A stretch of 48,131 bases of DNA from Opitutales bacterium (lineage in GTDB: Bacteria; Verrucomicrobiota; Verrucomicrobiia; Opitutales; UBA953). The position numbers and the translations under genes are program-made. Below are positions 1 through 48,131 of the stretch, one piece after another. Every line of letters starts with the position of its first letter. The stretch's first letter is position 1. The stretch covers positions 1-48,131 of the forward strand of contig JAFYWY010000084.1 in NCBI GenBank assembly GCA_017546455.1. The letters are read 5' to 3'. The notes under the pieces were generated by a model. That model saw only the letters and a list, made by a program, of their open reading frames with translations, ran no database searches and was not told the DNA's origin.

Positions 1-41
1 CCGCGGTTATCCCATGTAGTACACCTTCGGCACACATGCTC
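1..41 (+). repeat. Partial REP-like module cut by the window edge
   Basis: The first bases match the 3' half of the two-hairpin module seen in full at 5351-5494 and 14286-14417: the right arm of the CCGCGG hairpin, then a 'GTAGTACACC..CGGC.CAC' tail. The left half lies outside the window. Confidence 0.7.
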
Positions 42-77
42 TCACGCACGGGAAAAAACGATTTCCCGTAAACACAC

Positions 78-115
78 AAAAAAAGCGTTCCCGCAAGTCA
101 CCCTGCGGGAACGCT
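78..115 (-). terminator. Rho-independent terminator of the PEP-CTERM gene
   Basis: On the minus strand a 12-base perfect stem (84-95 with 104-115, loop of 8) is followed by a run of seven T (78-84). The stem is built from CGTTCCCGC and its complement, the same core as the terminators at 16785, 35786 and 48049. Confidence 0.9.
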
Positions 116-119
116 CCTC

Positions 120-150
120 TTTAAGCTCTAAGCACTAAGCTTTAAGCTCT
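120..150 (+). repeat. Heptad array (TYTAAGC) between stop codon and terminator
   Basis: Four consecutive 7-base units read TTTAAGC, TCTAAGC, ACTAAGC, TTTAAGC and then TCTTA, which runs into the stop codon of the PEP-CTERM gene. The same order of stop codon, heptad array and GTTCCCGC-stem terminator recurs after the fumarase gene at 35786-35852. Confidence 0.75.
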
Positions 151-3100
151 TACTTGCGGCGGCGACGCGTGCCGACGAGCAGAAGCGCGCCCAAGCCCGC
201 GAACAGACCGAACATCGACGGTTCCGGAACCGCAACCGCGTACGACGAGAACGAATTCGCCTTAAACGAGAGCTTACCCGTTTCCTTGTCGTATGCGACG
301 TCGCTGACATTCGCGTTCGTCCATTCGGAAGCGTCGTCTTCCTTGTGGAAGATCTTAATTTCGCTCGTACTGAAGCCGGCGCCGATGTTCGTTTCGACAG
401 TAACCGATTGATTTTCTTCAATGCCCGAGACATCGAAGTGCCATGCAATCACAACACCCTGGTTCGCTTCGAGCGTGATTTCCGTGTTCGCAGATTCTGT
501 GACTTCCTGAACGCCGCCGAACACAATCGTACCCGCCGAAGCCGAAAGCGCAACCGAGTTGCTTTCCGTCTTAACCACGATGGAGTCAATTTCAACACCG
601 GAAGATCCCGATTCATCCTTGACCTGCGAATTACCCAACATCGTCAGCGTACCCGTTCCCGTGAGATTCGTCACGTTGAAGGTCGCATTGTTCAGCGTAA
701 TCGAGCCGTTGTTGACAATCGTAACCGCCGTGAGCGTCCCATCGTTAACATTGATAACGCCATTGTTGGTAAGCGTACCTTCCACGATGACCTTGCCTCC
801 GTTGAGAACATTCAGTGTCGCTTTCTTTCCGGCATCATCAGCGTGAATCGTCGCATCGGAAAGAGCTTCCAGTTTCGCATTCTCTCCTGAAACCATTACA
901 ACTGTATTGGCTCCACCGATATGCCATTCGCCCTGGTAAATAGAATCAAAACCAATAAGCAGATTCTCCTTTGCCGTAACGGTGCCTGCGATTTCGTAAT
1001 GTTTTTGCGAATTCGCGTTCCCGTAAAGATGAACGTAACCGGCAACAATCTTACCGTTCGCTCCGACCGTTCCATTATAGCTACGATACGTCGTTGCTTC
1101 AACGGTTCCATTGACTGTCGTGCTGCCGGAAGCCGTGTCTCCGTAATAGCCAACTTTCATCGTCGCGCCTTCAGAAACAGTAAGCTGTCCGTAGTTGTAC
1201 CAATCTCCGGAGGTAACATTGCCGGAAATCACAGATTTCGCATTCGCAGCCGTTGCCCACTCTCCGTCGACGACACCATAGCCGCTGTAAACGTTTCCAA
1301 AGCTTCCGCCGTTGACGTTGGTGCCCATCATGTAGACGGTATTGCCGCTGACGCTGACATTGTTGAACTGAGCATTTTCGGCGTAAACGTAACCGTTACC
1401 GGAAATCGTCTGATTCGCGAGAGTGCTGTTGTAGATGTCAAACGAGTAGTTATTAACAATCTTGTTTGCGCTCAAGCTACCACCATTTTGTACCAACAAC
1501 CAGTAGTTGTTCGTAATCGTACCGGCAACAGAGAGGGAACCATTGTCAACATTGATGATACCGGAGCTTTCGATGCTTCCATCCGTTTCGAAGATTGCGC
1601 CGTTTTCCACGGTCAAAGTACCGACCTTGCCGTTTTCATCCGTATAAATCTTGGTAACTGCAGACGATTTCCAATCTCCGCCATTGACAGTAACCTTCGC
1701 ACCTTCGCCGGAAACAACCAAGTTCGCGGTCGTGTCAATATTGCCGATGGAGCTGGCGTTCGAGTAGCCGATAATCAGGCTGTCGCCCTTGTTCTGGCCG
1801 TGGGTAATGTTCAGTTCTCCGGTAACAGTGACATTGGATCCGTAAATGCAGGTCTGGCCGTCAAAGTTCGCCGTTCCGCTAATCGTCGTGTTCTTGGCAC
1901 GGCTAAAGCGAATGCTGCAACCGTCGACACTCAAATCGCCGGCAACATCCAAATTCCCGCCAATTACGAGAAACTGATAGTCATCCGAAGAAGGTACCCC
2001 AAAGAACGAAAGCGTGTTGCCTTCTTCAATCTTCAGAACTGCGCCGTCGTCGACATAGAGCTTCGATCCGCTAATGGATTTGTCACCAACAATCTTCATC
2101 GTGGATCCGAGATTATCTGCTCCGGTAACATTATCCTTGCCAACATAAATTGCACCGGATCCGGTAACATCGCTATCCCACGAGGTTACTCCATCGCCTT
2201 CCACGTAGATTGTCCCGTTGTTAACGATGTTGCCTGCGCGGAGCGTAGAATTGGAAACGACAATCTTGCTGTCGTTCTTAATGCCAGGGAGGACCGTCAG
2301 AGTCGAATCAACCACATTAATTGTCCCTCCTACCTCATTTGACAGAAGAGCACTGTAGGTCAGCTCGGAGCCATTGATGACATTCAGCGTGCCCGCGTTG
2401 TAGTTGCCTTCGTCGGTACCATTTGTCGTCGTCGTCGAAAGAAGCTTCGTATTGTCCAGCGTGAACACGGAATCCTTGTCACGCGTCATGAACGTCCCGA
2501 GCTTCACATCACAATCTTTGAATGTGAACGTCGTCGTCGAAAGAGCTTCGTAGAACGTAATGCGGGAAGCATCAAGGACCGAATTTTCGAAATAGAATGC
2601 GTAAGTTCCCGTATGCTTCGTATTGGATGAATTCCCAAAAGAATTGTTTGACCCGATAATCACATAAGCATCATTAACCGTAAACGAAGACTCTACATTC
2701 CAGGTACTCATCGCAACCAAACCATGAGTGAAGAAAGAGATGTCACCTTCCGTCAAAGATTCACGAGCTGTCAATGCATTTGTAATATTACCCAAAATCG
2801 TAGCTTTATCGCCATACCCTAAACCATAGCGAGCCTTCTCCGTCAAAAACACAGAAGCGCCCCGCTCAACAGTCCAGTTTGCCGACTCATCACTATAAGC
2901 GTCACCAAAGTCTTCGAGCATCGCAAACGTATTTTTCCCTTGGAAGACAACATCACCCAAAACGAGAATATGTCCGCCGACAGTTGAGTCCTTAATCGTG
3001 GCACCATGATAGATATTAACCTCTGTTTCCGAAAGCACTCCGATATTCAACGTGCTTTCGCCGTACACTTCGAACGCACCGTTGTTGGTCAAGCTTCCCG

Positions 3101-4982
3101 AAGAAAATACAGAATCCTTGACAATAACTTTCGACCCTTTCTCAATCACACTTCCGTTTCCGGCAATGTTCATAACACTACCATCCGTGAGCTCAAGAAT
3201 TGCTCCATCGGCATGGGTGCTGGACAGCTTCAGTGTACCCGCCGTATTCCAAATCGTGTTGTTCAATTTGACATGAACGTTTCCTTCACCGGCGTAGCGA
3301 CCCGTATTATCAACCCACAGCTGTCCGCAATTGACGAGCGTATTGTTTGCCACAATGTTCCCCGCAAGCAGGTTGAAGTAATTTGCGTCAATTTGGCAAG
3401 TACGTTCAGCTTCCGAAGCTCCCAACGTAGCCGTGCCATTGACAGTGACGGTCGCTCCGCGGCGAAGAACAAAAGCCTCACCGGCAGACACAAGCTTACC
3501 GGTATTGCCAACTGTCGTATCTGCGCCAATCCAAAGCTGGTACCCCCCCTTGAGCGTCCCATCTACCTGAATATCGACATTATTACCATGGTAACCAGCC
3601 CAAATGACTCGGTCTGCGACCTCAAGCGTAACATTCTCACCAATCGTAAGCTTTTCTCTCACATCATTGTTGCTGTTTCCGTTAAGAACCAAATCATAGC
3701 TCGTTCCGGAATTAGAGAGGCTAACCTTGGAAGCGGAATCCGCGGTAATCGTCAAGTCGCTATTGATGATAAGCTCCTTGTCGTTCGTAAGGACTTCCGT
3801 AACGTCACCATGCACCTTAACAACCGACGTCGTCTCAGAAGCAATTACTGCGTCAACAACCCCAGTAAACGTTCCGAATGCATTGTATCCGACAATTTTG
3901 TCGTCAACAATATCTCCGGTGGAAGCGTTAGCGAAGCCCGTACCGACATGTAACGTACTCGTATTCTGCTCCGTCACATAAAAATCGTTATTAAATTCTA
4001 ACACGTTTCCGGAAATGCACGTTGCAACGCCGGAGAATCCGTTGGAATCAACCACCTTGTAGGTCTTTCCGTCAGAATAATTCGACGTATCGACGGCAAT
4101 GCCTCCAAGCGTTGCAAAATCGCCGAAATTAATCGTACCTCCAACCTTCAGAGTGGACGTGTAATCAATCGTCAAAACCGTATCGGAAAAGCTCTTTCCG
4201 TTCAAAATCAAATCACCGGCAACCTCCACGAAAGATCCGTTGGCGATATTGATCATCCCGCTGTTGTTCGTGAGTGTACCCGCAACAGAAAGCGTTGAAT
4301 TATTCGTCATATTCACAACACCATTAGCGTGAACCAGCAAATTTCCTTTAGCTTCCAAAATCCCTTTATCCATGGTGATTTTCCCGCCTTCTCTGCCTTC
4401 TGCGCCGACACAGGGATAAGACGCATTGTAGGAACCAAGGATTACCTTCCCGCCGTTGGTTACAGAAATTTCTCCATTCGCTTTGTAAATTCGAAGACCT
4501 GAAGATTTCGTTTCAAAAACAGAACCTTCTCCGTCAACGCTGACAAGCCCTTGAATAACAGCATCTTTATCATGCGCAACAATCACAGAGCTACCATTAG
4601 AAATGTATAACTTACCGCTCTCACGAATAGCGATGTTTTGACCAACCGTCAAATCACTATCACCCATAATCTTTACAGTCGCATACTTCCCGTCCGTTGT
4701 ATCGTCGGCATACTGGGCCCCAATATAGAATTTCCCAATTGAAGCGGACGTAGAGATAACCAAATCCGAGGCCTCAACCTTAGAAAAATCCGTTTCGTCA
4801 GCGGACGTATTCATCGTTCCTGCAACGATATTTTTTCCATCGAGAACCGAGCGATCATCGATATTTTCTTCTCCGGTAATACGGGTCCAAGCATTATCTT
4901 CGCTAATGGTCGCGTAAGCGGTAGAGGTCATCGCGGCGGCCGCGACGAGAGTTGAGAATAGAAATTTGACTGTTGTATTCAT
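150..4982 (-). CDS. Large PEP-CTERM surface protein with beta-helix repeats
   Basis: This 1610-residue protein is probably exported and held at or released from the cell surface; its substrate or partner is unknown. It starts with a signal peptide (residues 1-24, basic, hydrophobic, ending STAYA). It ends with a PEP-CTERM sorting signal: VPEPS at 1585-1589, a hydrophobic stretch and a basic tail RRRRK. PEP-CTERM tails are known to be processed by exosortases; none is encoded here. The body is rich in G, N, T and S and repeats a loose pattern of the type 'GTLTNNGxIxVxxGxLxV', typical of passenger-like beta-helix or autotransporter-associated repeats. No catalytic motif is visible. It is transcribed alone and has its own terminator at 78-115. 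The start ATG at 4980-4982 has no Shine-Dalgarno sequence. Confidence 0.93.
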   Translation of the reverse strand: MNTTVKFLFSTLVAAAAMTSTAYATISEDNAWTRITGEENIDDRSVLDGKNIVAGTMNTSADETDFSKVEASDLVISTSASIGKFYIGAQYADDTTDGKYATVKIMGDSDLTVGQNIAIRESGKLYISNGSSVIVAHDKDAVIQGLVSVDGEGSVFETKSSGLRIYKANGEISVTNGGKVILGSYNASYPCVGAEGREGGKITMDKGILEAKGNLLVHANGVVNMTNNSTLSVAGTLTNNSGMINIANGSFVEVAGDLILNGKSFSDTVLTIDYTSTLKVGGTINFGDFATLGGIAVDTSNYSDGKTYKVVDSNGFSGVATCISGNVLEFNNDFYVTEQNTSTLHVGTGFANASTGDIVDDKIVGYNAFGTFTGVVDAVIASETTSVVKVHGDVTEVLTNDKELIINSDLTITADSASKVSLSNSGTSYDLVLNGNSNNDVREKLTIGENVTLEVADRVIWAGYHGNNVDIQVDGTLKGGYQLWIGADTTVGNTGKLVSAGEAFVLRRGATVTVNGTATLGASEAERTCQIDANYFNLLAGNIVANNTLVNCGQLWVDNTGRYAGEGNVHVKLNNTIWNTAGTLKLSSTHADGAILELTDGSVMNIAGNGSVIEKGSKVIVKDSVFSSGSLTNNGAFEVYGESTLNIGVLSETEVNIYHGATIKDSTVGGHILVLGDVVFQGKNTFAMLEDFGDAYSDESANWTVERGASVFLTEKARYGLGYGDKATILGNITNALTARESLTEGDISFFTHGLVAMSTWNVESSFTVNDAYVIIGSNNSFGNSSNTKHTGTYAFYFENSVLDASRITFYEALSTTTFTFKDCDVKLGTFMTRDKDSVFTLDNTKLLSTTTTNGTDEGNYNAGTLNVINGSELTYSALLSNEVGGTINVVDSTLTVLPGIKNDSKIVVSNSTLRAGNIVNNGTIYVEGDGVTSWDSDVTGSGAIYVGKDNVTGADNLGSTMKIVGDKSISGSKLYVDDGAVLKIEEGNTLSFFGVPSSDDYQFLVIGGNLDVAGDLSVDGCSIRFSRAKNTTISGTANFDGQTCIYGSNVTVTGELNITHGQNKGDSLIIGYSNASSIGNIDTTANLVVSGEGAKVTVNGGDWKSSAVTKIYTDENGKVGTLTVENGAIFETDGSIESSGIINVDNGSLSVAGTITNNYWLLVQNGGSLSANKIVNNYSFDIYNSTLANQTISGNGYVYAENAQFNNVSVSGNTVYMMGTNVNGGSFGNVYSGYGVVDGEWATAANAKSVISGNVTSGDWYNYGQLTVSEGATMKVGYYGDTASGSTTVNGTVEATTYRSYNGTVGANGKIVAGYVHLYGNANSQKHYEIAGTVTAKENLLIGFDSIYQGEWHIGGANTVVMVSGENAKLEALSDATIHADDAGKKATLNVLNGGKVIVEGTLTNNGVINVNDGTLTAVTIVNNGSITLNNATFNVTNLTGTGTLTMLGNSQVKDESGSSGVEIDSIVVKTESNSVALSASAGTIVFGGVQEVTESANTEITLEANQGVVIAWHFDVSGIEENQSVTVETNIGAGFSTSEIKIFHKEDDASEWTNANVSDVAYDKETGKLSFKANSFSSYAVAVPEPSMFGLFAGLGALLLVGTRRRRK

Positions 4983-4996
4983 GGTTAGTGTAAAAA

Positions 4997-5035
4997 AATT
5001 GCTTTCTGCCTATAGTGGACTTTTCCAAAGCAATT
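4997..5035. promoter_or_regulatory. Inverted repeat upstream of the PEP-CTERM gene
   Basis: AATTGCTTT (4997-5005) and AAAGCAATT (5027-5035) form a perfect 9-base inverted repeat with a 21-base gap, 14 bases upstream of the start codon. It could be a leader hairpin or an operator; the gap contains an ACTATA-like box. The role is inferred from position only. Confidence 0.45.
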
Positions 5036-5303
5036 CACAAGAGTAATTTTTAAATAAAAGATATTGTATAGGACTAATAGGATTTCACACGATTGGATGA
5101 ATTCCGCATAAATAAAGGGACGGAGGAGAATCCAGAAATAACGACTCGGGAGATTTTAATGGCAATTTTTTGCAAAAAAAATTCATTTTATTTGTGCCGC
5201 GAGGAGTCGCAAAGCGGTTTTCCTGCGGAAAAAGCACTAAGTCTCAAACATCGAATATCAAGCGTGCGCCGAAGGCGGATGACTGCGGCGAGAGCTTAAA
5301 AGC

Positions 5304-5325
5304 TTAAGGCGACCTCTAGAAATTC
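5304..5325 (+). repeat. Left end of a TTAA-flanked MITE-like repeat
   Basis: TTAA (5304-5307) is followed by GG...CCTCTAGAAATTC (5308-5325), matching the ends of the elements at 14015-14464 and 23822-23958. I found no matching right end nearby, so this copy looks truncated or replaced by the hairpin module that starts 25 bases further on. Confidence 0.55.
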
Positions 5326-5350
5326 GCTTTTTGCGAAAACACGCAACTCA

Positions 5351-5494
5351 TTCCATTGCGCCGCAGGCACGCAAACAGAGCTTTGCCTGTCACTTTGCGG
5401 CGCTTGTTTTTATGGATTATCCGCGGGTTCCGGTTTCACCTGCACCCGCGGTTATCCAATGTTGTGCACCTCCGGCGCACAGCCTCGAAGAGGC
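5351..5494 (+). repeat. REP-like two-hairpin module, copy 1
   Basis: The module carries two hairpins in tandem: GCGCCGCA pairing with TGCGGCGC, then CCGCGGGT pairing with ACCCGCGG. A palindromic GTGC..GCAC tail follows. Related copies lie at 5733, 8911, 9061 (reverse), 14089 (reverse) and 14286. Confidence 0.8.
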
Positions 5495-5573
5495 AATTGC
5501 GAATGGCGAATCTCGAATTCCGAATGATTACCGCTTAGGGAATTCTTTAATTGGCTTTAGGGGGACAGCCTCT

Positions 5574-5606
5574 CGGCTTTTAAACTTCTAAGCTCCTAAA
5601 CTTTCA
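5574..5606 (+). repeat. Octad array (TTYTAARC)
   Basis: Units TTTTAAAC, TTCTAAGC and TCCTAAAC follow one another, the 8-base version of the heptad arrays elsewhere. A short array of the opposite sense (AGCTTAAAAGCTTAAG) lies at 5292-5308, on the other side of the first hairpin module. Confidence 0.5.
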
Positions 5607-5732
5607 CAAAAGGCGGGTATAGATGAAGCCGAAACCCGCGGAAAGGCGCCTCGCCGTCATGCGCCGTTAGAAAACATGCCTACGCTACAGACGTGCCTAC
5701 GGCGCAATGAAACAGGAAGCTTAAGTCCTCCA

Positions 5733-5881
5733 TTCCATTGCGCCGCAGACACGCAAACAGAGCTTTGCCTGCCACTTTGCGGCGCTTGTTTTTTTATGAA
5801 TTATCCGCGGGTTCCGACGACGTTTCCACCCGCGGTTATCCAATGTCGTGCACCTCCGGCGCACAGCCTCGAAGAGGCGGC
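5733..5881 (+). repeat. REP-like two-hairpin module, copy 2
   Basis: This is nearly identical to the copy at 5351-5494 for about 140 bases, with the same two stems and GTGC..GCAC tail. The loop of the CCGCGG hairpin differs (cgacgtttc instead of cggtttcac). Confidence 0.8.
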
Positions 5882-5885
5882 TACG

Positions 5886-6036
5886 CAATTGCGAATCTCG
5901 AATTCCGAATGATTACCGCTCTGCGGATTCGATAATCGCTAAAATATCTATCCGCTTTCCCTTTTTCCGCTCACGGTGTCGTCACTTGATGCTCGATGCT
6001 TGATACTTAGCGCTATCCTGTTCCATTGCGCCGCAA
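5886..6036 (+). repeat. 150-base direct repeat, copy 1
   Basis: The unit runs from an AATTGCGAAT..GAATTCCGAATGATTACCG block through GATTCGATAATCGCTAAAAT to GTTCCATTGCGCCGCA. The same blocks in the same order occur at 8793-8925. It ends where a third hairpin module would begin, but only the first arm is present. Confidence 0.7.
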
Positions 6037-6124
6037 GCTCGCCTCCATTTACTGCTCACCACAATACCATTCACCTTTCTTTGTGCTTTAAGCTTGCGGC
6101 GAGCATCAGTAGGATTCTCGGCAT

Positions 6125-6877
6125 ATGGCAACACTTTCGGACATTGTCGCGTACTGCGACGCACGCACCCGCCGCATCGGTTTTCGGGATTTCCCGGGGG
6201 CGAACAACGGGCTTCAATTCGAGAACAGCGGCGAGGTCCGCAAGATTGCGGCGGCGGTCGATGCGTCGTCGCTCGTGTTTGAGGAAGCGGCGCGGCGCGG
6301 GATCGATCTTTTGCTGGTGCATCACGGCATGTTTTGGCACGCGCAGCATCCGGTGACGGGCTCGATTTACCGCAAATTCAAGACGCTTTTGGATGCGGAT
6401 TTGGCGGTGTATTCCTCGCATTTGCCCTTGGATGCGCATCGCGAGATCGGCAACAACGCGATTTTGGCGCGGGAGCTCGGCGTGAACATCCTCGACTGGG
6501 GATTGGAATACGAAGGCAACACCTTTGCCGCGATTTGCGAAGGCATGCCGCGCGAAACGCTGCGTGCCAAGCTCAAAGCGCTTTTCCCGAAAAGCTTCAA
6601 GGCCATCGAATTCGGGTCGGAAACGCCGGGGAAAATCGCCCTGCTCTGCGGAAGCGGCAACACGGCGGTGCCGGCCCTAAACTCGCTCGGCTGCGACACA
6701 CTGGTCTGCGGCGAGCTGAAGCAGGAATACTTCACGGCCGCGCAGGAAGGCGGCTTCAATCTTTATCCCTGCGGGCACTATGCCACGGAAAAATTCGGGG
6801 TTTGCGCGCTCGCGGCGGAGGTCGCCGAAAAGTTTTCGCTTCCCTGGGAATTCATCGAAACCGAGTGCCCGCTGTAA
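6125..6877 (+). CDS. Nif3-like dinuclear metal centre protein
   Basis: A 250-residue protein of the Nif3/YbgI family, whose members form hexameric rings with a two-metal site in each subunit; the cellular substrate of the family is not settled. The expected metal ligands are all visible: H66-H67 in LLVHHGMFW, D103 in SSHLPLDAH, and H218 and E222 in CGHYATEKFG. They match H63, H64, D101, H215 and E219 of E. coli YbgI closely in spacing. The length is typical of the short, single-domain form. It is cytoplasmic, with no signal or membrane segment. The SLC13 transporter follows 28 bases downstream on the same strand, so the two may be co-transcribed. The start at 6125 follows a repeat-rich region and lacks a Shine-Dalgarno sequence. 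Confidence 0.93.
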   Translation: MATLSDIVAYCDARTRRIGFRDFPGANNGLQFENSGEVRKIAAAVDASSLVFEEAARRGIDLLLVHHGMFWHAQHPVTGSIYRKFKTLLDADLAVYSSHLPLDAHREIGNNAILARELGVNILDWGLEYEGNTFAAICEGMPRETLRAKLKALFPKSFKAIEFGSETPGKIALLCGSGNTAVPALNSLGCDTLVCGELKQEYFTAAQEGGFNLYPCGHYATEKFGVCALAAEVAEKFSLPWEFIETECPL

Positions 6878-6905
6878 AATTTTCCGCTATTTCTTTGAAT
6901 AATTC

Positions 6906-8765
6906 ATGAGTCCGGACCTGATTCTCTCACTCGTTCTTTTAGGCATTTGCGTCGTCTTTTTCGTGCTGAACAAGCCGCGCATGGACATTGTCGCCCTGCT
7001 CGCGCTGATGTCACTCCCGCTCCTGGGGATTATCGACATCAAGGAGGCGCTTAGCGGCTTCAGCGACCCGAGCGTTATCCTGATCGCGCTGATGTTTGTC
7101 GTCGGCGAAGGCCTGATTCGCACGGGGATTTCGACGGATGTCGGGATTTGGATTCTGAAAAAATCGCGCAACAACCCGACGAAGCTGATTATCTTCCTGA
7201 TGGTGGCAGTCGCACTCATCGGTTCGGTGATGAGTTCGACGGGCATCGTCGCGCTTTTCATCCCGATTGTCCTCGGCATCTCGGCACGCATGAAGATTTC
7301 GCCCGCGAAGCTGATGATGCCGCTGAGCTTTGCCGGCCTGATCAGCGGCATGATGTCGCTCGTCGCCACGCCGCCGAACATGGTGGTCAACGCCATTTTG
7401 ACCCGCGAAAGCTACCCGAGTCTCGGCTTTTTCGCCTTCACGCCGATCGGTCTGATCGTGCTCGCAGCGGGAGTAGGTTACATGCTTTACGTCCGCAAAT
7501 TCCTCGGCAAAGACGAAGACACGAACAGAAAAAAGGCGGCCCGCGACGAGCGCACGACAAACTTTGCGGAGCTCGGCGAACGCTATCAGGTCACCTGGCG
7601 CGACGCCGTTTTCGTCATCACCCGCAATTCGCCATTGCACGGAAGAAAAATCCGCGAGTGTCCGCTGCGTTCGGACTACGGTGCCAGCATCGTCTGTATC
7701 GAACGCCGGGAACAGCGCCTCGGCAAGCGCAGCCTGATCAATCCCGTCGCAGACACGGAATTGCGAGAAGGCGACGCCCTGCTGATTGATTTTCTGCATG
7801 AGCCGCGCCCGGGCGAAATCGAGTTTGTTTCCGAAAAACTCCGCTTGGAGTGCCATCCGCTCGACAGCCGCCACTTCACGAAGGCGGAACGCGAATTCGG
7901 GTTCGTCGAAATCTCCGTCATGCCGGGCTCGACGCTCGAAGGCAAGACGCTTGCCGAAGCCAATTTCCGTGAAAAATACCGCATGAGCGTTTTCGGAATC
8001 CGCCGCAACAATGCCGCCGTTCCGCAAACGGAAATCATCCGCGAAACGCTGAAAGTCGGTGACACCCTGCTGATCGGCGGACCGTGGAAGGAAATCCCGA
8101 CGCTCCAAAAGCACACGCGTCATTTCATCATTCTGAATCTTCCCGCCGAGTACGCGGGTGCCATTGCGGCGCCGGGCGGAGCTCCCTACGCACTGCTGAG
8201 CGTAGCGGTCATGGTCGGACTGATGATTTTCACGAACATTCCGAGCGTGCTGGCCGCGCTGATCGCCTGCATGATTCTCATTTTCTCCCGTTGTATCGAC
8301 ATCGACCGGGCCTACCGCTGCATCAACTGGTCGAGCCTGATTCTCATCATCGGCATGATTCCGTTTGCGACGGCACTTGAAAAGACCGGCGGCGTCGAAC
8401 ACGCAGTCAACGTCCTGATGTCGTTCTTCGGTGACGGCTCGCCGCGCCTTATCCTCGGCCTGCTGATGGCGTTTACGATGGTCGTCGGACTCTTCATGTC
8501 CAACACGGTAACGGCGGTGCTGCTCGCGCCGCTCGCCGTCAGCATCGCCCAAACGCTCGGCGTGTCGCCCTATCCCTTTGCCATCGGGATTGCGATTGCG
8601 GCCTCCACGGCATTTATGACACCGATTTCCTCGCCGGTGAACACGCTCGTACTCGAACCCGGCAATTACAAGTTTTTTGACTTCGTAAAAATCGGCGTAC
8701 CCTTCTCAATCATCGTCCTCATCATCGGCGTCCTCTTCATTCCGATCTTTTTCCCGTTCGCGTGA
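6906..8765 (+). CDS. SLC13/DASS-type permease with two TrkA-C domains
   Basis: This 619-residue inner-membrane protein belongs to the SLC13 (divalent anion:sodium symporter) family. Hydrophobic segments fill residues 1-200 and about 410-619. Between them lies a soluble part with two TrkA-C (RCK_C) regulatory domains, roughly 217-300 and 325-400, each ending in a 'GDxLLI' turn. SLC13 proteins with this insertion are often annotated as sulfate or dicarboxylate transporters; the substrate cannot be told from sequence alone. It follows the Nif3-like gene by 28 bases. A perfect hairpin begins right after its stop codon (8766-8792). Confidence 0.92.
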   Translation: MSPDLILSLVLLGICVVFFVLNKPRMDIVALLALMSLPLLGIIDIKEALSGFSDPSVILIALMFVVGEGLIRTGISTDVGIWILKKSRNNPTKLIIFLMVAVALIGSVMSSTGIVALFIPIVLGISARMKISPAKLMMPLSFAGLISGMMSLVATPPNMVVNAILTRESYPSLGFFAFTPIGLIVLAAGVGYMLYVRKFLGKDEDTNRKKAARDERTTNFAELGERYQVTWRDAVFVITRNSPLHGRKIRECPLRSDYGASIVCIERREQRLGKRSLINPVADTELREGDALLIDFLHEPRPGEIEFVSEKLRLECHPLDSRHFTKAEREFGFVEISVMPGSTLEGKTLAEANFREKYRMSVFGIRRNNAAVPQTEIIRETLKVGDTLLIGGPWKEIPTLQKHTRHFIILNLPAEYAGAIAAPGGAPYALLSVAVMVGLMIFTNIPSVLAALIACMILIFSRCIDIDRAYRCINWSSLILIIGMIPFATALEKTGGVEHAVNVLMSFFGDGSPRLILGLLMAFTMVVGLFMSNTVTAVLLAPLAVSIAQTLGVSPYPFAIGIAIAASTAFMTPISSPVNTLVLEPGNYKFFDFVKIGVPFSIIVLIIGVLFIPIFFPFA

Positions 8766-8792
8766 GCGAAGCGGGCTCGCAGCCCGCTTCGC
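8766..8792 (+). terminator. Perfect hairpin directly after the SLC13 stop codon
   Basis: GCGAAGCGGGCT (8766-8777) pairs fully with AGCCCGCTTCGC (8781-8792) around a 3-base loop. No T run follows, so it may protect the mRNA end or terminate weakly rather than act as a classical terminator. Confidence 0.55.
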
Positions 8793-8925
8793 CAATTGCG
8801 AATCCCGAATTCCGAATGATTACCGTTTATCGGATTCGATAATCGCTAAAATATCTATCCTTTTCCCCGCGCCCAGCGTCGTCCTTGATGCTCGTGCTTG
8901 GCGCTACCTGTTCCATTGCGCCGCA
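8793..8925 (+). repeat. 150-base direct repeat, copy 2
   Basis: Same blocks and order as 5886-6036, slightly shorter, again ending in GTTCCATTGCGCCGCA, where it runs into a variant hairpin module. In copy 1 the block follows module sequence; here it follows the SLC13 hairpin directly. Confidence 0.7.
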
Positions 8926-9020
8926 GGCGCGTCAGGGATGTAAGCGTGTCCTCGAGCGGCGCATAAGACCAGAGGTCTATCCGCGGGTTTCGGCTATCGC
9001 CTGCACCCGCGGTTAGCGTT
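8911..9020 (+). repeat. Variant REP-like module, forward
   Basis: It has the GCGCCGCAGG left arm and the CCGCGGGT..ACCCGCGG hairpin, but its first loop and tail differ from copies 1 and 2. It faces the reverse copy at 9061-9204, so the pair could form a large cruciform or mRNA stem. Confidence 0.65.
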
Positions 9021-9060
9021 AGTATTCCCGCTTCACGGGAATTCGCCATTTCCAATTGTC

Positions 9061-9204
9061 TCTTCGAGCTGTGCTCCGGAGGTGCACTACATGGGATAAC
9101 CGCGGGTGTAGGTGAAACCGAAACCCGCGGATAATCCCTGAAAAAACAAGCGCCGCGAAGTGACAAAGTAGGTTCCGTTTACACGCCTGCGGCGCAATGG
9201 AACG
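9061..9204 (-). repeat. REP-like two-hairpin module, reverse copy
   Basis: Reverse complement of the 5351 module: GTGC..GCAC-type end, CCGCGGGT/ACCCGCGG hairpin, then the GCGCCGC stem and TTCCATTGCGCCGCAGG end. The rest of 8766-9295 holds only AT-rich 'GAATTCGGAA' blocks (9238-9290) and no gene. Confidence 0.78.
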
Positions 9205-9295
9205 AGCTATGTGCTTTTTTCGTAAGGAATACGCCTAATGGAAATCATTCGGAATTCGGAACTCGGAATTCGCCATTGCAAGCCACGGCTTGCCG

Positions 9296-11830
9296 CTAAA
9301 AATCGAACGCTTCCAGTTCGTCGAAGCAAACGTAGTCGTCGGGACCGAACAGGCCGCCGCCGAAGCAGATTTCGCAGTAAGCAGCTTCTTCGGGAGCAAT
9401 GCCCGCCACGACGAAGCGTTCCCAATCCGCCGTTTCGCCGCAGGAGAGCCCGACACTTTTGCGTTCGCCGAGATATTTCCCGCGCGCATCCCGCCATGCG
9501 AGAACAAAACCGGCCGACGCACCCACGGAAATTTTCCCGCGCGCCCGCACGCTTGCGGCGATACCCTGGCCCGCTTTGACGGGAAAGCGGCGCGAAACTT
9601 CCGCCGACTCGCAGCCGCCGGCAATTTTCATAGCACGTTTACCGAAAGGCGTATCGCTGATTTCCCCGCAGAAAAGATTTTCCGCCGGACCGACCAGCAG
9701 GCGCAGCGACTCGGGCGCCGCAATGGTCTTACCCGCACGCCAACCGTCTTGGTCGAGCGCAACAAAGCGGGACTGCAAAGCGATTTCGCCGTCGTCGGGA
9801 CGACGCACTGTGCGCGGCTCAAAGTCTTCTTTAAAAATCGGAATGCCGCGGACGGCGGGTACGAGTTTACGAAGTGCAATTGCATCGTCGGAAGACGGCA
9901 GAGATTCCAGGATTTCCTTCAAACGGTTCTCCGCCGCAAGGCGTTCCGGCGATTGCGGTTTGCTGCTCAAGGCTTCTACGAGGCGCAGCCAAGCCGTCGC
10001 CCGCGGATCGCTTCGGCGCATTTCGCAGGGAGAAAATCCGTCATCGGGGTACTTTTCGAGCCACTCGACGTCGTTGTAAATCGTTTCAAAAGCCCATGCC
10101 GGCGAATCGAGAGCCGCCGCTAAATTTTCGGGTTTATCCAAATCCTGCGAAGCGAGCTCCAAGGTCTCACAAGCGCGAAAGGATGCGGCAAATTTTTCCG
10201 CACGCTCCAAGTAAAGGCGCGTCTGCTCCAAGCGCGCCACGATACGGCGCTCCCGCGCGTCAGTCGGCGTCCTCGGGAAAAGCTCGCGGGCTTCGTCGAT
10301 CAGTCCGATACATTCGGGGCCGACGCGGAAAAGATGTGCCGAATTCTCGTTGCGCCAGGCCTTGATCCAGCGGCATTGTCCGCCCTGCTCGCGCCAATCT
10401 TTTTCACAGCGTTTGAAAAAGTCGTACATGTGGCGCGCGGCCTTTCCGTAGGCGATTCCGCAGAAACGTTTCAATTCCGATTCCGCGTCGGCTTTCGGGT
10501 TTTCGAGAAGGCGGGAAAGCACCCAGATTTTCGGCGCGTCGAAAGGAACTTGCGGGAAAATTTCGGCGTAAAACAGGCGTGCGCCGTTGTCGTAAGCACA
10601 GCGCAGGGAATCCGCCTGGGCCTTAAAAAAGAGTCGCGGGAAGAAAAAGGGATTGCCGTAGTAATAATCGTAAATACCCCAAGCCTCGACGCCGGATTGG
10701 CCCCAGCGCTGCATCAGCGTCCGGTCTTCTTCGGCAAAATCCGGAAATATCCAGAGCGAGCGATCGGCACAAACCACGGGGAAAACGTTTTTCGAAAGCG
10801 GAAAACTCGGCGCGTCCGTACAATCCAAATACGCGATGGCGGAGATTTTTTTGTCGGCGTATTCCGTCTCCGCGAGCGCCTGCGCCACGCGCTCGGCAAA
10901 GCCCCAAAAGTAGTCCGATCGGTTCGGCAAATTGCGGAACCAACGCATCGCTCCGTCTCCGTAAAGCGCCGAAGACTCCTCGGATTCGTCCCAGGAAAAA
11001 CAATCGTTGATTCCGACGGAAAACATCGTTGCGTCGGCATGCTCTCCGAAAAAGCCTTTGGCCGCCTCAAGTGCGACGTCTGCCGCCAGCGGATTCGCCA
11101 GATTGGCCTGAGGCGCAAAGCCGCCGCGGCGCTTGGCATCGACCTTGCCGAAGGATTTCGGAGCCAATTCCGGATGCTCCTTATAAAGTTCGGGCGTAAA
11201 AATCGTATAGAGATTATGCGAAACCTGCGGCCGCTCCCCGAAGCCTAAGTGCGCCGCCCATGCCGAATCGGCTTCACCGCGCACGGCGATGCTACGCCAA
11301 GTCCAAGCCCGCGCGTAGCTCCTGTCGTCGGGGAACGCCACCTGCGCCTTCGGACTCCACTCCGCGCCGTCGTCGCCCGGGAAAACGAACTCCACGCCGA
11401 AATCCCGATTGAGCAGCTTCGCCGCGGCATGACGCGTCGCCATCCCGCCGGCACCGACGAGGAAAAGGCGTTTGCCCTTCGAACAAATGGTAAACCCTTC
11501 GGGACCGAGAGGAGCCGGATCAACCCCTTCCCGCGCGGCGGCCCGGGTTTTCCCGACGAAAATGCCGCTCTGCGTTTCCGGATCCGAAAAACTTTCCAGG
11601 CGCACAGAAATTTCGCCCGTTCCGCCGACTTTCGCAATCCACTGCGCCAAATCCTGCGCGGCGATAAGTTCGTCCATCGAACAGTCGTCCGCTACAAAAA
11701 TCTCCCCGCAGAAAACGCCGTCGCGTACCAAAAAGCGCTCTTCGGAGCCCGTCTCGGGTGCCGCCGGAAGCGTCTCCGCAAAAAAGCAGGAAAGCCCGAA
11801 ACACAAAAACACATTGAAGCTCAAATTCAT
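9296..11830 (-). CDS. DUF4838-containing exported protein
   Basis: An 844-residue protein recognised as a DUF4838 family member, a group common in Verrucomicrobiota and Planctomycetota and thought to be glycosidase-like. The enzymatic role is unproven. Residues 1-25 form a signal peptide, so it acts in the periplasm or outside. The N-terminal 150 residues look like an alpha-glucuronidase-type N-domain ('GGMATRHAAAKLL'). The middle holds the DUF4838 core with GIYDYYYGNPFFFPRLFF and a 'SYARAWTWRSIAVRG' segment. The last 150 residues are beta-rich and may bind carbohydrate. A TTG three codons upstream (11839) keeps the frame open, but the ATG at 11828-11830 gives the better signal peptide. It is transcribed alone. 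Confidence 0.85.
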   Translation of the reverse strand: MNLSFNVFLCFGLSCFFAETLPAAPETGSEERFLVRDGVFCGEIFVADDCSMDELIAAQDLAQWIAKVGGTGEISVRLESFSDPETQSGIFVGKTRAAAREGVDPAPLGPEGFTICSKGKRLFLVGAGGMATRHAAAKLLNRDFGVEFVFPGDDGAEWSPKAQVAFPDDRSYARAWTWRSIAVRGEADSAWAAHLGFGERPQVSHNLYTIFTPELYKEHPELAPKSFGKVDAKRRGGFAPQANLANPLAADVALEAAKGFFGEHADATMFSVGINDCFSWDESEESSALYGDGAMRWFRNLPNRSDYFWGFAERVAQALAETEYADKKISAIAYLDCTDAPSFPLSKNVFPVVCADRSLWIFPDFAEEDRTLMQRWGQSGVEAWGIYDYYYGNPFFFPRLFFKAQADSLRCAYDNGARLFYAEIFPQVPFDAPKIWVLSRLLENPKADAESELKRFCGIAYGKAARHMYDFFKRCEKDWREQGGQCRWIKAWRNENSAHLFRVGPECIGLIDEARELFPRTPTDARERRIVARLEQTRLYLERAEKFAASFRACETLELASQDLDKPENLAAALDSPAWAFETIYNDVEWLEKYPDDGFSPCEMRRSDPRATAWLRLVEALSSKPQSPERLAAENRLKEILESLPSSDDAIALRKLVPAVRGIPIFKEDFEPRTVRRPDDGEIALQSRFVALDQDGWRAGKTIAAPESLRLLVGPAENLFCGEISDTPFGKRAMKIAGGCESAEVSRRFPVKAGQGIAASVRARGKISVGASAGFVLAWRDARGKYLGERKSVGLSCGETADWERFVVAGIAPEEAAYCEICFGGGLFGPDDYVCFDELEAFDF

Positions 11831-11843
11831 AAAAAGCAAAAGC

Positions 11844-12003
11844 AGTTTAAAGCTTAAAAGCTTAAGAGTTTAGTCGGCAGAGCCGAGTAAAAGAATGCAG
11901 TCGCTCCGGCAAAAAAAATTGCGAAACACCAAAAGCCAACAGCCAATGGTATTTCGCAAAATCACGACTTCGTAAACGCTTAAACTTTTAAACTCTTAAA
12001 CTG
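11844..12003. repeat. Inverted pair of heptad/octad arrays
   Basis: AAGCTTAAAAGCTTAAGAGTTTAG-type units at 11844-11872 face TTAAACTTTTAAACTCTTAAAC-type units at 11979-12001. The unit length is 7-8 bases. A copy of the block AGTTTAGTCGGCAGAGCCGAG lies inside (11866-11886) and recurs at 14473-14493. It fills the space between nadC and the DUF4838 gene. Confidence 0.6.
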
Positions 12004-12019
12004 CGCGAAGCGCCGAGGT

Positions 12020-12955
12020 TTACTTCCAGTCCAGACCGATGTCGATCCAGGGAACGTTGTGCGTGAGCGCGCCGCAGGACACGAAGTCGGCTCCGACGGT
12101 GCCGAGGACGGGCAGGCTTTCGAGCGAAACGCCGCCGCTGATTTCCGTCCACGCGGCATCGCCGATGAGCTCGACGGCCTTGCGGAGGTTTTCGACGGAG
12201 AAATTATCGAGAAGGATGATGTCGGCACCCGCTTCGAGAACCGGCGGGATTTGTTCGAGGCGGTCCACTTCGACTTCGCAGGGGAGGTCCGGACGTTCGG
12301 CGCGGGCGCGGCTCACGAGATTGGCAAGCGCAGCTCCGGCAGTAGCATCGTCGGCGGCCAAGTGGTTGTCTTTGAGCATGAGCTGGTCGTACAGGCCGAG
12401 ACGGTGGTTCCAGCCGCCGCCGCAAGCGACGGCGTACTTGTCGAGCACGCGGTGGCAGGGAGTCGTTTTGCGCGTATCGAGGAGACGCGTCTTCGTATCG
12501 CCGAGAGCGGCGACGTAACGTGCAGTCTGCGTCGCAATACCGCTCATGCGCTGGAGGAAGTTCAGCATGATACGTTCCGCCATCAGCATTTCGGAGGCGT
12601 CGCCGCGGATGGTCGCCACGACGGTGCCGGCAGGGACGCTGTCGCCGTCCTTGGCATGGAGTTCCGCAGTCGCGTTACCGCCGTAAATTTTCAGAATCGA
12701 GGCCAGCATGCTCAGGCCGGAAAGCGTGCAGGGCTTGCGGGCAACGAGGTCGGCTGCGGCGACTTTCCCGCGCGGGGCGGACACTTCGGTCGTCGGGTCG
12801 CCGGCGCGTGCGGGGCGCATCGGAGCGATCAGGCCTTCTCCGGCCGTATCTTCGTCGCGTGCGAGGCAAACGACTTTTTCGATGTAAGCGGGATCGATTT
12901 TTTCCCAGGTGAGTTGGTGTGCCATTCCCGGCATGTTGTCCAGTGATTTTTTCAT
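12020..12955 (-). CDS. nadC: Quinolinate phosphoribosyltransferase (decarboxylating)
   Basis: This 311-residue enzyme makes nicotinate mononucleotide from quinolinate and phosphoribosyl pyrophosphate in the de novo NAD pathway. The family signature is clear: TRKTTPCHRVLDKYAVACGG, followed by NHRLGLYDQLMLKDNH, then EVEVD and LLDNF for PRPP and substrate binding, and the C-terminal ISGGVSLE strand. The length is as expected. The frame stays open upstream to 13498, but that part has no family similarity and would overlap the divergent aldo/keto reductase gene. The ATG at 12953-12955 (MKKSLDN) is therefore the likely start. No nadA or nadB is in the window. Confidence 0.95.
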   Translation of the reverse strand: MKKSLDNMPGMAHQLTWEKIDPAYIEKVVCLARDEDTAGEGLIAPMRPARAGDPTTEVSAPRGKVAAADLVARKPCTLSGLSMLASILKIYGGNATAELHAKDGDSVPAGTVVATIRGDASEMLMAERIMLNFLQRMSGIATQTARYVAALGDTKTRLLDTRKTTPCHRVLDKYAVACGGGWNHRLGLYDQLMLKDNHLAADDATAGAALANLVSRARAERPDLPCEVEVDRLEQIPPVLEAGADIILLDNFSVENLRKAVELIGDAAWTEISGGVSLESLPVLGTVGADFVSCGALTHNVPWIDIGLDWK

Positions 12956-13006
12956 ATTAATTAATAAAACTACCGCCGTCGCCCGCCTGCAAATCGAAAA
13001 TGCCGC

Positions 13007-13035
13007 TTGCGATAATTCCCGCATGAGCAAACAAT
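13007..13035 (+). promoter_or_regulatory. Possible sigma70-type promoter of the aldo/keto reductase
   Basis: TTGCGA (13007-13012) and AACAAT (13030-13035) are 17 bases apart. Transcription would start very close to the ATG at 13043, implying a leaderless or near-leaderless mRNA. The -10 box matches only four of six consensus positions. Confidence 0.35.
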
Positions 13036-13042
13036 GCTTTTC

Positions 13043-14011
13043 ATGGAAACGATTCCGAACACTCCTTACGCGCTCTGCGGCAAGAGCGGACTTTATCTGC
13101 CGAAAATTTCGCTGGGACTCTGGCACAATTTCGGACACGTCGATGATTTCGCCGTCGCCGAAAAGACCCTGCTCACGGCCTTCGAACACGGAATCACGCA
13201 TTTTGACCTCGCAAACAACTACGGCCCGCCGCCCGGTTCCGCCGAAGAAAACTTCGGGAAAATGCTGCGCGGCGCCCTCGCCGGCAAACGCGACGAAATC
13301 ATCGTTTCCTCCAAAGCCGGCCACCGCATGTGGGACGGTCCCTACGGCGACGGCACGTCCCGAAAAAATCTCATCGCCAGCTGCGACCAAAGCCTGCGCC
13401 GCACCGGCTTGGAGTATTTCGATATTTTTTACGCCCACCGCTACGACGGCATCACTCCGGTCGAAGAAACGGCCAACGCCCTTTCCGCGCTCGTTCATGC
13501 GGGAAAGGCGCTTTACGTCGGGCTCTCGAAATTTCCGCCGGAGCAGGCCCGAATCGCCTGCGAAATTCTGCGGGAAAACAAGACTCCCTGCCTTATTTTT
13601 CAGGACCGCTACAGCCTATTCGAACGGGGCGTTGAAGCGGAAAAACTCGCAACCGCCGAAGCCAACGGCGCCGGATTCATCGCATTTTCGCCGCTCGCCC
13701 AAGGCTTGCTTACCGACAAATACCTGAACGGCATTCCGGAAAATTCCCGCGCCGCCAAGGCAAGCGGATTCCTCCAACGCGAACAGATCACCGAAGCCAA
13801 GGTGGAAGCCGCCCGCCGGCTCAACACCCTCGCCCGTTCCCGCGGCGAATCCCTCGCCTGTATGGCCATCGCCTGGCTATTGAAAAATCCTCGAGTGACG
13901 AGCGTGCTGCTCGGCGCCAGCTCGCCGGAGCAACTCACGGAAAACCTGAAAGCCCTCCGGTCCCTGGATTTCTCCGACGAAGAGCGGGCTGCGATAGGCT
14001 TCGCCATTTAA
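13043..14011 (+). CDS. Aldo/keto reductase, YghZ-like
   Basis: A 322-residue NADPH-dependent aldo/keto reductase. The N-terminus (YALCGKSGLYLPKISLGLWH) resembles the L-glyceraldehyde 3-phosphate reductase YghZ and related Kv-beta-type AKRs. The catalytic tetrad is visible: D55, Y60, K91 and H132. The C-terminal part has 'LLGASSPEQLTENLKAL', the usual NADP-binding motif region. The substrate is not certain. It is divergent from nadC, with 87 bases between the start codons. An in-frame ATG at 13034 is an alternative start, but a candidate promoter -10 box overlaps it, which favours 13043. Confidence 0.9.
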   Translation: METIPNTPYALCGKSGLYLPKISLGLWHNFGHVDDFAVAEKTLLTAFEHGITHFDLANNYGPPPGSAEENFGKMLRGALAGKRDEIIVSSKAGHRMWDGPYGDGTSRKNLIASCDQSLRRTGLEYFDIFYAHRYDGITPVEETANALSALVHAGKALYVGLSKFPPEQARIACEILRENKTPCLIFQDRYSLFERGVEAEKLATAEANGAGFIAFSPLAQGLLTDKYLNGIPENSRAAKASGFLQREQITEAKVEAARRLNTLARSRGESLACMAIAWLLKNPRVTSVLLGASSPEQLTENLKALRSLDFSDEERAAIGFAI

Positions 14012-14088
14012 AAACTTAAGACTACCTCCAGAAATTCGCTTTCTTAGATTTGGTTTCAAGCTTTCTTCCATCCTGCTCGTCAGAATGC

Positions 14089-14219
14089 GTGCGCCGGAGG
14101 TGCACTACATTGGATAACCGCGGGTGAAGACGTCGTCGGAACCCGCGGATAGTCCATAAAAACAAGCGCCGCAAAATGACAGACAAAGCTCTGTTCGCGT
14201 GCTTGCGGCGTAATGGAAT
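14089..14219 (-). repeat. REP-like module, reverse copy inside the MITE-like element
   Basis: Reverse complement of the 5351 module with the same two stems. It runs on at 14220-14260 into the reverse complement of the sequence flanking copy 1 (5308-5350), so a longer block was copied or inverted. Confidence 0.75.
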
Positions 14220-14285
14220 GAGTTGCGTGTTTTCGCAAAAAGCGAATTTCCGGAGATTTATCTACGAAAAGAGCGCGTAAGCTCG

Positions 14286-14417
14286 TTCCATTGCGCCGCA
14301 GGAATCTCGGGGACAAATCTGCGTCGCTTAGCGGCGCATAAGGCCGGAGGCCCTGTCCGCGGGTTTCGGCTCTGCCTACACCCGCGGTTATCCTATGTAG
14401 TACACCTCCGGCGCACG
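14286..14417 (+). repeat. REP-like module, forward copy inside the MITE-like element
   Basis: GCGCCGCAGG arm and CCGCGGGT..ACCCGCGG hairpin with the GTAGTACACC tail, also seen at positions 1-41. Together with the reverse copy at 14089-14219 it makes a long inverted repeat. Confidence 0.72.
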
Positions 14418-14457
14418 TAACTTAATCTTGAGACAGATTTTGAATTTCTAGAGGCAG

Positions 14458-14577
14458 CCTTAAGAGTTGAAGAGTTTAGTCGGCAGAGCCGAGGTGTTTG
14501 TAGGCTCCGATAAGAATACATCTCGAGAAACCTCTCGGTTTACCGACTAAACTTTTAAGCTTTTAAACTCTTAAGCG
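14458..14577. repeat. Inverted pair of octad arrays upstream of the OPT gene
   Basis: The left side (CTTAAGAGTT ... TTTAGTCGG, 14459-14483) and the right side (CCGACTAAAC, TTTTAAGC, TTTTAAAC, TCTTAAG, 14543-14575) are inverted copies that differ in the number of 8-base units. The loop holds GGCAGAGCCGAG, shared with 11873-11886. Confidence 0.6.
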
Positions 14578-14611
14578 GCGAAGCCCATTCCGCGAGCACA
14601 TTAGTTCTTCG

Positions 14612-14640
14612 TTGCAACCGCAAAGCAAAACTGCCATAGT
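14612..14640 (+). promoter_or_regulatory. Candidate promoter of the OPT transporter gene
   Basis: TTGCAA (14612-14617) and CATAGT (14635-14640) are exactly 17 bases apart. The ATG at 14650 lies 9 bases after the -10 box, so the mRNA would have almost no leader. Confidence 0.45.
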
Positions 14641-14649
14641 GGACCGCTT

Positions 14650-16758
14650 ATGAGCAAAGAAGAAACTACTAACCCTATTGAACAGGAAGTCGATACTTCC
14701 GTGTTCGCTTTGGACAGGATTCCGCCGGAGCAGCGCGACGCCTACTGGCGTAAGCACATCTACCGTGCGGACAAAGAACCTCAGCTGACCGTTCGCGGCG
14801 CCATCTTCGGCGGTCTCATCGGGATTCTCGCCTGCGCCTCCAGCATGTACACCTCGCTGAAGATCGGATGGGGCTTCGGGATCGCCCTCGTCGCCGTCAT
14901 CCTCTCCTTCGTCGTATTCAATTTCATGCGTTCCATCTCCGGCGGACGCATCAAGCCGATGGGCATTTTGGAAAATGCCGCAACGTCTTCCGTCGCTTCC
15001 GTGACGGGTATGACGACGACGCACACTGTCGTCTCCGCGTTCGGGGCTTTGATGCTTTTGGAACTCAGCACCTCCGGACTCGCTCCGGAAGCCATCGGCC
15101 CCGCACCGTGGTACAAGATGGTCCCGACGCTGTTTTTCGCAGCACTGCTCGGTACCTGCCTCGCCATCCCGATGAAGCGTGCGCTCATCAACCAGGAACG
15201 CCTCCGCTTCCCGAGCGCCATCGCCTCCGCGGAAACGCTGAAGTCCCTCTACGCCACCAGCGGAAGCGCCGTCACGAAAAACAAGGTGCGCACCCTGCTC
15301 GGCTCCCTCGGCTTCGCCGCCGTCCTCGGTCTCATCAAACAGCTCCCGACGCTGGCCAACGCCTTTGCGGAAACGGGTAAAAACGCGATTGCCGATGTCT
15401 GCACGCGTCTGGCATTCGTTCCGGAAGTCATTAACCTTCCCGATTGGGTCAATCCGCTCAAAATTTGGGGCGGCATCCAAGGCTCGACCGTCGTTACGGA
15501 CAAGGGCATCAAGACCGTTGTTTCCGAAGACGCCAACCTCCCCGGGGTTTCTCTCGATGCGTCCGTATTGCTCATCGGCGCAGGGATGCTCTGCGGGCTC
15601 CGCGTTTCGCTCACGATGTTCTTCACGGCTATTGCCCTCGACTGGGTCATCGCGCCGTGGCTGATTTCGCAGGACATCCTTCACGTCGCCTCGGGTTCGG
15701 ACATCTTCCGTAACATCGAAGCCACGGTGGACGCCAACGGCAACTTCGCCGGTTTCCGCGTCGTTTACTGGTCCCTCTGGATGGGAACGGCCATCATGGT
15801 GATGTCGAGCTTCACGGCTCTGGCGTTCCAGTGGCGCACGATCGGCCGCGCCTTCTCCGGCCTCTTCCCGAAGAAATCCTCGGCAACGACCGACGAAGCT
15901 CATGACCCGGTCGCCGACGTCGAAGTCCCGATGAAATGGTTTGTCATCGGCGTTATTCCGTCCGCAATCGGCCTCATCGTCACGCTCCACTTTGCGTTCA
16001 ATACGGCTTGGTATCTCGGCCTGCTCGCCATCTTCCTGGCGGGTGCCTTCGGTCTGATCTGCGCCCGTTCCTGCGGGGAAGCCGACACGAACCCGATCGG
16101 CGCTATGGGGAAGATTTCCCAGCTCATTTACTCCGTCATGCCCGGTGCACGCGGTAGCGTCAGCACGAACCTCATCACCGGGGGTGTGACCGCATCCGCA
16201 GGCGGTGCCGCCGGTGACCTCATGACCGATATGAAGCTCGGCAACCTCCTCGGCCTGAAGCCGCGCATCCAGTTCTGGACGCAGCTCCTCGCCATCTGCA
16301 TCGGCACGATTATCGCCTACCCGATCTGGACGCTCCTCGTCCCGAACGCCAAGGTCTTGGACGAAAACTACGCCGCGCCGCCCGCACGCATGTGGAAGGC
16401 CGTCGCCGAATTCCTGAACGACGCCTCCGTCTCCCTTCCGACGACGGTTTACTGGGCAATGTCCATCGGCGCCATCATCGGCATTGCGCTTCCGATTCTC
16501 GACCGTCTGCTTCCGAAGCTGCGCCCGTACATGCCCTCTGCTATGGGTATGGGGATTGTTCTGACGCTCCCGTCGGCATTCAACAACTCGGCGTCCTTCG
16601 CAATCGGCGCTATCGCCATCTGGCTCTGGAACAAGCTCCACAAGAAGAGCGAAGAAAACTACTCGGTCGCTCTCGCCTCCGGTTTGGTCGGCGGCGAATC
16701 CATCGCCTGCGCTCTCGCGGCAATGGCGGCCACGGCCATCCTCGCTTCCGGCAGCTAA
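14650..16758 (+). CDS. OPT family oligopeptide transporter
   Basis: A 702-residue inner-membrane protein of the OPT family (PF03169), which takes up small peptides or metal chelates by proton coupling. It has a soluble N-terminus of about 45 residues, then many hydrophobic segments beginning at TVRGAIFGGLIGILACASSM. The family hallmark 'SMYTSLKIGWGFGIAL' and the 'RSISGGRIKPMGILENAATS' loop are visible. The substrate is undetermined. It stands alone between a repeat region and a strong terminator (16785-16819). The start ATG is preceded by a promoter-like sequence rather than a Shine-Dalgarno site. Confidence 0.93.
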   Translation: MSKEETTNPIEQEVDTSVFALDRIPPEQRDAYWRKHIYRADKEPQLTVRGAIFGGLIGILACASSMYTSLKIGWGFGIALVAVILSFVVFNFMRSISGGRIKPMGILENAATSSVASVTGMTTTHTVVSAFGALMLLELSTSGLAPEAIGPAPWYKMVPTLFFAALLGTCLAIPMKRALINQERLRFPSAIASAETLKSLYATSGSAVTKNKVRTLLGSLGFAAVLGLIKQLPTLANAFAETGKNAIADVCTRLAFVPEVINLPDWVNPLKIWGGIQGSTVVTDKGIKTVVSEDANLPGVSLDASVLLIGAGMLCGLRVSLTMFFTAIALDWVIAPWLISQDILHVASGSDIFRNIEATVDANGNFAGFRVVYWSLWMGTAIMVMSSFTALAFQWRTIGRAFSGLFPKKSSATTDEAHDPVADVEVPMKWFVIGVIPSAIGLIVTLHFAFNTAWYLGLLAIFLAGAFGLICARSCGEADTNPIGAMGKISQLIYSVMPGARGSVSTNLITGGVTASAGGAAGDLMTDMKLGNLLGLKPRIQFWTQLLAICIGTIIAYPIWTLLVPNAKVLDENYAAPPARMWKAVAEFLNDASVSLPTTVYWAMSIGAIIGIALPILDRLLPKLRPYMPSAMGMGIVLTLPSAFNNSASFAIGAIAIWLWNKLHKKSEENYSVALASGLVGGESIACALAAMAATAILASGS

Positions 16759-16784
16759 TTCCCGGACACGATTAACGCCTATCG

Positions 16785-16819
16785 ACGTTCCCGCAACACG
16801 CTTGCGGGAACGTTTTTTT
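16785..16819 (+). terminator. Rho-independent terminator of the OPT gene
   Basis: A 12-base perfect stem (16785-16796 with 16802-16813), 5-base loop and seven T. The stem is ACGTTCCCGCAA, one of the four terminators built from the recurring GTTCCCGC motif. Confidence 0.93.
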
Positions 16820-16831
16820 ATGCACATGCAA

Positions 16832-16932
16832 AAAGATTAAAGGTGAAAGATTAGAGATTAAAGGTTTGGAGCCGAATAGATTCTCTAATCTTTCATCTTT
16901 AATCTCTAATCTTTAATCTCTCATCTTTAACC
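16832..16932. repeat. Inverted pair of heptad arrays (TYTAATC) before lpxC
   Basis: The right side (16881-16932) reads as 7-base units TCTAATC, TTTCATC, TTTAATC, TCTAATC, TTTAATC, TCTCATC, TTTAACC. The left side (16832-16864) is the same kind of array in reverse. The two could form a long imperfect stem. Confidence 0.7.
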
Positions 16933-16965
16933 TATTAATCGCAACGCGTAGCCCTGCTTCGTTTC

Positions 16966-16994
16966 TTTACACTTAACGTACTTTTTGTCATATT
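16966..16994 (+). promoter_or_regulatory. Candidate promoter of lpxC/fabZ
   Basis: TTTACA (16966-16971) and CATATT (16989-16994) are 17 bases apart and about 30 bases upstream of the start codon. Both boxes are partial matches to the sigma70 consensus. Confidence 0.4.
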
Positions 16995-17024
16995 AACCGA
17001 AACCCAAACAGACAAAGTTTTTAT

Positions 17025-18353
17025 ATGAAACAACGTACAATCCAAAAAGACGCTTCCATTCGCGGAAAAGCGCTTCACTCCGGCAAGGACGTAACGCTCA
17101 CGATTAAGCCCGCTCCCGTTGATACCGGGATTGTTTTCCGCCGAATCGATCTCTATGGAAAACCCGAAGTGCGCCCCGTCGCCGACTTGGTTCTCGGCTC
17201 GGAAATGCAGCGCCAAACGACGGTCGAACAAAACCATATCAAGCTCCACACGATCGAGCACATCAATTCCGCCCTCAACGGGATGGGAATCGACAATTGC
17301 TACGTTGAACTGAACGAATCCGAACCGCCGATTCTCGACGGGTCCGCGCGCCCCTACGTGCTTCTGATCCAGGAAGCCGGCATCGTCGAACAGGACAAGG
17401 AACGCAAATACTTTGAACTGAAGGAACCCGTTTCCGTCACCGACGGCAACCGCTCCATCATCGCGCTCCCGCACGACGGCCTGCGCATCACCTGCACCTC
17501 CGCCGACGACCGCGGCGTGCACACCCAGCACCTGACCATCGATATCTCGCCGGAAGTCTATGAAGCCATGGTCTCCCCCGCGCGTACCTTCACGATTTAC
17601 GAAGACATCGAGCCGCTGCTGAAAGCCGGTCTGATTCAGGGCGGATCGCTCGATTCCGCCATCGTCATCCGCGGCGACAAAATCATTTCCAAGGAACCGC
17701 TCCGTTTCAAAGACGAATTCGTCCGCCACAAAATTATGGACTTGGTCGGCGACATCGTCCTCATCGGTGCTCCGATCAAGGCCCACATCATCGCCGTCCG
17801 TACCGGTCACGCCCTCAACGCCAAGCTCTCGGCGAAGGTCCGCGAACAGATGCTCGCGCCGAAGAAAAAAGCTGAACCGGCCAAGGTCGTCGTCTCGCCC
17901 GATGCCGTCCAACTCGACATCCGCCAAATTTTGAACCTCGTCCCGCACCGCTACCCGTTCGCCCTCGTCGATCGCGTCCTGAACATCGACCATGAAGCGC
18001 AGGAAATCACGGCAGTGAAAAACGTGACGATTAACGAGCCCTTCTTCCAAGGCCACTTCCCGGGCAATCCCGTCATGCCGGGCGTCCTCCAGCTCGAAGC
18101 CATGGCGCAGGTCGCCGGTCTGCTCCTCCTTTCCAAAGCCAGCATCGAAGGCAATGTCTGCTTCTTCATGAGCGCCGACAAGGTCAAGTTCCGCAAGCCG
18201 GTCACGCCGGGTGATCAAGTCGTCATCTCCGCCAAGATCACAAAGAACCGCGGCAACAAGATCGTCGCCGCCTCTGCGGAATGCCGCGTCGGAGACGAAG
18301 TCGTTTCGTCCGCAGACGTCATGTTCACGCTGACGCCGGCTCCGAAGTATTAA
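17025..18353 (+). CDS. lpxC/fabZ: LpxC-FabZ fusion: lipid A deacetylase and hydroxyacyl-ACP dehydratase
   Basis: This 442-residue protein joins two enzymes. Residues 1-275 are LpxC, the zinc deacetylase that commits UDP-3-O-acyl-GlcNAc to lipid A synthesis. Its catalytic E78 and zinc ligand H79 ([10 protein letters not shown]) stand exactly as in E. coli; H235 and D239 ([10 protein letters not shown]) complete the zinc site, and H262 is the general acid. Residues 293-442 are FabZ, the 3-hydroxyacyl-ACP dehydratase of fatty acid synthesis, with H308 (PHRYPF) and E358 in [11 protein letters not shown] lysine- and alanine-rich linker (about 276-292) joins them. The same fusion is known in Bacteroidota and some other phyla. 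lpxA follows 108 bases downstream. Confidence 0.96.
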
Positions 18354-18355
18354 AA

Positions 18356-18455
18356 AAGCTTAAAGGTGAGAGCTTAGCGCTTAGAGATCGGGGCAATTTA
18401 TCCTCCCCGCTAAGCCTCAGCTCTCATCTTTCATTAGAACTCTCATCTTTCTCTT
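18356..18455. repeat. Inverted heptad arrays between lpxC/fabZ and lpxA
   Basis: GAGAGCTTAGCG on the left (18368-18379) can pair with CGCTAAGC..CTCAGCTCTC on the right (18409-18425). Both sides are degenerate 7-base units (TCTAAGC, GCTAAGC, TCTCATC). The hairpin sits inside the predicted lpxC-lpxA transcript. Confidence 0.5.
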
Positions 18456-18461
18456 TACACA

Positions 18462-19235
18462 ATGATTCATCCCACTGCTATTGTTGAGCCGGGCGCGCAG
18501 CTCGGAGAAAATGTCGAAATCGGTGCCTACGCCTACATCGGCGGCGAAGTCACGCTCGGCGCGGGAACGATTATTCACCACCACGCCTGTGTCGAAGGCT
18601 ACACCGTCATGGGTGAAAACAACGAAGTTTTCCCCTTTGCCGTTATCGGCGGGAAGACGCAGGACCTGAAGCATGACGGCGGCCGCGTCGGCACGAAAAT
18701 CGGCGACCGCAACGTCTTCCGCGAATACGTAACCATTCACAGCGGCACGAAGGAAGGCGAATGGACGACGCTCGGCAACGATAACAACATTCTCGCCTAC
18801 TCGCACGTCGCGCACGACTGCATCATCGGCAACCACCTCGTCATGAGCTCGCAGGCGGCTTTTGCCGGCCACGTCGTTTGCGGCGACCACGTCAATTTCG
18901 GCTGGGGCACGGGCATTCACCAATTCTGCCGCATCGGCGACTATGCGATGCTCGCAGCCTGCTCCCGCATCGTTCAGGACGTTCCGCCGTACATGATCGT
19001 CGAAGGCACGGAAAACGTCAGCGCCAAGATGGTCAATATGGTCGCGCTCCAGCGCAAAGGCTTCCCGACGGATGATATCAAAGCGCTCCGCCTCGCGCAC
19101 CGCATCATCTACCACCAGAATCTGAACCGCACGCAAGCCATCGAAAAGATCCTCGAAGACCCGGAACTCGCGGCCAATCCGCACATCCAAAAACTCATCG
19201 AGTTCTATCGCACGAGCAAGCGAGGCGTACACTAA
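18462..19235 (+). CDS. lpxA: UDP-N-acetylglucosamine acyltransferase
   Basis: A 257-residue LpxA, which transfers a 3-hydroxyacyl chain from ACP to UDP-GlcNAc, the first step of lipid A synthesis. Residues 1-190 are hexapeptide repeats forming a left-handed beta-helix (for example PTAIVEPGAQLGENVEIGAY). The catalytic histidine is H118 in SHVAHDCIIGN, equivalent to H125 of E. coli. The C-terminal 60 residues form the usual helical cap (ALRLAHRIIYHQ). It follows lpxC/fabZ, whose product uses the LpxA product, so the order fits pathway logic. Cytoplasmic. Confidence 0.96.
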   Translation: MIHPTAIVEPGAQLGENVEIGAYAYIGGEVTLGAGTIIHHHACVEGYTVMGENNEVFPFAVIGGKTQDLKHDGGRVGTKIGDRNVFREYVTIHSGTKEGEWTTLGNDNNILAYSHVAHDCIIGNHLVMSSQAAFAGHVVCGDHVNFGWGTGIHQFCRIGDYAMLAACSRIVQDVPPYMIVEGTENVSAKMVNMVALQRKGFPTDDIKALRLAHRIIYHQNLNRTQAIEKILEDPELAANPHIQKLIEFYRTSKRGVH

Positions 19236-19302
19236 GCGCCTGCAGCGCAGACGCAATTACCGATTCCGAATCACGAATTCCGAATTGAGGTAATTTTTCG
19301 AT

Positions 19303-19345
19303 AAAAAGAACGGAACCGAATAAACCATCGGCTCCGTTCTTTTTT
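19303..19345. terminator. Bidirectional terminator between lpxA and the MFS gene
   Basis: A stem of 12 base pairs with one mismatch (GAACGGAACCGA against TCGGCTCCGTTC) is flanked by an A run on the left and a T run on the right. It can end transcription of lpxA from the left and of the convergent MFS gene from the right. Confidence 0.85.
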
Positions 19346-19482
19346 GTGATCGGCAGTAAGCAATAACTCGCAACTAACGACCGGGTACCGCTCGGTGAGC
19401 AGGCTCCCATTTCCGATTTCCAGTCACTGCCAACGGCCCTGTTCCATTGCACCGTAGGCACACCGAATTTGCGAAACGGGAA

Positions 19483-20841
19483 TCATTCGGGATTCGGAAT
19501 TTGGGATTCGCAATTGCGAGTCGCATCCGCCTTCGGCTTCGCAAACGCGAGGAAGATTGCTCCGACAACGAAGAGGAGGGAAATACCGGCGATACCGGCA
19601 CGCGTCGAATAGAGCGGCGCGTCTTCACGGTGCATGAGCACGGCGATAACGCTGAGCAGGATGGGCCCGAGCACCGTCGAGCAACGCCCGATCATGCTGT
19701 AGAAACCGAAGAAAGACACCTCTCTGCCCGCAGGAATAATCGTCGCAAAATAGGAGCGGGAAAGCGCCTGAACACCGCCCTGCACCATTCCGATTAAAGC
19801 AGCAAGCACGAACATCGGCGACACCGCAAAACCCAAAAGCGAAATCGGTTCCACCGGCATCAGCGCTCCGTAAAATGCCACCCCCACGTAAATGGCAATC
19901 GCGGCAAAAAGCACCGGGCGCGCCCCGAGGTATTTTCCCAAAACGCCGAAAATCAGCGCACAGGGAACGCCGAAAACCTGGACGATGAAAAGCGCCATGA
20001 AGAGATCCCCCTGAGAGAATCCGAGCGCGTTCCCGTAGCGAACCGCCGAGGTGATAATAGTGTGCACACCGTCGATGTAGCAAAAATATGCGAGCATGAA
20101 CCAACGGACGTTTTTCGTGTGCCAGAAAGCGAGACAGGTGTCGCCGAGGTCGCGGAGGCTCTTACGCCAATCCAGCGCCGTTGTTCCATGATGCGTCCGC
20201 TTGCGGGAAAGCAGGGGCAACGCGAAAACGAGCCACCAGACGGCACCGAGTACGAAAAGCCAGCGAGGATCCGGAGCGGCTTCAAAGCCGAGCAAGGTCC
20301 AGTGCTGCGTCCAAACGGCGATAGCGGCGAGCAGCAACACGCCCCCGACATAACCGACGGAAAAGGAAACACCGCTAATGGCGTGGCGATTTTTCTCCGT
20401 CGTCACGTCAATCAGGAACGAATCGTAAAACAAGTTAGCCCCGAAAAAGCCGACGGCGGCGACGATGTAAATCAGCGAGGCCCATTGCCAGCACCCTTGA
20501 TCAACGAAACTCAACAAGGCCATCCCGACGATGCCGAGCGAACAGAGCACGCGGAAAAGTACGGTACGCAGGCCGCCGGATTGAGCGATGCTTGCGAGTA
20601 CGGGCGACATCAGCGCGACGAAGATGCTCGCGATTCCGAGCGTCAGCCCGTAGCGCGAGGTTTTCAAGTGCTCCGGAAGTGATCCCGCCCAGTAGTTCTG
20701 GAAAAGAATCGGGAAAAGCACCGCCATCACGATCATCGTGAATCCGGTGTGTCCCAAATCATAGATCACCCAACGCAAAGCACCCGAAGGAGCGGGAACG
20801 CCGCCCTCCGGGTGAGCTGTTTTATTCTCGTTGTCTTCCAC
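19483..20841 (-). CDS. UMF1-type MFS transporter
   Basis: A 452-residue inner-membrane protein of the UMF1 branch of the major facilitator superfamily (related to yeast Atg22). The family features are a 12-segment hydrophobic pattern, the N-terminal WVIYDLGHTGFTM start and the C-terminal 'SFFGFYSMIGRCSTVLGP' motif. The substrate is unknown; Atg22 exports amino acids from vacuoles, but bacterial members are little studied. The start codon is GTG (20839-20841), 7 bases after the pyrD stop, so it is co-transcribed with pyrD. The last residues (NCESQIPNPE) and the stop codon are encoded by an intergenic repeat of the 'GAATTCGGAATTCGCAATTG' type, so the natural C-terminus was probably altered by repeat insertion. 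Confidence 0.9.
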   Translation of the reverse strand: MEDNENKTAHPEGGVPAPSGALRWVIYDLGHTGFTMIVMAVLFPILFQNYWAGSLPEHLKTSRYGLTLGIASIFVALMSPVLASIAQSGGLRTVLFRVLCSLGIVGMALLSFVDQGCWQWASLIYIVAAVGFFGANLFYDSFLIDVTTEKNRHAISGVSFSVGYVGGVLLLAAIAVWTQHWTLLGFEAAPDPRWLFVLGAVWWLVFALPLLSRKRTHHGTTALDWRKSLRDLGDTCLAFWHTKNVRWFMLAYFCYIDGVHTIITSAVRYGNALGFSQGDLFMALFIVQVFGVPCALIFGVLGKYLGARPVLFAAIAIYVGVAFYGALMPVEPISLLGFAVSPMFVLAALIGMVQGGVQALSRSYFATIIPAGREVSFFGFYSMIGRCSTVLGPILLSVIAVLMHREDAPLYSTRAGIAGISLLFVVGAIFLAFAKPKADATRNCESQIPNPE

Positions 20842-20848
20842 GGGAATT

Positions 20849-21937
20849 TTATTTCATCGGCCATTCCGTCTGGCGCCAGGCGTAAGCCTTTGCCAATTCG
20901 CGAGCGAAGAACGGGCCGCGGTAAATCATGGACGTATAAATCTGAATCAGCGAAGCCCCCACGGCGAGGAAGCGGTCTGCGTCGTCCGCCGTGCAAATGC
21001 CTCCCGAACCGATAACCGGCAACTTGCCGTCCGTCGTGCGCACGATGTAGCGTACCATGTCGAGCGATTTGCGCATCAGCGGCGCACCCGAGAGTCCGCC
21101 CTTCGTGACGACATCGCCCATGAATTCCGGACGCGTAACCGTCGTGTTCGTTGCGATAATCCCGTTAAATTCGGTTTCTTCGACAACGGAGAGCACGTCA
21201 TCCACCTGATTGTAGGAAAGGTCCGGAGCGATTTTCAGGAGCATCGGCAGGGGCTTTTCCTTGTTTCGCAAGGCATAGGCGCGGTTTTCCTTTTGGAGCT
21301 CGGTCAAAAGTGTGACGAGGTGCTTCTTGTCGTGGAGTTCGCGCAGGTTCGGCGTGTTCGGCGAGCTGATGTTGACCGCCATGTAGTCGGCCAGGCCGGC
21401 AAGCTTGCGGAAAGAATTGAGATAGTCTTCGACGGCGTTCTCAATCGGGCAAACCTTGGATTTGCCGATGTTGATGCCGAGAGGGAAGGCACGCTTGCCT
21501 TTCTTCGGGCCCTTGGCGATGCGCTTGGCGATTTCGTCGGCACCGTCGTTCGGGAAGCCGAAGCTGTTAACCGCCGCTTCAAATTTCGGGTAGCGGAAAA
21601 GGCGCGGCTTTTCGTTGCCGCTCTGGGCCAAATTCGTGATCGTCCCGATTTCGACGTGGCCGAAACCGAACGCGCCGAGGGAGGGCCAAGCGCGCGCCTG
21701 CTTGTCAAAGCCGGCGGCGAGCCCGACGATGTTCGGGAACTTCAGGCCGAAGAGCTCAATCGGCTTCTGCTCCGGCAAGCGGCCGTTGTGCATGTTAAAG
21801 CGTTCCAGAAGCGAGAGAATCGGCTTCATCTTGCTGAACAGGCTCAGCCCCTGAAGCGTTCGGTCGTGAGCGGTTTCAGCGTCTTTCCAAAGGCGGAAAA
21901 TTAAAGGACGTACTGCGTATTCGTAAAGATAGTCCAT
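20849..21937 (-). CDS. pyrD: Dihydroorotate dehydrogenase, quinone-dependent (class 2)
   Basis: A 362-residue flavoenzyme that oxidises dihydroorotate to orotate in pyrimidine synthesis and passes electrons to membrane quinone. Class 2 is shown by the N-terminal helical extension (about 1-60; MDYLYEYAVRPLIFRLW) that docks to the membrane. VGLAAGFDKQARA and NSFGFPNDGAD bind FMN. The catalytic serine is S192 in NISSPNTPNLREL. IATNTTVTRP and IGSGGICTADDA complete the barrel. The MFS gene follows 7 bases after its stop. Confidence 0.96.
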   Translation of the reverse strand: MDYLYEYAVRPLIFRLWKDAETAHDRTLQGLSLFSKMKPILSLLERFNMHNGRLPEQKPIELFGLKFPNIVGLAAGFDKQARAWPSLGAFGFGHVEIGTITNLAQSGNEKPRLFRYPKFEAAVNSFGFPNDGADEIAKRIAKGPKKGKRAFPLGINIGKSKVCPIENAVEDYLNSFRKLAGLADYMAVNISSPNTPNLRELHDKKHLVTLLTELQKENRAYALRNKEKPLPMLLKIAPDLSYNQVDDVLSVVEETEFNGIIATNTTVTRPEFMGDVVTKGGLSGAPLMRKSLDMVRYIVRTTDGKLPVIGSGGICTADDADRFLAVGASLIQIYTSMIYRGPFFARELAKAYAWRQTEWPMK

Positions 21938-22056
21938 AGCGTAAAATTAAAGCCCGCATTCTATCCGAGCCCTCCCCGCGAAGCAAATAATTTCGCTTCA
22001 CGAAAAATGCCCGCGCAAAGGCAAAATGCGTCACGGGAAAAGCGTATTTCGTCCGC

Positions 22057-23139
22057 TTAGCGGCCGGCCGCCAATTTCTCTGCAAAACGTTCGGCGTAGA
22101 GCGGAAGCCAAGTAACGCCCTTGGAGCCGAAGCCGTTGAAAAGGAAAAGCTTGGCATGGCTTTCGTGAGCACCGACCTTCGGGAGCGTGCCCTGAACCGC
22201 AGGACGCACCCCCGCGCGATGGGCGACGATCTTCGCCTCCTCCGGATTTTTTGCGGGCGCAAACGTATTGCAAAACGAACGCCGCAAACGCTCCGCGACC
22301 TCCGCCGTCGGTTGCGTATCCAACTGCTCGCGGTCGTAATTCGTACCGACGCGCCAACGCGTCCCGCCGAGCGGAATGGCGGCGACCGAGCTTTTCAAAA
22401 TTTGTCCCTGGAAAACTTCCGTCCCCGCAAGTTCGATTTCGATAAATTCGCCCTTGGCCGGTTGCCATTTCAAATGCCCGAACCAGGGATTTTCCCGCAC
22501 GCGGAAGCCTTCGCAGAAAATGACGCCGCCGCAGAGTTCGCGTCCGCGCCACTTCGCGCCCGAGCGACTCACCTCAAGGTCGGCGTACTCGAATTTTTCT
22601 TCGAGCAAAGCACCGCGTGAAACCCATTCCGCACGCGCGCACTCAAGCAAGCTCGGAATGTCGAGCCAGCCGGCGCGCTCGACGAAAAAACCGCCAAGCC
22701 TGTCCGCCAGCCCGCCGCCGCAAAGCGAATACGCGGAGACGTCCTGCGAAAGCCAACCCGCGTAGTCCGGATCCTGTTCGCGCTTAGCTTTGACGCTACG
22801 CTCGTGTTCCGAGGTATAAAAGCGATAAAACGGTGTTTCTCGGAAAAATGTCTTTCCGAAACGTACCGCCAAATCAGCATAGACACGCTTGGCCGCCGGA
22901 ACAAGATCGTCGGCGCCAAGCGTCTTGACGATACGCATCCCCGTCACCGGATTAAGAACACCGGCCGCCACCTGCGAAGCCGCCGTCTTCCAGCCGTCAT
23001 CGACAACGAGGACCTTGCGCCCGCGCTTTTCCAGCTCCAGCGCCAGCAGCGTTCCCGCTAGGCCCTGCCCGACGATAATGAAATCGAGTGCGTCGGGCGC
23101 GGGAGTCGGTGACTTCTTTCTGAAAAAATTAAAAAACAT
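22057..23139 (-). CDS. FAD-dependent oxidoreductase of the DAO family
   Basis: A 360-residue protein with the FAD-binding fold of the D-amino-acid oxidase superfamily. The dinucleotide motif is IIVGQGLAGTLLALEL (residues 21-36; G24, G26, G29) ending in an acidic strand end (VVDDG). The C-terminal 'HRAGVRPAVQGTLPKVGAH' and 'NGFGSKGVTWLPLYAE' match the second FAD-binding region of glycine oxidase- and MnmC-like members. The substrate is not predictable; an amine or amino acid is likely. It lies upstream of pyrD on the same strand with 119 bases between, so a joint transcript is possible but not clear. Confidence 0.85.
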   Translation of the reverse strand: MFFNFFRKKSPTPAPDALDFIIVGQGLAGTLLALELEKRGRKVLVVDDGWKTAASQVAAGVLNPVTGMRIVKTLGADDLVPAAKRVYADLAVRFGKTFFRETPFYRFYTSEHERSVKAKREQDPDYAGWLSQDVSAYSLCGGGLADRLGGFFVERAGWLDIPSLLECARAEWVSRGALLEEKFEYADLEVSRSGAKWRGRELCGGVIFCEGFRVRENPWFGHLKWQPAKGEFIEIELAGTEVFQGQILKSSVAAIPLGGTRWRVGTNYDREQLDTQPTAEVAERLRRSFCNTFAPAKNPEEAKIVAHRAGVRPAVQGTLPKVGAHESHAKLFLFNGFGSKGVTWLPLYAERFAEKLAAGR

Positions 23140-23234
23140 AATGCGAATCCGTTTCTTCCGCTAATCGTGCATCTGAGCGGCCGGCACGCAAGCTTAGTTC
23201 TCAAATAAAATTCGGAAGCGCGGAAATCCGGATA

Positions 23235-23263
23235 CAAAAAGAGCCTGCCCGAAACGGGCAGGC
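23235..23263 (-). terminator. Rho-independent terminator of the HU gene
   Basis: GCCTGCCCG (23243-23251) pairs with CGGGCAGGC (23255-23263) around a 3-base loop, and on the minus strand a T run follows (23235-23240). It lies 24 bases after the HU stop codon. Confidence 0.9.
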
Positions 23264-23287
23264 CTCATGGAAGAAAAAGCAAGGAGC

Positions 23288-23575
23288 TTATTTCGCCTTA
23301 GCAGCAACAGCCTTGAGAGCGGAGCCGGCTTTGAATTTAACCGACTTGGAAGCCTTGATCTTGATCTTTTCGCCCGTCTTCGGGTTAACGCCCTGGCGTG
23401 CAGCGCGGGTCGCAACCGCAAACGTACCGAAGCCGATAATCTGGACGGTCTTGTCGGTCTTGATGCCGGCCTTGATTGCTTCGAGAACGGCTTCAACAGC
23501 GCGTTCTGCAGCAGCCTTGGAGGTATCTCCGCCGAGCGTTGCTTTTACTTTTTCGATGAGTTCACCTTTGTTCAT
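23288..23575 (-). CDS. HU family DNA-binding protein
   Basis: A 95-residue nucleoid protein of the HU/IHF family. It begins MNKGELIEKVKATLGG, has the dimer helices in residues 1-45, the GFGTFAVATRAAR turn, and the DNA-clamp arm with the conserved VNPKTGEKIKIKA. The C-terminus is alanine- and lysine-rich (SALKAVAAKAK), slightly longer than E. coli HU. It has its own promoter (23627-23655) and terminator (23235-23263), as expected for a highly expressed gene. Confidence 0.97.
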   Translation of the reverse strand: MNKGELIEKVKATLGGDTSKAAAERAVEAVLEAIKAGIKTDKTVQIIGFGTFAVATRAARQGVNPKTGEKIKIKASKSVKFKAGSALKAVAAKAK

Positions 23576-23626
23576 AATTATGAGGAGTAAGTGGTTAATT
23601 TGGTGTTAACGAAGTTAACGTAGATA

Positions 23627-23655
23627 AATACAGGCGTGAAACGCCGTTGCGTCAA
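23627..23655 (-). promoter_or_regulatory. Candidate sigma70 promoter of the HU gene
   Basis: On the minus strand TTGACG (23655-23650) and TGTATT (23632-23627) are 17 bases apart. GTTAACG is directly repeated just downstream in the leader (about 23604-23620). A strong -35 box fits an abundant protein. Confidence 0.55.
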
Positions 23656-23821
23656 CTGTAATTTCAAAAAATCCTACAAAAAGTTTTTTGAAGAAATCTT
23701 AAAAAATACTTGTAGAAATCAGGGATTCGTGCTTGCCGGAGCTTGAGAAATCAAAAGTTCGATGCGACGTTCGCATGCAGCAAATCAACTAAAGAATATA
23801 CAGGCAATAGGAATAATAGAT

Positions 23822-23958
23822 TTAAGGAAACCTCTGGAAATTCCTTTTTTAGATTTGGTTTCAAGATTTCTTCTATTCTACATTGTCAGAATGCGTGCGC
23901 CTCCGGCACACATAACTTAATCTTGAGACAGATTTTGAATTTCTAGAGCTTGCCTTAA
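23822..23958. mobile_element. Short MITE-like element flanked by TTAA
   Basis: TTAA at both edges (23822-23825, 23955-23958) encloses 18-base imperfect inverted repeats: GG.AA.CTCT.GAAATTC on the left and its complement on the right. The 137-base element has no coding capacity. Its interior matches the outer parts of 14015-14464. A TTAA target duplication is inferred from the edges, not proven. The rest of the 452-base gap (23576-24027) holds only the HU promoter and a terminator. Confidence 0.7.
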
Positions 23959-23972
23959 ACAAAGAAAATAAA

Positions 23973-24003
23973 TTGCCGCAGCTCCCGAACGAAGCGGCGG
24001 CAA
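23973..24003 (-). terminator. Probable terminator of the 154-residue orphan gene
   Basis: TTGCCGC (23973-23979) pairs with GCGGCAA (23997-24003); on the minus strand a T-rich stretch (TTTATTTTCTTT) follows. It is 25 bases after the stop codon. Confidence 0.55.
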
Positions 24004-24027
24004 TGTGAAAAGCCGAGACGAGTCCGC

Positions 24028-24492
24028 TTACTCGAAAGCCTTCAGCTTGGTTTCCGTCGGAATAATATTGTCCGTCGGGAGCAGGAAGGCCGCCTCTTTG
24101 TTCTTCACCCAAACGTTTTGGTCTTTGAAGAACTTCGCGGGAACAAATTCGCAGGCTTCGGCAATCGTCTTCACGGGGTTGCGGCGTCCCTTACGCGTAC
24201 GATTGTACTCGTAGGCTGCAATCGTGATTTTTTCCGTTGCGGTAAATTCGCTTTCGTCTTCGGGAATCTGCACGACATAACCCGTCAGCTCCTGGTCTTC
24301 CAAGACGCCTTCCGGATCGCAGGCAATGAAAACGTATTTCTTCTTCGCCGCGGGAACTTTGTTTTCCTTGTTCTCCATTTGCTCGAGTTTAATTTCTTCC
24401 TGAATCTCGGAAATAATCTTCGCCGTCATGCGTGCATCGACGTTATTGCGCGTCAGAACGAGCTGTAAAATGTCCAAATCTACTTTTGCCAT
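24028..24492 (-). CDS. Uncharacterised 154-residue protein
   Basis: I do not recognise a family. The protein is soluble, has no signal peptide or membrane segment, and is rich in charged residues. Residues 1-45 are predicted helical (DLDILQLVLTRNNVDARMTA, then EIQEEIKLEQME) and are followed by a lysine-rich linker. The rest looks beta-rich, with KKYVFIACDPEG, LTGYVVQIPEDE and a basic TRKGRRNPVKT segment. Codon use resembles the housekeeping genes, which suggests a long-resident gene. It is divergent from ispA with 126 bases between starts. The MITE-like element lies just beyond its terminator. Confidence 0.8.
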   Translation of the reverse strand: MAKVDLDILQLVLTRNNVDARMTAKIISEIQEEIKLEQMENKENKVPAAKKKYVFIACDPEGVLEDQELTGYVVQIPEDESEFTATEKITIAAYEYNRTRKGRRNPVKTIAEACEFVPAKFFKDQNVWVKNKEAAFLLPTDNIIPTETKLKAFE

Positions 24493-24618
24493 AGTCCGTC
24501 CATCGCAACGATTTTTTCAAAAAATGGCAAATGCTTTCCCGCCGCATCGAATTTAAAGCGCCTCATTTCGAGGTAAAATTTTCTCGCGTTCCTCGGCTTA
24601 CGGTTTTTCCATTGATGT

Positions 24619-25497
24619 ATGCCGATTTCCGAAAAAATCAAAGAATACGCCGAACGCATCGAAAATGCGTTCGAACGCTACGTTCCCGCCGCAACCGTAC
24701 GCCCGGCACTCCTGCACCGTGCGATGTCCTACAGCCTGCGCGCCGGCGGCAAACGCATCCGCCCCGTCCTTCTGCTCGCGGCCTTTGAAATCGCCCCCTC
24801 GGAAAACGATCCGCTCCCCGCAGCCGTCGCCGTCGAATGCCTGCACACCTACTCGCTGATTCACGACGACCTACCCTGCATGGACAACTCCGATTTGCGC
24901 CGCGGCAAACCGACCTGTCACAAGGTCTTCGACGAAGCCGTCGCCCTGCTCGCCGGAGATGCCCTCCTCACGCATGCGCTGACCCTGCCGGCAATCGCCT
25001 ACGCCGACAAACCCGAACTCGCCGCCCGCCTCGTCCGCGTCCTCGGTACCGCCGCCGGCTCCGAGCATCTCATCGGCGGTCAGGTCGAAGACATGCTCGG
25101 CGAACAAGGCGAAGCCTCCGCAGAGCGACTCGACTTTATCCACGCCAACAAAACGGCAGCCCTCATTACCGCAGCCGTCGAAATGGGATTCATCCTCGGA
25201 AACGCCGGCCCCGAAGCCCAAAAAATCGCACGCGAAATCGGCCACGACATCGGAATCGCATTCCAGATTATCGACGACATTTTGGACGAAACCAGCGACG
25301 CCGAAACCATGGGCAAACCCGTCCATGCCGACCTCGAAAACCGCAAGCTGACCTACCCGCGCTTCCATGGCATGCAGCAATCGCGAGAACGCGCCAACGC
25401 TCTTTCCGAACGCGCCGTCGAAGCCTGCAAAAAAATCGGCGGCAACACCGATTTTCTCGTCGCCCTGATTCGGCAAATGCAGGAACGCATTTCCTAA
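24619..25497 (+). CDS. ispA: Farnesyl/geranyl diphosphate synthase
   Basis: A 292-residue all-helical prenyl transferase that condenses dimethylallyl and isopentenyl diphosphate to short-chain prenyl diphosphates for quinones and undecaprenyl phosphate. The first aspartate-rich motif is HDDLPCMDNSDLRRG (D83, D84, D89). The second is IIDDILDETSD (D219, D220, D223). GGKRIRP (43-49) binds diphosphate. The length and the two-residue insertion in the first motif (DDxxxxD) match bacterial IspA. The ruvC start codon lies one base after its stop, so the two are co-transcribed. Confidence 0.95.
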   Translation: MPISEKIKEYAERIENAFERYVPAATVRPALLHRAMSYSLRAGGKRIRPVLLLAAFEIAPSENDPLPAAVAVECLHTYSLIHDDLPCMDNSDLRRGKPTCHKVFDEAVALLAGDALLTHALTLPAIAYADKPELAARLVRVLGTAAGSEHLIGGQVEDMLGEQGEASAERLDFIHANKTAALITAAVEMGFILGNAGPEAQKIAREIGHDIGIAFQIIDDILDETSDAETMGKPVHADLENRKLTYPRFHGMQQSRERANALSERAVEACKKIGGNTDFLVALIRQMQERIS

Positions 25498-25498
25498 A

Positions 25499-26125
25499 AT
25501 GCCCTCTTCGAGACATCTCTGGACGCAAAAAATCCTCGGCGGCGGCAAAGCAACCCGACAAAGCGACGCCCCGAGCCCGCGCAACAATCTGATCGACCGG
25601 CTTCCCGCAACCCGGGCGGAAGTCTTTCCCGGCAAGCGCGTCCCCTTCGAAGGCTACGTCCTCGGCATCGACCCCAGCTTGCGCGGCAGCGGTTTCGCCG
25701 TAGTTGAATTCGCATTACGCCGAGAGCCGAAACTGTGTTTCTCCCGCACGCTCCGCCTCAAGCCCACTCTTTCACTGGCAGACTGTCTCGGCGAAATTTA
25801 CAAGCTCTGCTCGGACTGTTGCCACGAATATCCGATTCGTCACGTCGCGCTCGAAGAAACAATTTACGTCAACAACTTCAAGGTCGCCCAAGTACTCGGC
25901 GCCGCCCGCGGAGCGGCAATTGCCGCCGCCAACGTCATCGGCAAGCCCGTCTTCGAATATCCGCCGCTACGCATCAAGCAGGCCGTGGTCGGATTCGGCC
26001 GTGCCGGCAAAGCTCAGGTCGCCGGGATGACCAAGCAAATCCTCCGCCTCAGTGAAGCCCTTCCCTTTGACGAATCCGACGCCGCTGCCGCCGCCCTCTG
26101 CCACGCCTACACCTTCCGCGAGTAG
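25499..26125 (+). CDS. ruvC: Crossover junction endodeoxyribonuclease RuvC
   Basis: A 208-residue Holliday junction resolvase, which cleaves four-way DNA junctions with RuvAB. The four acidic catalytic residues are visible: D58 in LGIDPSLRGSG, E119 or E120 in ALEETIYVNN, and D191 and D194 in FDESDAAAAALCHA, with spacing like E. coli D138 and D141. PPLRIKQAVVGFGRAGKAQV is the family's DNA-contact segment. There is an extra N-terminal stretch of about 50 basic residues before the first motif. A later start is possible, but no good internal ATG precedes residue 58, and the start at 25499 couples well to ispA. Confidence 0.92.
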   Translation: MPSSRHLWTQKILGGGKATRQSDAPSPRNNLIDRLPATRAEVFPGKRVPFEGYVLGIDPSLRGSGFAVVEFALRREPKLCFSRTLRLKPTLSLADCLGEIYKLCSDCCHEYPIRHVALEETIYVNNFKVAQVLGAARGAAIAAANVIGKPVFEYPPLRIKQAVVGFGRAGKAQVAGMTKQILRLSEALPFDESDAAAAALCHAYTFRE

Positions 26126-26169
26126 AACGAATTCCGGCCTCCCCGGACCTTTTCAACAAGCCGAACAAA

Positions 26170-26568
26170 TTAATCGGAAAATCCCTGCAAAAATCGGGCA
26201 AGACGTTCCCGATCTAAATCCGTTCCGTCCTTTTCGTGGTAATAAATTTCAACAAAGTGGACCGTTCCCGCCGATTCATCGAAAACATAAATCGCGCGCA
26301 AGCCGCTACACACGCCCTTGTTCTTCAAGGATTTACAGGCGAACTTTACAACTTTGTAAGACAAGCGGGGTTTGGGGCAAAATCCTTCGATTTCGATGCA
26401 CGCCCCGTTGTCGATTTTTCGGAGATGTAAAAGCTCAATCGCCGCCCTTTTCATCAACGCGAAATCCTCATCAAGCGTCCGAAAACGCTTTTTCAGGCGC
26501 TTAAAATCACGCTGAAATTCGGGTGTTTCCCTATATATCAGCACTCCCGCCGCTTCGTTATTCGTCAT
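26170..26568 (-). CDS. RelE/ParE-type toxin of a toxin-antitoxin pair
   Basis: A 132-residue protein resembling RelE/ParE-superfamily toxins, many of which cut mRNA on the ribosome. It begins MTNNEAAGVLIYRETPEF and has basic FQRDFKRLKKRF, then CKSLKNKGVCSGLRAIYVF, where the conserved arginine of the family lies, and ends with FVEIYYHEKDGTDLDRERL. The start at 26566-26568 overlaps the end of the antitoxin gene by 11 bases. The frame is open further upstream to 26688, but that part lies inside the antitoxin and is not family-like. It is the second gene of the pair, after the antitoxin. Confidence 0.82.
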   Translation of the reverse strand: MTNNEAAGVLIYRETPEFQRDFKRLKKRFRTLDEDFALMKRAAIELLHLRKIDNGACIEIEGFCPKPRLSYKVVKFACKSLKNKGVCSGLRAIYVFDESAGTVHFVEIYYHEKDGTDLDRERLARFLQGFSD

Positions 26569-27322
26569 ACTGGCGAACCGAGGTTTCCGGCGTGCGGTAA
26601 AAGGCGCTCTCGTAGTCGATCGGCTCGCGCTCTTCCGCGATAATCCACGGTACGTCCTTGTGCGAATAATCGGAAATTTCCCGCGCATTCATTCCCGCAT
26701 ACTTGCGGAGGCAATCATCAATGTGAGCGAGTTCCCGCGCCGAAAACCGGCTCAAATCCGCGTCGCGATGCGGCAGATACTTCGTTTGCTCCTTGGTAAA
26801 ATACTTATCCTTAACAACGGAAAGCTCGTTCCCGCGCTCCATTTCCTGTGTAATTTTTGCGAAATCCACAGGCGTCGGCCCAAAGGTGTTTTTGATGTAT
26901 TTGGCGCCGATCAATTGCTCTTCGAACTTCTCGTAATAATCGAAATCAATGAAATAAAGTAGTTTATAAAGCACGGTTTGCCCGATATTCGGGCGTGCTC
27001 CCACACGGCTCAGAACGTAGAGCAAAACCTCTTTGAACTTTTCAAGGTTCTCCTGCGGAATCGAAATGCGAATTTCCTGCGTTGCCGCAGGCGTTCCCGC
27101 ATTTGCCTGAACATCGTAGGAATAAGTTTTCGGCGCGGTATCGTTGATGATGCAGTCGCAATCGACTTCAAAAAGCCTCGCCAAAGCCGCCACCTTTCCC
27201 GCCGGGATATTGGCAGGATTTTTCTCGTAAGCGATCAGCGTCTGCTTAGAAACGCCAATTTCCCCCGCAATCGCCTCCTGCGTATAACCGGATTCCAAAC
27301 GAAGATTTCTCAGCGTACTCAT
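26558..27322 (-). CDS. Panacea (SocA/DUF4065) antitoxin with N-terminal HTH
   Basis: A 254-residue protein with two parts. Residues 1-55 form an XRE-type helix-turn-helix (LRLESGYTQEAIAGEIGVSKQ), likely used for autorepression. Residues about 100-225 form a DUF4065/Panacea domain: LYKLLYFIDFDYYEKF, then YIKNTFGPTPVDFAK, and later SARELAHIDDCLRKYAGMNA. Panacea is known as an antitoxin domain that pairs with many unrelated toxins. Here the partner is a RelE-like protein, translated from an 11-base overlap. The gene begins the island next to ruvC. Its upstream region holds AT-rich palindromes (27353-27402). Confidence 0.85.
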   Translation of the reverse strand: MSTLRNLRLESGYTQEAIAGEIGVSKQTLIAYEKNPANIPAGKVAALARLFEVDCDCIINDTAPKTYSYDVQANAGTPAATQEIRISIPQENLEKFKEVLLYVLSRVGARPNIGQTVLYKLLYFIDFDYYEKFEEQLIGAKYIKNTFGPTPVDFAKITQEMERGNELSVVKDKYFTKEQTKYLPHRDADLSRFSARELAHIDDCLRKYAGMNAREISDYSHKDVPWIIAEEREPIDYESAFYRTPETSVRQYDE

Positions 27323-27352
27323 AATGCCTCGAATCTACCCGCCACCCCACCA

Positions 27353-27402
27353 AAAGTAAAATATTTTTTAATACTTAAATTTAAATATATTTAACCCTTT
27401 CA
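27353..27402. promoter_or_regulatory. AT-rich palindromes upstream of the antitoxin gene
   Basis: AAAGTA..TACTTA (27353-27377) and TAAATATATTTA (27391-27402) are inverted repeats close to the antitoxin start. They are candidate operators for its HTH domain. AT-rich DNA makes chance palindromes common, so the call is weak. Confidence 0.3.
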
Positions 27403-27477
27403 AGAGATACAGAAACCACGAATAAACACAAATAATCACGAACAAATAAAAAGGTCTGCACCGCTTTTAAGCCAAAT

Positions 27478-27972
27478 ATGCAGGAAACAATCATCGGAAT
27501 CGCAATCGGAAGTTTTTTCACCGTCATCGGCGTCATCGCTCAGGGGTTTGTCACTTACTTCTTAGAAGGCAAAAAGCTACGAGTGCAGGCAAAAATTTCA
27601 AAGGAATGCTCTCTAAGAGAAAAAAGAGAAGCTGCATATAAAAAATTTATGATTTTTCAGGCACAACTGATATCCGCTCATTCGGTTCAGCGCGAATCTC
27701 TAAAAAATCCGCAACTTTATGTAGCGTTATCCGACCCGACTTCATCAAGCACAGACTTCAAACAAATTTTAGCCAATGTCATAAATCGGCTCTCGGAAAC
27801 ACTTTCAGATATCTCCCTGTACGGGAATTGGGATACGGCAGAACGATGTGCAATGTTCTTCGGGTGCCTCAACGAATCTTATAAAAAAACGGACGAAGAC
27901 TTTGCGGCACTGCTAAAAGAATACGATAGCATCGTCTTGAAAATGCGAAAAGATATCGGCATTCCGGAATAG
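27478..27972 (+). CDS. Small membrane-anchored protein of unknown function
   Basis: A 164-residue protein with one membrane segment near the N-terminus (residues about 4-29, IIGIAIGSFFTVIGVIAQGF) and a soluble helical domain of 130 residues, probably cytoplasmic, with coiled-coil tendency (RVQAKISKECSLREKREAAY). I do not recognise a family. Similar one-pass helical proteins are common in defence islands but their roles differ. It is divergent from the Panacea antitoxin gene and convergent with the GIY-YIG gene, which ends 8 bases away. AT-rich codon use sets it apart from the housekeeping genes. Confidence 0.75.
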   Translation: MQETIIGIAIGSFFTVIGVIAQGFVTYFLEGKKLRVQAKISKECSLREKREAAYKKFMIFQAQLISAHSVQRESLKNPQLYVALSDPTSSSTDFKQILANVINRLSETLSDISLYGNWDTAERCAMFFGCLNESYKKTDEDFAALLKEYDSIVLKMRKDIGIPE

Positions 27973-27979
27973 CGGGGAG

Positions 27980-28600
27980 CTATTTGCCGGATTCACGCTC
28001 CCGACGAAGAGTGCTAAGTGTCTTTCCTTTATAAGTGAAATATTTCGGGCCTTGGTAAGCGCCCGAAGAATTTAGCTCGGACTCCGGCATGAACGTTCCC
28101 GTAAACGCCGAAAGTGTATAAAGTCGACCTTCGTATTCGACGTGCTTCTCGCTTGCTACCGTTACCTCTATTTTGGCAGGCTCAAACGTGACTTTCTCGC
28201 CAATCTTAACACCTGCCATACTAAATTTAAACGGCGGACGCCTTGGCGCATGTTCAGGTTCTTCTTCTCCGGAAAACAGTTTAATCTCCGCATCATCAAG
28301 CGTGGATGCGGCATCTTTTAATATTTCAAATGCCAACTGCGGAGAAACATTGAAAAACTCCCGATTTTGCCGAATCCGTAAATCCGTCAGGCGATCAATC
28401 ATCTTATGAATTTGTTTTTCAACCAAATGATATTTCGAGGTTTTGAGCGTCGCAAAAATCTCAAACGGAAGCGGAACCGCCGTATTATCTAATTCCTTTG
28501 AACGCACATCGACCGGACGGGAACTTTTCCCAATTTTTACCCAATCTTCCCGAAAACTCGGATTCGTCAAAATGTAAACGTAGCCTTTTTTGTCGTTCAT
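27980..28600 (-). CDS. GIY-YIG nuclease (T5orf172-like)
   Basis: A 206-residue protein whose first 110 residues form a GIY-YIG nuclease domain of the T5orf172 type: GYVYILTNPSFREDWVKIGK (residues 6-25; the GIY and YIG motifs appear as VYI and KIG), R28 and R33 nearby, and an E-rich helix with HLVEKQIHKMI. The last 90 residues are a separate beta-rich part (VTFEPAKIEVTVASEKHVEY, YKGKTLSTLR) that I cannot place. It probably cuts DNA; the target is unknown. The gene lies 13 bases after the end of the reverse transcriptase reading frames on the same strand, so it is likely the third gene of an operon. Confidence 0.8.
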   Translation of the reverse strand: MNDKKGYVYILTNPSFREDWVKIGKSSRPVDVRSKELDNTAVPLPFEIFATLKTSKYHLVEKQIHKMIDRLTDLRIRQNREFFNVSPQLAFEILKDAASTLDDAEIKLFSGEEEPEHAPRRPPFKFSMAGVKIGEKVTFEPAKIEVTVASEKHVEYEGRLYTLSAFTGTFMPESELNSSGAYQGPKYFTYKGKTLSTLRRERESGK

Positions 28601-28613
28601 AATGATTTAAATT

Positions 28614-28919
28614 TCAATGAATTTCACAAGGGTATCCATTATTGTGCTTTTTGAACAACCTATCCATTGCATTCCTCAGATTTCCCTCATACTCTTTCTG
28701 GATGATAAAAGAATCATGCACAGGCAAGACAGGAATACCTTGTTTCGCAAATTCTTCAAGTATCTCCAGTGCAATGATAGAATCTTTATTCTGAAGTCTC
28801 ACGCCACAATCACTTCCAAAATATTTCTCAATGGGTTTATGATGTTTTTTTATCTCATCAACTAAATCCTTAAATGTGTTGCCTTTTTCTCTTCCTCTCA
28901 TCGTCTTGATCGCCGACAA
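28614..28919 (-). CDS. C-terminal fragment of the RT-polymerase protein, in the shifted frame
   Basis: This 101-residue frame lies directly after, and out of frame with, the reverse transcriptase ORF, overlapping it by 22 bases. Its first codon is TTG and it has no start signal of its own. It carries IPVLPVHDSFIIQ (residues 62-74), which looks like motif C of family A DNA polymerases (the HDE/HDS loop with the second metal-binding aspartate, D69). RLQNKDSIIALEIL just before it matches the helix preceding motif C in that family. It continues the polymerase-like domain begun at residues 720-829 of the upstream ORF. Reading through needs a -1 shift at the six-G run at 28937-28942, or one extra base in it. 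Confidence 0.75.
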   Translation of the reverse strand: MSAIKTMRGREKGNTFKDLVDEIKKHHKPIEKYFGSDCGVRLQNKDSIIALEILEEFAKQGIPVLPVHDSFIIQKEYEGNLRNAMDRLFKKHNNGYPCEIH

Positions 28920-31423
28920 AAGAGAAGCATCTTTATCCCCCCTAAATACTGCTCTAACTCCTTCTCTTTAAAACAAACTTCGTTTAATGCAGCCTCCTCG
29001 GTTCTGCTATTAATTAAAACCAGCACCAAATGTTTGACGAGCGGAACCAACTCCGGCTCCGATTCCATAAAATCATAAATTTTCTCAGGAACATTCATTT
29101 CATTTTCCGCATAAAGCATTGCAATGTGCATCCCTGAAAAATCTAGTTCTACAGTCTCTTTTCCATCTATTTTAATGCTCTTTCTGATATCTGACGGTAA
29201 GCTTTGGTAACTGATTCCATTCCCTCCGGTAGAATACAATCGCCCACCACAATCCCACGAAGCCCTATTAAAAATAGCTTTAAGGGCTGGATAAAAACAT
29301 ATCTGTTTTTTTAGGTGAGGAGATTTGTACGTAAACTTAAATTCTTTATAGAATGCATTAAGAGTGCTAAGCACTTCTTGATACCTTCCCTCTTTTTCAG
29401 AATGAAATCGTATCTTGCATATCCTTTTATCTGTCAGCCTCAACTCAACGAAATAATCATCTTGCACCTCCCAAGGTGCCACGTCCTTTCCAAATAAATG
29501 GAAATGCTCATACAATTTCTCCTTAGCCCAATAGGATGAAAGGCGGCCTTTCTCTCCTGCACTAGGTCTTCTTCCAAGCCGTTCTCCCACGTAGTTATTG
29601 TTCCTCATCCAATCTAAGAGCAAAAGGAATTTTGAATTTTTAAACCTCTCTCTTGGCACAGAAATATTTGAATTTGAAACAAAGCCTAAAAATAAATTTC
29701 TCAAAAGTAGCCTTAAACAACGCTCTCCCTCCTCCGCGTCAAGCCCCACAAACTCTCTCTCTGCTAGCCTCCAAATCTCTTTCGAAAGCGCGATTGCTCT
29801 CTCGTCATCATAATCCCTACCTTCCAAATTTATGTGCATTGTCTTGCTATTTGGAGATACTTTAGCGCGTATTTCTTCGTCAGAGAGAAGGAAAGATATT
29901 CTTTTCTTCTTTAGCGCCACCCACTGATCTTTAAATTTGTTTTTTCCGGAGTCGATTTCCTCGAGATCCGAATCGCCTAATGCCTCGTACACAAAAACCC
30001 AGTAACGATCAAAATCACGGTTCAACAAATCCTTCGCCAAATCCGTGTATTTGTCTTGCTCACTCTTTAACTGAAATCGTACGGAATACCTCCATGCCAA
30101 TATCAATAAAACACAGTCTCCGGAGTTTTTTATACGGTCAAAATCTACCTTTGATAGTCTAAATCCATACTTAAGAGCGTAATAAATAGAAGAGCTTGCC
30201 GCTTCGTAATTTCGAACCTTCATGGCAAGCTCATACATTTTCCAGGAAAGCGTACGGATATCCCCGACCTCTACATCAAAAGGCTCAAATAAATTTTTAT
30301 CTAAAAGCGGGAAAATATAGGGGTAAAGATGAGATAAATGAAATATCGTTTTTATGTAATATTCTCGACCATGGGAATCAGCCGAACGTTCTCGAATCGC
30401 TTTCATTGCATAATTGATGATCGCGCTATTCTCTCCGTTGTTTTTAAAAAGCAGTACAACTTTGTTCACGAACGCCTGCAACCGACCTTTTTCAAAACGC
30501 TTAGACAGACAAAACGCTAAAAAGTCATTAATTTCATTCACCCATGACTCAGGCCGCATCAACGGAAGTTCTATTATCTCCGTTTTTTTGTGATTTAAGG
30601 ACAACCCATACTCACGTAATGCTTCCCTCAAACTCACCAAAAACCGCTCCGCCTCGTCGCGGCTTTTCGCATAAAACGAATAATCGTCAATATTTCGAAA
30701 ATAATTCACCTCGCCGTCATGGTTTTTCCGCAAGCTGGCGTCTACCGCCACGAGAATTATTTCGGAAAGTAGGTTTGAAACATGAGGCCCAATTAAAAAA
30801 CCATTTGTTTCGTTGTTTTTTATATACCGAGACAGTTTGTCTAACTCGTTATACCATTCCTTCTTACTTCTGCTATTCTCTTTCGCGATCTCTTTCCCGA
30901 CGAGAGCCCATGCAAGGGCGTGAGAATACATGCTCGGAAAGCAATTTGAAATATCCGCTTTAACTAAATATTTCGCTCCGATTCTAAGATCTAATTCCGG
31001 ATAATCATCTGTACGATGATTTTTATAATTCATCTCAAATATGCGTTTCTTCCCTTTAATTCTTCGCAGATGAATTTTGCTTACCTTGTGAGAGTCTTCT
31101 TCTGTTTTTTCCTTAAAATGTGCAACAATCCTGTTCCAATTATCTTTAACACAGCGGACTAAATTATGGTACGCAAACGGATTAGGAATCCCCATGACAC
31201 GGGGAACATTCGTATTCCGAATACTTTCATAAACGATATAGCTACATTTTTCTTCTGGGAAAGAAGGCTCGTTCCTTTCCCTAAAAGCTTCCTCAAATCG
31301 ATCAGACCTAAAAACTGGAGGTAGCTTTTCGGGGAATAATCCGTAGCCAACAAGTCCCGTATAAACATCCCCGGAACTTAACGCCGCCAATGCCTTTGCG
31401 TAATCGCTTAAATTCTTATTCAT
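28898..31423 (-). CDS. Reverse transcriptase fused to a family A polymerase-like domain (frame interrupted)
   Basis: This 841-residue ORF starts at MNKNLSDYAKAL. Residues 70-285 are a reverse transcriptase palm: KYLVKADISNCFPSMY (metal-binding D157), GFLIGPHVSNLLSEI (208-222), the catalytic box YFRNIDDYSF (D246, D247), and GLSLNHKKTEI. These resemble the Abi/UG group of defence RTs; a group II intron maturase part is absent. Residues about 290-640 are a helical region without known motifs. From 720 comes a second polymerase-like part: RLYSTGGNGISYQSLP, then VELDFSGMHIAMLYAE (D761, like motif A of DNA polymerase I) and LVKHLVLVLINSRT. The frame is lost after residue 829 at GGGGGG and stops 12 codons later. 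With a -1 shift the protein would be about 936 residues. The gene is AT-rich compared with its surroundings. It starts 11 bases after the MmeI-like gene. Confidence 0.85.
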   Translation of the reverse strand: MNKNLSDYAKALAALSSGDVYTGLVGYGLFPEKLPPVFRSDRFEEAFRERNEPSFPEEKCSYIVYESIRNTNVPRVMGIPNPFAYHNLVRCVKDNWNRIVAHFKEKTEEDSHKVSKIHLRRIKGKKRIFEMNYKNHRTDDYPELDLRIGAKYLVKADISNCFPSMYSHALAWALVGKEIAKENSRSKKEWYNELDKLSRYIKNNETNGFLIGPHVSNLLSEIILVAVDASLRKNHDGEVNYFRNIDDYSFYAKSRDEAERFLVSLREALREYGLSLNHKKTEIIELPLMRPESWVNEINDFLAFCLSKRFEKGRLQAFVNKVVLLFKNNGENSAIINYAMKAIRERSADSHGREYYIKTIFHLSHLYPYIFPLLDKNLFEPFDVEVGDIRTLSWKMYELAMKVRNYEAASSSIYYALKYGFRLSKVDFDRIKNSGDCVLLILAWRYSVRFQLKSEQDKYTDLAKDLLNRDFDRYWVFVYEALGDSDLEEIDSGKNKFKDQWVALKKKRISFLLSDEEIRAKVSPNSKTMHINLEGRDYDDERAIALSKEIWRLAEREFVGLDAEEGERCLRLLLRNLFLGFVSNSNISVPRERFKNSKFLLLLDWMRNNNYVGERLGRRPSAGEKGRLSSYWAKEKLYEHFHLFGKDVAPWEVQDDYFVELRLTDKRICKIRFHSEKEGRYQEVLSTLNAFYKEFKFTYKSPHLKKQICFYPALKAIFNRASWDCGGRLYSTGGNGISYQSLPSDIRKSIKIDGKETVELDFSGMHIAMLYAENEMNVPEKIYDFMESEPELVPLVKHLVLVLINSRTEEAALNEVCFKEKELEQYLGGIKMLLFCRRSRR
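28937..28942 (-). other. Six-G run at the frame break of the RT gene
   Basis: On the coding strand TTA GGG GGG ATA gives a short dead end, while a -1 slip after GGG GGG gives GAT AAA GAT and continues into the motif C fragment. One inserted G would do the same. Programmed slippage, phase variation, mutation and sequencing error all fit. Confidence 0.8.
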
Positions 31424-31434
31424 AGCAATTTTCT

Positions 31435-34227
31435 CTACTGTGGTTTCCGTTTGCGGGGAGAAGGTTTTGGCGTCGCGGGTGCGAGTGGGGTAGCGGCGGA
31501 TTCGTAGAGGGCGAAGAGGAATTCGACGCGTTCGCGTTCGGAAGCGAAAGGTTCTTTTCGGTAGAGTTTGTCGACAGATTTGTCGAGTTCACGGTGCGCG
31601 CGGAGAAGGTCGCCAGGCATCGTAAGCGGGTCATATAAATCGGCGAGAGAGCTGCCCTGCCCGTCGATATAGATTTTGCGGATGTCCAAGATGTTCTGTG
31701 CGAGAGCCTCGATTTTTTCGCGAGTTTTCGCGGGAACGTCCGTCGGCCAAACAAAGTTGTTGTAAACGATTCCTGCCGAATATCGATAGCGGCTTTCCAA
31801 GCGTCCGCAAACTTGGCGCATCCACGCGTTGTGCATCGCCGATGTCAAAATCCCGAAGTGGTAAAGCGTCGCATCAGGAATGATTTGAACCTGATTTGTC
31901 GGAATCGTGTTCCCGTCGAGATACGCCATTGGCAAATATTCGCGCCGCTCGGAAGAAACCATCGGAAGTGCGATGTAATTTTGAGGATTGTTAGTATCGC
32001 GGAAAACGGTCGGAGTGTCTGCAAGTTTTCTCGTTCCCGCGTCTTTCATTGCCAAACGGCGTTCCCGACAAAGAACGACGCGCTCCATAACGAGAGAATC
32101 CTTACGAATCTCTGCGGGATTTGCACCGACAAGCCAAAGAACGTAGCGTTCCTCATTGTGAAGGAGCTCGCGCCCTCCGATAAGTTTTTTAACAAACTTA
32201 CAGTCTTTAAACTTCGGGAAATCTTCCTGCTCAATTTTAAGCGCGTCTCCGTCAAGGGGAACATTCCCGTTGAGCATCTTGGGAACCTTGCAAATCGGAG
32301 CTGAACGAATAGGCAACGCAACGTTCGGGGCATCAATCAGATAGCCGTTAATATTTTTGACGGTAAAAGAAGTTATCGGTCCCGTCAAATCCGAGGTTTC
32401 GTAAATTGTTTTTACGGGAACGTCAAAAAGTCCGAATCCGATAATCACAACATGGACATGAGCTTTCCCGCTTGCCTCGCTCTGCCAAGAAAACGTGTTG
32501 TAGGCAAAATGTATTTTCACACCCATGGAAAAGAGTTCGGACCAAAGCGCATTAACCTGCTCGCCTTGCGTAATGGAGTTTGTGGCAACAAATCCGACAC
32601 AAATTTGCGTTCCTGCGATAAACTGTGCGGCCTTTTTATACCAACACGCGACATAATCAATGTCTTTATACGAGAAAAACGAAGCAACTTCTTTTATTTG
32701 TTCCGGCGTGCGGTAGCGACGCCCAGCGAACGGCGGATTCCCCAGAATGTAGGAACATTTTTCGGGAGAAATAATATTTCCCCAATCGCTTGTGAGCGCG
32801 TTCCCGACGTGGATGTTGGGCGATTTTTTGAGCGGAATGCGCACATAGAGTTCTCCGAAAATCAGCGAGAGTTGCTGATTCATTTTATGGTCCATCAGCC
32901 AGAGGGAAACTTCGGCAATGCGGGCAGGCCATTCTTCGAGCTCGATTCCGTAGAATTGGTCAACATCGACTTTGCTGAAAAATTGGAGAGCAATGCGTTC
33001 TTTTTCCTGCGCATAAATCTCTCTGAGGATATCAATTTCGAGCAAGCGGAGCTCTCGATAGGCGATGATGAGGAAGTTCCCGCAACCGCAGGCGGGGTCG
33101 AAAAACGTGAAGGTCGGAAGCTTGGCAAGCAGATTTTCCAAGCGTTGTTTTCTCCGGGAAGAGCGATCGTTTTTCGCAGACTCAAATTCGGAGCGGAGAG
33201 CGTCGAGGAAAAGCGGGCGAATGAGTTTGAGAATATCGGCTTCGGAGGTGTAATGGGCACCCAGTTCGCGGCGAGTTTTGGCATCCATGATGCCTTGAAA
33301 AAGCGAGCCGAAGGCGGCGGGGGAAATGGCGGCCCAATCGAAATTTGCGCATCGCAGGAGGCGTTCCCGCATGGTACGGTTGAGATCGGCGAAGTTTAAT
33401 TTTTCGGCGAAAAGTCCGCCGTTAACGTATGGGAACGCGGCAAGGTCTTCGTCGAGGTTGGCTTGGCGTCTTTCCGGCGGAGTATTTAAAAGCTGAAAAA
33501 GGCGAGCGAGGCGCACTCCGAGATCAGAGCCGTCTTCGTGCGTTTTGTTTTCGATATAGAGTTTGAAAGAGTCGCGCTCAAAGATTCCTGTATCATCCGC
33601 AAAAAAACAGAATAGGATGCGAACGAGAAAGACCTCAAGGTCGTGCCCGCCGTAGCCGGATTTTTCGAGTTCGATGTGCAAATCGCTCAAGAGCTTTACC
33701 GCCTTGAGGTTAACGGGGGCTTCGTCGTGGTGGCGATACTGTTTGTAGCCCGGAATGAAGGCAAAGAGATGGACGTTTTTATGGAAATCCTTGAGCTCGA
33801 ATTCGTACTCGACAACGTGGGATTTGTCGATGAGCGGAAGCGCGCTATCGTCCGGTTCGAGGTCAAAAAGCTTAATGCGCTTATAGTCGGAAAGAATAAC
33901 GTAGCGCGGACATTCGTCTCCGCGCCCTTCGTTACAAAGCGCCTGAATATAGTCAAAGGCTTGGCACTCGGCTTTATCAAAACTTTTGCCGAGAGATTTG
34001 TGCTCAACAAGAACCGTTCCTTTCCAAAACAGGTCTATGAAGCCGTAGTCTCCGGAGAGTTTTCTGACGGGTTCTTGGAAAGAAGCGACAGTTCGGCGGC
34101 GAATTCCGAATACATCGAAAAAGTCGTTCCAGAACGAAGCATATTCAGCGGATTCTCGCGCTTCACCTTCCCATTCGCGGGAAAACTTGATGGCACGTTG
34201 GCGGATTTCGTTCCAAGATAAAGGCAT
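31435..34227 (-). CDS. MmeI-type fused restriction endonuclease-methyltransferase
   Basis: A 930-residue single-chain restriction-modification enzyme of the MmeI (type IIL/IIG) class, close to MmeI itself in length (about 919). The N-terminal nuclease motif is IDLFWKGTVLVEHK: D65, nine residues, E75, H, K77, exactly the D-X9-EXK spacing of MmeI. A helical spacer (about 170-370) follows. The adenine methyltransferase part has FFDPACGCGNF (375-385) for AdoMet binding and NPPF (497-500) as catalytic motif IV. Residues about 590-860 form the target recognition domain, which sets the DNA sequence, and a C-terminal helical part ends in a basic tail. Such enzymes methylate one strand and cut about 20 bases away. 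The RT gene follows 11 bases downstream. Confidence 0.92.
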   Translation of the reverse strand: MPLSWNEIRQRAIKFSREWEGEARESAEYASFWNDFFDVFGIRRRTVASFQEPVRKLSGDYGFIDLFWKGTVLVEHKSLGKSFDKAECQAFDYIQALCNEGRGDECPRYVILSDYKRIKLFDLEPDDSALPLIDKSHVVEYEFELKDFHKNVHLFAFIPGYKQYRHHDEAPVNLKAVKLLSDLHIELEKSGYGGHDLEVFLVRILFCFFADDTGIFERDSFKLYIENKTHEDGSDLGVRLARLFQLLNTPPERRQANLDEDLAAFPYVNGGLFAEKLNFADLNRTMRERLLRCANFDWAAISPAAFGSLFQGIMDAKTRRELGAHYTSEADILKLIRPLFLDALRSEFESAKNDRSSRRKQRLENLLAKLPTFTFFDPACGCGNFLIIAYRELRLLEIDILREIYAQEKERIALQFFSKVDVDQFYGIELEEWPARIAEVSLWLMDHKMNQQLSLIFGELYVRIPLKKSPNIHVGNALTSDWGNIISPEKCSYILGNPPFAGRRYRTPEQIKEVASFFSYKDIDYVACWYKKAAQFIAGTQICVGFVATNSITQGEQVNALWSELFSMGVKIHFAYNTFSWQSEASGKAHVHVVIIGFGLFDVPVKTIYETSDLTGPITSFTVKNINGYLIDAPNVALPIRSAPICKVPKMLNGNVPLDGDALKIEQEDFPKFKDCKFVKKLIGGRELLHNEERYVLWLVGANPAEIRKDSLVMERVVLCRERRLAMKDAGTRKLADTPTVFRDTNNPQNYIALPMVSSERREYLPMAYLDGNTIPTNQVQIIPDATLYHFGILTSAMHNAWMRQVCGRLESRYRYSAGIVYNNFVWPTDVPAKTREKIEALAQNILDIRKIYIDGQGSSLADLYDPLTMPGDLLRAHRELDKSVDKLYRKEPFASERERVEFLFALYESAATPLAPATPKPSPRKRKPQ

Positions 34228-34436
34228 AGTTTATGGGTAGTTGAGATTCGATTTTCGAGTGATATTGAACGACTTTCCCGACGAGTTTTCAAAAGGAAAA
34301 CGAAATCAACCTCGCAGACGCACAAGCTCCGAAGAACGCGTATGCCTTTTGTCTTTCTTCAATCGCGTTTTACGAAGATACCAATAGTTTCGCTACGTTT
34401 CCGCATCTCCGACATTCCAATACTCCTATCGACTCA

Positions 34437-35570
34437 TCAATAGATTTCTTTTTGTTCAGGGATGTTTACGAGCGGGGCGCAAACGTAGAGCGCGCCCTTT
34501 CTTCCGGCGGAAGGCTCAATGCAGCGGACAATTCCCATTTTTTCAAATTGAGCGACCAGTTGCATCAAGGCAATCCGCGAAGGCCCTTTTAGCAATTTGA
34601 GCGAGGAAATGCGAAACACCGGCGTTGCCACAATGGCATCCCAAAGCGAAATTGCATGTTGCGAGCGCGTATTTTCCAAAATCCGTTTTTTCGCATCTCG
34701 GTAATACGATTGAATTTTTTCGGCGATGCCGAGATTTTCTTCCGCCTGGGCGGCAACGGCTCGAGCAAAAAAACGCACCCACGCCGTCCAATCCCCGTTT
34801 TTCGTAATCCCGAGGAGCGCATTTTTATACTTCGGCTCGAAGCGCTCCAAATAACGGCTGAGGTAAAACATGGGCGCGGGAAGAACGCCCTTACTGAAGA
34901 AAAACAGCGGAAGAAGCATACGCCCCAAACGCCCGTTCCCGTCGCAAAACGGATGGATAATTTCAAACTGCGCGTGAACGATTGCCGCCTGAACAATCGG
35001 GTCTTTTTCCGTTGAGGCAAGATACGCCGCCCAGTTATCCATAAGCGCGGGAACGCACAGCGGATCCGGCGGGATAAATCTCGCATTTTCGATACCGCCA
35101 AGCTCGGAACCGATGTAATTCTGAAGTTCCCGGAATTTTCCCGGAGATTTGTCTTCCCCGCGAACAGAATCCAGCAAAACGCGATGCAGTCCCTTGAGAA
35201 AATCCAGCGACATCGGGCGCCGTTCCAATTCCGCCACGGCATAATCCATCGCCTCACGATAATTGAAAACTTCGCGAAGATCATGCTTTTCGGACTCGTC
35301 TCTGGCGGCATCCCCTGCCTCCGAGCGCAAAACCGCAACCGTATCGACCCGCGTTCCCTCAATCCGATTGGAGCGGACAGCTTCGTCACGAAAGAACGGA
35401 GAAAGCAAGAGGCGCGGATTTTCCGTTGCGTAGAGCAATCCGGCGTATCTCGCCAAAGCCCGATTCGCTTTCCCCAAATCCTCAACCAGTTCCGACCAAT
35501 TTAATGTTCCTTCCGGGAGCGGAAGCGTCATCGGATCGGTTGGAACATACTTTTTCTTTTCTCCGTCCAT
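34437..35570 (-). CDS. Fic family protein with winged-helix C-terminus
   Basis: A 377-residue Fic protein; most Fic enzymes transfer AMP from ATP to a target protein. The active-site motif is complete: HPFCDGNGRLGR (206-217). The inhibitory helix motif lies N-terminal to it (SNRIEG, 67-72), which makes it a class II, self-inhibited Fic. Residues 1-90 form the Fic_N domain (DPMTLPLPEGTLNW). The last 80 residues look like a winged helix (SLWDAIVATPVFRISSLKLL and MQLVAQFEKMGIVRC), suggesting DNA binding. The ATG at 35568-35570 (MDGEKKK) is preferred over the upstream ORF start, whose 32 extra residues are hydrophobic and AT-encoded. Four palindromes precede it (35635-35763). Confidence 0.9.
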   Translation of the reverse strand: MDGEKKKYVPTDPMTLPLPEGTLNWSELVEDLGKANRALARYAGLLYATENPRLLLSPFFRDEAVRSNRIEGTRVDTVAVLRSEAGDAARDESEKHDLREVFNYREAMDYAVAELERRPMSLDFLKGLHRVLLDSVRGEDKSPGKFRELQNYIGSELGGIENARFIPPDPLCVPALMDNWAAYLASTEKDPIVQAAIVHAQFEIIHPFCDGNGRLGRMLLPLFFFSKGVLPAPMFYLSRYLERFEPKYKNALLGITKNGDWTAWVRFFARAVAAQAEENLGIAEKIQSYYRDAKKRILENTRSQHAISLWDAIVATPVFRISSLKLLKGPSRIALMQLVAQFEKMGIVRCIEPSAGRKGALYVCAPLVNIPEQKEIY

Positions 35571-35634
35571 AGAATATGATTTTTTAAAGAAAACTAAAAA
35601 AAACACTTTTTCAATAAGAAAAACCAAACTTTTC

Positions 35635-35763
35635 TTATAACAAACACAATTTGTGATAATCTCCACAAGCGATAAAATATTTTGCTATAAGCAAAACCGC
35701 AATTTCCTTATCACAAATTATTTTGTGATAAGCAGAGTTTACACAAAAAAGTTTGTGATAAGG
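35635..35763. promoter_or_regulatory. Array of palindromic operators upstream of the Fic gene
   Basis: Four sites stand in 129 bases. TTATAACAAA-5-TTTGTGATAA is at 35635-35659. TTTTGCT-3-AGCAAAA is at 35680-35696. CTTATCACAAA-4-TTTGTGATAAG is perfect at 35707-35732. TTTACACAAA-4-TTTGTGATAAG is half degenerate at 35738-35762. Shared half-site: TTTGTGATAA. They lie 65-193 bases upstream of the Fic start. The winged helix of Fic is a candidate binder; this is inferred. Confidence 0.7.
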
Positions 35764-35785
35764 AAAATGCAGGTTTCATTTGCAC

Positions 35786-35818
35786 AAAAAAACGTTCCCG
35801 CGAGTGAACACGGGAACG
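35786..35818 (-). terminator. Rho-independent terminator of the fumarase gene
   Basis: CGTTCCCG (35793-35800) pairs with CGGGAACG (35811-35818), followed on the minus strand by a T run (35786-35792). A heptad array (35822-35851) separates it from the stop codon, as after the PEP-CTERM gene. Confidence 0.9.
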
Positions 35819-35821
35819 CTC

Positions 35822-35851
35822 TTTAAGCCTTAAGCTGTAATCTTTAAGCTC
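35822..35851 (+). repeat. Heptad array after the fumarase gene
   Basis: Units TTTAAGC, CTTAAGC, TGTAATC, TTTAAGC and TCTTATT run without gaps up to the stop codon of the fumarase gene. Confidence 0.7.
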
Positions 35852-37498
35852 TTATTTCGATGCCATCGGGCAGACGGGCTTGATTTGCTTGAAGAAGTCG
35901 TTGCCTTTGTCATCGACGAGGATGAACGCCGGGAAGTTTTCGACTTCAATCTTCCAAATCGCTTCCATGCCGAGTTCCGGGTATTCGACGCATTCAATCG
36001 ACTTGATATTGTTCTGCGCGAGAATAGCAGCCGGACCGCCGATGGAGCCGAGGTAGAAGCCGCCGTGCTTTTTGCACGCATCCGTCACCTGCTGGCTACG
36101 GTTGCCCTTGGCAAGCATGATGAGCGAACCGCCGTTGGCCTGGAACAGATCGACGTAGGAGTCCATGCGTCCCGCCGTCGTCGGCCCCATCGAACCGCAA
36201 GCCATGCCTTCCGGCGTTTTTGCCGGGCCCGCGTAGTAAATCGGGTGATCCTTGATGTACTGCGGGAGTTCTTCACCGCGGTCGAGGCGTTCTTTCAGCT
36301 TCGCGTGCGCGATGTCACGGCCGACGATGATGGTACCGTTGAGCGAAAGGCGCGTAGCGACCGGATACTTCGACAGCTCGGCGAGGATTTCCGGCATCGG
36401 GCGGTTGAGGTCGATTTTGACCGCGTTGCCTTCGCCGGCCTGGCGCAATTCTTCCGGAATGAGTTCGCCCGGATTATCGTCGAGCTTTTCAATCCAAATA
36501 CCGTCCTTGTTGATTTTGCACTTGATGTTGCGGTCTGCAGAGCAGGAAACGCCCATGCCGACGGGGCAGCTTGCACCATGGCGCGGGAGACGGACGATGC
36601 GCACGTCGTGGACGAGGTATTTTCCGCCGAACTGGGCGCCGAGGCCGATGCGGTGGGCTTCTTCGAGGACTTGCTTTTCGAGTTCGACGTCGCGGAAGGC
36701 GCGGCCGTGTTCATTTCCGGTCGTCGGCAGTTCGTCGTAGTAATGCGTCGAAGCAAGCTTGACCGTGAGCAAATTCTTTTCCGCGGAGGTGCCGCCGATA
36801 CAGAATGCAACGTGGTACGGCGGGCAAGCAGCCGTGCCGAGCGTCTTCATTTTTTCGACGAGGAACGGAACGAGGGTCTTCGGATTCAGGAGCGCTTTCG
36901 TTTCCTGATAAAGGTAGGTTTTATTTGCGCTTCCTCCGCCTTTCGTCACGCAGAGGAATTTGTATTCCATGCCTTCGGTGGCTTCGAGGTCAATTTGTGC
37001 GGGAAGATTGCAACGCGTGTTCACTTCGTCGTACATATTGAGCGGCGCGTTCTGCGAGTAGCGCAGGTTTTCTTCCGTGTAGGTCTTGTAAACGCCGAGT
37101 GCGAGCGCTTCTTCGTCGCAATAGCCCGTCCAGACCTGCTGGCCTTTCTCGCCGTGAACAATCGCCGTTCCCGTGTCCTGACAGAGGGGGAGCTTACCCT
37201 TGCAGGCAACTTCCGCGTTGCGCAGGAACGTGAGCGCGACGTACTTGTCGTTTTCGCTGGCTTCCGGGTCGGAAAGAATTTTTGCCACCTGCTCGTTGTG
37301 CGCACGGCGGAGCATGAAGGAGACATCGCGGAACGCGGCGTTTGCCATCGCGGTCAGGCCTTCCTTGGCGACCTTGAGAACGGGAACGCCCTCGAATTCG
37401 CCGACGGAAACGTAGTCCTTCGTGAGCAGATAATACTCAGTTTTGTCTTCCCCGAGCGGGAACGGGTGTTGGTATTTGAAAGGAGGAATATTTGCCAT
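35852..37498 (-). CDS. fumA: Fumarate hydratase, class I (iron-sulfur)
   Basis: A 548-residue class I fumarase, which interconverts fumarate and malate in the TCA cycle using a labile 4Fe-4S cluster. The three cluster cysteines are C106 ([10 protein letters not shown]), C225 ([10 protein letters not shown]) and C319 (VSCSADRN), one residue off from C105, C224 and C318 of E. coli FumA. The N-terminal alpha and C-terminal beta parts are fused, as in E. coli. [20 protein letters not shown] and [17 protein letters not shown] mark the C-terminal domain. It is transcribed alone, with its own terminator. It marks the end of the defence island; the housekeeping genes resume here. Confidence 0.95.
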
Positions 37499-37505
37499 AG
37501 CGCAG

Positions 37506-37681
37506 GAAAGATTAAAGAAGAAAGATTAAAGATTAAAGATTAAAGATGAGGGGAGAGCTTAAAGCCCAAGCGATAGTAGATAACTGATAACGGATAGGGT
37601 TCTTGTGGCCTCAGGCTCTTTAAGCTTTAAGCCCTAAGCTCTAAGCTTTCTTTAATCTTTATCCTCTAATCTTTAATCTCT
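37506..37681. repeat. Inverted pair of heptad arrays between fumarase and O-antigen ligase genes
   Basis: The left side (37506-37550) reads in reverse as repeated TTTAATC units. The right side (37617-37681) reads TTTAAGC, TTTAAGC, CCTAAGC, TCTAAGC, then TTTAATC, TTTATCC, TCTAATC, TTTAATC. This is the longest pair in the window and overlaps the last codons of the ligase-like gene. Confidence 0.72.
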
Positions 37682-39270
37682 GCCTTCAACCTGCTCTCCC
37701 GCGAAAGATCGGCCTTAAAGGCGGCCGCCAAAAGCGCGACGCTCAGCAAAAGCGCCGGATTGAAGGAGACGAACTCGACACAGGCGTGTGCGGAAAAAAT
37801 CCCGAGTCCCGCCAACAGCGCGACGGAAGAAGCCCTCCAACGGCGAAAATTCCAAAGCGCAAAGCCCCAGAACCAAAGCACTCCGGCAAAGAAAATGCCG
37901 GCGCCGATGCTACCCCATTCGACGAGGAATTGCCACGGGTCGCAGTGAGCGTACGCCGTTCGCGTAGGCAGGTAAATCTTTCCGCTCCGCTTGTTGACCT
38001 TCGCGAACTCGGGCATCGTCAGCTGAAACGCGGGGGCGATCCAGCGGTAGGAACCGGCTCCCCAGCCGAAAATTTCCGCATGCGTGTTGTAATGGAACAT
38101 CTTTGCGGAGAGCTTCCGCAGATCGGCACGCGGCCCTTTGTCCAACGAGAAAGTCTCCGCTAACTCGTCGCGCACGTCGCCCTGCTCTTCATGGTGAATG
38201 ACACGCTCGATGTCGGGCAACTCACCGTCGGCGACTTTTTTATCCACGCGGGAGAAGAAAAGCTCGGTATTCGCCGTCGCCCACCAGGTTCCGGCTACGC
38301 AGAGCAGCATGCTCAGAAAAACGGCGGCGGTAATCCAGGACGCGCGCGTCATCAGGCCGGAGAAACAGATTAACACGACAATCAGCGGCAGCCAAAGCAC
38401 ACCCAGGAAAACGGCCCCGACGGACTTCGTCGCGAAGGCTGCGCCGAGAAAAAGCAGTCCGAAAATCAAAAGAATCAGGTAAGCCCCGCCGTGCTTTCCC
38501 GCGAGAGCGGAATTCCGCCAACTGCGCAGCCCGAGCCCGGCACAAACGGCCATCGCCAGGACAAAGAAAGCCCCCGCGTGATTTTTATACGAAAAGACAG
38601 AGAAAAACTGATACTTAGTTTCGCCGAGGTAGGTGTAAATCCCGAAAGCGGAGCGATACAAACCGAAGCCGGCAAGCACGACGGCGTTCAACAAGACACT
38701 CCAGAGCAAAATCTTCCAAAGCGTGCGGGAACGCAGGCCGCACCAAAGGGCACATAAGAGCAACCACGGCGTGCCGAAAATGCACAGCTGCCGCCACGCA
38801 TTCATCCCTTCCTGCGACTCGAAGCCGAAACCGCCGTCAATCCCCGTCGGCAACCACCCGGGAGCCTCCTCCAGCAAATGAACGCGCCAACGCGTCCCCT
38901 GCCAGATCAATTCCGCTCCGGGGATACAGGCTTGAACAGCCATGTAAATCCCGAGTGCGAGCCCTATCCAAAAGAGCGGAAACTTCATCAGACGCGCGCA
39001 GTTCCGCTTGGCGGAAGCGGCGGAATCCGGAGTTCCGACAGGCAGGAAGAGACAGGCAAAGGTAAGTGCCGCCAAACCCGTCGCGACGACAAGGGTAAAA
39101 GCCGTGGACGCCGTCAGCGCCCAAGTGGACCAAATGAGCGTCAGCGCCGCAGCTGTCGCAATCAGTTTCTGACGACGCGGCACGGCGCTTTCCGGGGCCT
39201 CGCGCAAATCCCTCACCGCAGTGCGACTGCGGGACTTGCGACTCGAGGAACTGGCGGCTTGCGAACTCAA
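37666..39270 (-). CDS. O-antigen ligase/polymerase (Wzy_C) family protein
   Basis: A 534-residue inner-membrane protein with about ten hydrophobic segments and one large periplasmic loop (about 345-450). The loop and its exit match the Wzy_C/O-antigen ligase family: 'GWGAGSYRWIAPAF' and 'AHCDPWQFLVEWGSIGAGIF', with the histidine characteristic of the family. Members join or polymerise surface glycans; some belong to exopolysaccharide or exosortase loci. The N-terminal 30 residues are serine/arginine rich and cytoplasmic. The start is TTG at 39268-39270 in a 4-base overlap with the kdsD stop (TTGA), so the two genes are translationally coupled. Link to kdsD fits a role in LPS or capsule. The start codon is the least certain point. 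Confidence 0.8.
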   Translation of the reverse strand: MSSQAASSSSRKSRSRTAVRDLREAPESAVPRRQKLIATAAALTLIWSTWALTASTAFTLVVATGLAALTFACLFLPVGTPDSAASAKRNCARLMKFPLFWIGLALGIYMAVQACIPGAELIWQGTRWRVHLLEEAPGWLPTGIDGGFGFESQEGMNAWRQLCIFGTPWLLLCALWCGLRSRTLWKILLWSVLLNAVVLAGFGLYRSAFGIYTYLGETKYQFFSVFSYKNHAGAFFVLAMAVCAGLGLRSWRNSALAGKHGGAYLILLIFGLLFLGAAFATKSVGAVFLGVLWLPLIVVLICFSGLMTRASWITAAVFLSMLLCVAGTWWATANTELFFSRVDKKVADGELPDIERVIHHEEQGDVRDELAETFSLDKGPRADLRKLSAKMFHYNTHAEIFGWGAGSYRWIAPAFQLTMPEFAKVNKRSGKIYLPTRTAYAHCDPWQFLVEWGSIGAGIFFAGVLWFWGFALWNFRRWRASSVALLAGLGIFSAHACVEFVSFNPALLLSVALLAAAFKADLSRESRLKAEIKD

Positions 39271-40247
39271 ACCAATCCCGCCTGATAAATATCGTGGATG
39301 CGGAGCAGACCGACGAGGTTACCGCCGGGAGCATCCAAAACGGGCAACACGGAAATCTGCGACGGACGGTCTTCCATGATACGCGCGGCTTCCCCGAGGC
39401 TCATGCTCGCAAAGGCGCAAATCGGATTCTTCGTCATGATTTCCTGCGCAGAAATACCGTTGAGGTTTTCGTGCTTGTGGAGCGCACGGCGCAGGTCCCC
39501 GTCGGTAATAATCCCGAGGAGATTGCCGGCGGCGTCCGTGACGCAAGCCGCGCCGTGCGGGCATTCCGTCATCGCAATCACCGTATCGCGCACGGAAGTT
39601 TCCGCCGCAACGACGGCAACCTTTTCGCGCGGGCGCATGACATCGTTTACGGTCAGCAAAAGGTTACGTCCGAGCTGTCCCGCCGGGTGGAATTTAGCAA
39701 AATCTTTTTCTCCGAAGCTGCGCTTGAGCATGAGCGCTGCGGCAAGCGCGTCGCCCATGGCAAGCGTGAGCGTCGTACTCGTCGTCGGAACGATACCGAG
39801 CGGGTCGGCTTCGGACTTGACGCCGATGTCGAGCACGACGTCCGCCTTTTCCGCGAGCGGCGAATTACGATTGGCGACGATGGCGATAATCTTTGCACCC
39901 ATGCGCTGAAGAATCGGCAACAGGCGTACCGTTTCCGCCGTCGTTCCGCTCTTGGAAATCAGGACGACCGGATCGCCCGGCTGGCAAATGCCCAAGTCGC
40001 CGTGAACGGCATCGGCACTGTGCAGGAAGATGGCAGGCGTCCCCGTAGAACAGAGCGTCGCGACGATTTTTTGTCCGATGAGGCCGGATTTCCCGACCCC
40101 GGAAATGACGACCTTGCGGTCGCTCGCGTAGAGGATTTCAACGGCTTTTGCGAAACTTTCGTCAAGAGAGGCTTCCATGACGCGCAATGCGTCCGCTTCC
40201 GCTTTCAAAACATGTTTCCCTGCTTCAATAATTTTTTGGTCGCTCAT
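39267..40247 (-). CDS. kdsD: Arabinose-5-phosphate isomerase (KpsF/GutQ family)
   Basis: A 326-residue enzyme that converts ribulose 5-phosphate to arabinose 5-phosphate, the first step of KDO synthesis for LPS. Residues 30-170 are a SIS sugar-isomerase domain (VVISGVGKSGLIGQKIVATL, HSADAVHGDLG, LISKSGTTAET). Residues 205-260 and 270-325 are two CBS domains (VNDVMRPREKV; IMTKNPICAFAS). The family name is firm; KpsF and GutQ paralogues cannot be excluded. The frame is open upstream to 40613, but that lies inside murI; the ATG at 40245-40247 gives the typical length. The O-antigen ligase-like gene overlaps its end. Confidence 0.93.
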   Translation of the reverse strand: MSDQKIIEAGKHVLKAEADALRVMEASLDESFAKAVEILYASDRKVVISGVGKSGLIGQKIVATLCSTGTPAIFLHSADAVHGDLGICQPGDPVVLISKSGTTAETVRLLPILQRMGAKIIAIVANRNSPLAEKADVVLDIGVKSEADPLGIVPTTSTTLTLAMGDALAAALMLKRSFGEKDFAKFHPAGQLGRNLLLTVNDVMRPREKVAVVAAETSVRDTVIAMTECPHGAACVTDAAGNLLGIITDGDLRRALHKHENLNGISAQEIMTKNPICAFASMSLGEAARIMEDRPSQISVLPVLDAPGGNLVGLLRIHDIYQAGLV

Positions 40248-40342
40248 TTGTCGGGAATTAAACCACGTTCCTGCCCGAAAATGAATCTCGAATTGCAGAG
40301 CGGCAACAGATTTATTGCGCTTCCGTCCTCTCGCGGGCTGCC

Positions 40343-41191
40343 CTAAACGTTTAAGCCTTCGGAGGCCCATCGGATTCCGCCGGCTTCGGCAGGCTCTCCG
40401 AGAAAAAACGAAGCGTTGGCAGAAAAGCGATCGGGCGATTCCGTCGTCAGAAAACGCACAGAGCCGCCTTCGGAAATCCGCGCATTCATTTCGGGGTGAC
40501 GTTGTAAATAATCCGCCAGCGCTTCGGCCACGCGTTCGCCCTGTGAAAAAATCGTTACGCCGGCAGGCACGTGTTTCCGGATTTTCTCCAAGAGCAACGG
40601 ATAATGCGTGCACCCGAGCACGAGCGTGTCGATATCAGGATCACGCTCAAAAATCGCATCGATATTTTTTCGGATAAAATAATCCGCTCCGGGCGAATCG
40701 GCTTCCCGATTTTCGACCAGCGGCACCCACAGCGGGCAGGCTTCCTCCGTCACGCGTATATGCGGAAAGAGCTTGGCGATTTCAAGGGTGTAGGAGCAGG
40801 AAGCAATCGTCCCGCTTGTCCCGAGAATGCCGACGTGCTTGCTTCGGCTGAGACGGTCGAGCACTTCCACCGTCGGGCGAATCACGCCGAGCACGCGCCG
40901 CGTCGGATCATCGCTGCGCGGCAAATCCTGTTGCTGGATTGTCCGCAAGGCCTTGGCAGAAGCCGTATTGCAGGCAAGAATCACGAGCGGGCAGCCCATC
41001 TCAAAAAGTTTGAAAACCGCCTGACGCGTGAAGTCGTAAACAATATCAAACGAACGCGGACCGTAAGGCGCACGCGCATTGTCTCCAAGGTAAATAAAAT
41101 CGCAATGCGGCAACGCCTCGCGGATTTTTTGAAAAACCGTGAGACCGCCGTACCCCGAATCGAAAATACCTATAGGAGCTTTTCCCGTCAT
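40343..41191 (-). CDS. murI: Glutamate racemase
   Basis: A 282-residue enzyme that makes D-glutamate for peptidoglycan. The two catalytic cysteines are C74 (ILACNTASAK) and C194 (VLGCTHYPLL). The N-terminus has IGIFDSGYGGLTVF, and YLGDNARAPYGPRS follows, both family signatures. The start ATG (41189-41191) is 52 bases from the divergent hemW start, and a heptad array fills that gap. kdsD follows 95 bases downstream on the same strand. Confidence 0.96.
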   Translation of the reverse strand: MTGKAPIGIFDSGYGGLTVFQKIREALPHCDFIYLGDNARAPYGPRSFDIVYDFTRQAVFKLFEMGCPLVILACNTASAKALRTIQQQDLPRSDDPTRRVLGVIRPTVEVLDRLSRSKHVGILGTSGTIASCSYTLEIAKLFPHIRVTEEACPLWVPLVENREADSPGADYFIRKNIDAIFERDPDIDTLVLGCTHYPLLLEKIRKHVPAGVTIFSQGERVAEALADYLQRHPEMNARISEGGSVRFLTTESPDRFSANASFFLGEPAEAGGIRWASEGLNV

Positions 41192-41233
41192 GATAATCTT
41201 TAAGCTTTAATCTTTAAGCTTTAATCTTTCAAT
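41192..41233 (+). repeat. Heptad array between the divergent murI and hemW genes
   Basis: GATAATC, TTTAAGC, TTTAATC, TTTAAGC, TTTAATC and TTTCAAT make six consecutive 7-base units that fill almost all of the 52-base divergent intergenic space. Any promoter for either gene must overlap it. Confidence 0.78.
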
Positions 41234-41243
41234 TATCAAAGTT

Positions 41244-42428
41244 GTGAAAAACGCGAATAACAACGGCCCGCTCGGGCTTTACGTCCACGTTCCCTTCTGC
41301 GGGAACGCGTGCGATTACTGCGCCTTTTACAAAGAAGCCCCGAGGCGAGAAGCCGTCGAAGCCTGGCTCAACGGAATCGAACGCGAAGCGGAACTCGTAC
41401 CGCTCCCGCACCCGGCGGACACCTTTTTTATCGGCGGCGGCACACCGGGCATTCTGAGCGCCCGCGACTTCGAACGCCTCGGCAAAATTCTCCTCAAAGC
41501 CAACTACGGGAAAGCTCCGGAGGAATGGAGCGTCGAAATGGCGCCGGCAAGCGTCCGCCCCGACAAAATGCAAGCGCTGGCAGACAGCGGCGTCAACCGC
41601 ATCTCGATGGGCGTCCAGTCCTTTGACGAAGCCACGCTCGCCCTGCTCGGCAGACGCCACGCGCCGAAAAAGATATTCGCCGCCTACGAAACAATCCGAC
41701 AAGCCGGCTTCTCCAATGTGAATCTGGACCTGATTTTTTCCGTCCCCGGCGAGCGCGCTTCCCGCTGGCACGCCGACCTCGAGCAGGCCGTCGCCCTCGC
41801 GCCCGAGCACCTTTCGACCTACTGTCTGATGCTCGAAGAAGACGCGCCCCTGCTCGCCCGTCTGCAAGCCTCTCCGCACTTTGATCCCGCCGAAAAATCG
41901 CCGGAACGCGAGGCCGAGTTGTATCTGCAAACCTGGGAAAAGCTTGCCGCAGCCGGCTACGCACAATACGAAATCGCCAACCACGCACGCGCGGGAAAAC
42001 GCTGTAAGCACAATTGGAATACATGGCAAATGCACTCGTGGCTCGGCTACGGACCTGCCGCCGCATCCCAATGCTTCGGAAAGCGCTTCGCCAATCCCTC
42101 CGATCTCGCACGCTGGCTCGACGGCCTTACCGACGGCATCCCCGCCCGCTGCGACGTCGTCGAACTCGACGCCCCCATGCTTTTTGCGGACGCCATCGTC
42201 TTCGGTCTGCGCCTCAACGAAGGAGTCGATTTGGAAGCCCTCGCCCGCCGCTTTTTCGGCAATTCTCAAATCCCAGCCTCGTTAATCGATCTGAAAGCCC
42301 GCTTGGCGGAAGCGGATTACTTGGCGGAGAACGCGCATCGCGAAGCCGGAAAGCTCGCCCTGAATGCCCGCGGGCGTCTCGTCGCCGACGCCGTAGCCGA
42401 AGCGGTTTTGGAAGCCTTGGACGCCTAA
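41244..42428 (+). CDS. hemW: HemW-like radical SAM protein
   Basis: A 394-residue radical SAM protein of the HemW family (formerly called oxygen-independent coproporphyrinogen oxidase-like), a heme chaperone in E. coli. The cluster motif is C19-X3-C23-X2-C26 in HVPFCGNACDYCAF. FIGGGTPGILS and ISMGVQSFDEATLALLGRRH are family motifs, as is YEIANHARAGKRCKHNWNTW. The start is GTG at 41244. It lacks the extra cysteine after the CxxxCxxC motif that marks true HemN enzymes, so a coproporphyrinogen oxidase role is unlikely. recJ follows 119 bases downstream on the same strand. Confidence 0.9.
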   Translation: MKNANNNGPLGLYVHVPFCGNACDYCAFYKEAPRREAVEAWLNGIEREAELVPLPHPADTFFIGGGTPGILSARDFERLGKILLKANYGKAPEEWSVEMAPASVRPDKMQALADSGVNRISMGVQSFDEATLALLGRRHAPKKIFAAYETIRQAGFSNVNLDLIFSVPGERASRWHADLEQAVALAPEHLSTYCLMLEEDAPLLARLQASPHFDPAEKSPEREAELYLQTWEKLAAAGYAQYEIANHARAGKRCKHNWNTWQMHSWLGYGPAAASQCFGKRFANPSDLARWLDGLTDGIPARCDVVELDAPMLFADAIVFGLRLNEGVDLEALARRFFGNSQIPASLIDLKARLAEADYLAENAHREAGKLALNARGRLVADAVAEAVLEALDA

Positions 42429-42547
42429 GCGAGTCCCCGCAATCGGCCGCCGCCTCGCCCGGCAAAAACCAAAGGCGTTTCCGACGCAAAATAGATTTGT
42501 CGGAAAAGCCGCAAATATGTTTCAATGGCGTATCAATTTTGGCGTCG

Positions 42548-44269
42548 ATGAAATGGGTTTACACAGAGGCGGACGCGACAGCGGTCCACGACATTCGGGA
42601 GGAGCTCGGGCTTCTTCCCTCGGTAGCCTCTATCCTCGTTAAATCCGGTTACGGGCGCATCCCCGATGCAGAAAAATTTCTTTCCCCGAAGCTCTCGCAT
42701 ATCGCCGATCCCTTCTGCATTCCGAACCTGGAGACGGCTGCCCGGCGTATCATCCAGGCCATCGATAAAAAAGAGCCGATCGCCATTTGCGGCGACTACG
42801 ACGTGGACGGCGTAACCGCAACGACCCTGCTCGTGAGCATCCTGCGCGAATTCGGACTGAATCCGCAGTACTACATTCCGCGCCGCAAGGAAGAGGGTTA
42901 CGGCATGAGCCCGGAAATCGTCAACCGTGCCCTGGCACGGGGAATCCCCAAGCTCTTTTTCGCCCTCGACTGCGGCACCAACGCGTTGGACGAAGTCGCC
43001 CACCTCGCCAATTTGGGTTGCGACGTCATCATCGTCGACCACCACCGCAGCAAGACCGCAGAAGCTCCGCAGGCGATTTTGGTAAATCCGAATTCGTCGT
43101 TTTCCGCAGCGCCGGAATTTTCGCCGCTCTGCACGGCCGGCCTGATTTTCAAGGTCATTCACGGATTCCTCAAGCTCCTGCGCGCCCGCAACGACGAACG
43201 CGCCTTTAAAATCATTTTGCGGGAATACCTCGACCTCGTCGCGATGGGCACGATCACGGACATCTCCCCGTTGCTCGGAGAAAACCGGACGATGACCTGG
43301 TTCGGGCTCAAGCAAATGCGCAACACCAAGCGCGAAGGCCTCAAAGCCCTGATTGCCGCCAGCAACATCGCCGACACGGCAGACATTCTTCCCGTCGATA
43401 TTTCGCACCGCATCGGCCCGCGAATCAACGCCAGCGGTCGCCTCGCCGACGCCGCGCTACCCGTCGAAATGTTCCTTTGCAACAATCCGAAGCGCTGTGC
43501 TGCCTTCGCGGAGGAACTCAACGAAATGAACCGCAACCGACAGGAAATCGAACGCGTGATTTTCGAAGAAGCCCTCGCCCAAGTCGAAGCAGCCGGGACG
43601 GACCGCAACGCATTGCTCGCCTGCGGCGACTGGCATCCGGGCGTCGTCGGCATCGTTGCCGGAAAACTCGCCCGCCAATTTAACCGCCCCTGCATCGTCC
43701 TCGGCATCGAAGGCGATTCGGCAAAGGGCTCCGGACGCAGCGTCGAAGGCATCAATCTCATCGAAGTGCTCAAACCTTTCGGCGACCGCCTGCTCGAAGC
43801 TTGGGGCGGCCACCCGATGGCAGTCGGCATCACGGTGGACACACAGAAAGTGGACGAATTACGGGAAACCATCGACCGTGCCGTCGGCGAATACCAAGCC
43901 AAGCACAACGGCGAATTTTCCGAAATCGCCCTCGAAATCGCTTCCTGGCTCGAAGTCTCGGATCTGACGCCGGAGCTTTTCGACCAAATTGCCGCCCTTT
44001 CCCCCTTCGGCGAAGGCAATCCCGAACCGATTTTCGGACTGAAAAACATCGAGATGCCGGAAGGCGCCATGATTTTTGGAGAAAAGAATTTCCGTTTCCA
44101 GATTATACTGCCGACGCTCGCCCGCCTCGGCGTCGTCGCCTGGCACAAGGCCGACCGAGTCCCCGCCGCAGGCACGCGTATCGACCTTGCGCTCAAGCTC
44201 TCATGGAACAACTATAACGGCCGCAAATACCAACAGGCCGAGCTCATCGACTGGCGCAACGCCGAGTAA
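42548..44269 (+). CDS. recJ: Single-stranded-DNA-specific exonuclease RecJ
   Basis: A 573-residue 5'-3' exonuclease for recombination and mismatch repair. DHH motifs are present: CGDYDVDGVTAT (D83, D85, D87), FALDCGTN (D141), VDHHRS (D164-H165-H166), and the DHHA1 part with RINASGRLADA and a GGHPMAVGIT loop. The C-terminal OB-fold part includes LSPFGEGNPEPIF. The ORF extends upstream to 42014 inside hemW; the ATG at 42548 gives the typical RecJ N-terminus (MKWVYTEADAT). Confidence 0.95.
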   Translation: MKWVYTEADATAVHDIREELGLLPSVASILVKSGYGRIPDAEKFLSPKLSHIADPFCIPNLETAARRIIQAIDKKEPIAICGDYDVDGVTATTLLVSILREFGLNPQYYIPRRKEEGYGMSPEIVNRALARGIPKLFFALDCGTNALDEVAHLANLGCDVIIVDHHRSKTAEAPQAILVNPNSSFSAAPEFSPLCTAGLIFKVIHGFLKLLRARNDERAFKIILREYLDLVAMGTITDISPLLGENRTMTWFGLKQMRNTKREGLKALIAASNIADTADILPVDISHRIGPRINASGRLADAALPVEMFLCNNPKRCAAFAEELNEMNRNRQEIERVIFEEALAQVEAAGTDRNALLACGDWHPGVVGIVAGKLARQFNRPCIVLGIEGDSAKGSGRSVEGINLIEVLKPFGDRLLEAWGGHPMAVGITVDTQKVDELRETIDRAVGEYQAKHNGEFSEIALEIASWLEVSDLTPELFDQIAALSPFGEGNPEPIFGLKNIEMPEGAMIFGEKNFRFQIILPTLARLGVVAWHKADRVPAAGTRIDLALKLSWNNYNGRKYQQAELIDWRNAE

Positions 44270-44286
44270 GCGGAATCGAAAAATAA

Positions 44287-44307
44287 GCGCCTGCGTTTCG
44301 CAAGCGC
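44287..44307 (+). terminator. Possible terminator hairpin after recJ
   Basis: GCGCcTGCG pairs with CGCAaGCGC around a TTT loop (one mismatch). No clear T run follows, so it may serve weakly for both convergent genes. Confidence 0.35.
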
Positions 44308-44356
44308 CCGCTTTCAAATTCCCGACGTTCGCAGACGTCTTCAACGGCTTTTCCGC

Positions 44357-44932
44357 TTATTCTCCGTCCTTCGGAGATTCGGAAACGTAACTCAGCTTTG
44401 TTTCCAAGCCGTTCTCTTCGAAAACTTTCAGGATTTTCGCAAGCTCGGCCGCCAAAACCTTATCATTGACGTCAACTCGCCAAAGCGGGCGCTTCCACGC
44501 GGGAAGATCGCGGATTTCACCGGCAATCCTCTGCAAATCCTCAATCGAAACGGACGCGCCGTCTAAGCGCAAGATGCCGTCTCCGACATAAAGTTTTTTG
44601 GGAGCAGGAGGAGGATTCTTCTGCAGCGACTTTGCGATTGCTTTTAACTCCTCCGGAGCGTCGGGAGGCGGGAAAACATTGACGACGCGCATTTCGCCGT
44701 CACGCATTTCCGACTCGTAAAAAAGAAAACCGTCCGCCAGTTGCACGGACTTTAAATTATCAAAAGGAAGGGCTCGTGAAATTGTATCGAGCTGCTCAAT
44801 CCACCAGGCTTCAGAAATTTCGCCGCAGTAAAGATGCAGTGCCTCTTCCCGGGACAGGGAGCTCGAAAGCTTAGGCGTGCACGCAGCCAAAAACGCCACG
44901 GGGGCGGCAAGAAAATAAGCCCCTTTATTCAT
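44357..44932 (-). CDS. Lipoprotein of unknown function
   Basis: A 191-residue protein with a lipoprotein signal (FLAAC, cysteine 18), so it is probably anchored in a membrane facing the periplasm. The mature part has no family I am sure of. The C-terminal 70 residues (ILRLDGASVSIEDLQRIAGE, RVDVNDKVLAAELAKILKVF, ENGLETKLS) show the alternating strand-helix pattern of the ExbD/TolR periplasmic domain, a weak resemblance. A proline-rich linker (KNPPPAPKKLY) precedes it. It lies 71 bases after the TRL-like gene on the same strand, beyond a terminator. Confidence 0.8.
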   Translation of the reverse strand: MNKGAYFLAAPVAFLAACTPKLSSSLSREEALHLYCGEISEAWWIEQLDTISRALPFDNLKSVQLADGFLFYESEMRDGEMRVVNVFPPPDAPEELKAIAKSLQKNPPPAPKKLYVGDGILRLDGASVSIEDLQRIAGEIRDLPAWKRPLWRVDVNDKVLAAELAKILKVFEENGLETKLSYVSESPKDGE

Positions 44933-44945
44933 ATTCGTAACAACG

Positions 44946-44991
44946 AGAAAAAGTTCCGCGGTGTAAATCCCTTACGGAAATTACACCGCGG
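44946..44991 (-). terminator. Terminator of the TRL-like lipoprotein gene
   Basis: An 11-base perfect stem (CCGCGGTGTAA, 44956-44966, with TTACACCGCGG, 44981-44991) is followed on the minus strand by CTTTTTCTC (44946-44953). It separates the two lipoprotein genes. Confidence 0.75.
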
Positions 44992-45003
44992 TTCGGAAGA
45001 AAA

Positions 45004-45321
45004 TTATTCCCCGTAGACCGTGCACTCATACGTGCCGATCACACCGAGAACGTTGTTCGCCTTCCAATCGACGTAGTAAACGGTCTTGATGTTGCCGTCG
45101 CGCATTGCGGCGTTAACCGAAGCGTCGCCGGTTGCAATGAGACCGAAGAAGTCTTTGCATTGCGACTTTCCGACTTTCGGAGCGACCTTGCACGTGTTGG
45201 AGGTCACTGCAACCGGAAGCGTAACCTCCGTGAGAAGAACTCCGGACGGAACGCTACGAGCGCAACCGGAAACGAGAGCAGCGGCAATCGCCGCGAGCGA
45301 TAATGCGATATATTTTTTCAT
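45004..45321 (-). CDS. TRL-like family lipoprotein
   Basis: A 105-residue lipoprotein: signal peptide with lipobox LVSGC (cysteine 20). The mature part matches the TRL-like family (named after the tRNA-associated locus of Legionella): GVLLTEVTLPVAVTSN, then FFGLIATGDASVNAAMRDGN, KTVYYVDWKANN and the terminal TYECTVYGE. The function of this family is unknown. It is transcribed alone and divergent from the fucosidase gene. Confidence 0.85.
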   Translation of the reverse strand: MKKYIALSLAAIAAALVSGCARSVPSGVLLTEVTLPVAVTSNTCKVAPKVGKSQCKDFFGLIATGDASVNAAMRDGNIKTVYYVDWKANNVLGVIGTYECTVYGE

Positions 45322-45595
45322 AGTTTGTTATATGTGAGTTGTTTTAGAAAAATGAAACCGTGAGCCGACAAAGCGCTCTGCGGTCAACGTTTTCCCTTGA
45401 AATTCCCACTGCGGGAATCGCAGCTAAGTAGACCCGACAAGGCATATCCGAGTCAAGACAATAGAACGCTAAGCCCCGGCGATTGCGGCATCACCGGGCA
45501 GGGACATCACCGTCGGCATAATCGCTCCGATTCGGCACTGCGTGACGCTTTATTCTTTTAACTTTCCCGCAGCTTCGGTAAACTCTACCGCATCT

Positions 45596-48031
45596 ATGAA
45601 GACGCGTATTCTATCCCCGCTATTCGCGAGCCTTGCGCTTGCGGCATTCGTACACGCCGCGCCGGAAAAAATCCCGGCATCGGAAAACAATATTTGGTTT
45701 GATAAAGAAGCCCAAACCTTTGATTCCAACAACGGAGCCTGGAAAATCATTCAGGACTCGAACCGCGCCCAAGGCCGCGGCTGGGAATTCGAAGGTCTTC
45801 CCGTCGGCAACGGCCGCATCGGTGCCATGGTACTCGACAGCGCCGCACGTGAACGCATCGCACTCAACGAAGCCACCTTCTGGTCCGGCGGAGAAAATGC
45901 CGGCGGCAACTGCTCCGGCTACAGCTACGGTCCGCTCGCCGGGCGCAACCAATTCGGCAGCTATCAGCCCTTCGGCGATTTCCTCGCCGAATTCTCCGGC
46001 ATGGAAGAAAGCCCGAAGGACTTCATCCGCAACCTCAATCTCGAAACCGGGATTGCCAAAACGGCGTTTAGCTCCAAGGGCGTAAAGTACACGCGCCAGG
46101 TCTTTGCCAGCCAGGAACACAACGTCATCACAATCATTTACAAAGCGAGCAAGAAAGGTGCGCTGACGGGCACCTTCGCCCTCGCTCCGAATCACTCGGC
46201 TAAATTCTTCGCTCAGGGCAACAAGCTCGGCATGACAGGCACGCTCGCCAACGAGATGAAATTCGCCGCACGCGCCCAGGTTATCGCCAAGGGCGGCAAG
46301 CTTTCTCCGGTCGGCGGCAATGCCGATATCGACGTCACCTACGCCGGCGGCGGCGACGGCCAGCACGCGGTTTATGACGGCGCCAAGCTCCCGCGTATCA
46401 AGGTGGAAGGCGCCGACGAAGTCGTCGTCGTCATCGCTTTGGCGACGGACTACGTCATGGACGCCAAGAAAAACTGGAAAGGCGGCGACCCGGCTTCCGC
46501 GGCGGAAAAGACCTTGAAGGCGGCTGCCGCAGCGGCTGCAAATCCGCTTGAAATGGCGGCAGCTCACGTCCGCATCCACCAGAAGTTCTTCAAGCGCGTG
46601 GATGTCGACTTCGGCAAAACCGATGCGGAAACGGCAAAACTGTCCACGCCGGAACGTTTGAAGAAATACGGCCAGACGAAGAACGACCCGGACTTGGAAG
46701 AAACGCTTTTCCAATTCGGCCGTTACTGTCTCATCGGCTCGTCCCGCGGCAGCGCTCCCGCAACGCTTCAGGGAATCTGGAATCACAAGGTCCACGCACC
46801 CTGGGCTTGCGACTACCACACGAACATCAACATCCAGGAAGCCTACTGGCCGGCGGAAGTCTGCAATCTTTCCGAATGCGCGATGCCGTTGATTAACTGG
46901 CTCGACGCGACGCGCGAAATTTCCGCAGGCATCACGCAGCGCGCCTTCAAAAATCACGAAGGCAAGGTACCGCGCGGCTGGACTGCCCGCGTTTCCCAAA
47001 ACATCTTCGGTGCCGGCGGTTGGACGATGTGGAACACCGTTTCCAGCGCTTGGTACGCCCTTCACATCTGGGAACACTTCGCGTTCACGCAAGATAAGAA
47101 GTTCCTCAAGGAACAGGGTTACCCGATGATGAAAGAAATTTGCCACTTCTGGGAAGATATGCTCAAGCCGCTCGGCAAAGACGGCAAGGGCTTCCACTCC
47201 GGCGAAAAGAATATCGACCTGGAACAGCTCAAAGGCATTCCCGCCGGAACGCTCGTCGCACCGAACGGTTGGTCGCACGAATGGGGCCCGACCGAAGACG
47301 GCGTCGCCCACGACCAACAGGTCATTTATAATCTGTTCACAAACACCATCGAAGCCGCCAAGGTGCTCGGTGTCGACAAAAAGTGGGCAGATGAGCTCGC
47401 CAAGAAGCGCGACCTGCTCTACGGCAACAAGATTTCGAAGAACGGCTACCTGCAGGAATGGATGATCGACCGCCCGAATATGGTCAGCGGCCACCGCCAC
47501 ACCTCGCACCTCTTCGCGGTTTATCCGGGCAACGAAATCTCCATGGCGAAGACGCCGGAGCTTGCCGAAGCCGCCAAGAAATCCCTCGAACTGCGCGGTA
47601 CGACCGGCGACTCCCGCCGCTCCTGGTCCTGGCCGTGGCGCACCGCCCTCTGGGCCCGTTTCAAGGAAGGTGAAAAGGCTCACGAAATGGTCCAAGGCCT
47701 GCTGACGCACAACACGCTGCCGAACTTGCTCACGACGCACGAACCGTTCCAGATGGACGGGAACTTCTCCTTCCCCGCCGCGGTCTCGGAAATGCTCGTT
47801 CAGTCGCACGCCGGCGAAATCGAACTCCTCCCCGCCCCCTGCGCGGCTTGGAAGAGCGGTAAGGTCTCCGGCCTGAAGGCGCGCGGTAACATCACCGTTT
47901 CCTTCGAATGGGAAAACGGCCGCGTCAATCCGAACAAGATTAAGCTGGTTTCGCCGAAGGAACAGGAAGTGACCCTCGTCGTCAACGGCAAGAAGCACAA
48001 AACCAAGACCACCCTGCCGAAGAAGAAATAA
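45596..48031 (+). CDS. GH95 alpha-L-fucosidase, exported
   Basis: An 811-residue glycoside hydrolase of family 95, which removes terminal alpha-1,2-linked fucose (some members galactose) from host or plant glycans by inversion. Signal peptide: residues 1-22, ending FVHAA. The N-terminal domain begins with EGLPVGNGRIGAMVLD and ALNEATFWSGG. The catalytic region holds DYHTNINIQEAYWPAEVCN with N410 and N412, the pair that acts with D721 (FQMDGNF) as base in characterised enzymes. The acid is probably E562 or E567 (SHEWGPTED). GHRHTSHLFAVYPG and SWPWRTALWARF are family motifs. The frame is open 18 codons upstream, but the ATG at 45596 gives the signal peptide. It is transcribed alone with its own terminator. 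Confidence 0.94.
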   Translation: MKTRILSPLFASLALAAFVHAAPEKIPASENNIWFDKEAQTFDSNNGAWKIIQDSNRAQGRGWEFEGLPVGNGRIGAMVLDSAARERIALNEATFWSGGENAGGNCSGYSYGPLAGRNQFGSYQPFGDFLAEFSGMEESPKDFIRNLNLETGIAKTAFSSKGVKYTRQVFASQEHNVITIIYKASKKGALTGTFALAPNHSAKFFAQGNKLGMTGTLANEMKFAARAQVIAKGGKLSPVGGNADIDVTYAGGGDGQHAVYDGAKLPRIKVEGADEVVVVIALATDYVMDAKKNWKGGDPASAAEKTLKAAAAAAANPLEMAAAHVRIHQKFFKRVDVDFGKTDAETAKLSTPERLKKYGQTKNDPDLEETLFQFGRYCLIGSSRGSAPATLQGIWNHKVHAPWACDYHTNINIQEAYWPAEVCNLSECAMPLINWLDATREISAGITQRAFKNHEGKVPRGWTARVSQNIFGAGGWTMWNTVSSAWYALHIWEHFAFTQDKKFLKEQGYPMMKEICHFWEDMLKPLGKDGKGFHSGEKNIDLEQLKGIPAGTLVAPNGWSHEWGPTEDGVAHDQQVIYNLFTNTIEAAKVLGVDKKWADELAKKRDLLYGNKISKNGYLQEWMIDRPNMVSGHRHTSHLFAVYPGNEISMAKTPELAEAAKKSLELRGTTGDSRRSWSWPWRTALWARFKEGEKAHEMVQGLLTHNTLPNLLTTHEPFQMDGNFSFPAAVSEMLVQSHAGEIELLPAPCAAWKSGKVSGLKARGNITVSFEWENGRVNPNKIKLVSPKEQEVTLVVNGKKHKTKTTLPKKK

Positions 48032-48048
48032 GCTTCCGGCAAGCCAAC

Positions 48049-48087
48049 AAAAAACGTTCCCGTCTGAAAAAGCGGGAACGTTTTTTT
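48049..48087 (+). terminator. Rho-independent terminator of the fucosidase gene
   Basis: AACGTTCCCG (48053-48062) pairs with CGGGAACGTT (48073-48082), then seven T. Fourth terminator with the GTTCCCG stem. The last 44 bases of the window hold nothing I recognise. Confidence 0.92.
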
Positions 48088-48131
48088 GCGCCCTTAAAAG
48101 GCAAGTTGAAGCTCTCTGCGGAACATTAAAA

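Follow-up and report, generated by a model that had tools for sequence, protein, structure and literature searches.

Gene layout at the locus

The analyzed window, 48,131 bases long, corresponded to one entire contig. A gene on its minus strand was found to encode a DRT4-like reverse transcriptase (RT) that continued, in frame, into most of a TV-Pol-like polymerase, and the remainder of the polymerase was located in a second, overlapping frame (Table 1). The main ORF and the second frame were read through as one protein of 936 aa for the searches. The gene was closely flanked on both sides, by the gene of a type IIG restriction-modification enzyme and by a T5orf172/MUG113 gene, the latter of which was also recognized as the PADLOC defense candidate PDC-S57 (E 2.5e-66).

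Table 1. Positions of the fusion gene, its parts and motifs, and the adjoining genes in the window
Feature	Position	Strand	Remark
Previous gene, MmeI-like type IIG restriction-modification enzyme	31435..34227	-	11 bases upstream of the fusion gene
Main ORF, 841 aa, ATG start	28898..31423	-	DRT4-like RT, then in frame most of the TV-Pol-like polymerase
DRT4/UG15-type RT with C-terminal helical region, residues 1-513	29885..31423	-	PADLOC Drt4 E 9.2e-181
RT catalytic Asp157	30953..30955	-	
RT active-site box Ile-Asp-Asp, residues 245-247	30683..30691	-	Context FRNIDDYS
Linker between RT and TV-Pol, residues ~514-549	29777..29884	-	Approximate boundary; end of the Drt4 profile and start of the alignment to stand-alone TV-Pols
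TV-Pol N-terminal domain, residues ~550-705	29309..29776	-	Approximate boundaries; alignment and models
Template-hairpin Arg728	29240..29242	-	Context GGRLYS; family-invariant
Motif A, ELDFSGMHIAMLY, residues 759-771	29111..29149	-	Catalytic Asp761
Fingers signature RxxxK, here VPLVK, residues 793-797	29033..29047	-	Arg replaced by Val, Lys retained
Run of six G	28937..28942	-	Reading frame shifts by -1
Second frame, remainder of the polymerase	28614..28967	-	Open from 28967
Second ORF, 101 aa	28614-28919	-	Other frame, overlapping the main ORF
ATG of the second frame	28899-28901	-	ATGA overlap with the main ORF stop codon
Motif C, LPVHDSF	28707..28727	-	In the second frame
Next gene, T5orf172/MUG113 (GIY-YIG-like)	27980..28600	-	13 bases downstream; Pfam E 5.5e-13

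Other genes of the same neighborhood were also assigned. A SoFic-like Fic protein was encoded at 34437-35666 (PADLOC E 4.6e-99), and the related genome G149 had only a part of the Fic gene. A protein with an HTH and a SocA/Panacea antitoxin-type domain was encoded at 26558-27322 and was followed by an overlapping ORF of 172 aa (26170-26688) that had no family match; these two likely form a toxin-antitoxin pair. No tRNA genes were detected in the whole 48,131-base window.

The reverse transcriptase part

The N-terminal part of the protein was matched by the PADLOC Drt4 profile over almost its full length (query residues 7-513, profile positions 4-501 of 506). The score reached 600 bits, and the values for Drt6 and UG30 were 295 and 198 bits, respectively. 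The UG9 and UG10 profiles gave 48.6 and 41 bits against the 600 bits of Drt4, so the RT belonged neither to the UG9 group nor to DRT7, and no primase domain was matched by Pfam in the fusion protein. A solved UG15 chain, 21ou_A, was recovered by phmmer (E 1.7e-44, residues 33-481). All catalytic aspartates of the RT (D157, D246 and D247) were present.

The initial annotation, made from the sequence alone, had described complete RT motifs in this part (D157 and I245-D246-D247-Y248). These were confirmed, with a Pfam RVT_1 match of E 4e-12. The resemblance to Abi/UG defense RTs proposed there held as well and could be narrowed to a DRT4/UG15-like enzyme (Drt4 E 9e-181). The NCBIfam Drt4 equivalog cut-off was not reached (378 bits vs 450); therefore, the RT half was considered DRT4-like rather than a textbook DRT4.

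As in DRT4 (UG15), the RT domain was followed by a C-terminal helical region, and UG15 chains matched residues 33-481. However, the known DRT4 is a single RT of about 540 aa, whereas here approximately 420 more residues with a second polymerase were present. The closest RTs of the same order were about 520-550 aa long and ended at about the position beyond which the window protein carried on.

A DRT4-like RT gene of a related genome (L150:3048-4487) was found to have genes for a KAP NTPase and a DUF413 protein on its flanks.

The polymerase part

The C-terminal part was not recognized by Pfam (no DNA_pol_A match), PADLOC or NCBIfam. When joined across the two frames, it was matched by PHROG 4756, a family of unknown function, with an E-value of 8e-46. 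In their motifs, N-terminal domain, host range and mobile-element context, the relatives agreed with the description of TV-Pols, the polymerases of mobile elements and phages whose signatures were described by Iyer, Abhiman and Aravind in 2008 (PMC2579912). PHROG 4756 thus appears to correspond to the TV-Pol family of 2008, as judged by a comparison of motifs, domain plan and host taxa rather than of the 2008 sequences themselves.

The family alignment consisted of 102 rows, i.e., the window sequence and 101 other members. The motif C His-Asp pair and the residues Asp761, Arg728 and Lys797 were invariant in 101/101 of the other members; the hairpin R728 was kept in the window, and D761 was found within ELDFSGMHIAML. 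The glutamate of motif A in DNA polymerase I is Glu710 (PMC7581432), and the equivalent position was occupied by His in 95/101 members. Two residues of the fingers were replaced in the window, namely D781K (Asp in 93/101 members) and R793V (Arg in 98/101 members), and due to these changes the window polymerase was regarded as derived from the TV-Pol family rather than as a textbook member of it. Lysines at both of these columns were found in intact relatives from mobile elements (L003/L018 and L036). Judging from the alignment, the fingers Asp and Arg seem to change in concert, and losing both would not by itself be proof of decay. The joint replacement of the fingers Asp and Arg in L003, L036 and the window also hints at a direct contact between the two residues.

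The fold was analyzed by using an intact relative, L018, for which an AlphaFold model with a pLDDT of 87.5 was obtained. All of its Foldseek matches at E<=0.001 (47/47) were family A DNA polymerases or a mitochondrial RNA polymerase, and VIA Z values of 11.5-13 were recorded to Taq, Bst, Klenow, apPol and T7 RNAP. The truncated polymerase half of the window, when folded alone, yielded a pLDDT of 73.6, no polymerase match and weak winged-helix matches. Its N-terminal domain was partly winged-helix-like in the model, with weak PadR/TFIIE-like matches. The search of the family profile against PDB chains gave chance matches only; therefore, the polymerase assignment rests on the motifs, the PHROG match and the fold.

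The motif A (D761) and the motif C VHDSF in the next frame, both of which had been read by the initial annotation, were present. The palm was of the DNA polymerase I-like type, as had been suggested, but not of Pol I proper, since no Pfam DNA_pol_A match was found; it was of the TV-Pol type. Similarly, the profile search and AlphaFold modeling that had been recommended as a check supported the assignment for the intact relative, but the truncated half of the window alone matched no polymerase. Like TV-Pols, the window polymerase had the hairpin Arg, the motif A Asp-x-x-x-x-His, the Lys of RxxxK, the motif C His-Asp and an N-terminal helical domain, and the family-A/T7 RNAP fold was seen in the intact relative. 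Unlike them, it was fused to an RT and located in a defense island without a recombinase, its fingers Asp and Arg were replaced, and its motif C was out of frame. Altogether, the identification of the two domains as a DRT4-type RT and a TV-Pol-like polymerase is made with high confidence.

Most relatives of the polymerase part stood alone, as proteins of about 420-520 aa. Phages contributed 74 records, among them ICP1 gp100 and records of Aeromonas phages, and further relatives occurred in two plasmids, Lentisphaeria, many Alphaproteobacteria, other bacteria and integrase-bearing elements. The window shared 40% identity over 205 columns with the relative L003 and, in a tree built from the polymerase core, grouped weakly with Lentisphaeria elements (support 82). 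Scans of viral contigs with single proteins yielded no close relatives, and a further known domain fused to stand-alone TV-Pols was not matched by Pfam in any of nine proteins, most of them long.

Two peculiarities of the stand-alone genes were recorded. An overlapping gene of ~296 aa with no Pfam match preceded the TV-Pol gene in two loci (L018:6328-7218 and L021:8253-9140), and its product is possibly a partner protein. The TV-Pol genes of L008, L010, L015 and L016, which belong to two related genomes (G092 and G200), were interrupted by TAG codons only, as though these elements decoded TAG as an amino acid.

The frameshift before motif C

The shift of -1 (equal to +2) occurred within TTA GGGGGG ATA. 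Motif A and the hairpin arginine were in the main frame and motif C was beyond the shift, hence the polymerase was split as assembled: both catalytic aspartates (of motifs A and C) were encoded, but in different frames. The initial annotation had treated the frames as joined, which they were not in the assembled sequence.

It is possible, though we would not call it probable, that the polymerase half is dead or dying. The 841-aa product would then be a DRT4-like RT carrying a truncated appendage that binds DNA (winged-helix), and any defense would come from the RT alone. The main ORF ends ahead of motif C, and the model of the truncated half gave weak winged-helix matches instead of a polymerase match, both of which are consistent with such a loss. 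So are D781K and R793V and the fact that the aligned stand-alone TV-Pols are single open frames, with no conserved shift at the six-G site. However, the window retained 27/30 strongly conserved columns, including 12/12 beyond the shift; therefore, any loss of the polymerase half would have been recent. In addition, the fingers changes need not mean decay, as two intact mobile-element relatives share the D-to-K together with an R-to-K replacement.

The conserved residues ran on without loss across a single homopolymer, which also agrees with an assembly or sequencing error in the six-G run, in which case one continuous gene of about 936 codons would be present. We find this doubtful: a run of six bases is short for an indel error, and the other conserved window genes examined had full family matches, so the assembly was not generally poor. 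An error of this kind concerns the state of the gene and not its function, and it is compatible with the explanation of a two-polymerase defense protein.

Finally, the shift might be used by the cell, either through programmed -1 slippage on GGG GGG, as a run-length on/off switch, or through coupled re-initiation at ATGA, with the split palm being reassembled. P-site slippage on the G run would yield the correct frame, and a AGAAGGAG stretch was located upstream of the run. Yet the site was not a classical slippery heptamer, the RNA around it was no more structured than shuffles (z -0.37), and no shift was conserved in the relatives. The stop of ORF 1 overlapped an in-frame ATG of ORF 2, but an ATGA overlap would arise by chance in about one case in four. 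A used shift was rated as quite improbable.

Origin and distribution of the fusion

The junction of the RT and the TV-Pol part was in frame and far from the contig ends. It fell after a complete DRT4 and before a TV-Pol that was complete with its N-terminal domain. The GC content was 0.398 in the RT part and 0.397 in the TV-Pol part, while 0.45-0.61 was measured in other genes: 0.447 in the downstream gene, about 0.50 in the restriction-modification and Fic genes, and 0.57-0.61 in two chromosomal genes. The matching low GC suggests that both halves arrived together.

The fusion gene was situated in a fumarase-adjacent region (window 26170-37498; L184-L187), in which the defense genes differed between species of the genus. 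In G504, this region carried a type I restriction-modification set together with a KAP-type candidate (PDC-S20), whereas G175 had a type IIG enzyme there and G149 a type III methyltransferase with a cytosine methyltransferase; only ~2 kb separated the fumarase gene and a homologue of window 27474-27770 in G457. The region is a defense hotspot. The fusion was not found in any of the four genus relatives (G504, G175, G149 and G457).

The search for a second fusion was negative in every set that was covered. A scan of 84,980 species with the conserved pattern of TV-Pol returned 119 relatives, the best 80 of which were examined, and none of these 80 had a DRT4-like RT beside the TV-Pol. Neither did the TV-Pols at 14 loci of viral contigs, and no TV-Pol was present at the DRT4-like loci examined. 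Among 170 loci compared, both parts occurred only in those from the window's own genome. No second fusion was detected in overlapping samples of 387, 273 and 197 related genomes, and no match covering 80% of the query was obtained for DRT4-like RTs in plasmids and phages. A description of a DRT4-TV-Pol fusion was not found in the literature that could be searched. As no second fusion was found, the architecture lacks evolutionary support beyond one genome.

Such a singleton could have arisen by accident, if a mobile element with a TV-Pol had inserted at the end of a DRT4 gene that was already there and a chance read-through had joined two proteins with no joint function. TV-Pol genes usually travel with recombinases, a homologue of which was found within the fetched flanks in 55/89 TV-Pol loci. 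However, eight recombinases from TV-Pol elements had no homologue in the whole window. The equal GC of the halves, unlike that of the neighbors, and the position of the junction between two complete units also speak against an accident, which we consider unlikely. The fusion has probably originated and been passed on as a single gene whose halves act jointly. The architecture is real and unusual; it is known from one example, with a frameshift in the second half. In this gut-type bacterium, the fusion may be a novel means of making defensive DNA, or else a singular case in decay.

Proposed function and relation to known systems

It was proposed that the locus encodes a two-polymerase defense protein, in which a DRT4-type RT is C-terminally fused to a TV-Pol-like polymerase that had been acquired from a mobile element; we regard the chances of this explanation as even. 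DRT4 is described in reviews as an enzyme that makes random, protein-primed ssDNA without a template, the 3' end of which is protected by a phage protein (PMC13213688, PMC13314766). Upon phage infection, the RT part of the fusion would synthesize DNA in the untemplated manner reported for DRT4. The TV-Pol part, as an enzyme that extends primers and possibly also primes, would then copy the RT strand into a duplex, which is the simplest joint reading, or extend this strand, and the product would be a more stable toxic DNA. In the initial annotation, RNA copying or priming by one part and DNA extension by the other had been put forward as possible; the published activity of DRT4 is untemplated ssDNA synthesis with protein priming. 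The reverse order, with the TV-Pol acting first, is also possible. A duplex-making step by the TV-Pol half, suggested by analogy with known systems, is given slightly less than even chances.

Two-strand synthesis has been described for other defense RTs. The duplex is made by two RTs in DRT3 (PMC13174585), and in DRT7 an RT is joined to a second DNA-polymerizing domain in one chain (PMC13213688, PMC13174585). Iyer et al. argued that TV-Pol and prim-pol substitute for one another in mobile elements and proposed their functional equivalence (PMC2579912). We tentatively suggest that a template-independent RT and a family-A-type polymerase-primase might be combined in one chain that makes a random strand duplex, which would be the third independent two-strand DRT route after DRT7 and DRT3. 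In such a chain the TV-Pol would take the place of the PrimPol, by analogy with the replacement proposed for mobile elements.

The occurrence of two palms in one chain had been called unusual in the initial annotation. Both were indeed present in one gene, but the combination of an RT with a second DNA-polymerizing domain was already known from DRT7. The fusion resembles DRT7 (a UG10 RT with an archaeo-eukaryotic PrimPol) in having a defense RT and such a domain in one chain. It differs in the RT group and in the second polymerase, which is an AEP in DRT7 and an unrelated, family A type enzyme in the window.

Further, a comparison was made with CcPol-MP of SCCmec, for which de novo DNA synthesis and priming on ssDNA have been reported and which is cited as a TV-Pol relative (PMC7581432). 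Both are family A polymerases of mobile-element type, and CcPol-MP has DNA priming activity. However, CcPol-MP has no RT, its priming needs a separate SSB-like partner, and it retains Glu at the motif A position where TV-Pol family members have His.

DRT4 was described as making toxic ssDNA alone, and a DRT4 with its own second-strand polymerase would, if true, differ from it. It would become testable whether duplex synthesis is a repeated solution among defense RTs. An enzyme of mobile-element replication would have been recruited into immunity, and a functional handle would be gained on PHROG 4756, a family listed without a function although it is present in well-studied phages such as ICP1 (gp100).

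A pairing of an RT with a family A polymerase is also found in the UG9 systems, where the polymerase gene is PRK14975 or DNA_pol_A. PRK14975 is a family A exonuclease-polymerase. UG9 RTs co-occur with PRK14975 in 94% of cases (PMC8934634). The defense setting is shared with the fusion, whereas the UG9 pair consists of two overlapping genes, contains a UG9 RT and has a Pfam-recognized DNA_pol_A rather than a TV-Pol. The two-gene pairing of an RT with a family A polymerase was thus known before (UG9 RT; PMC8934634), and what is new is the DRT4-type RT, the TV-Pol-type polymerase and the merging of both into a single reading frame. One UG9-type locus was observed in a genome of the same phylum (G015; L194:6104-9479), in which the RT gene overlapped a DNA_pol_A gene, with genes for a type I S subunit and an Mrr-like nuclease coming next.
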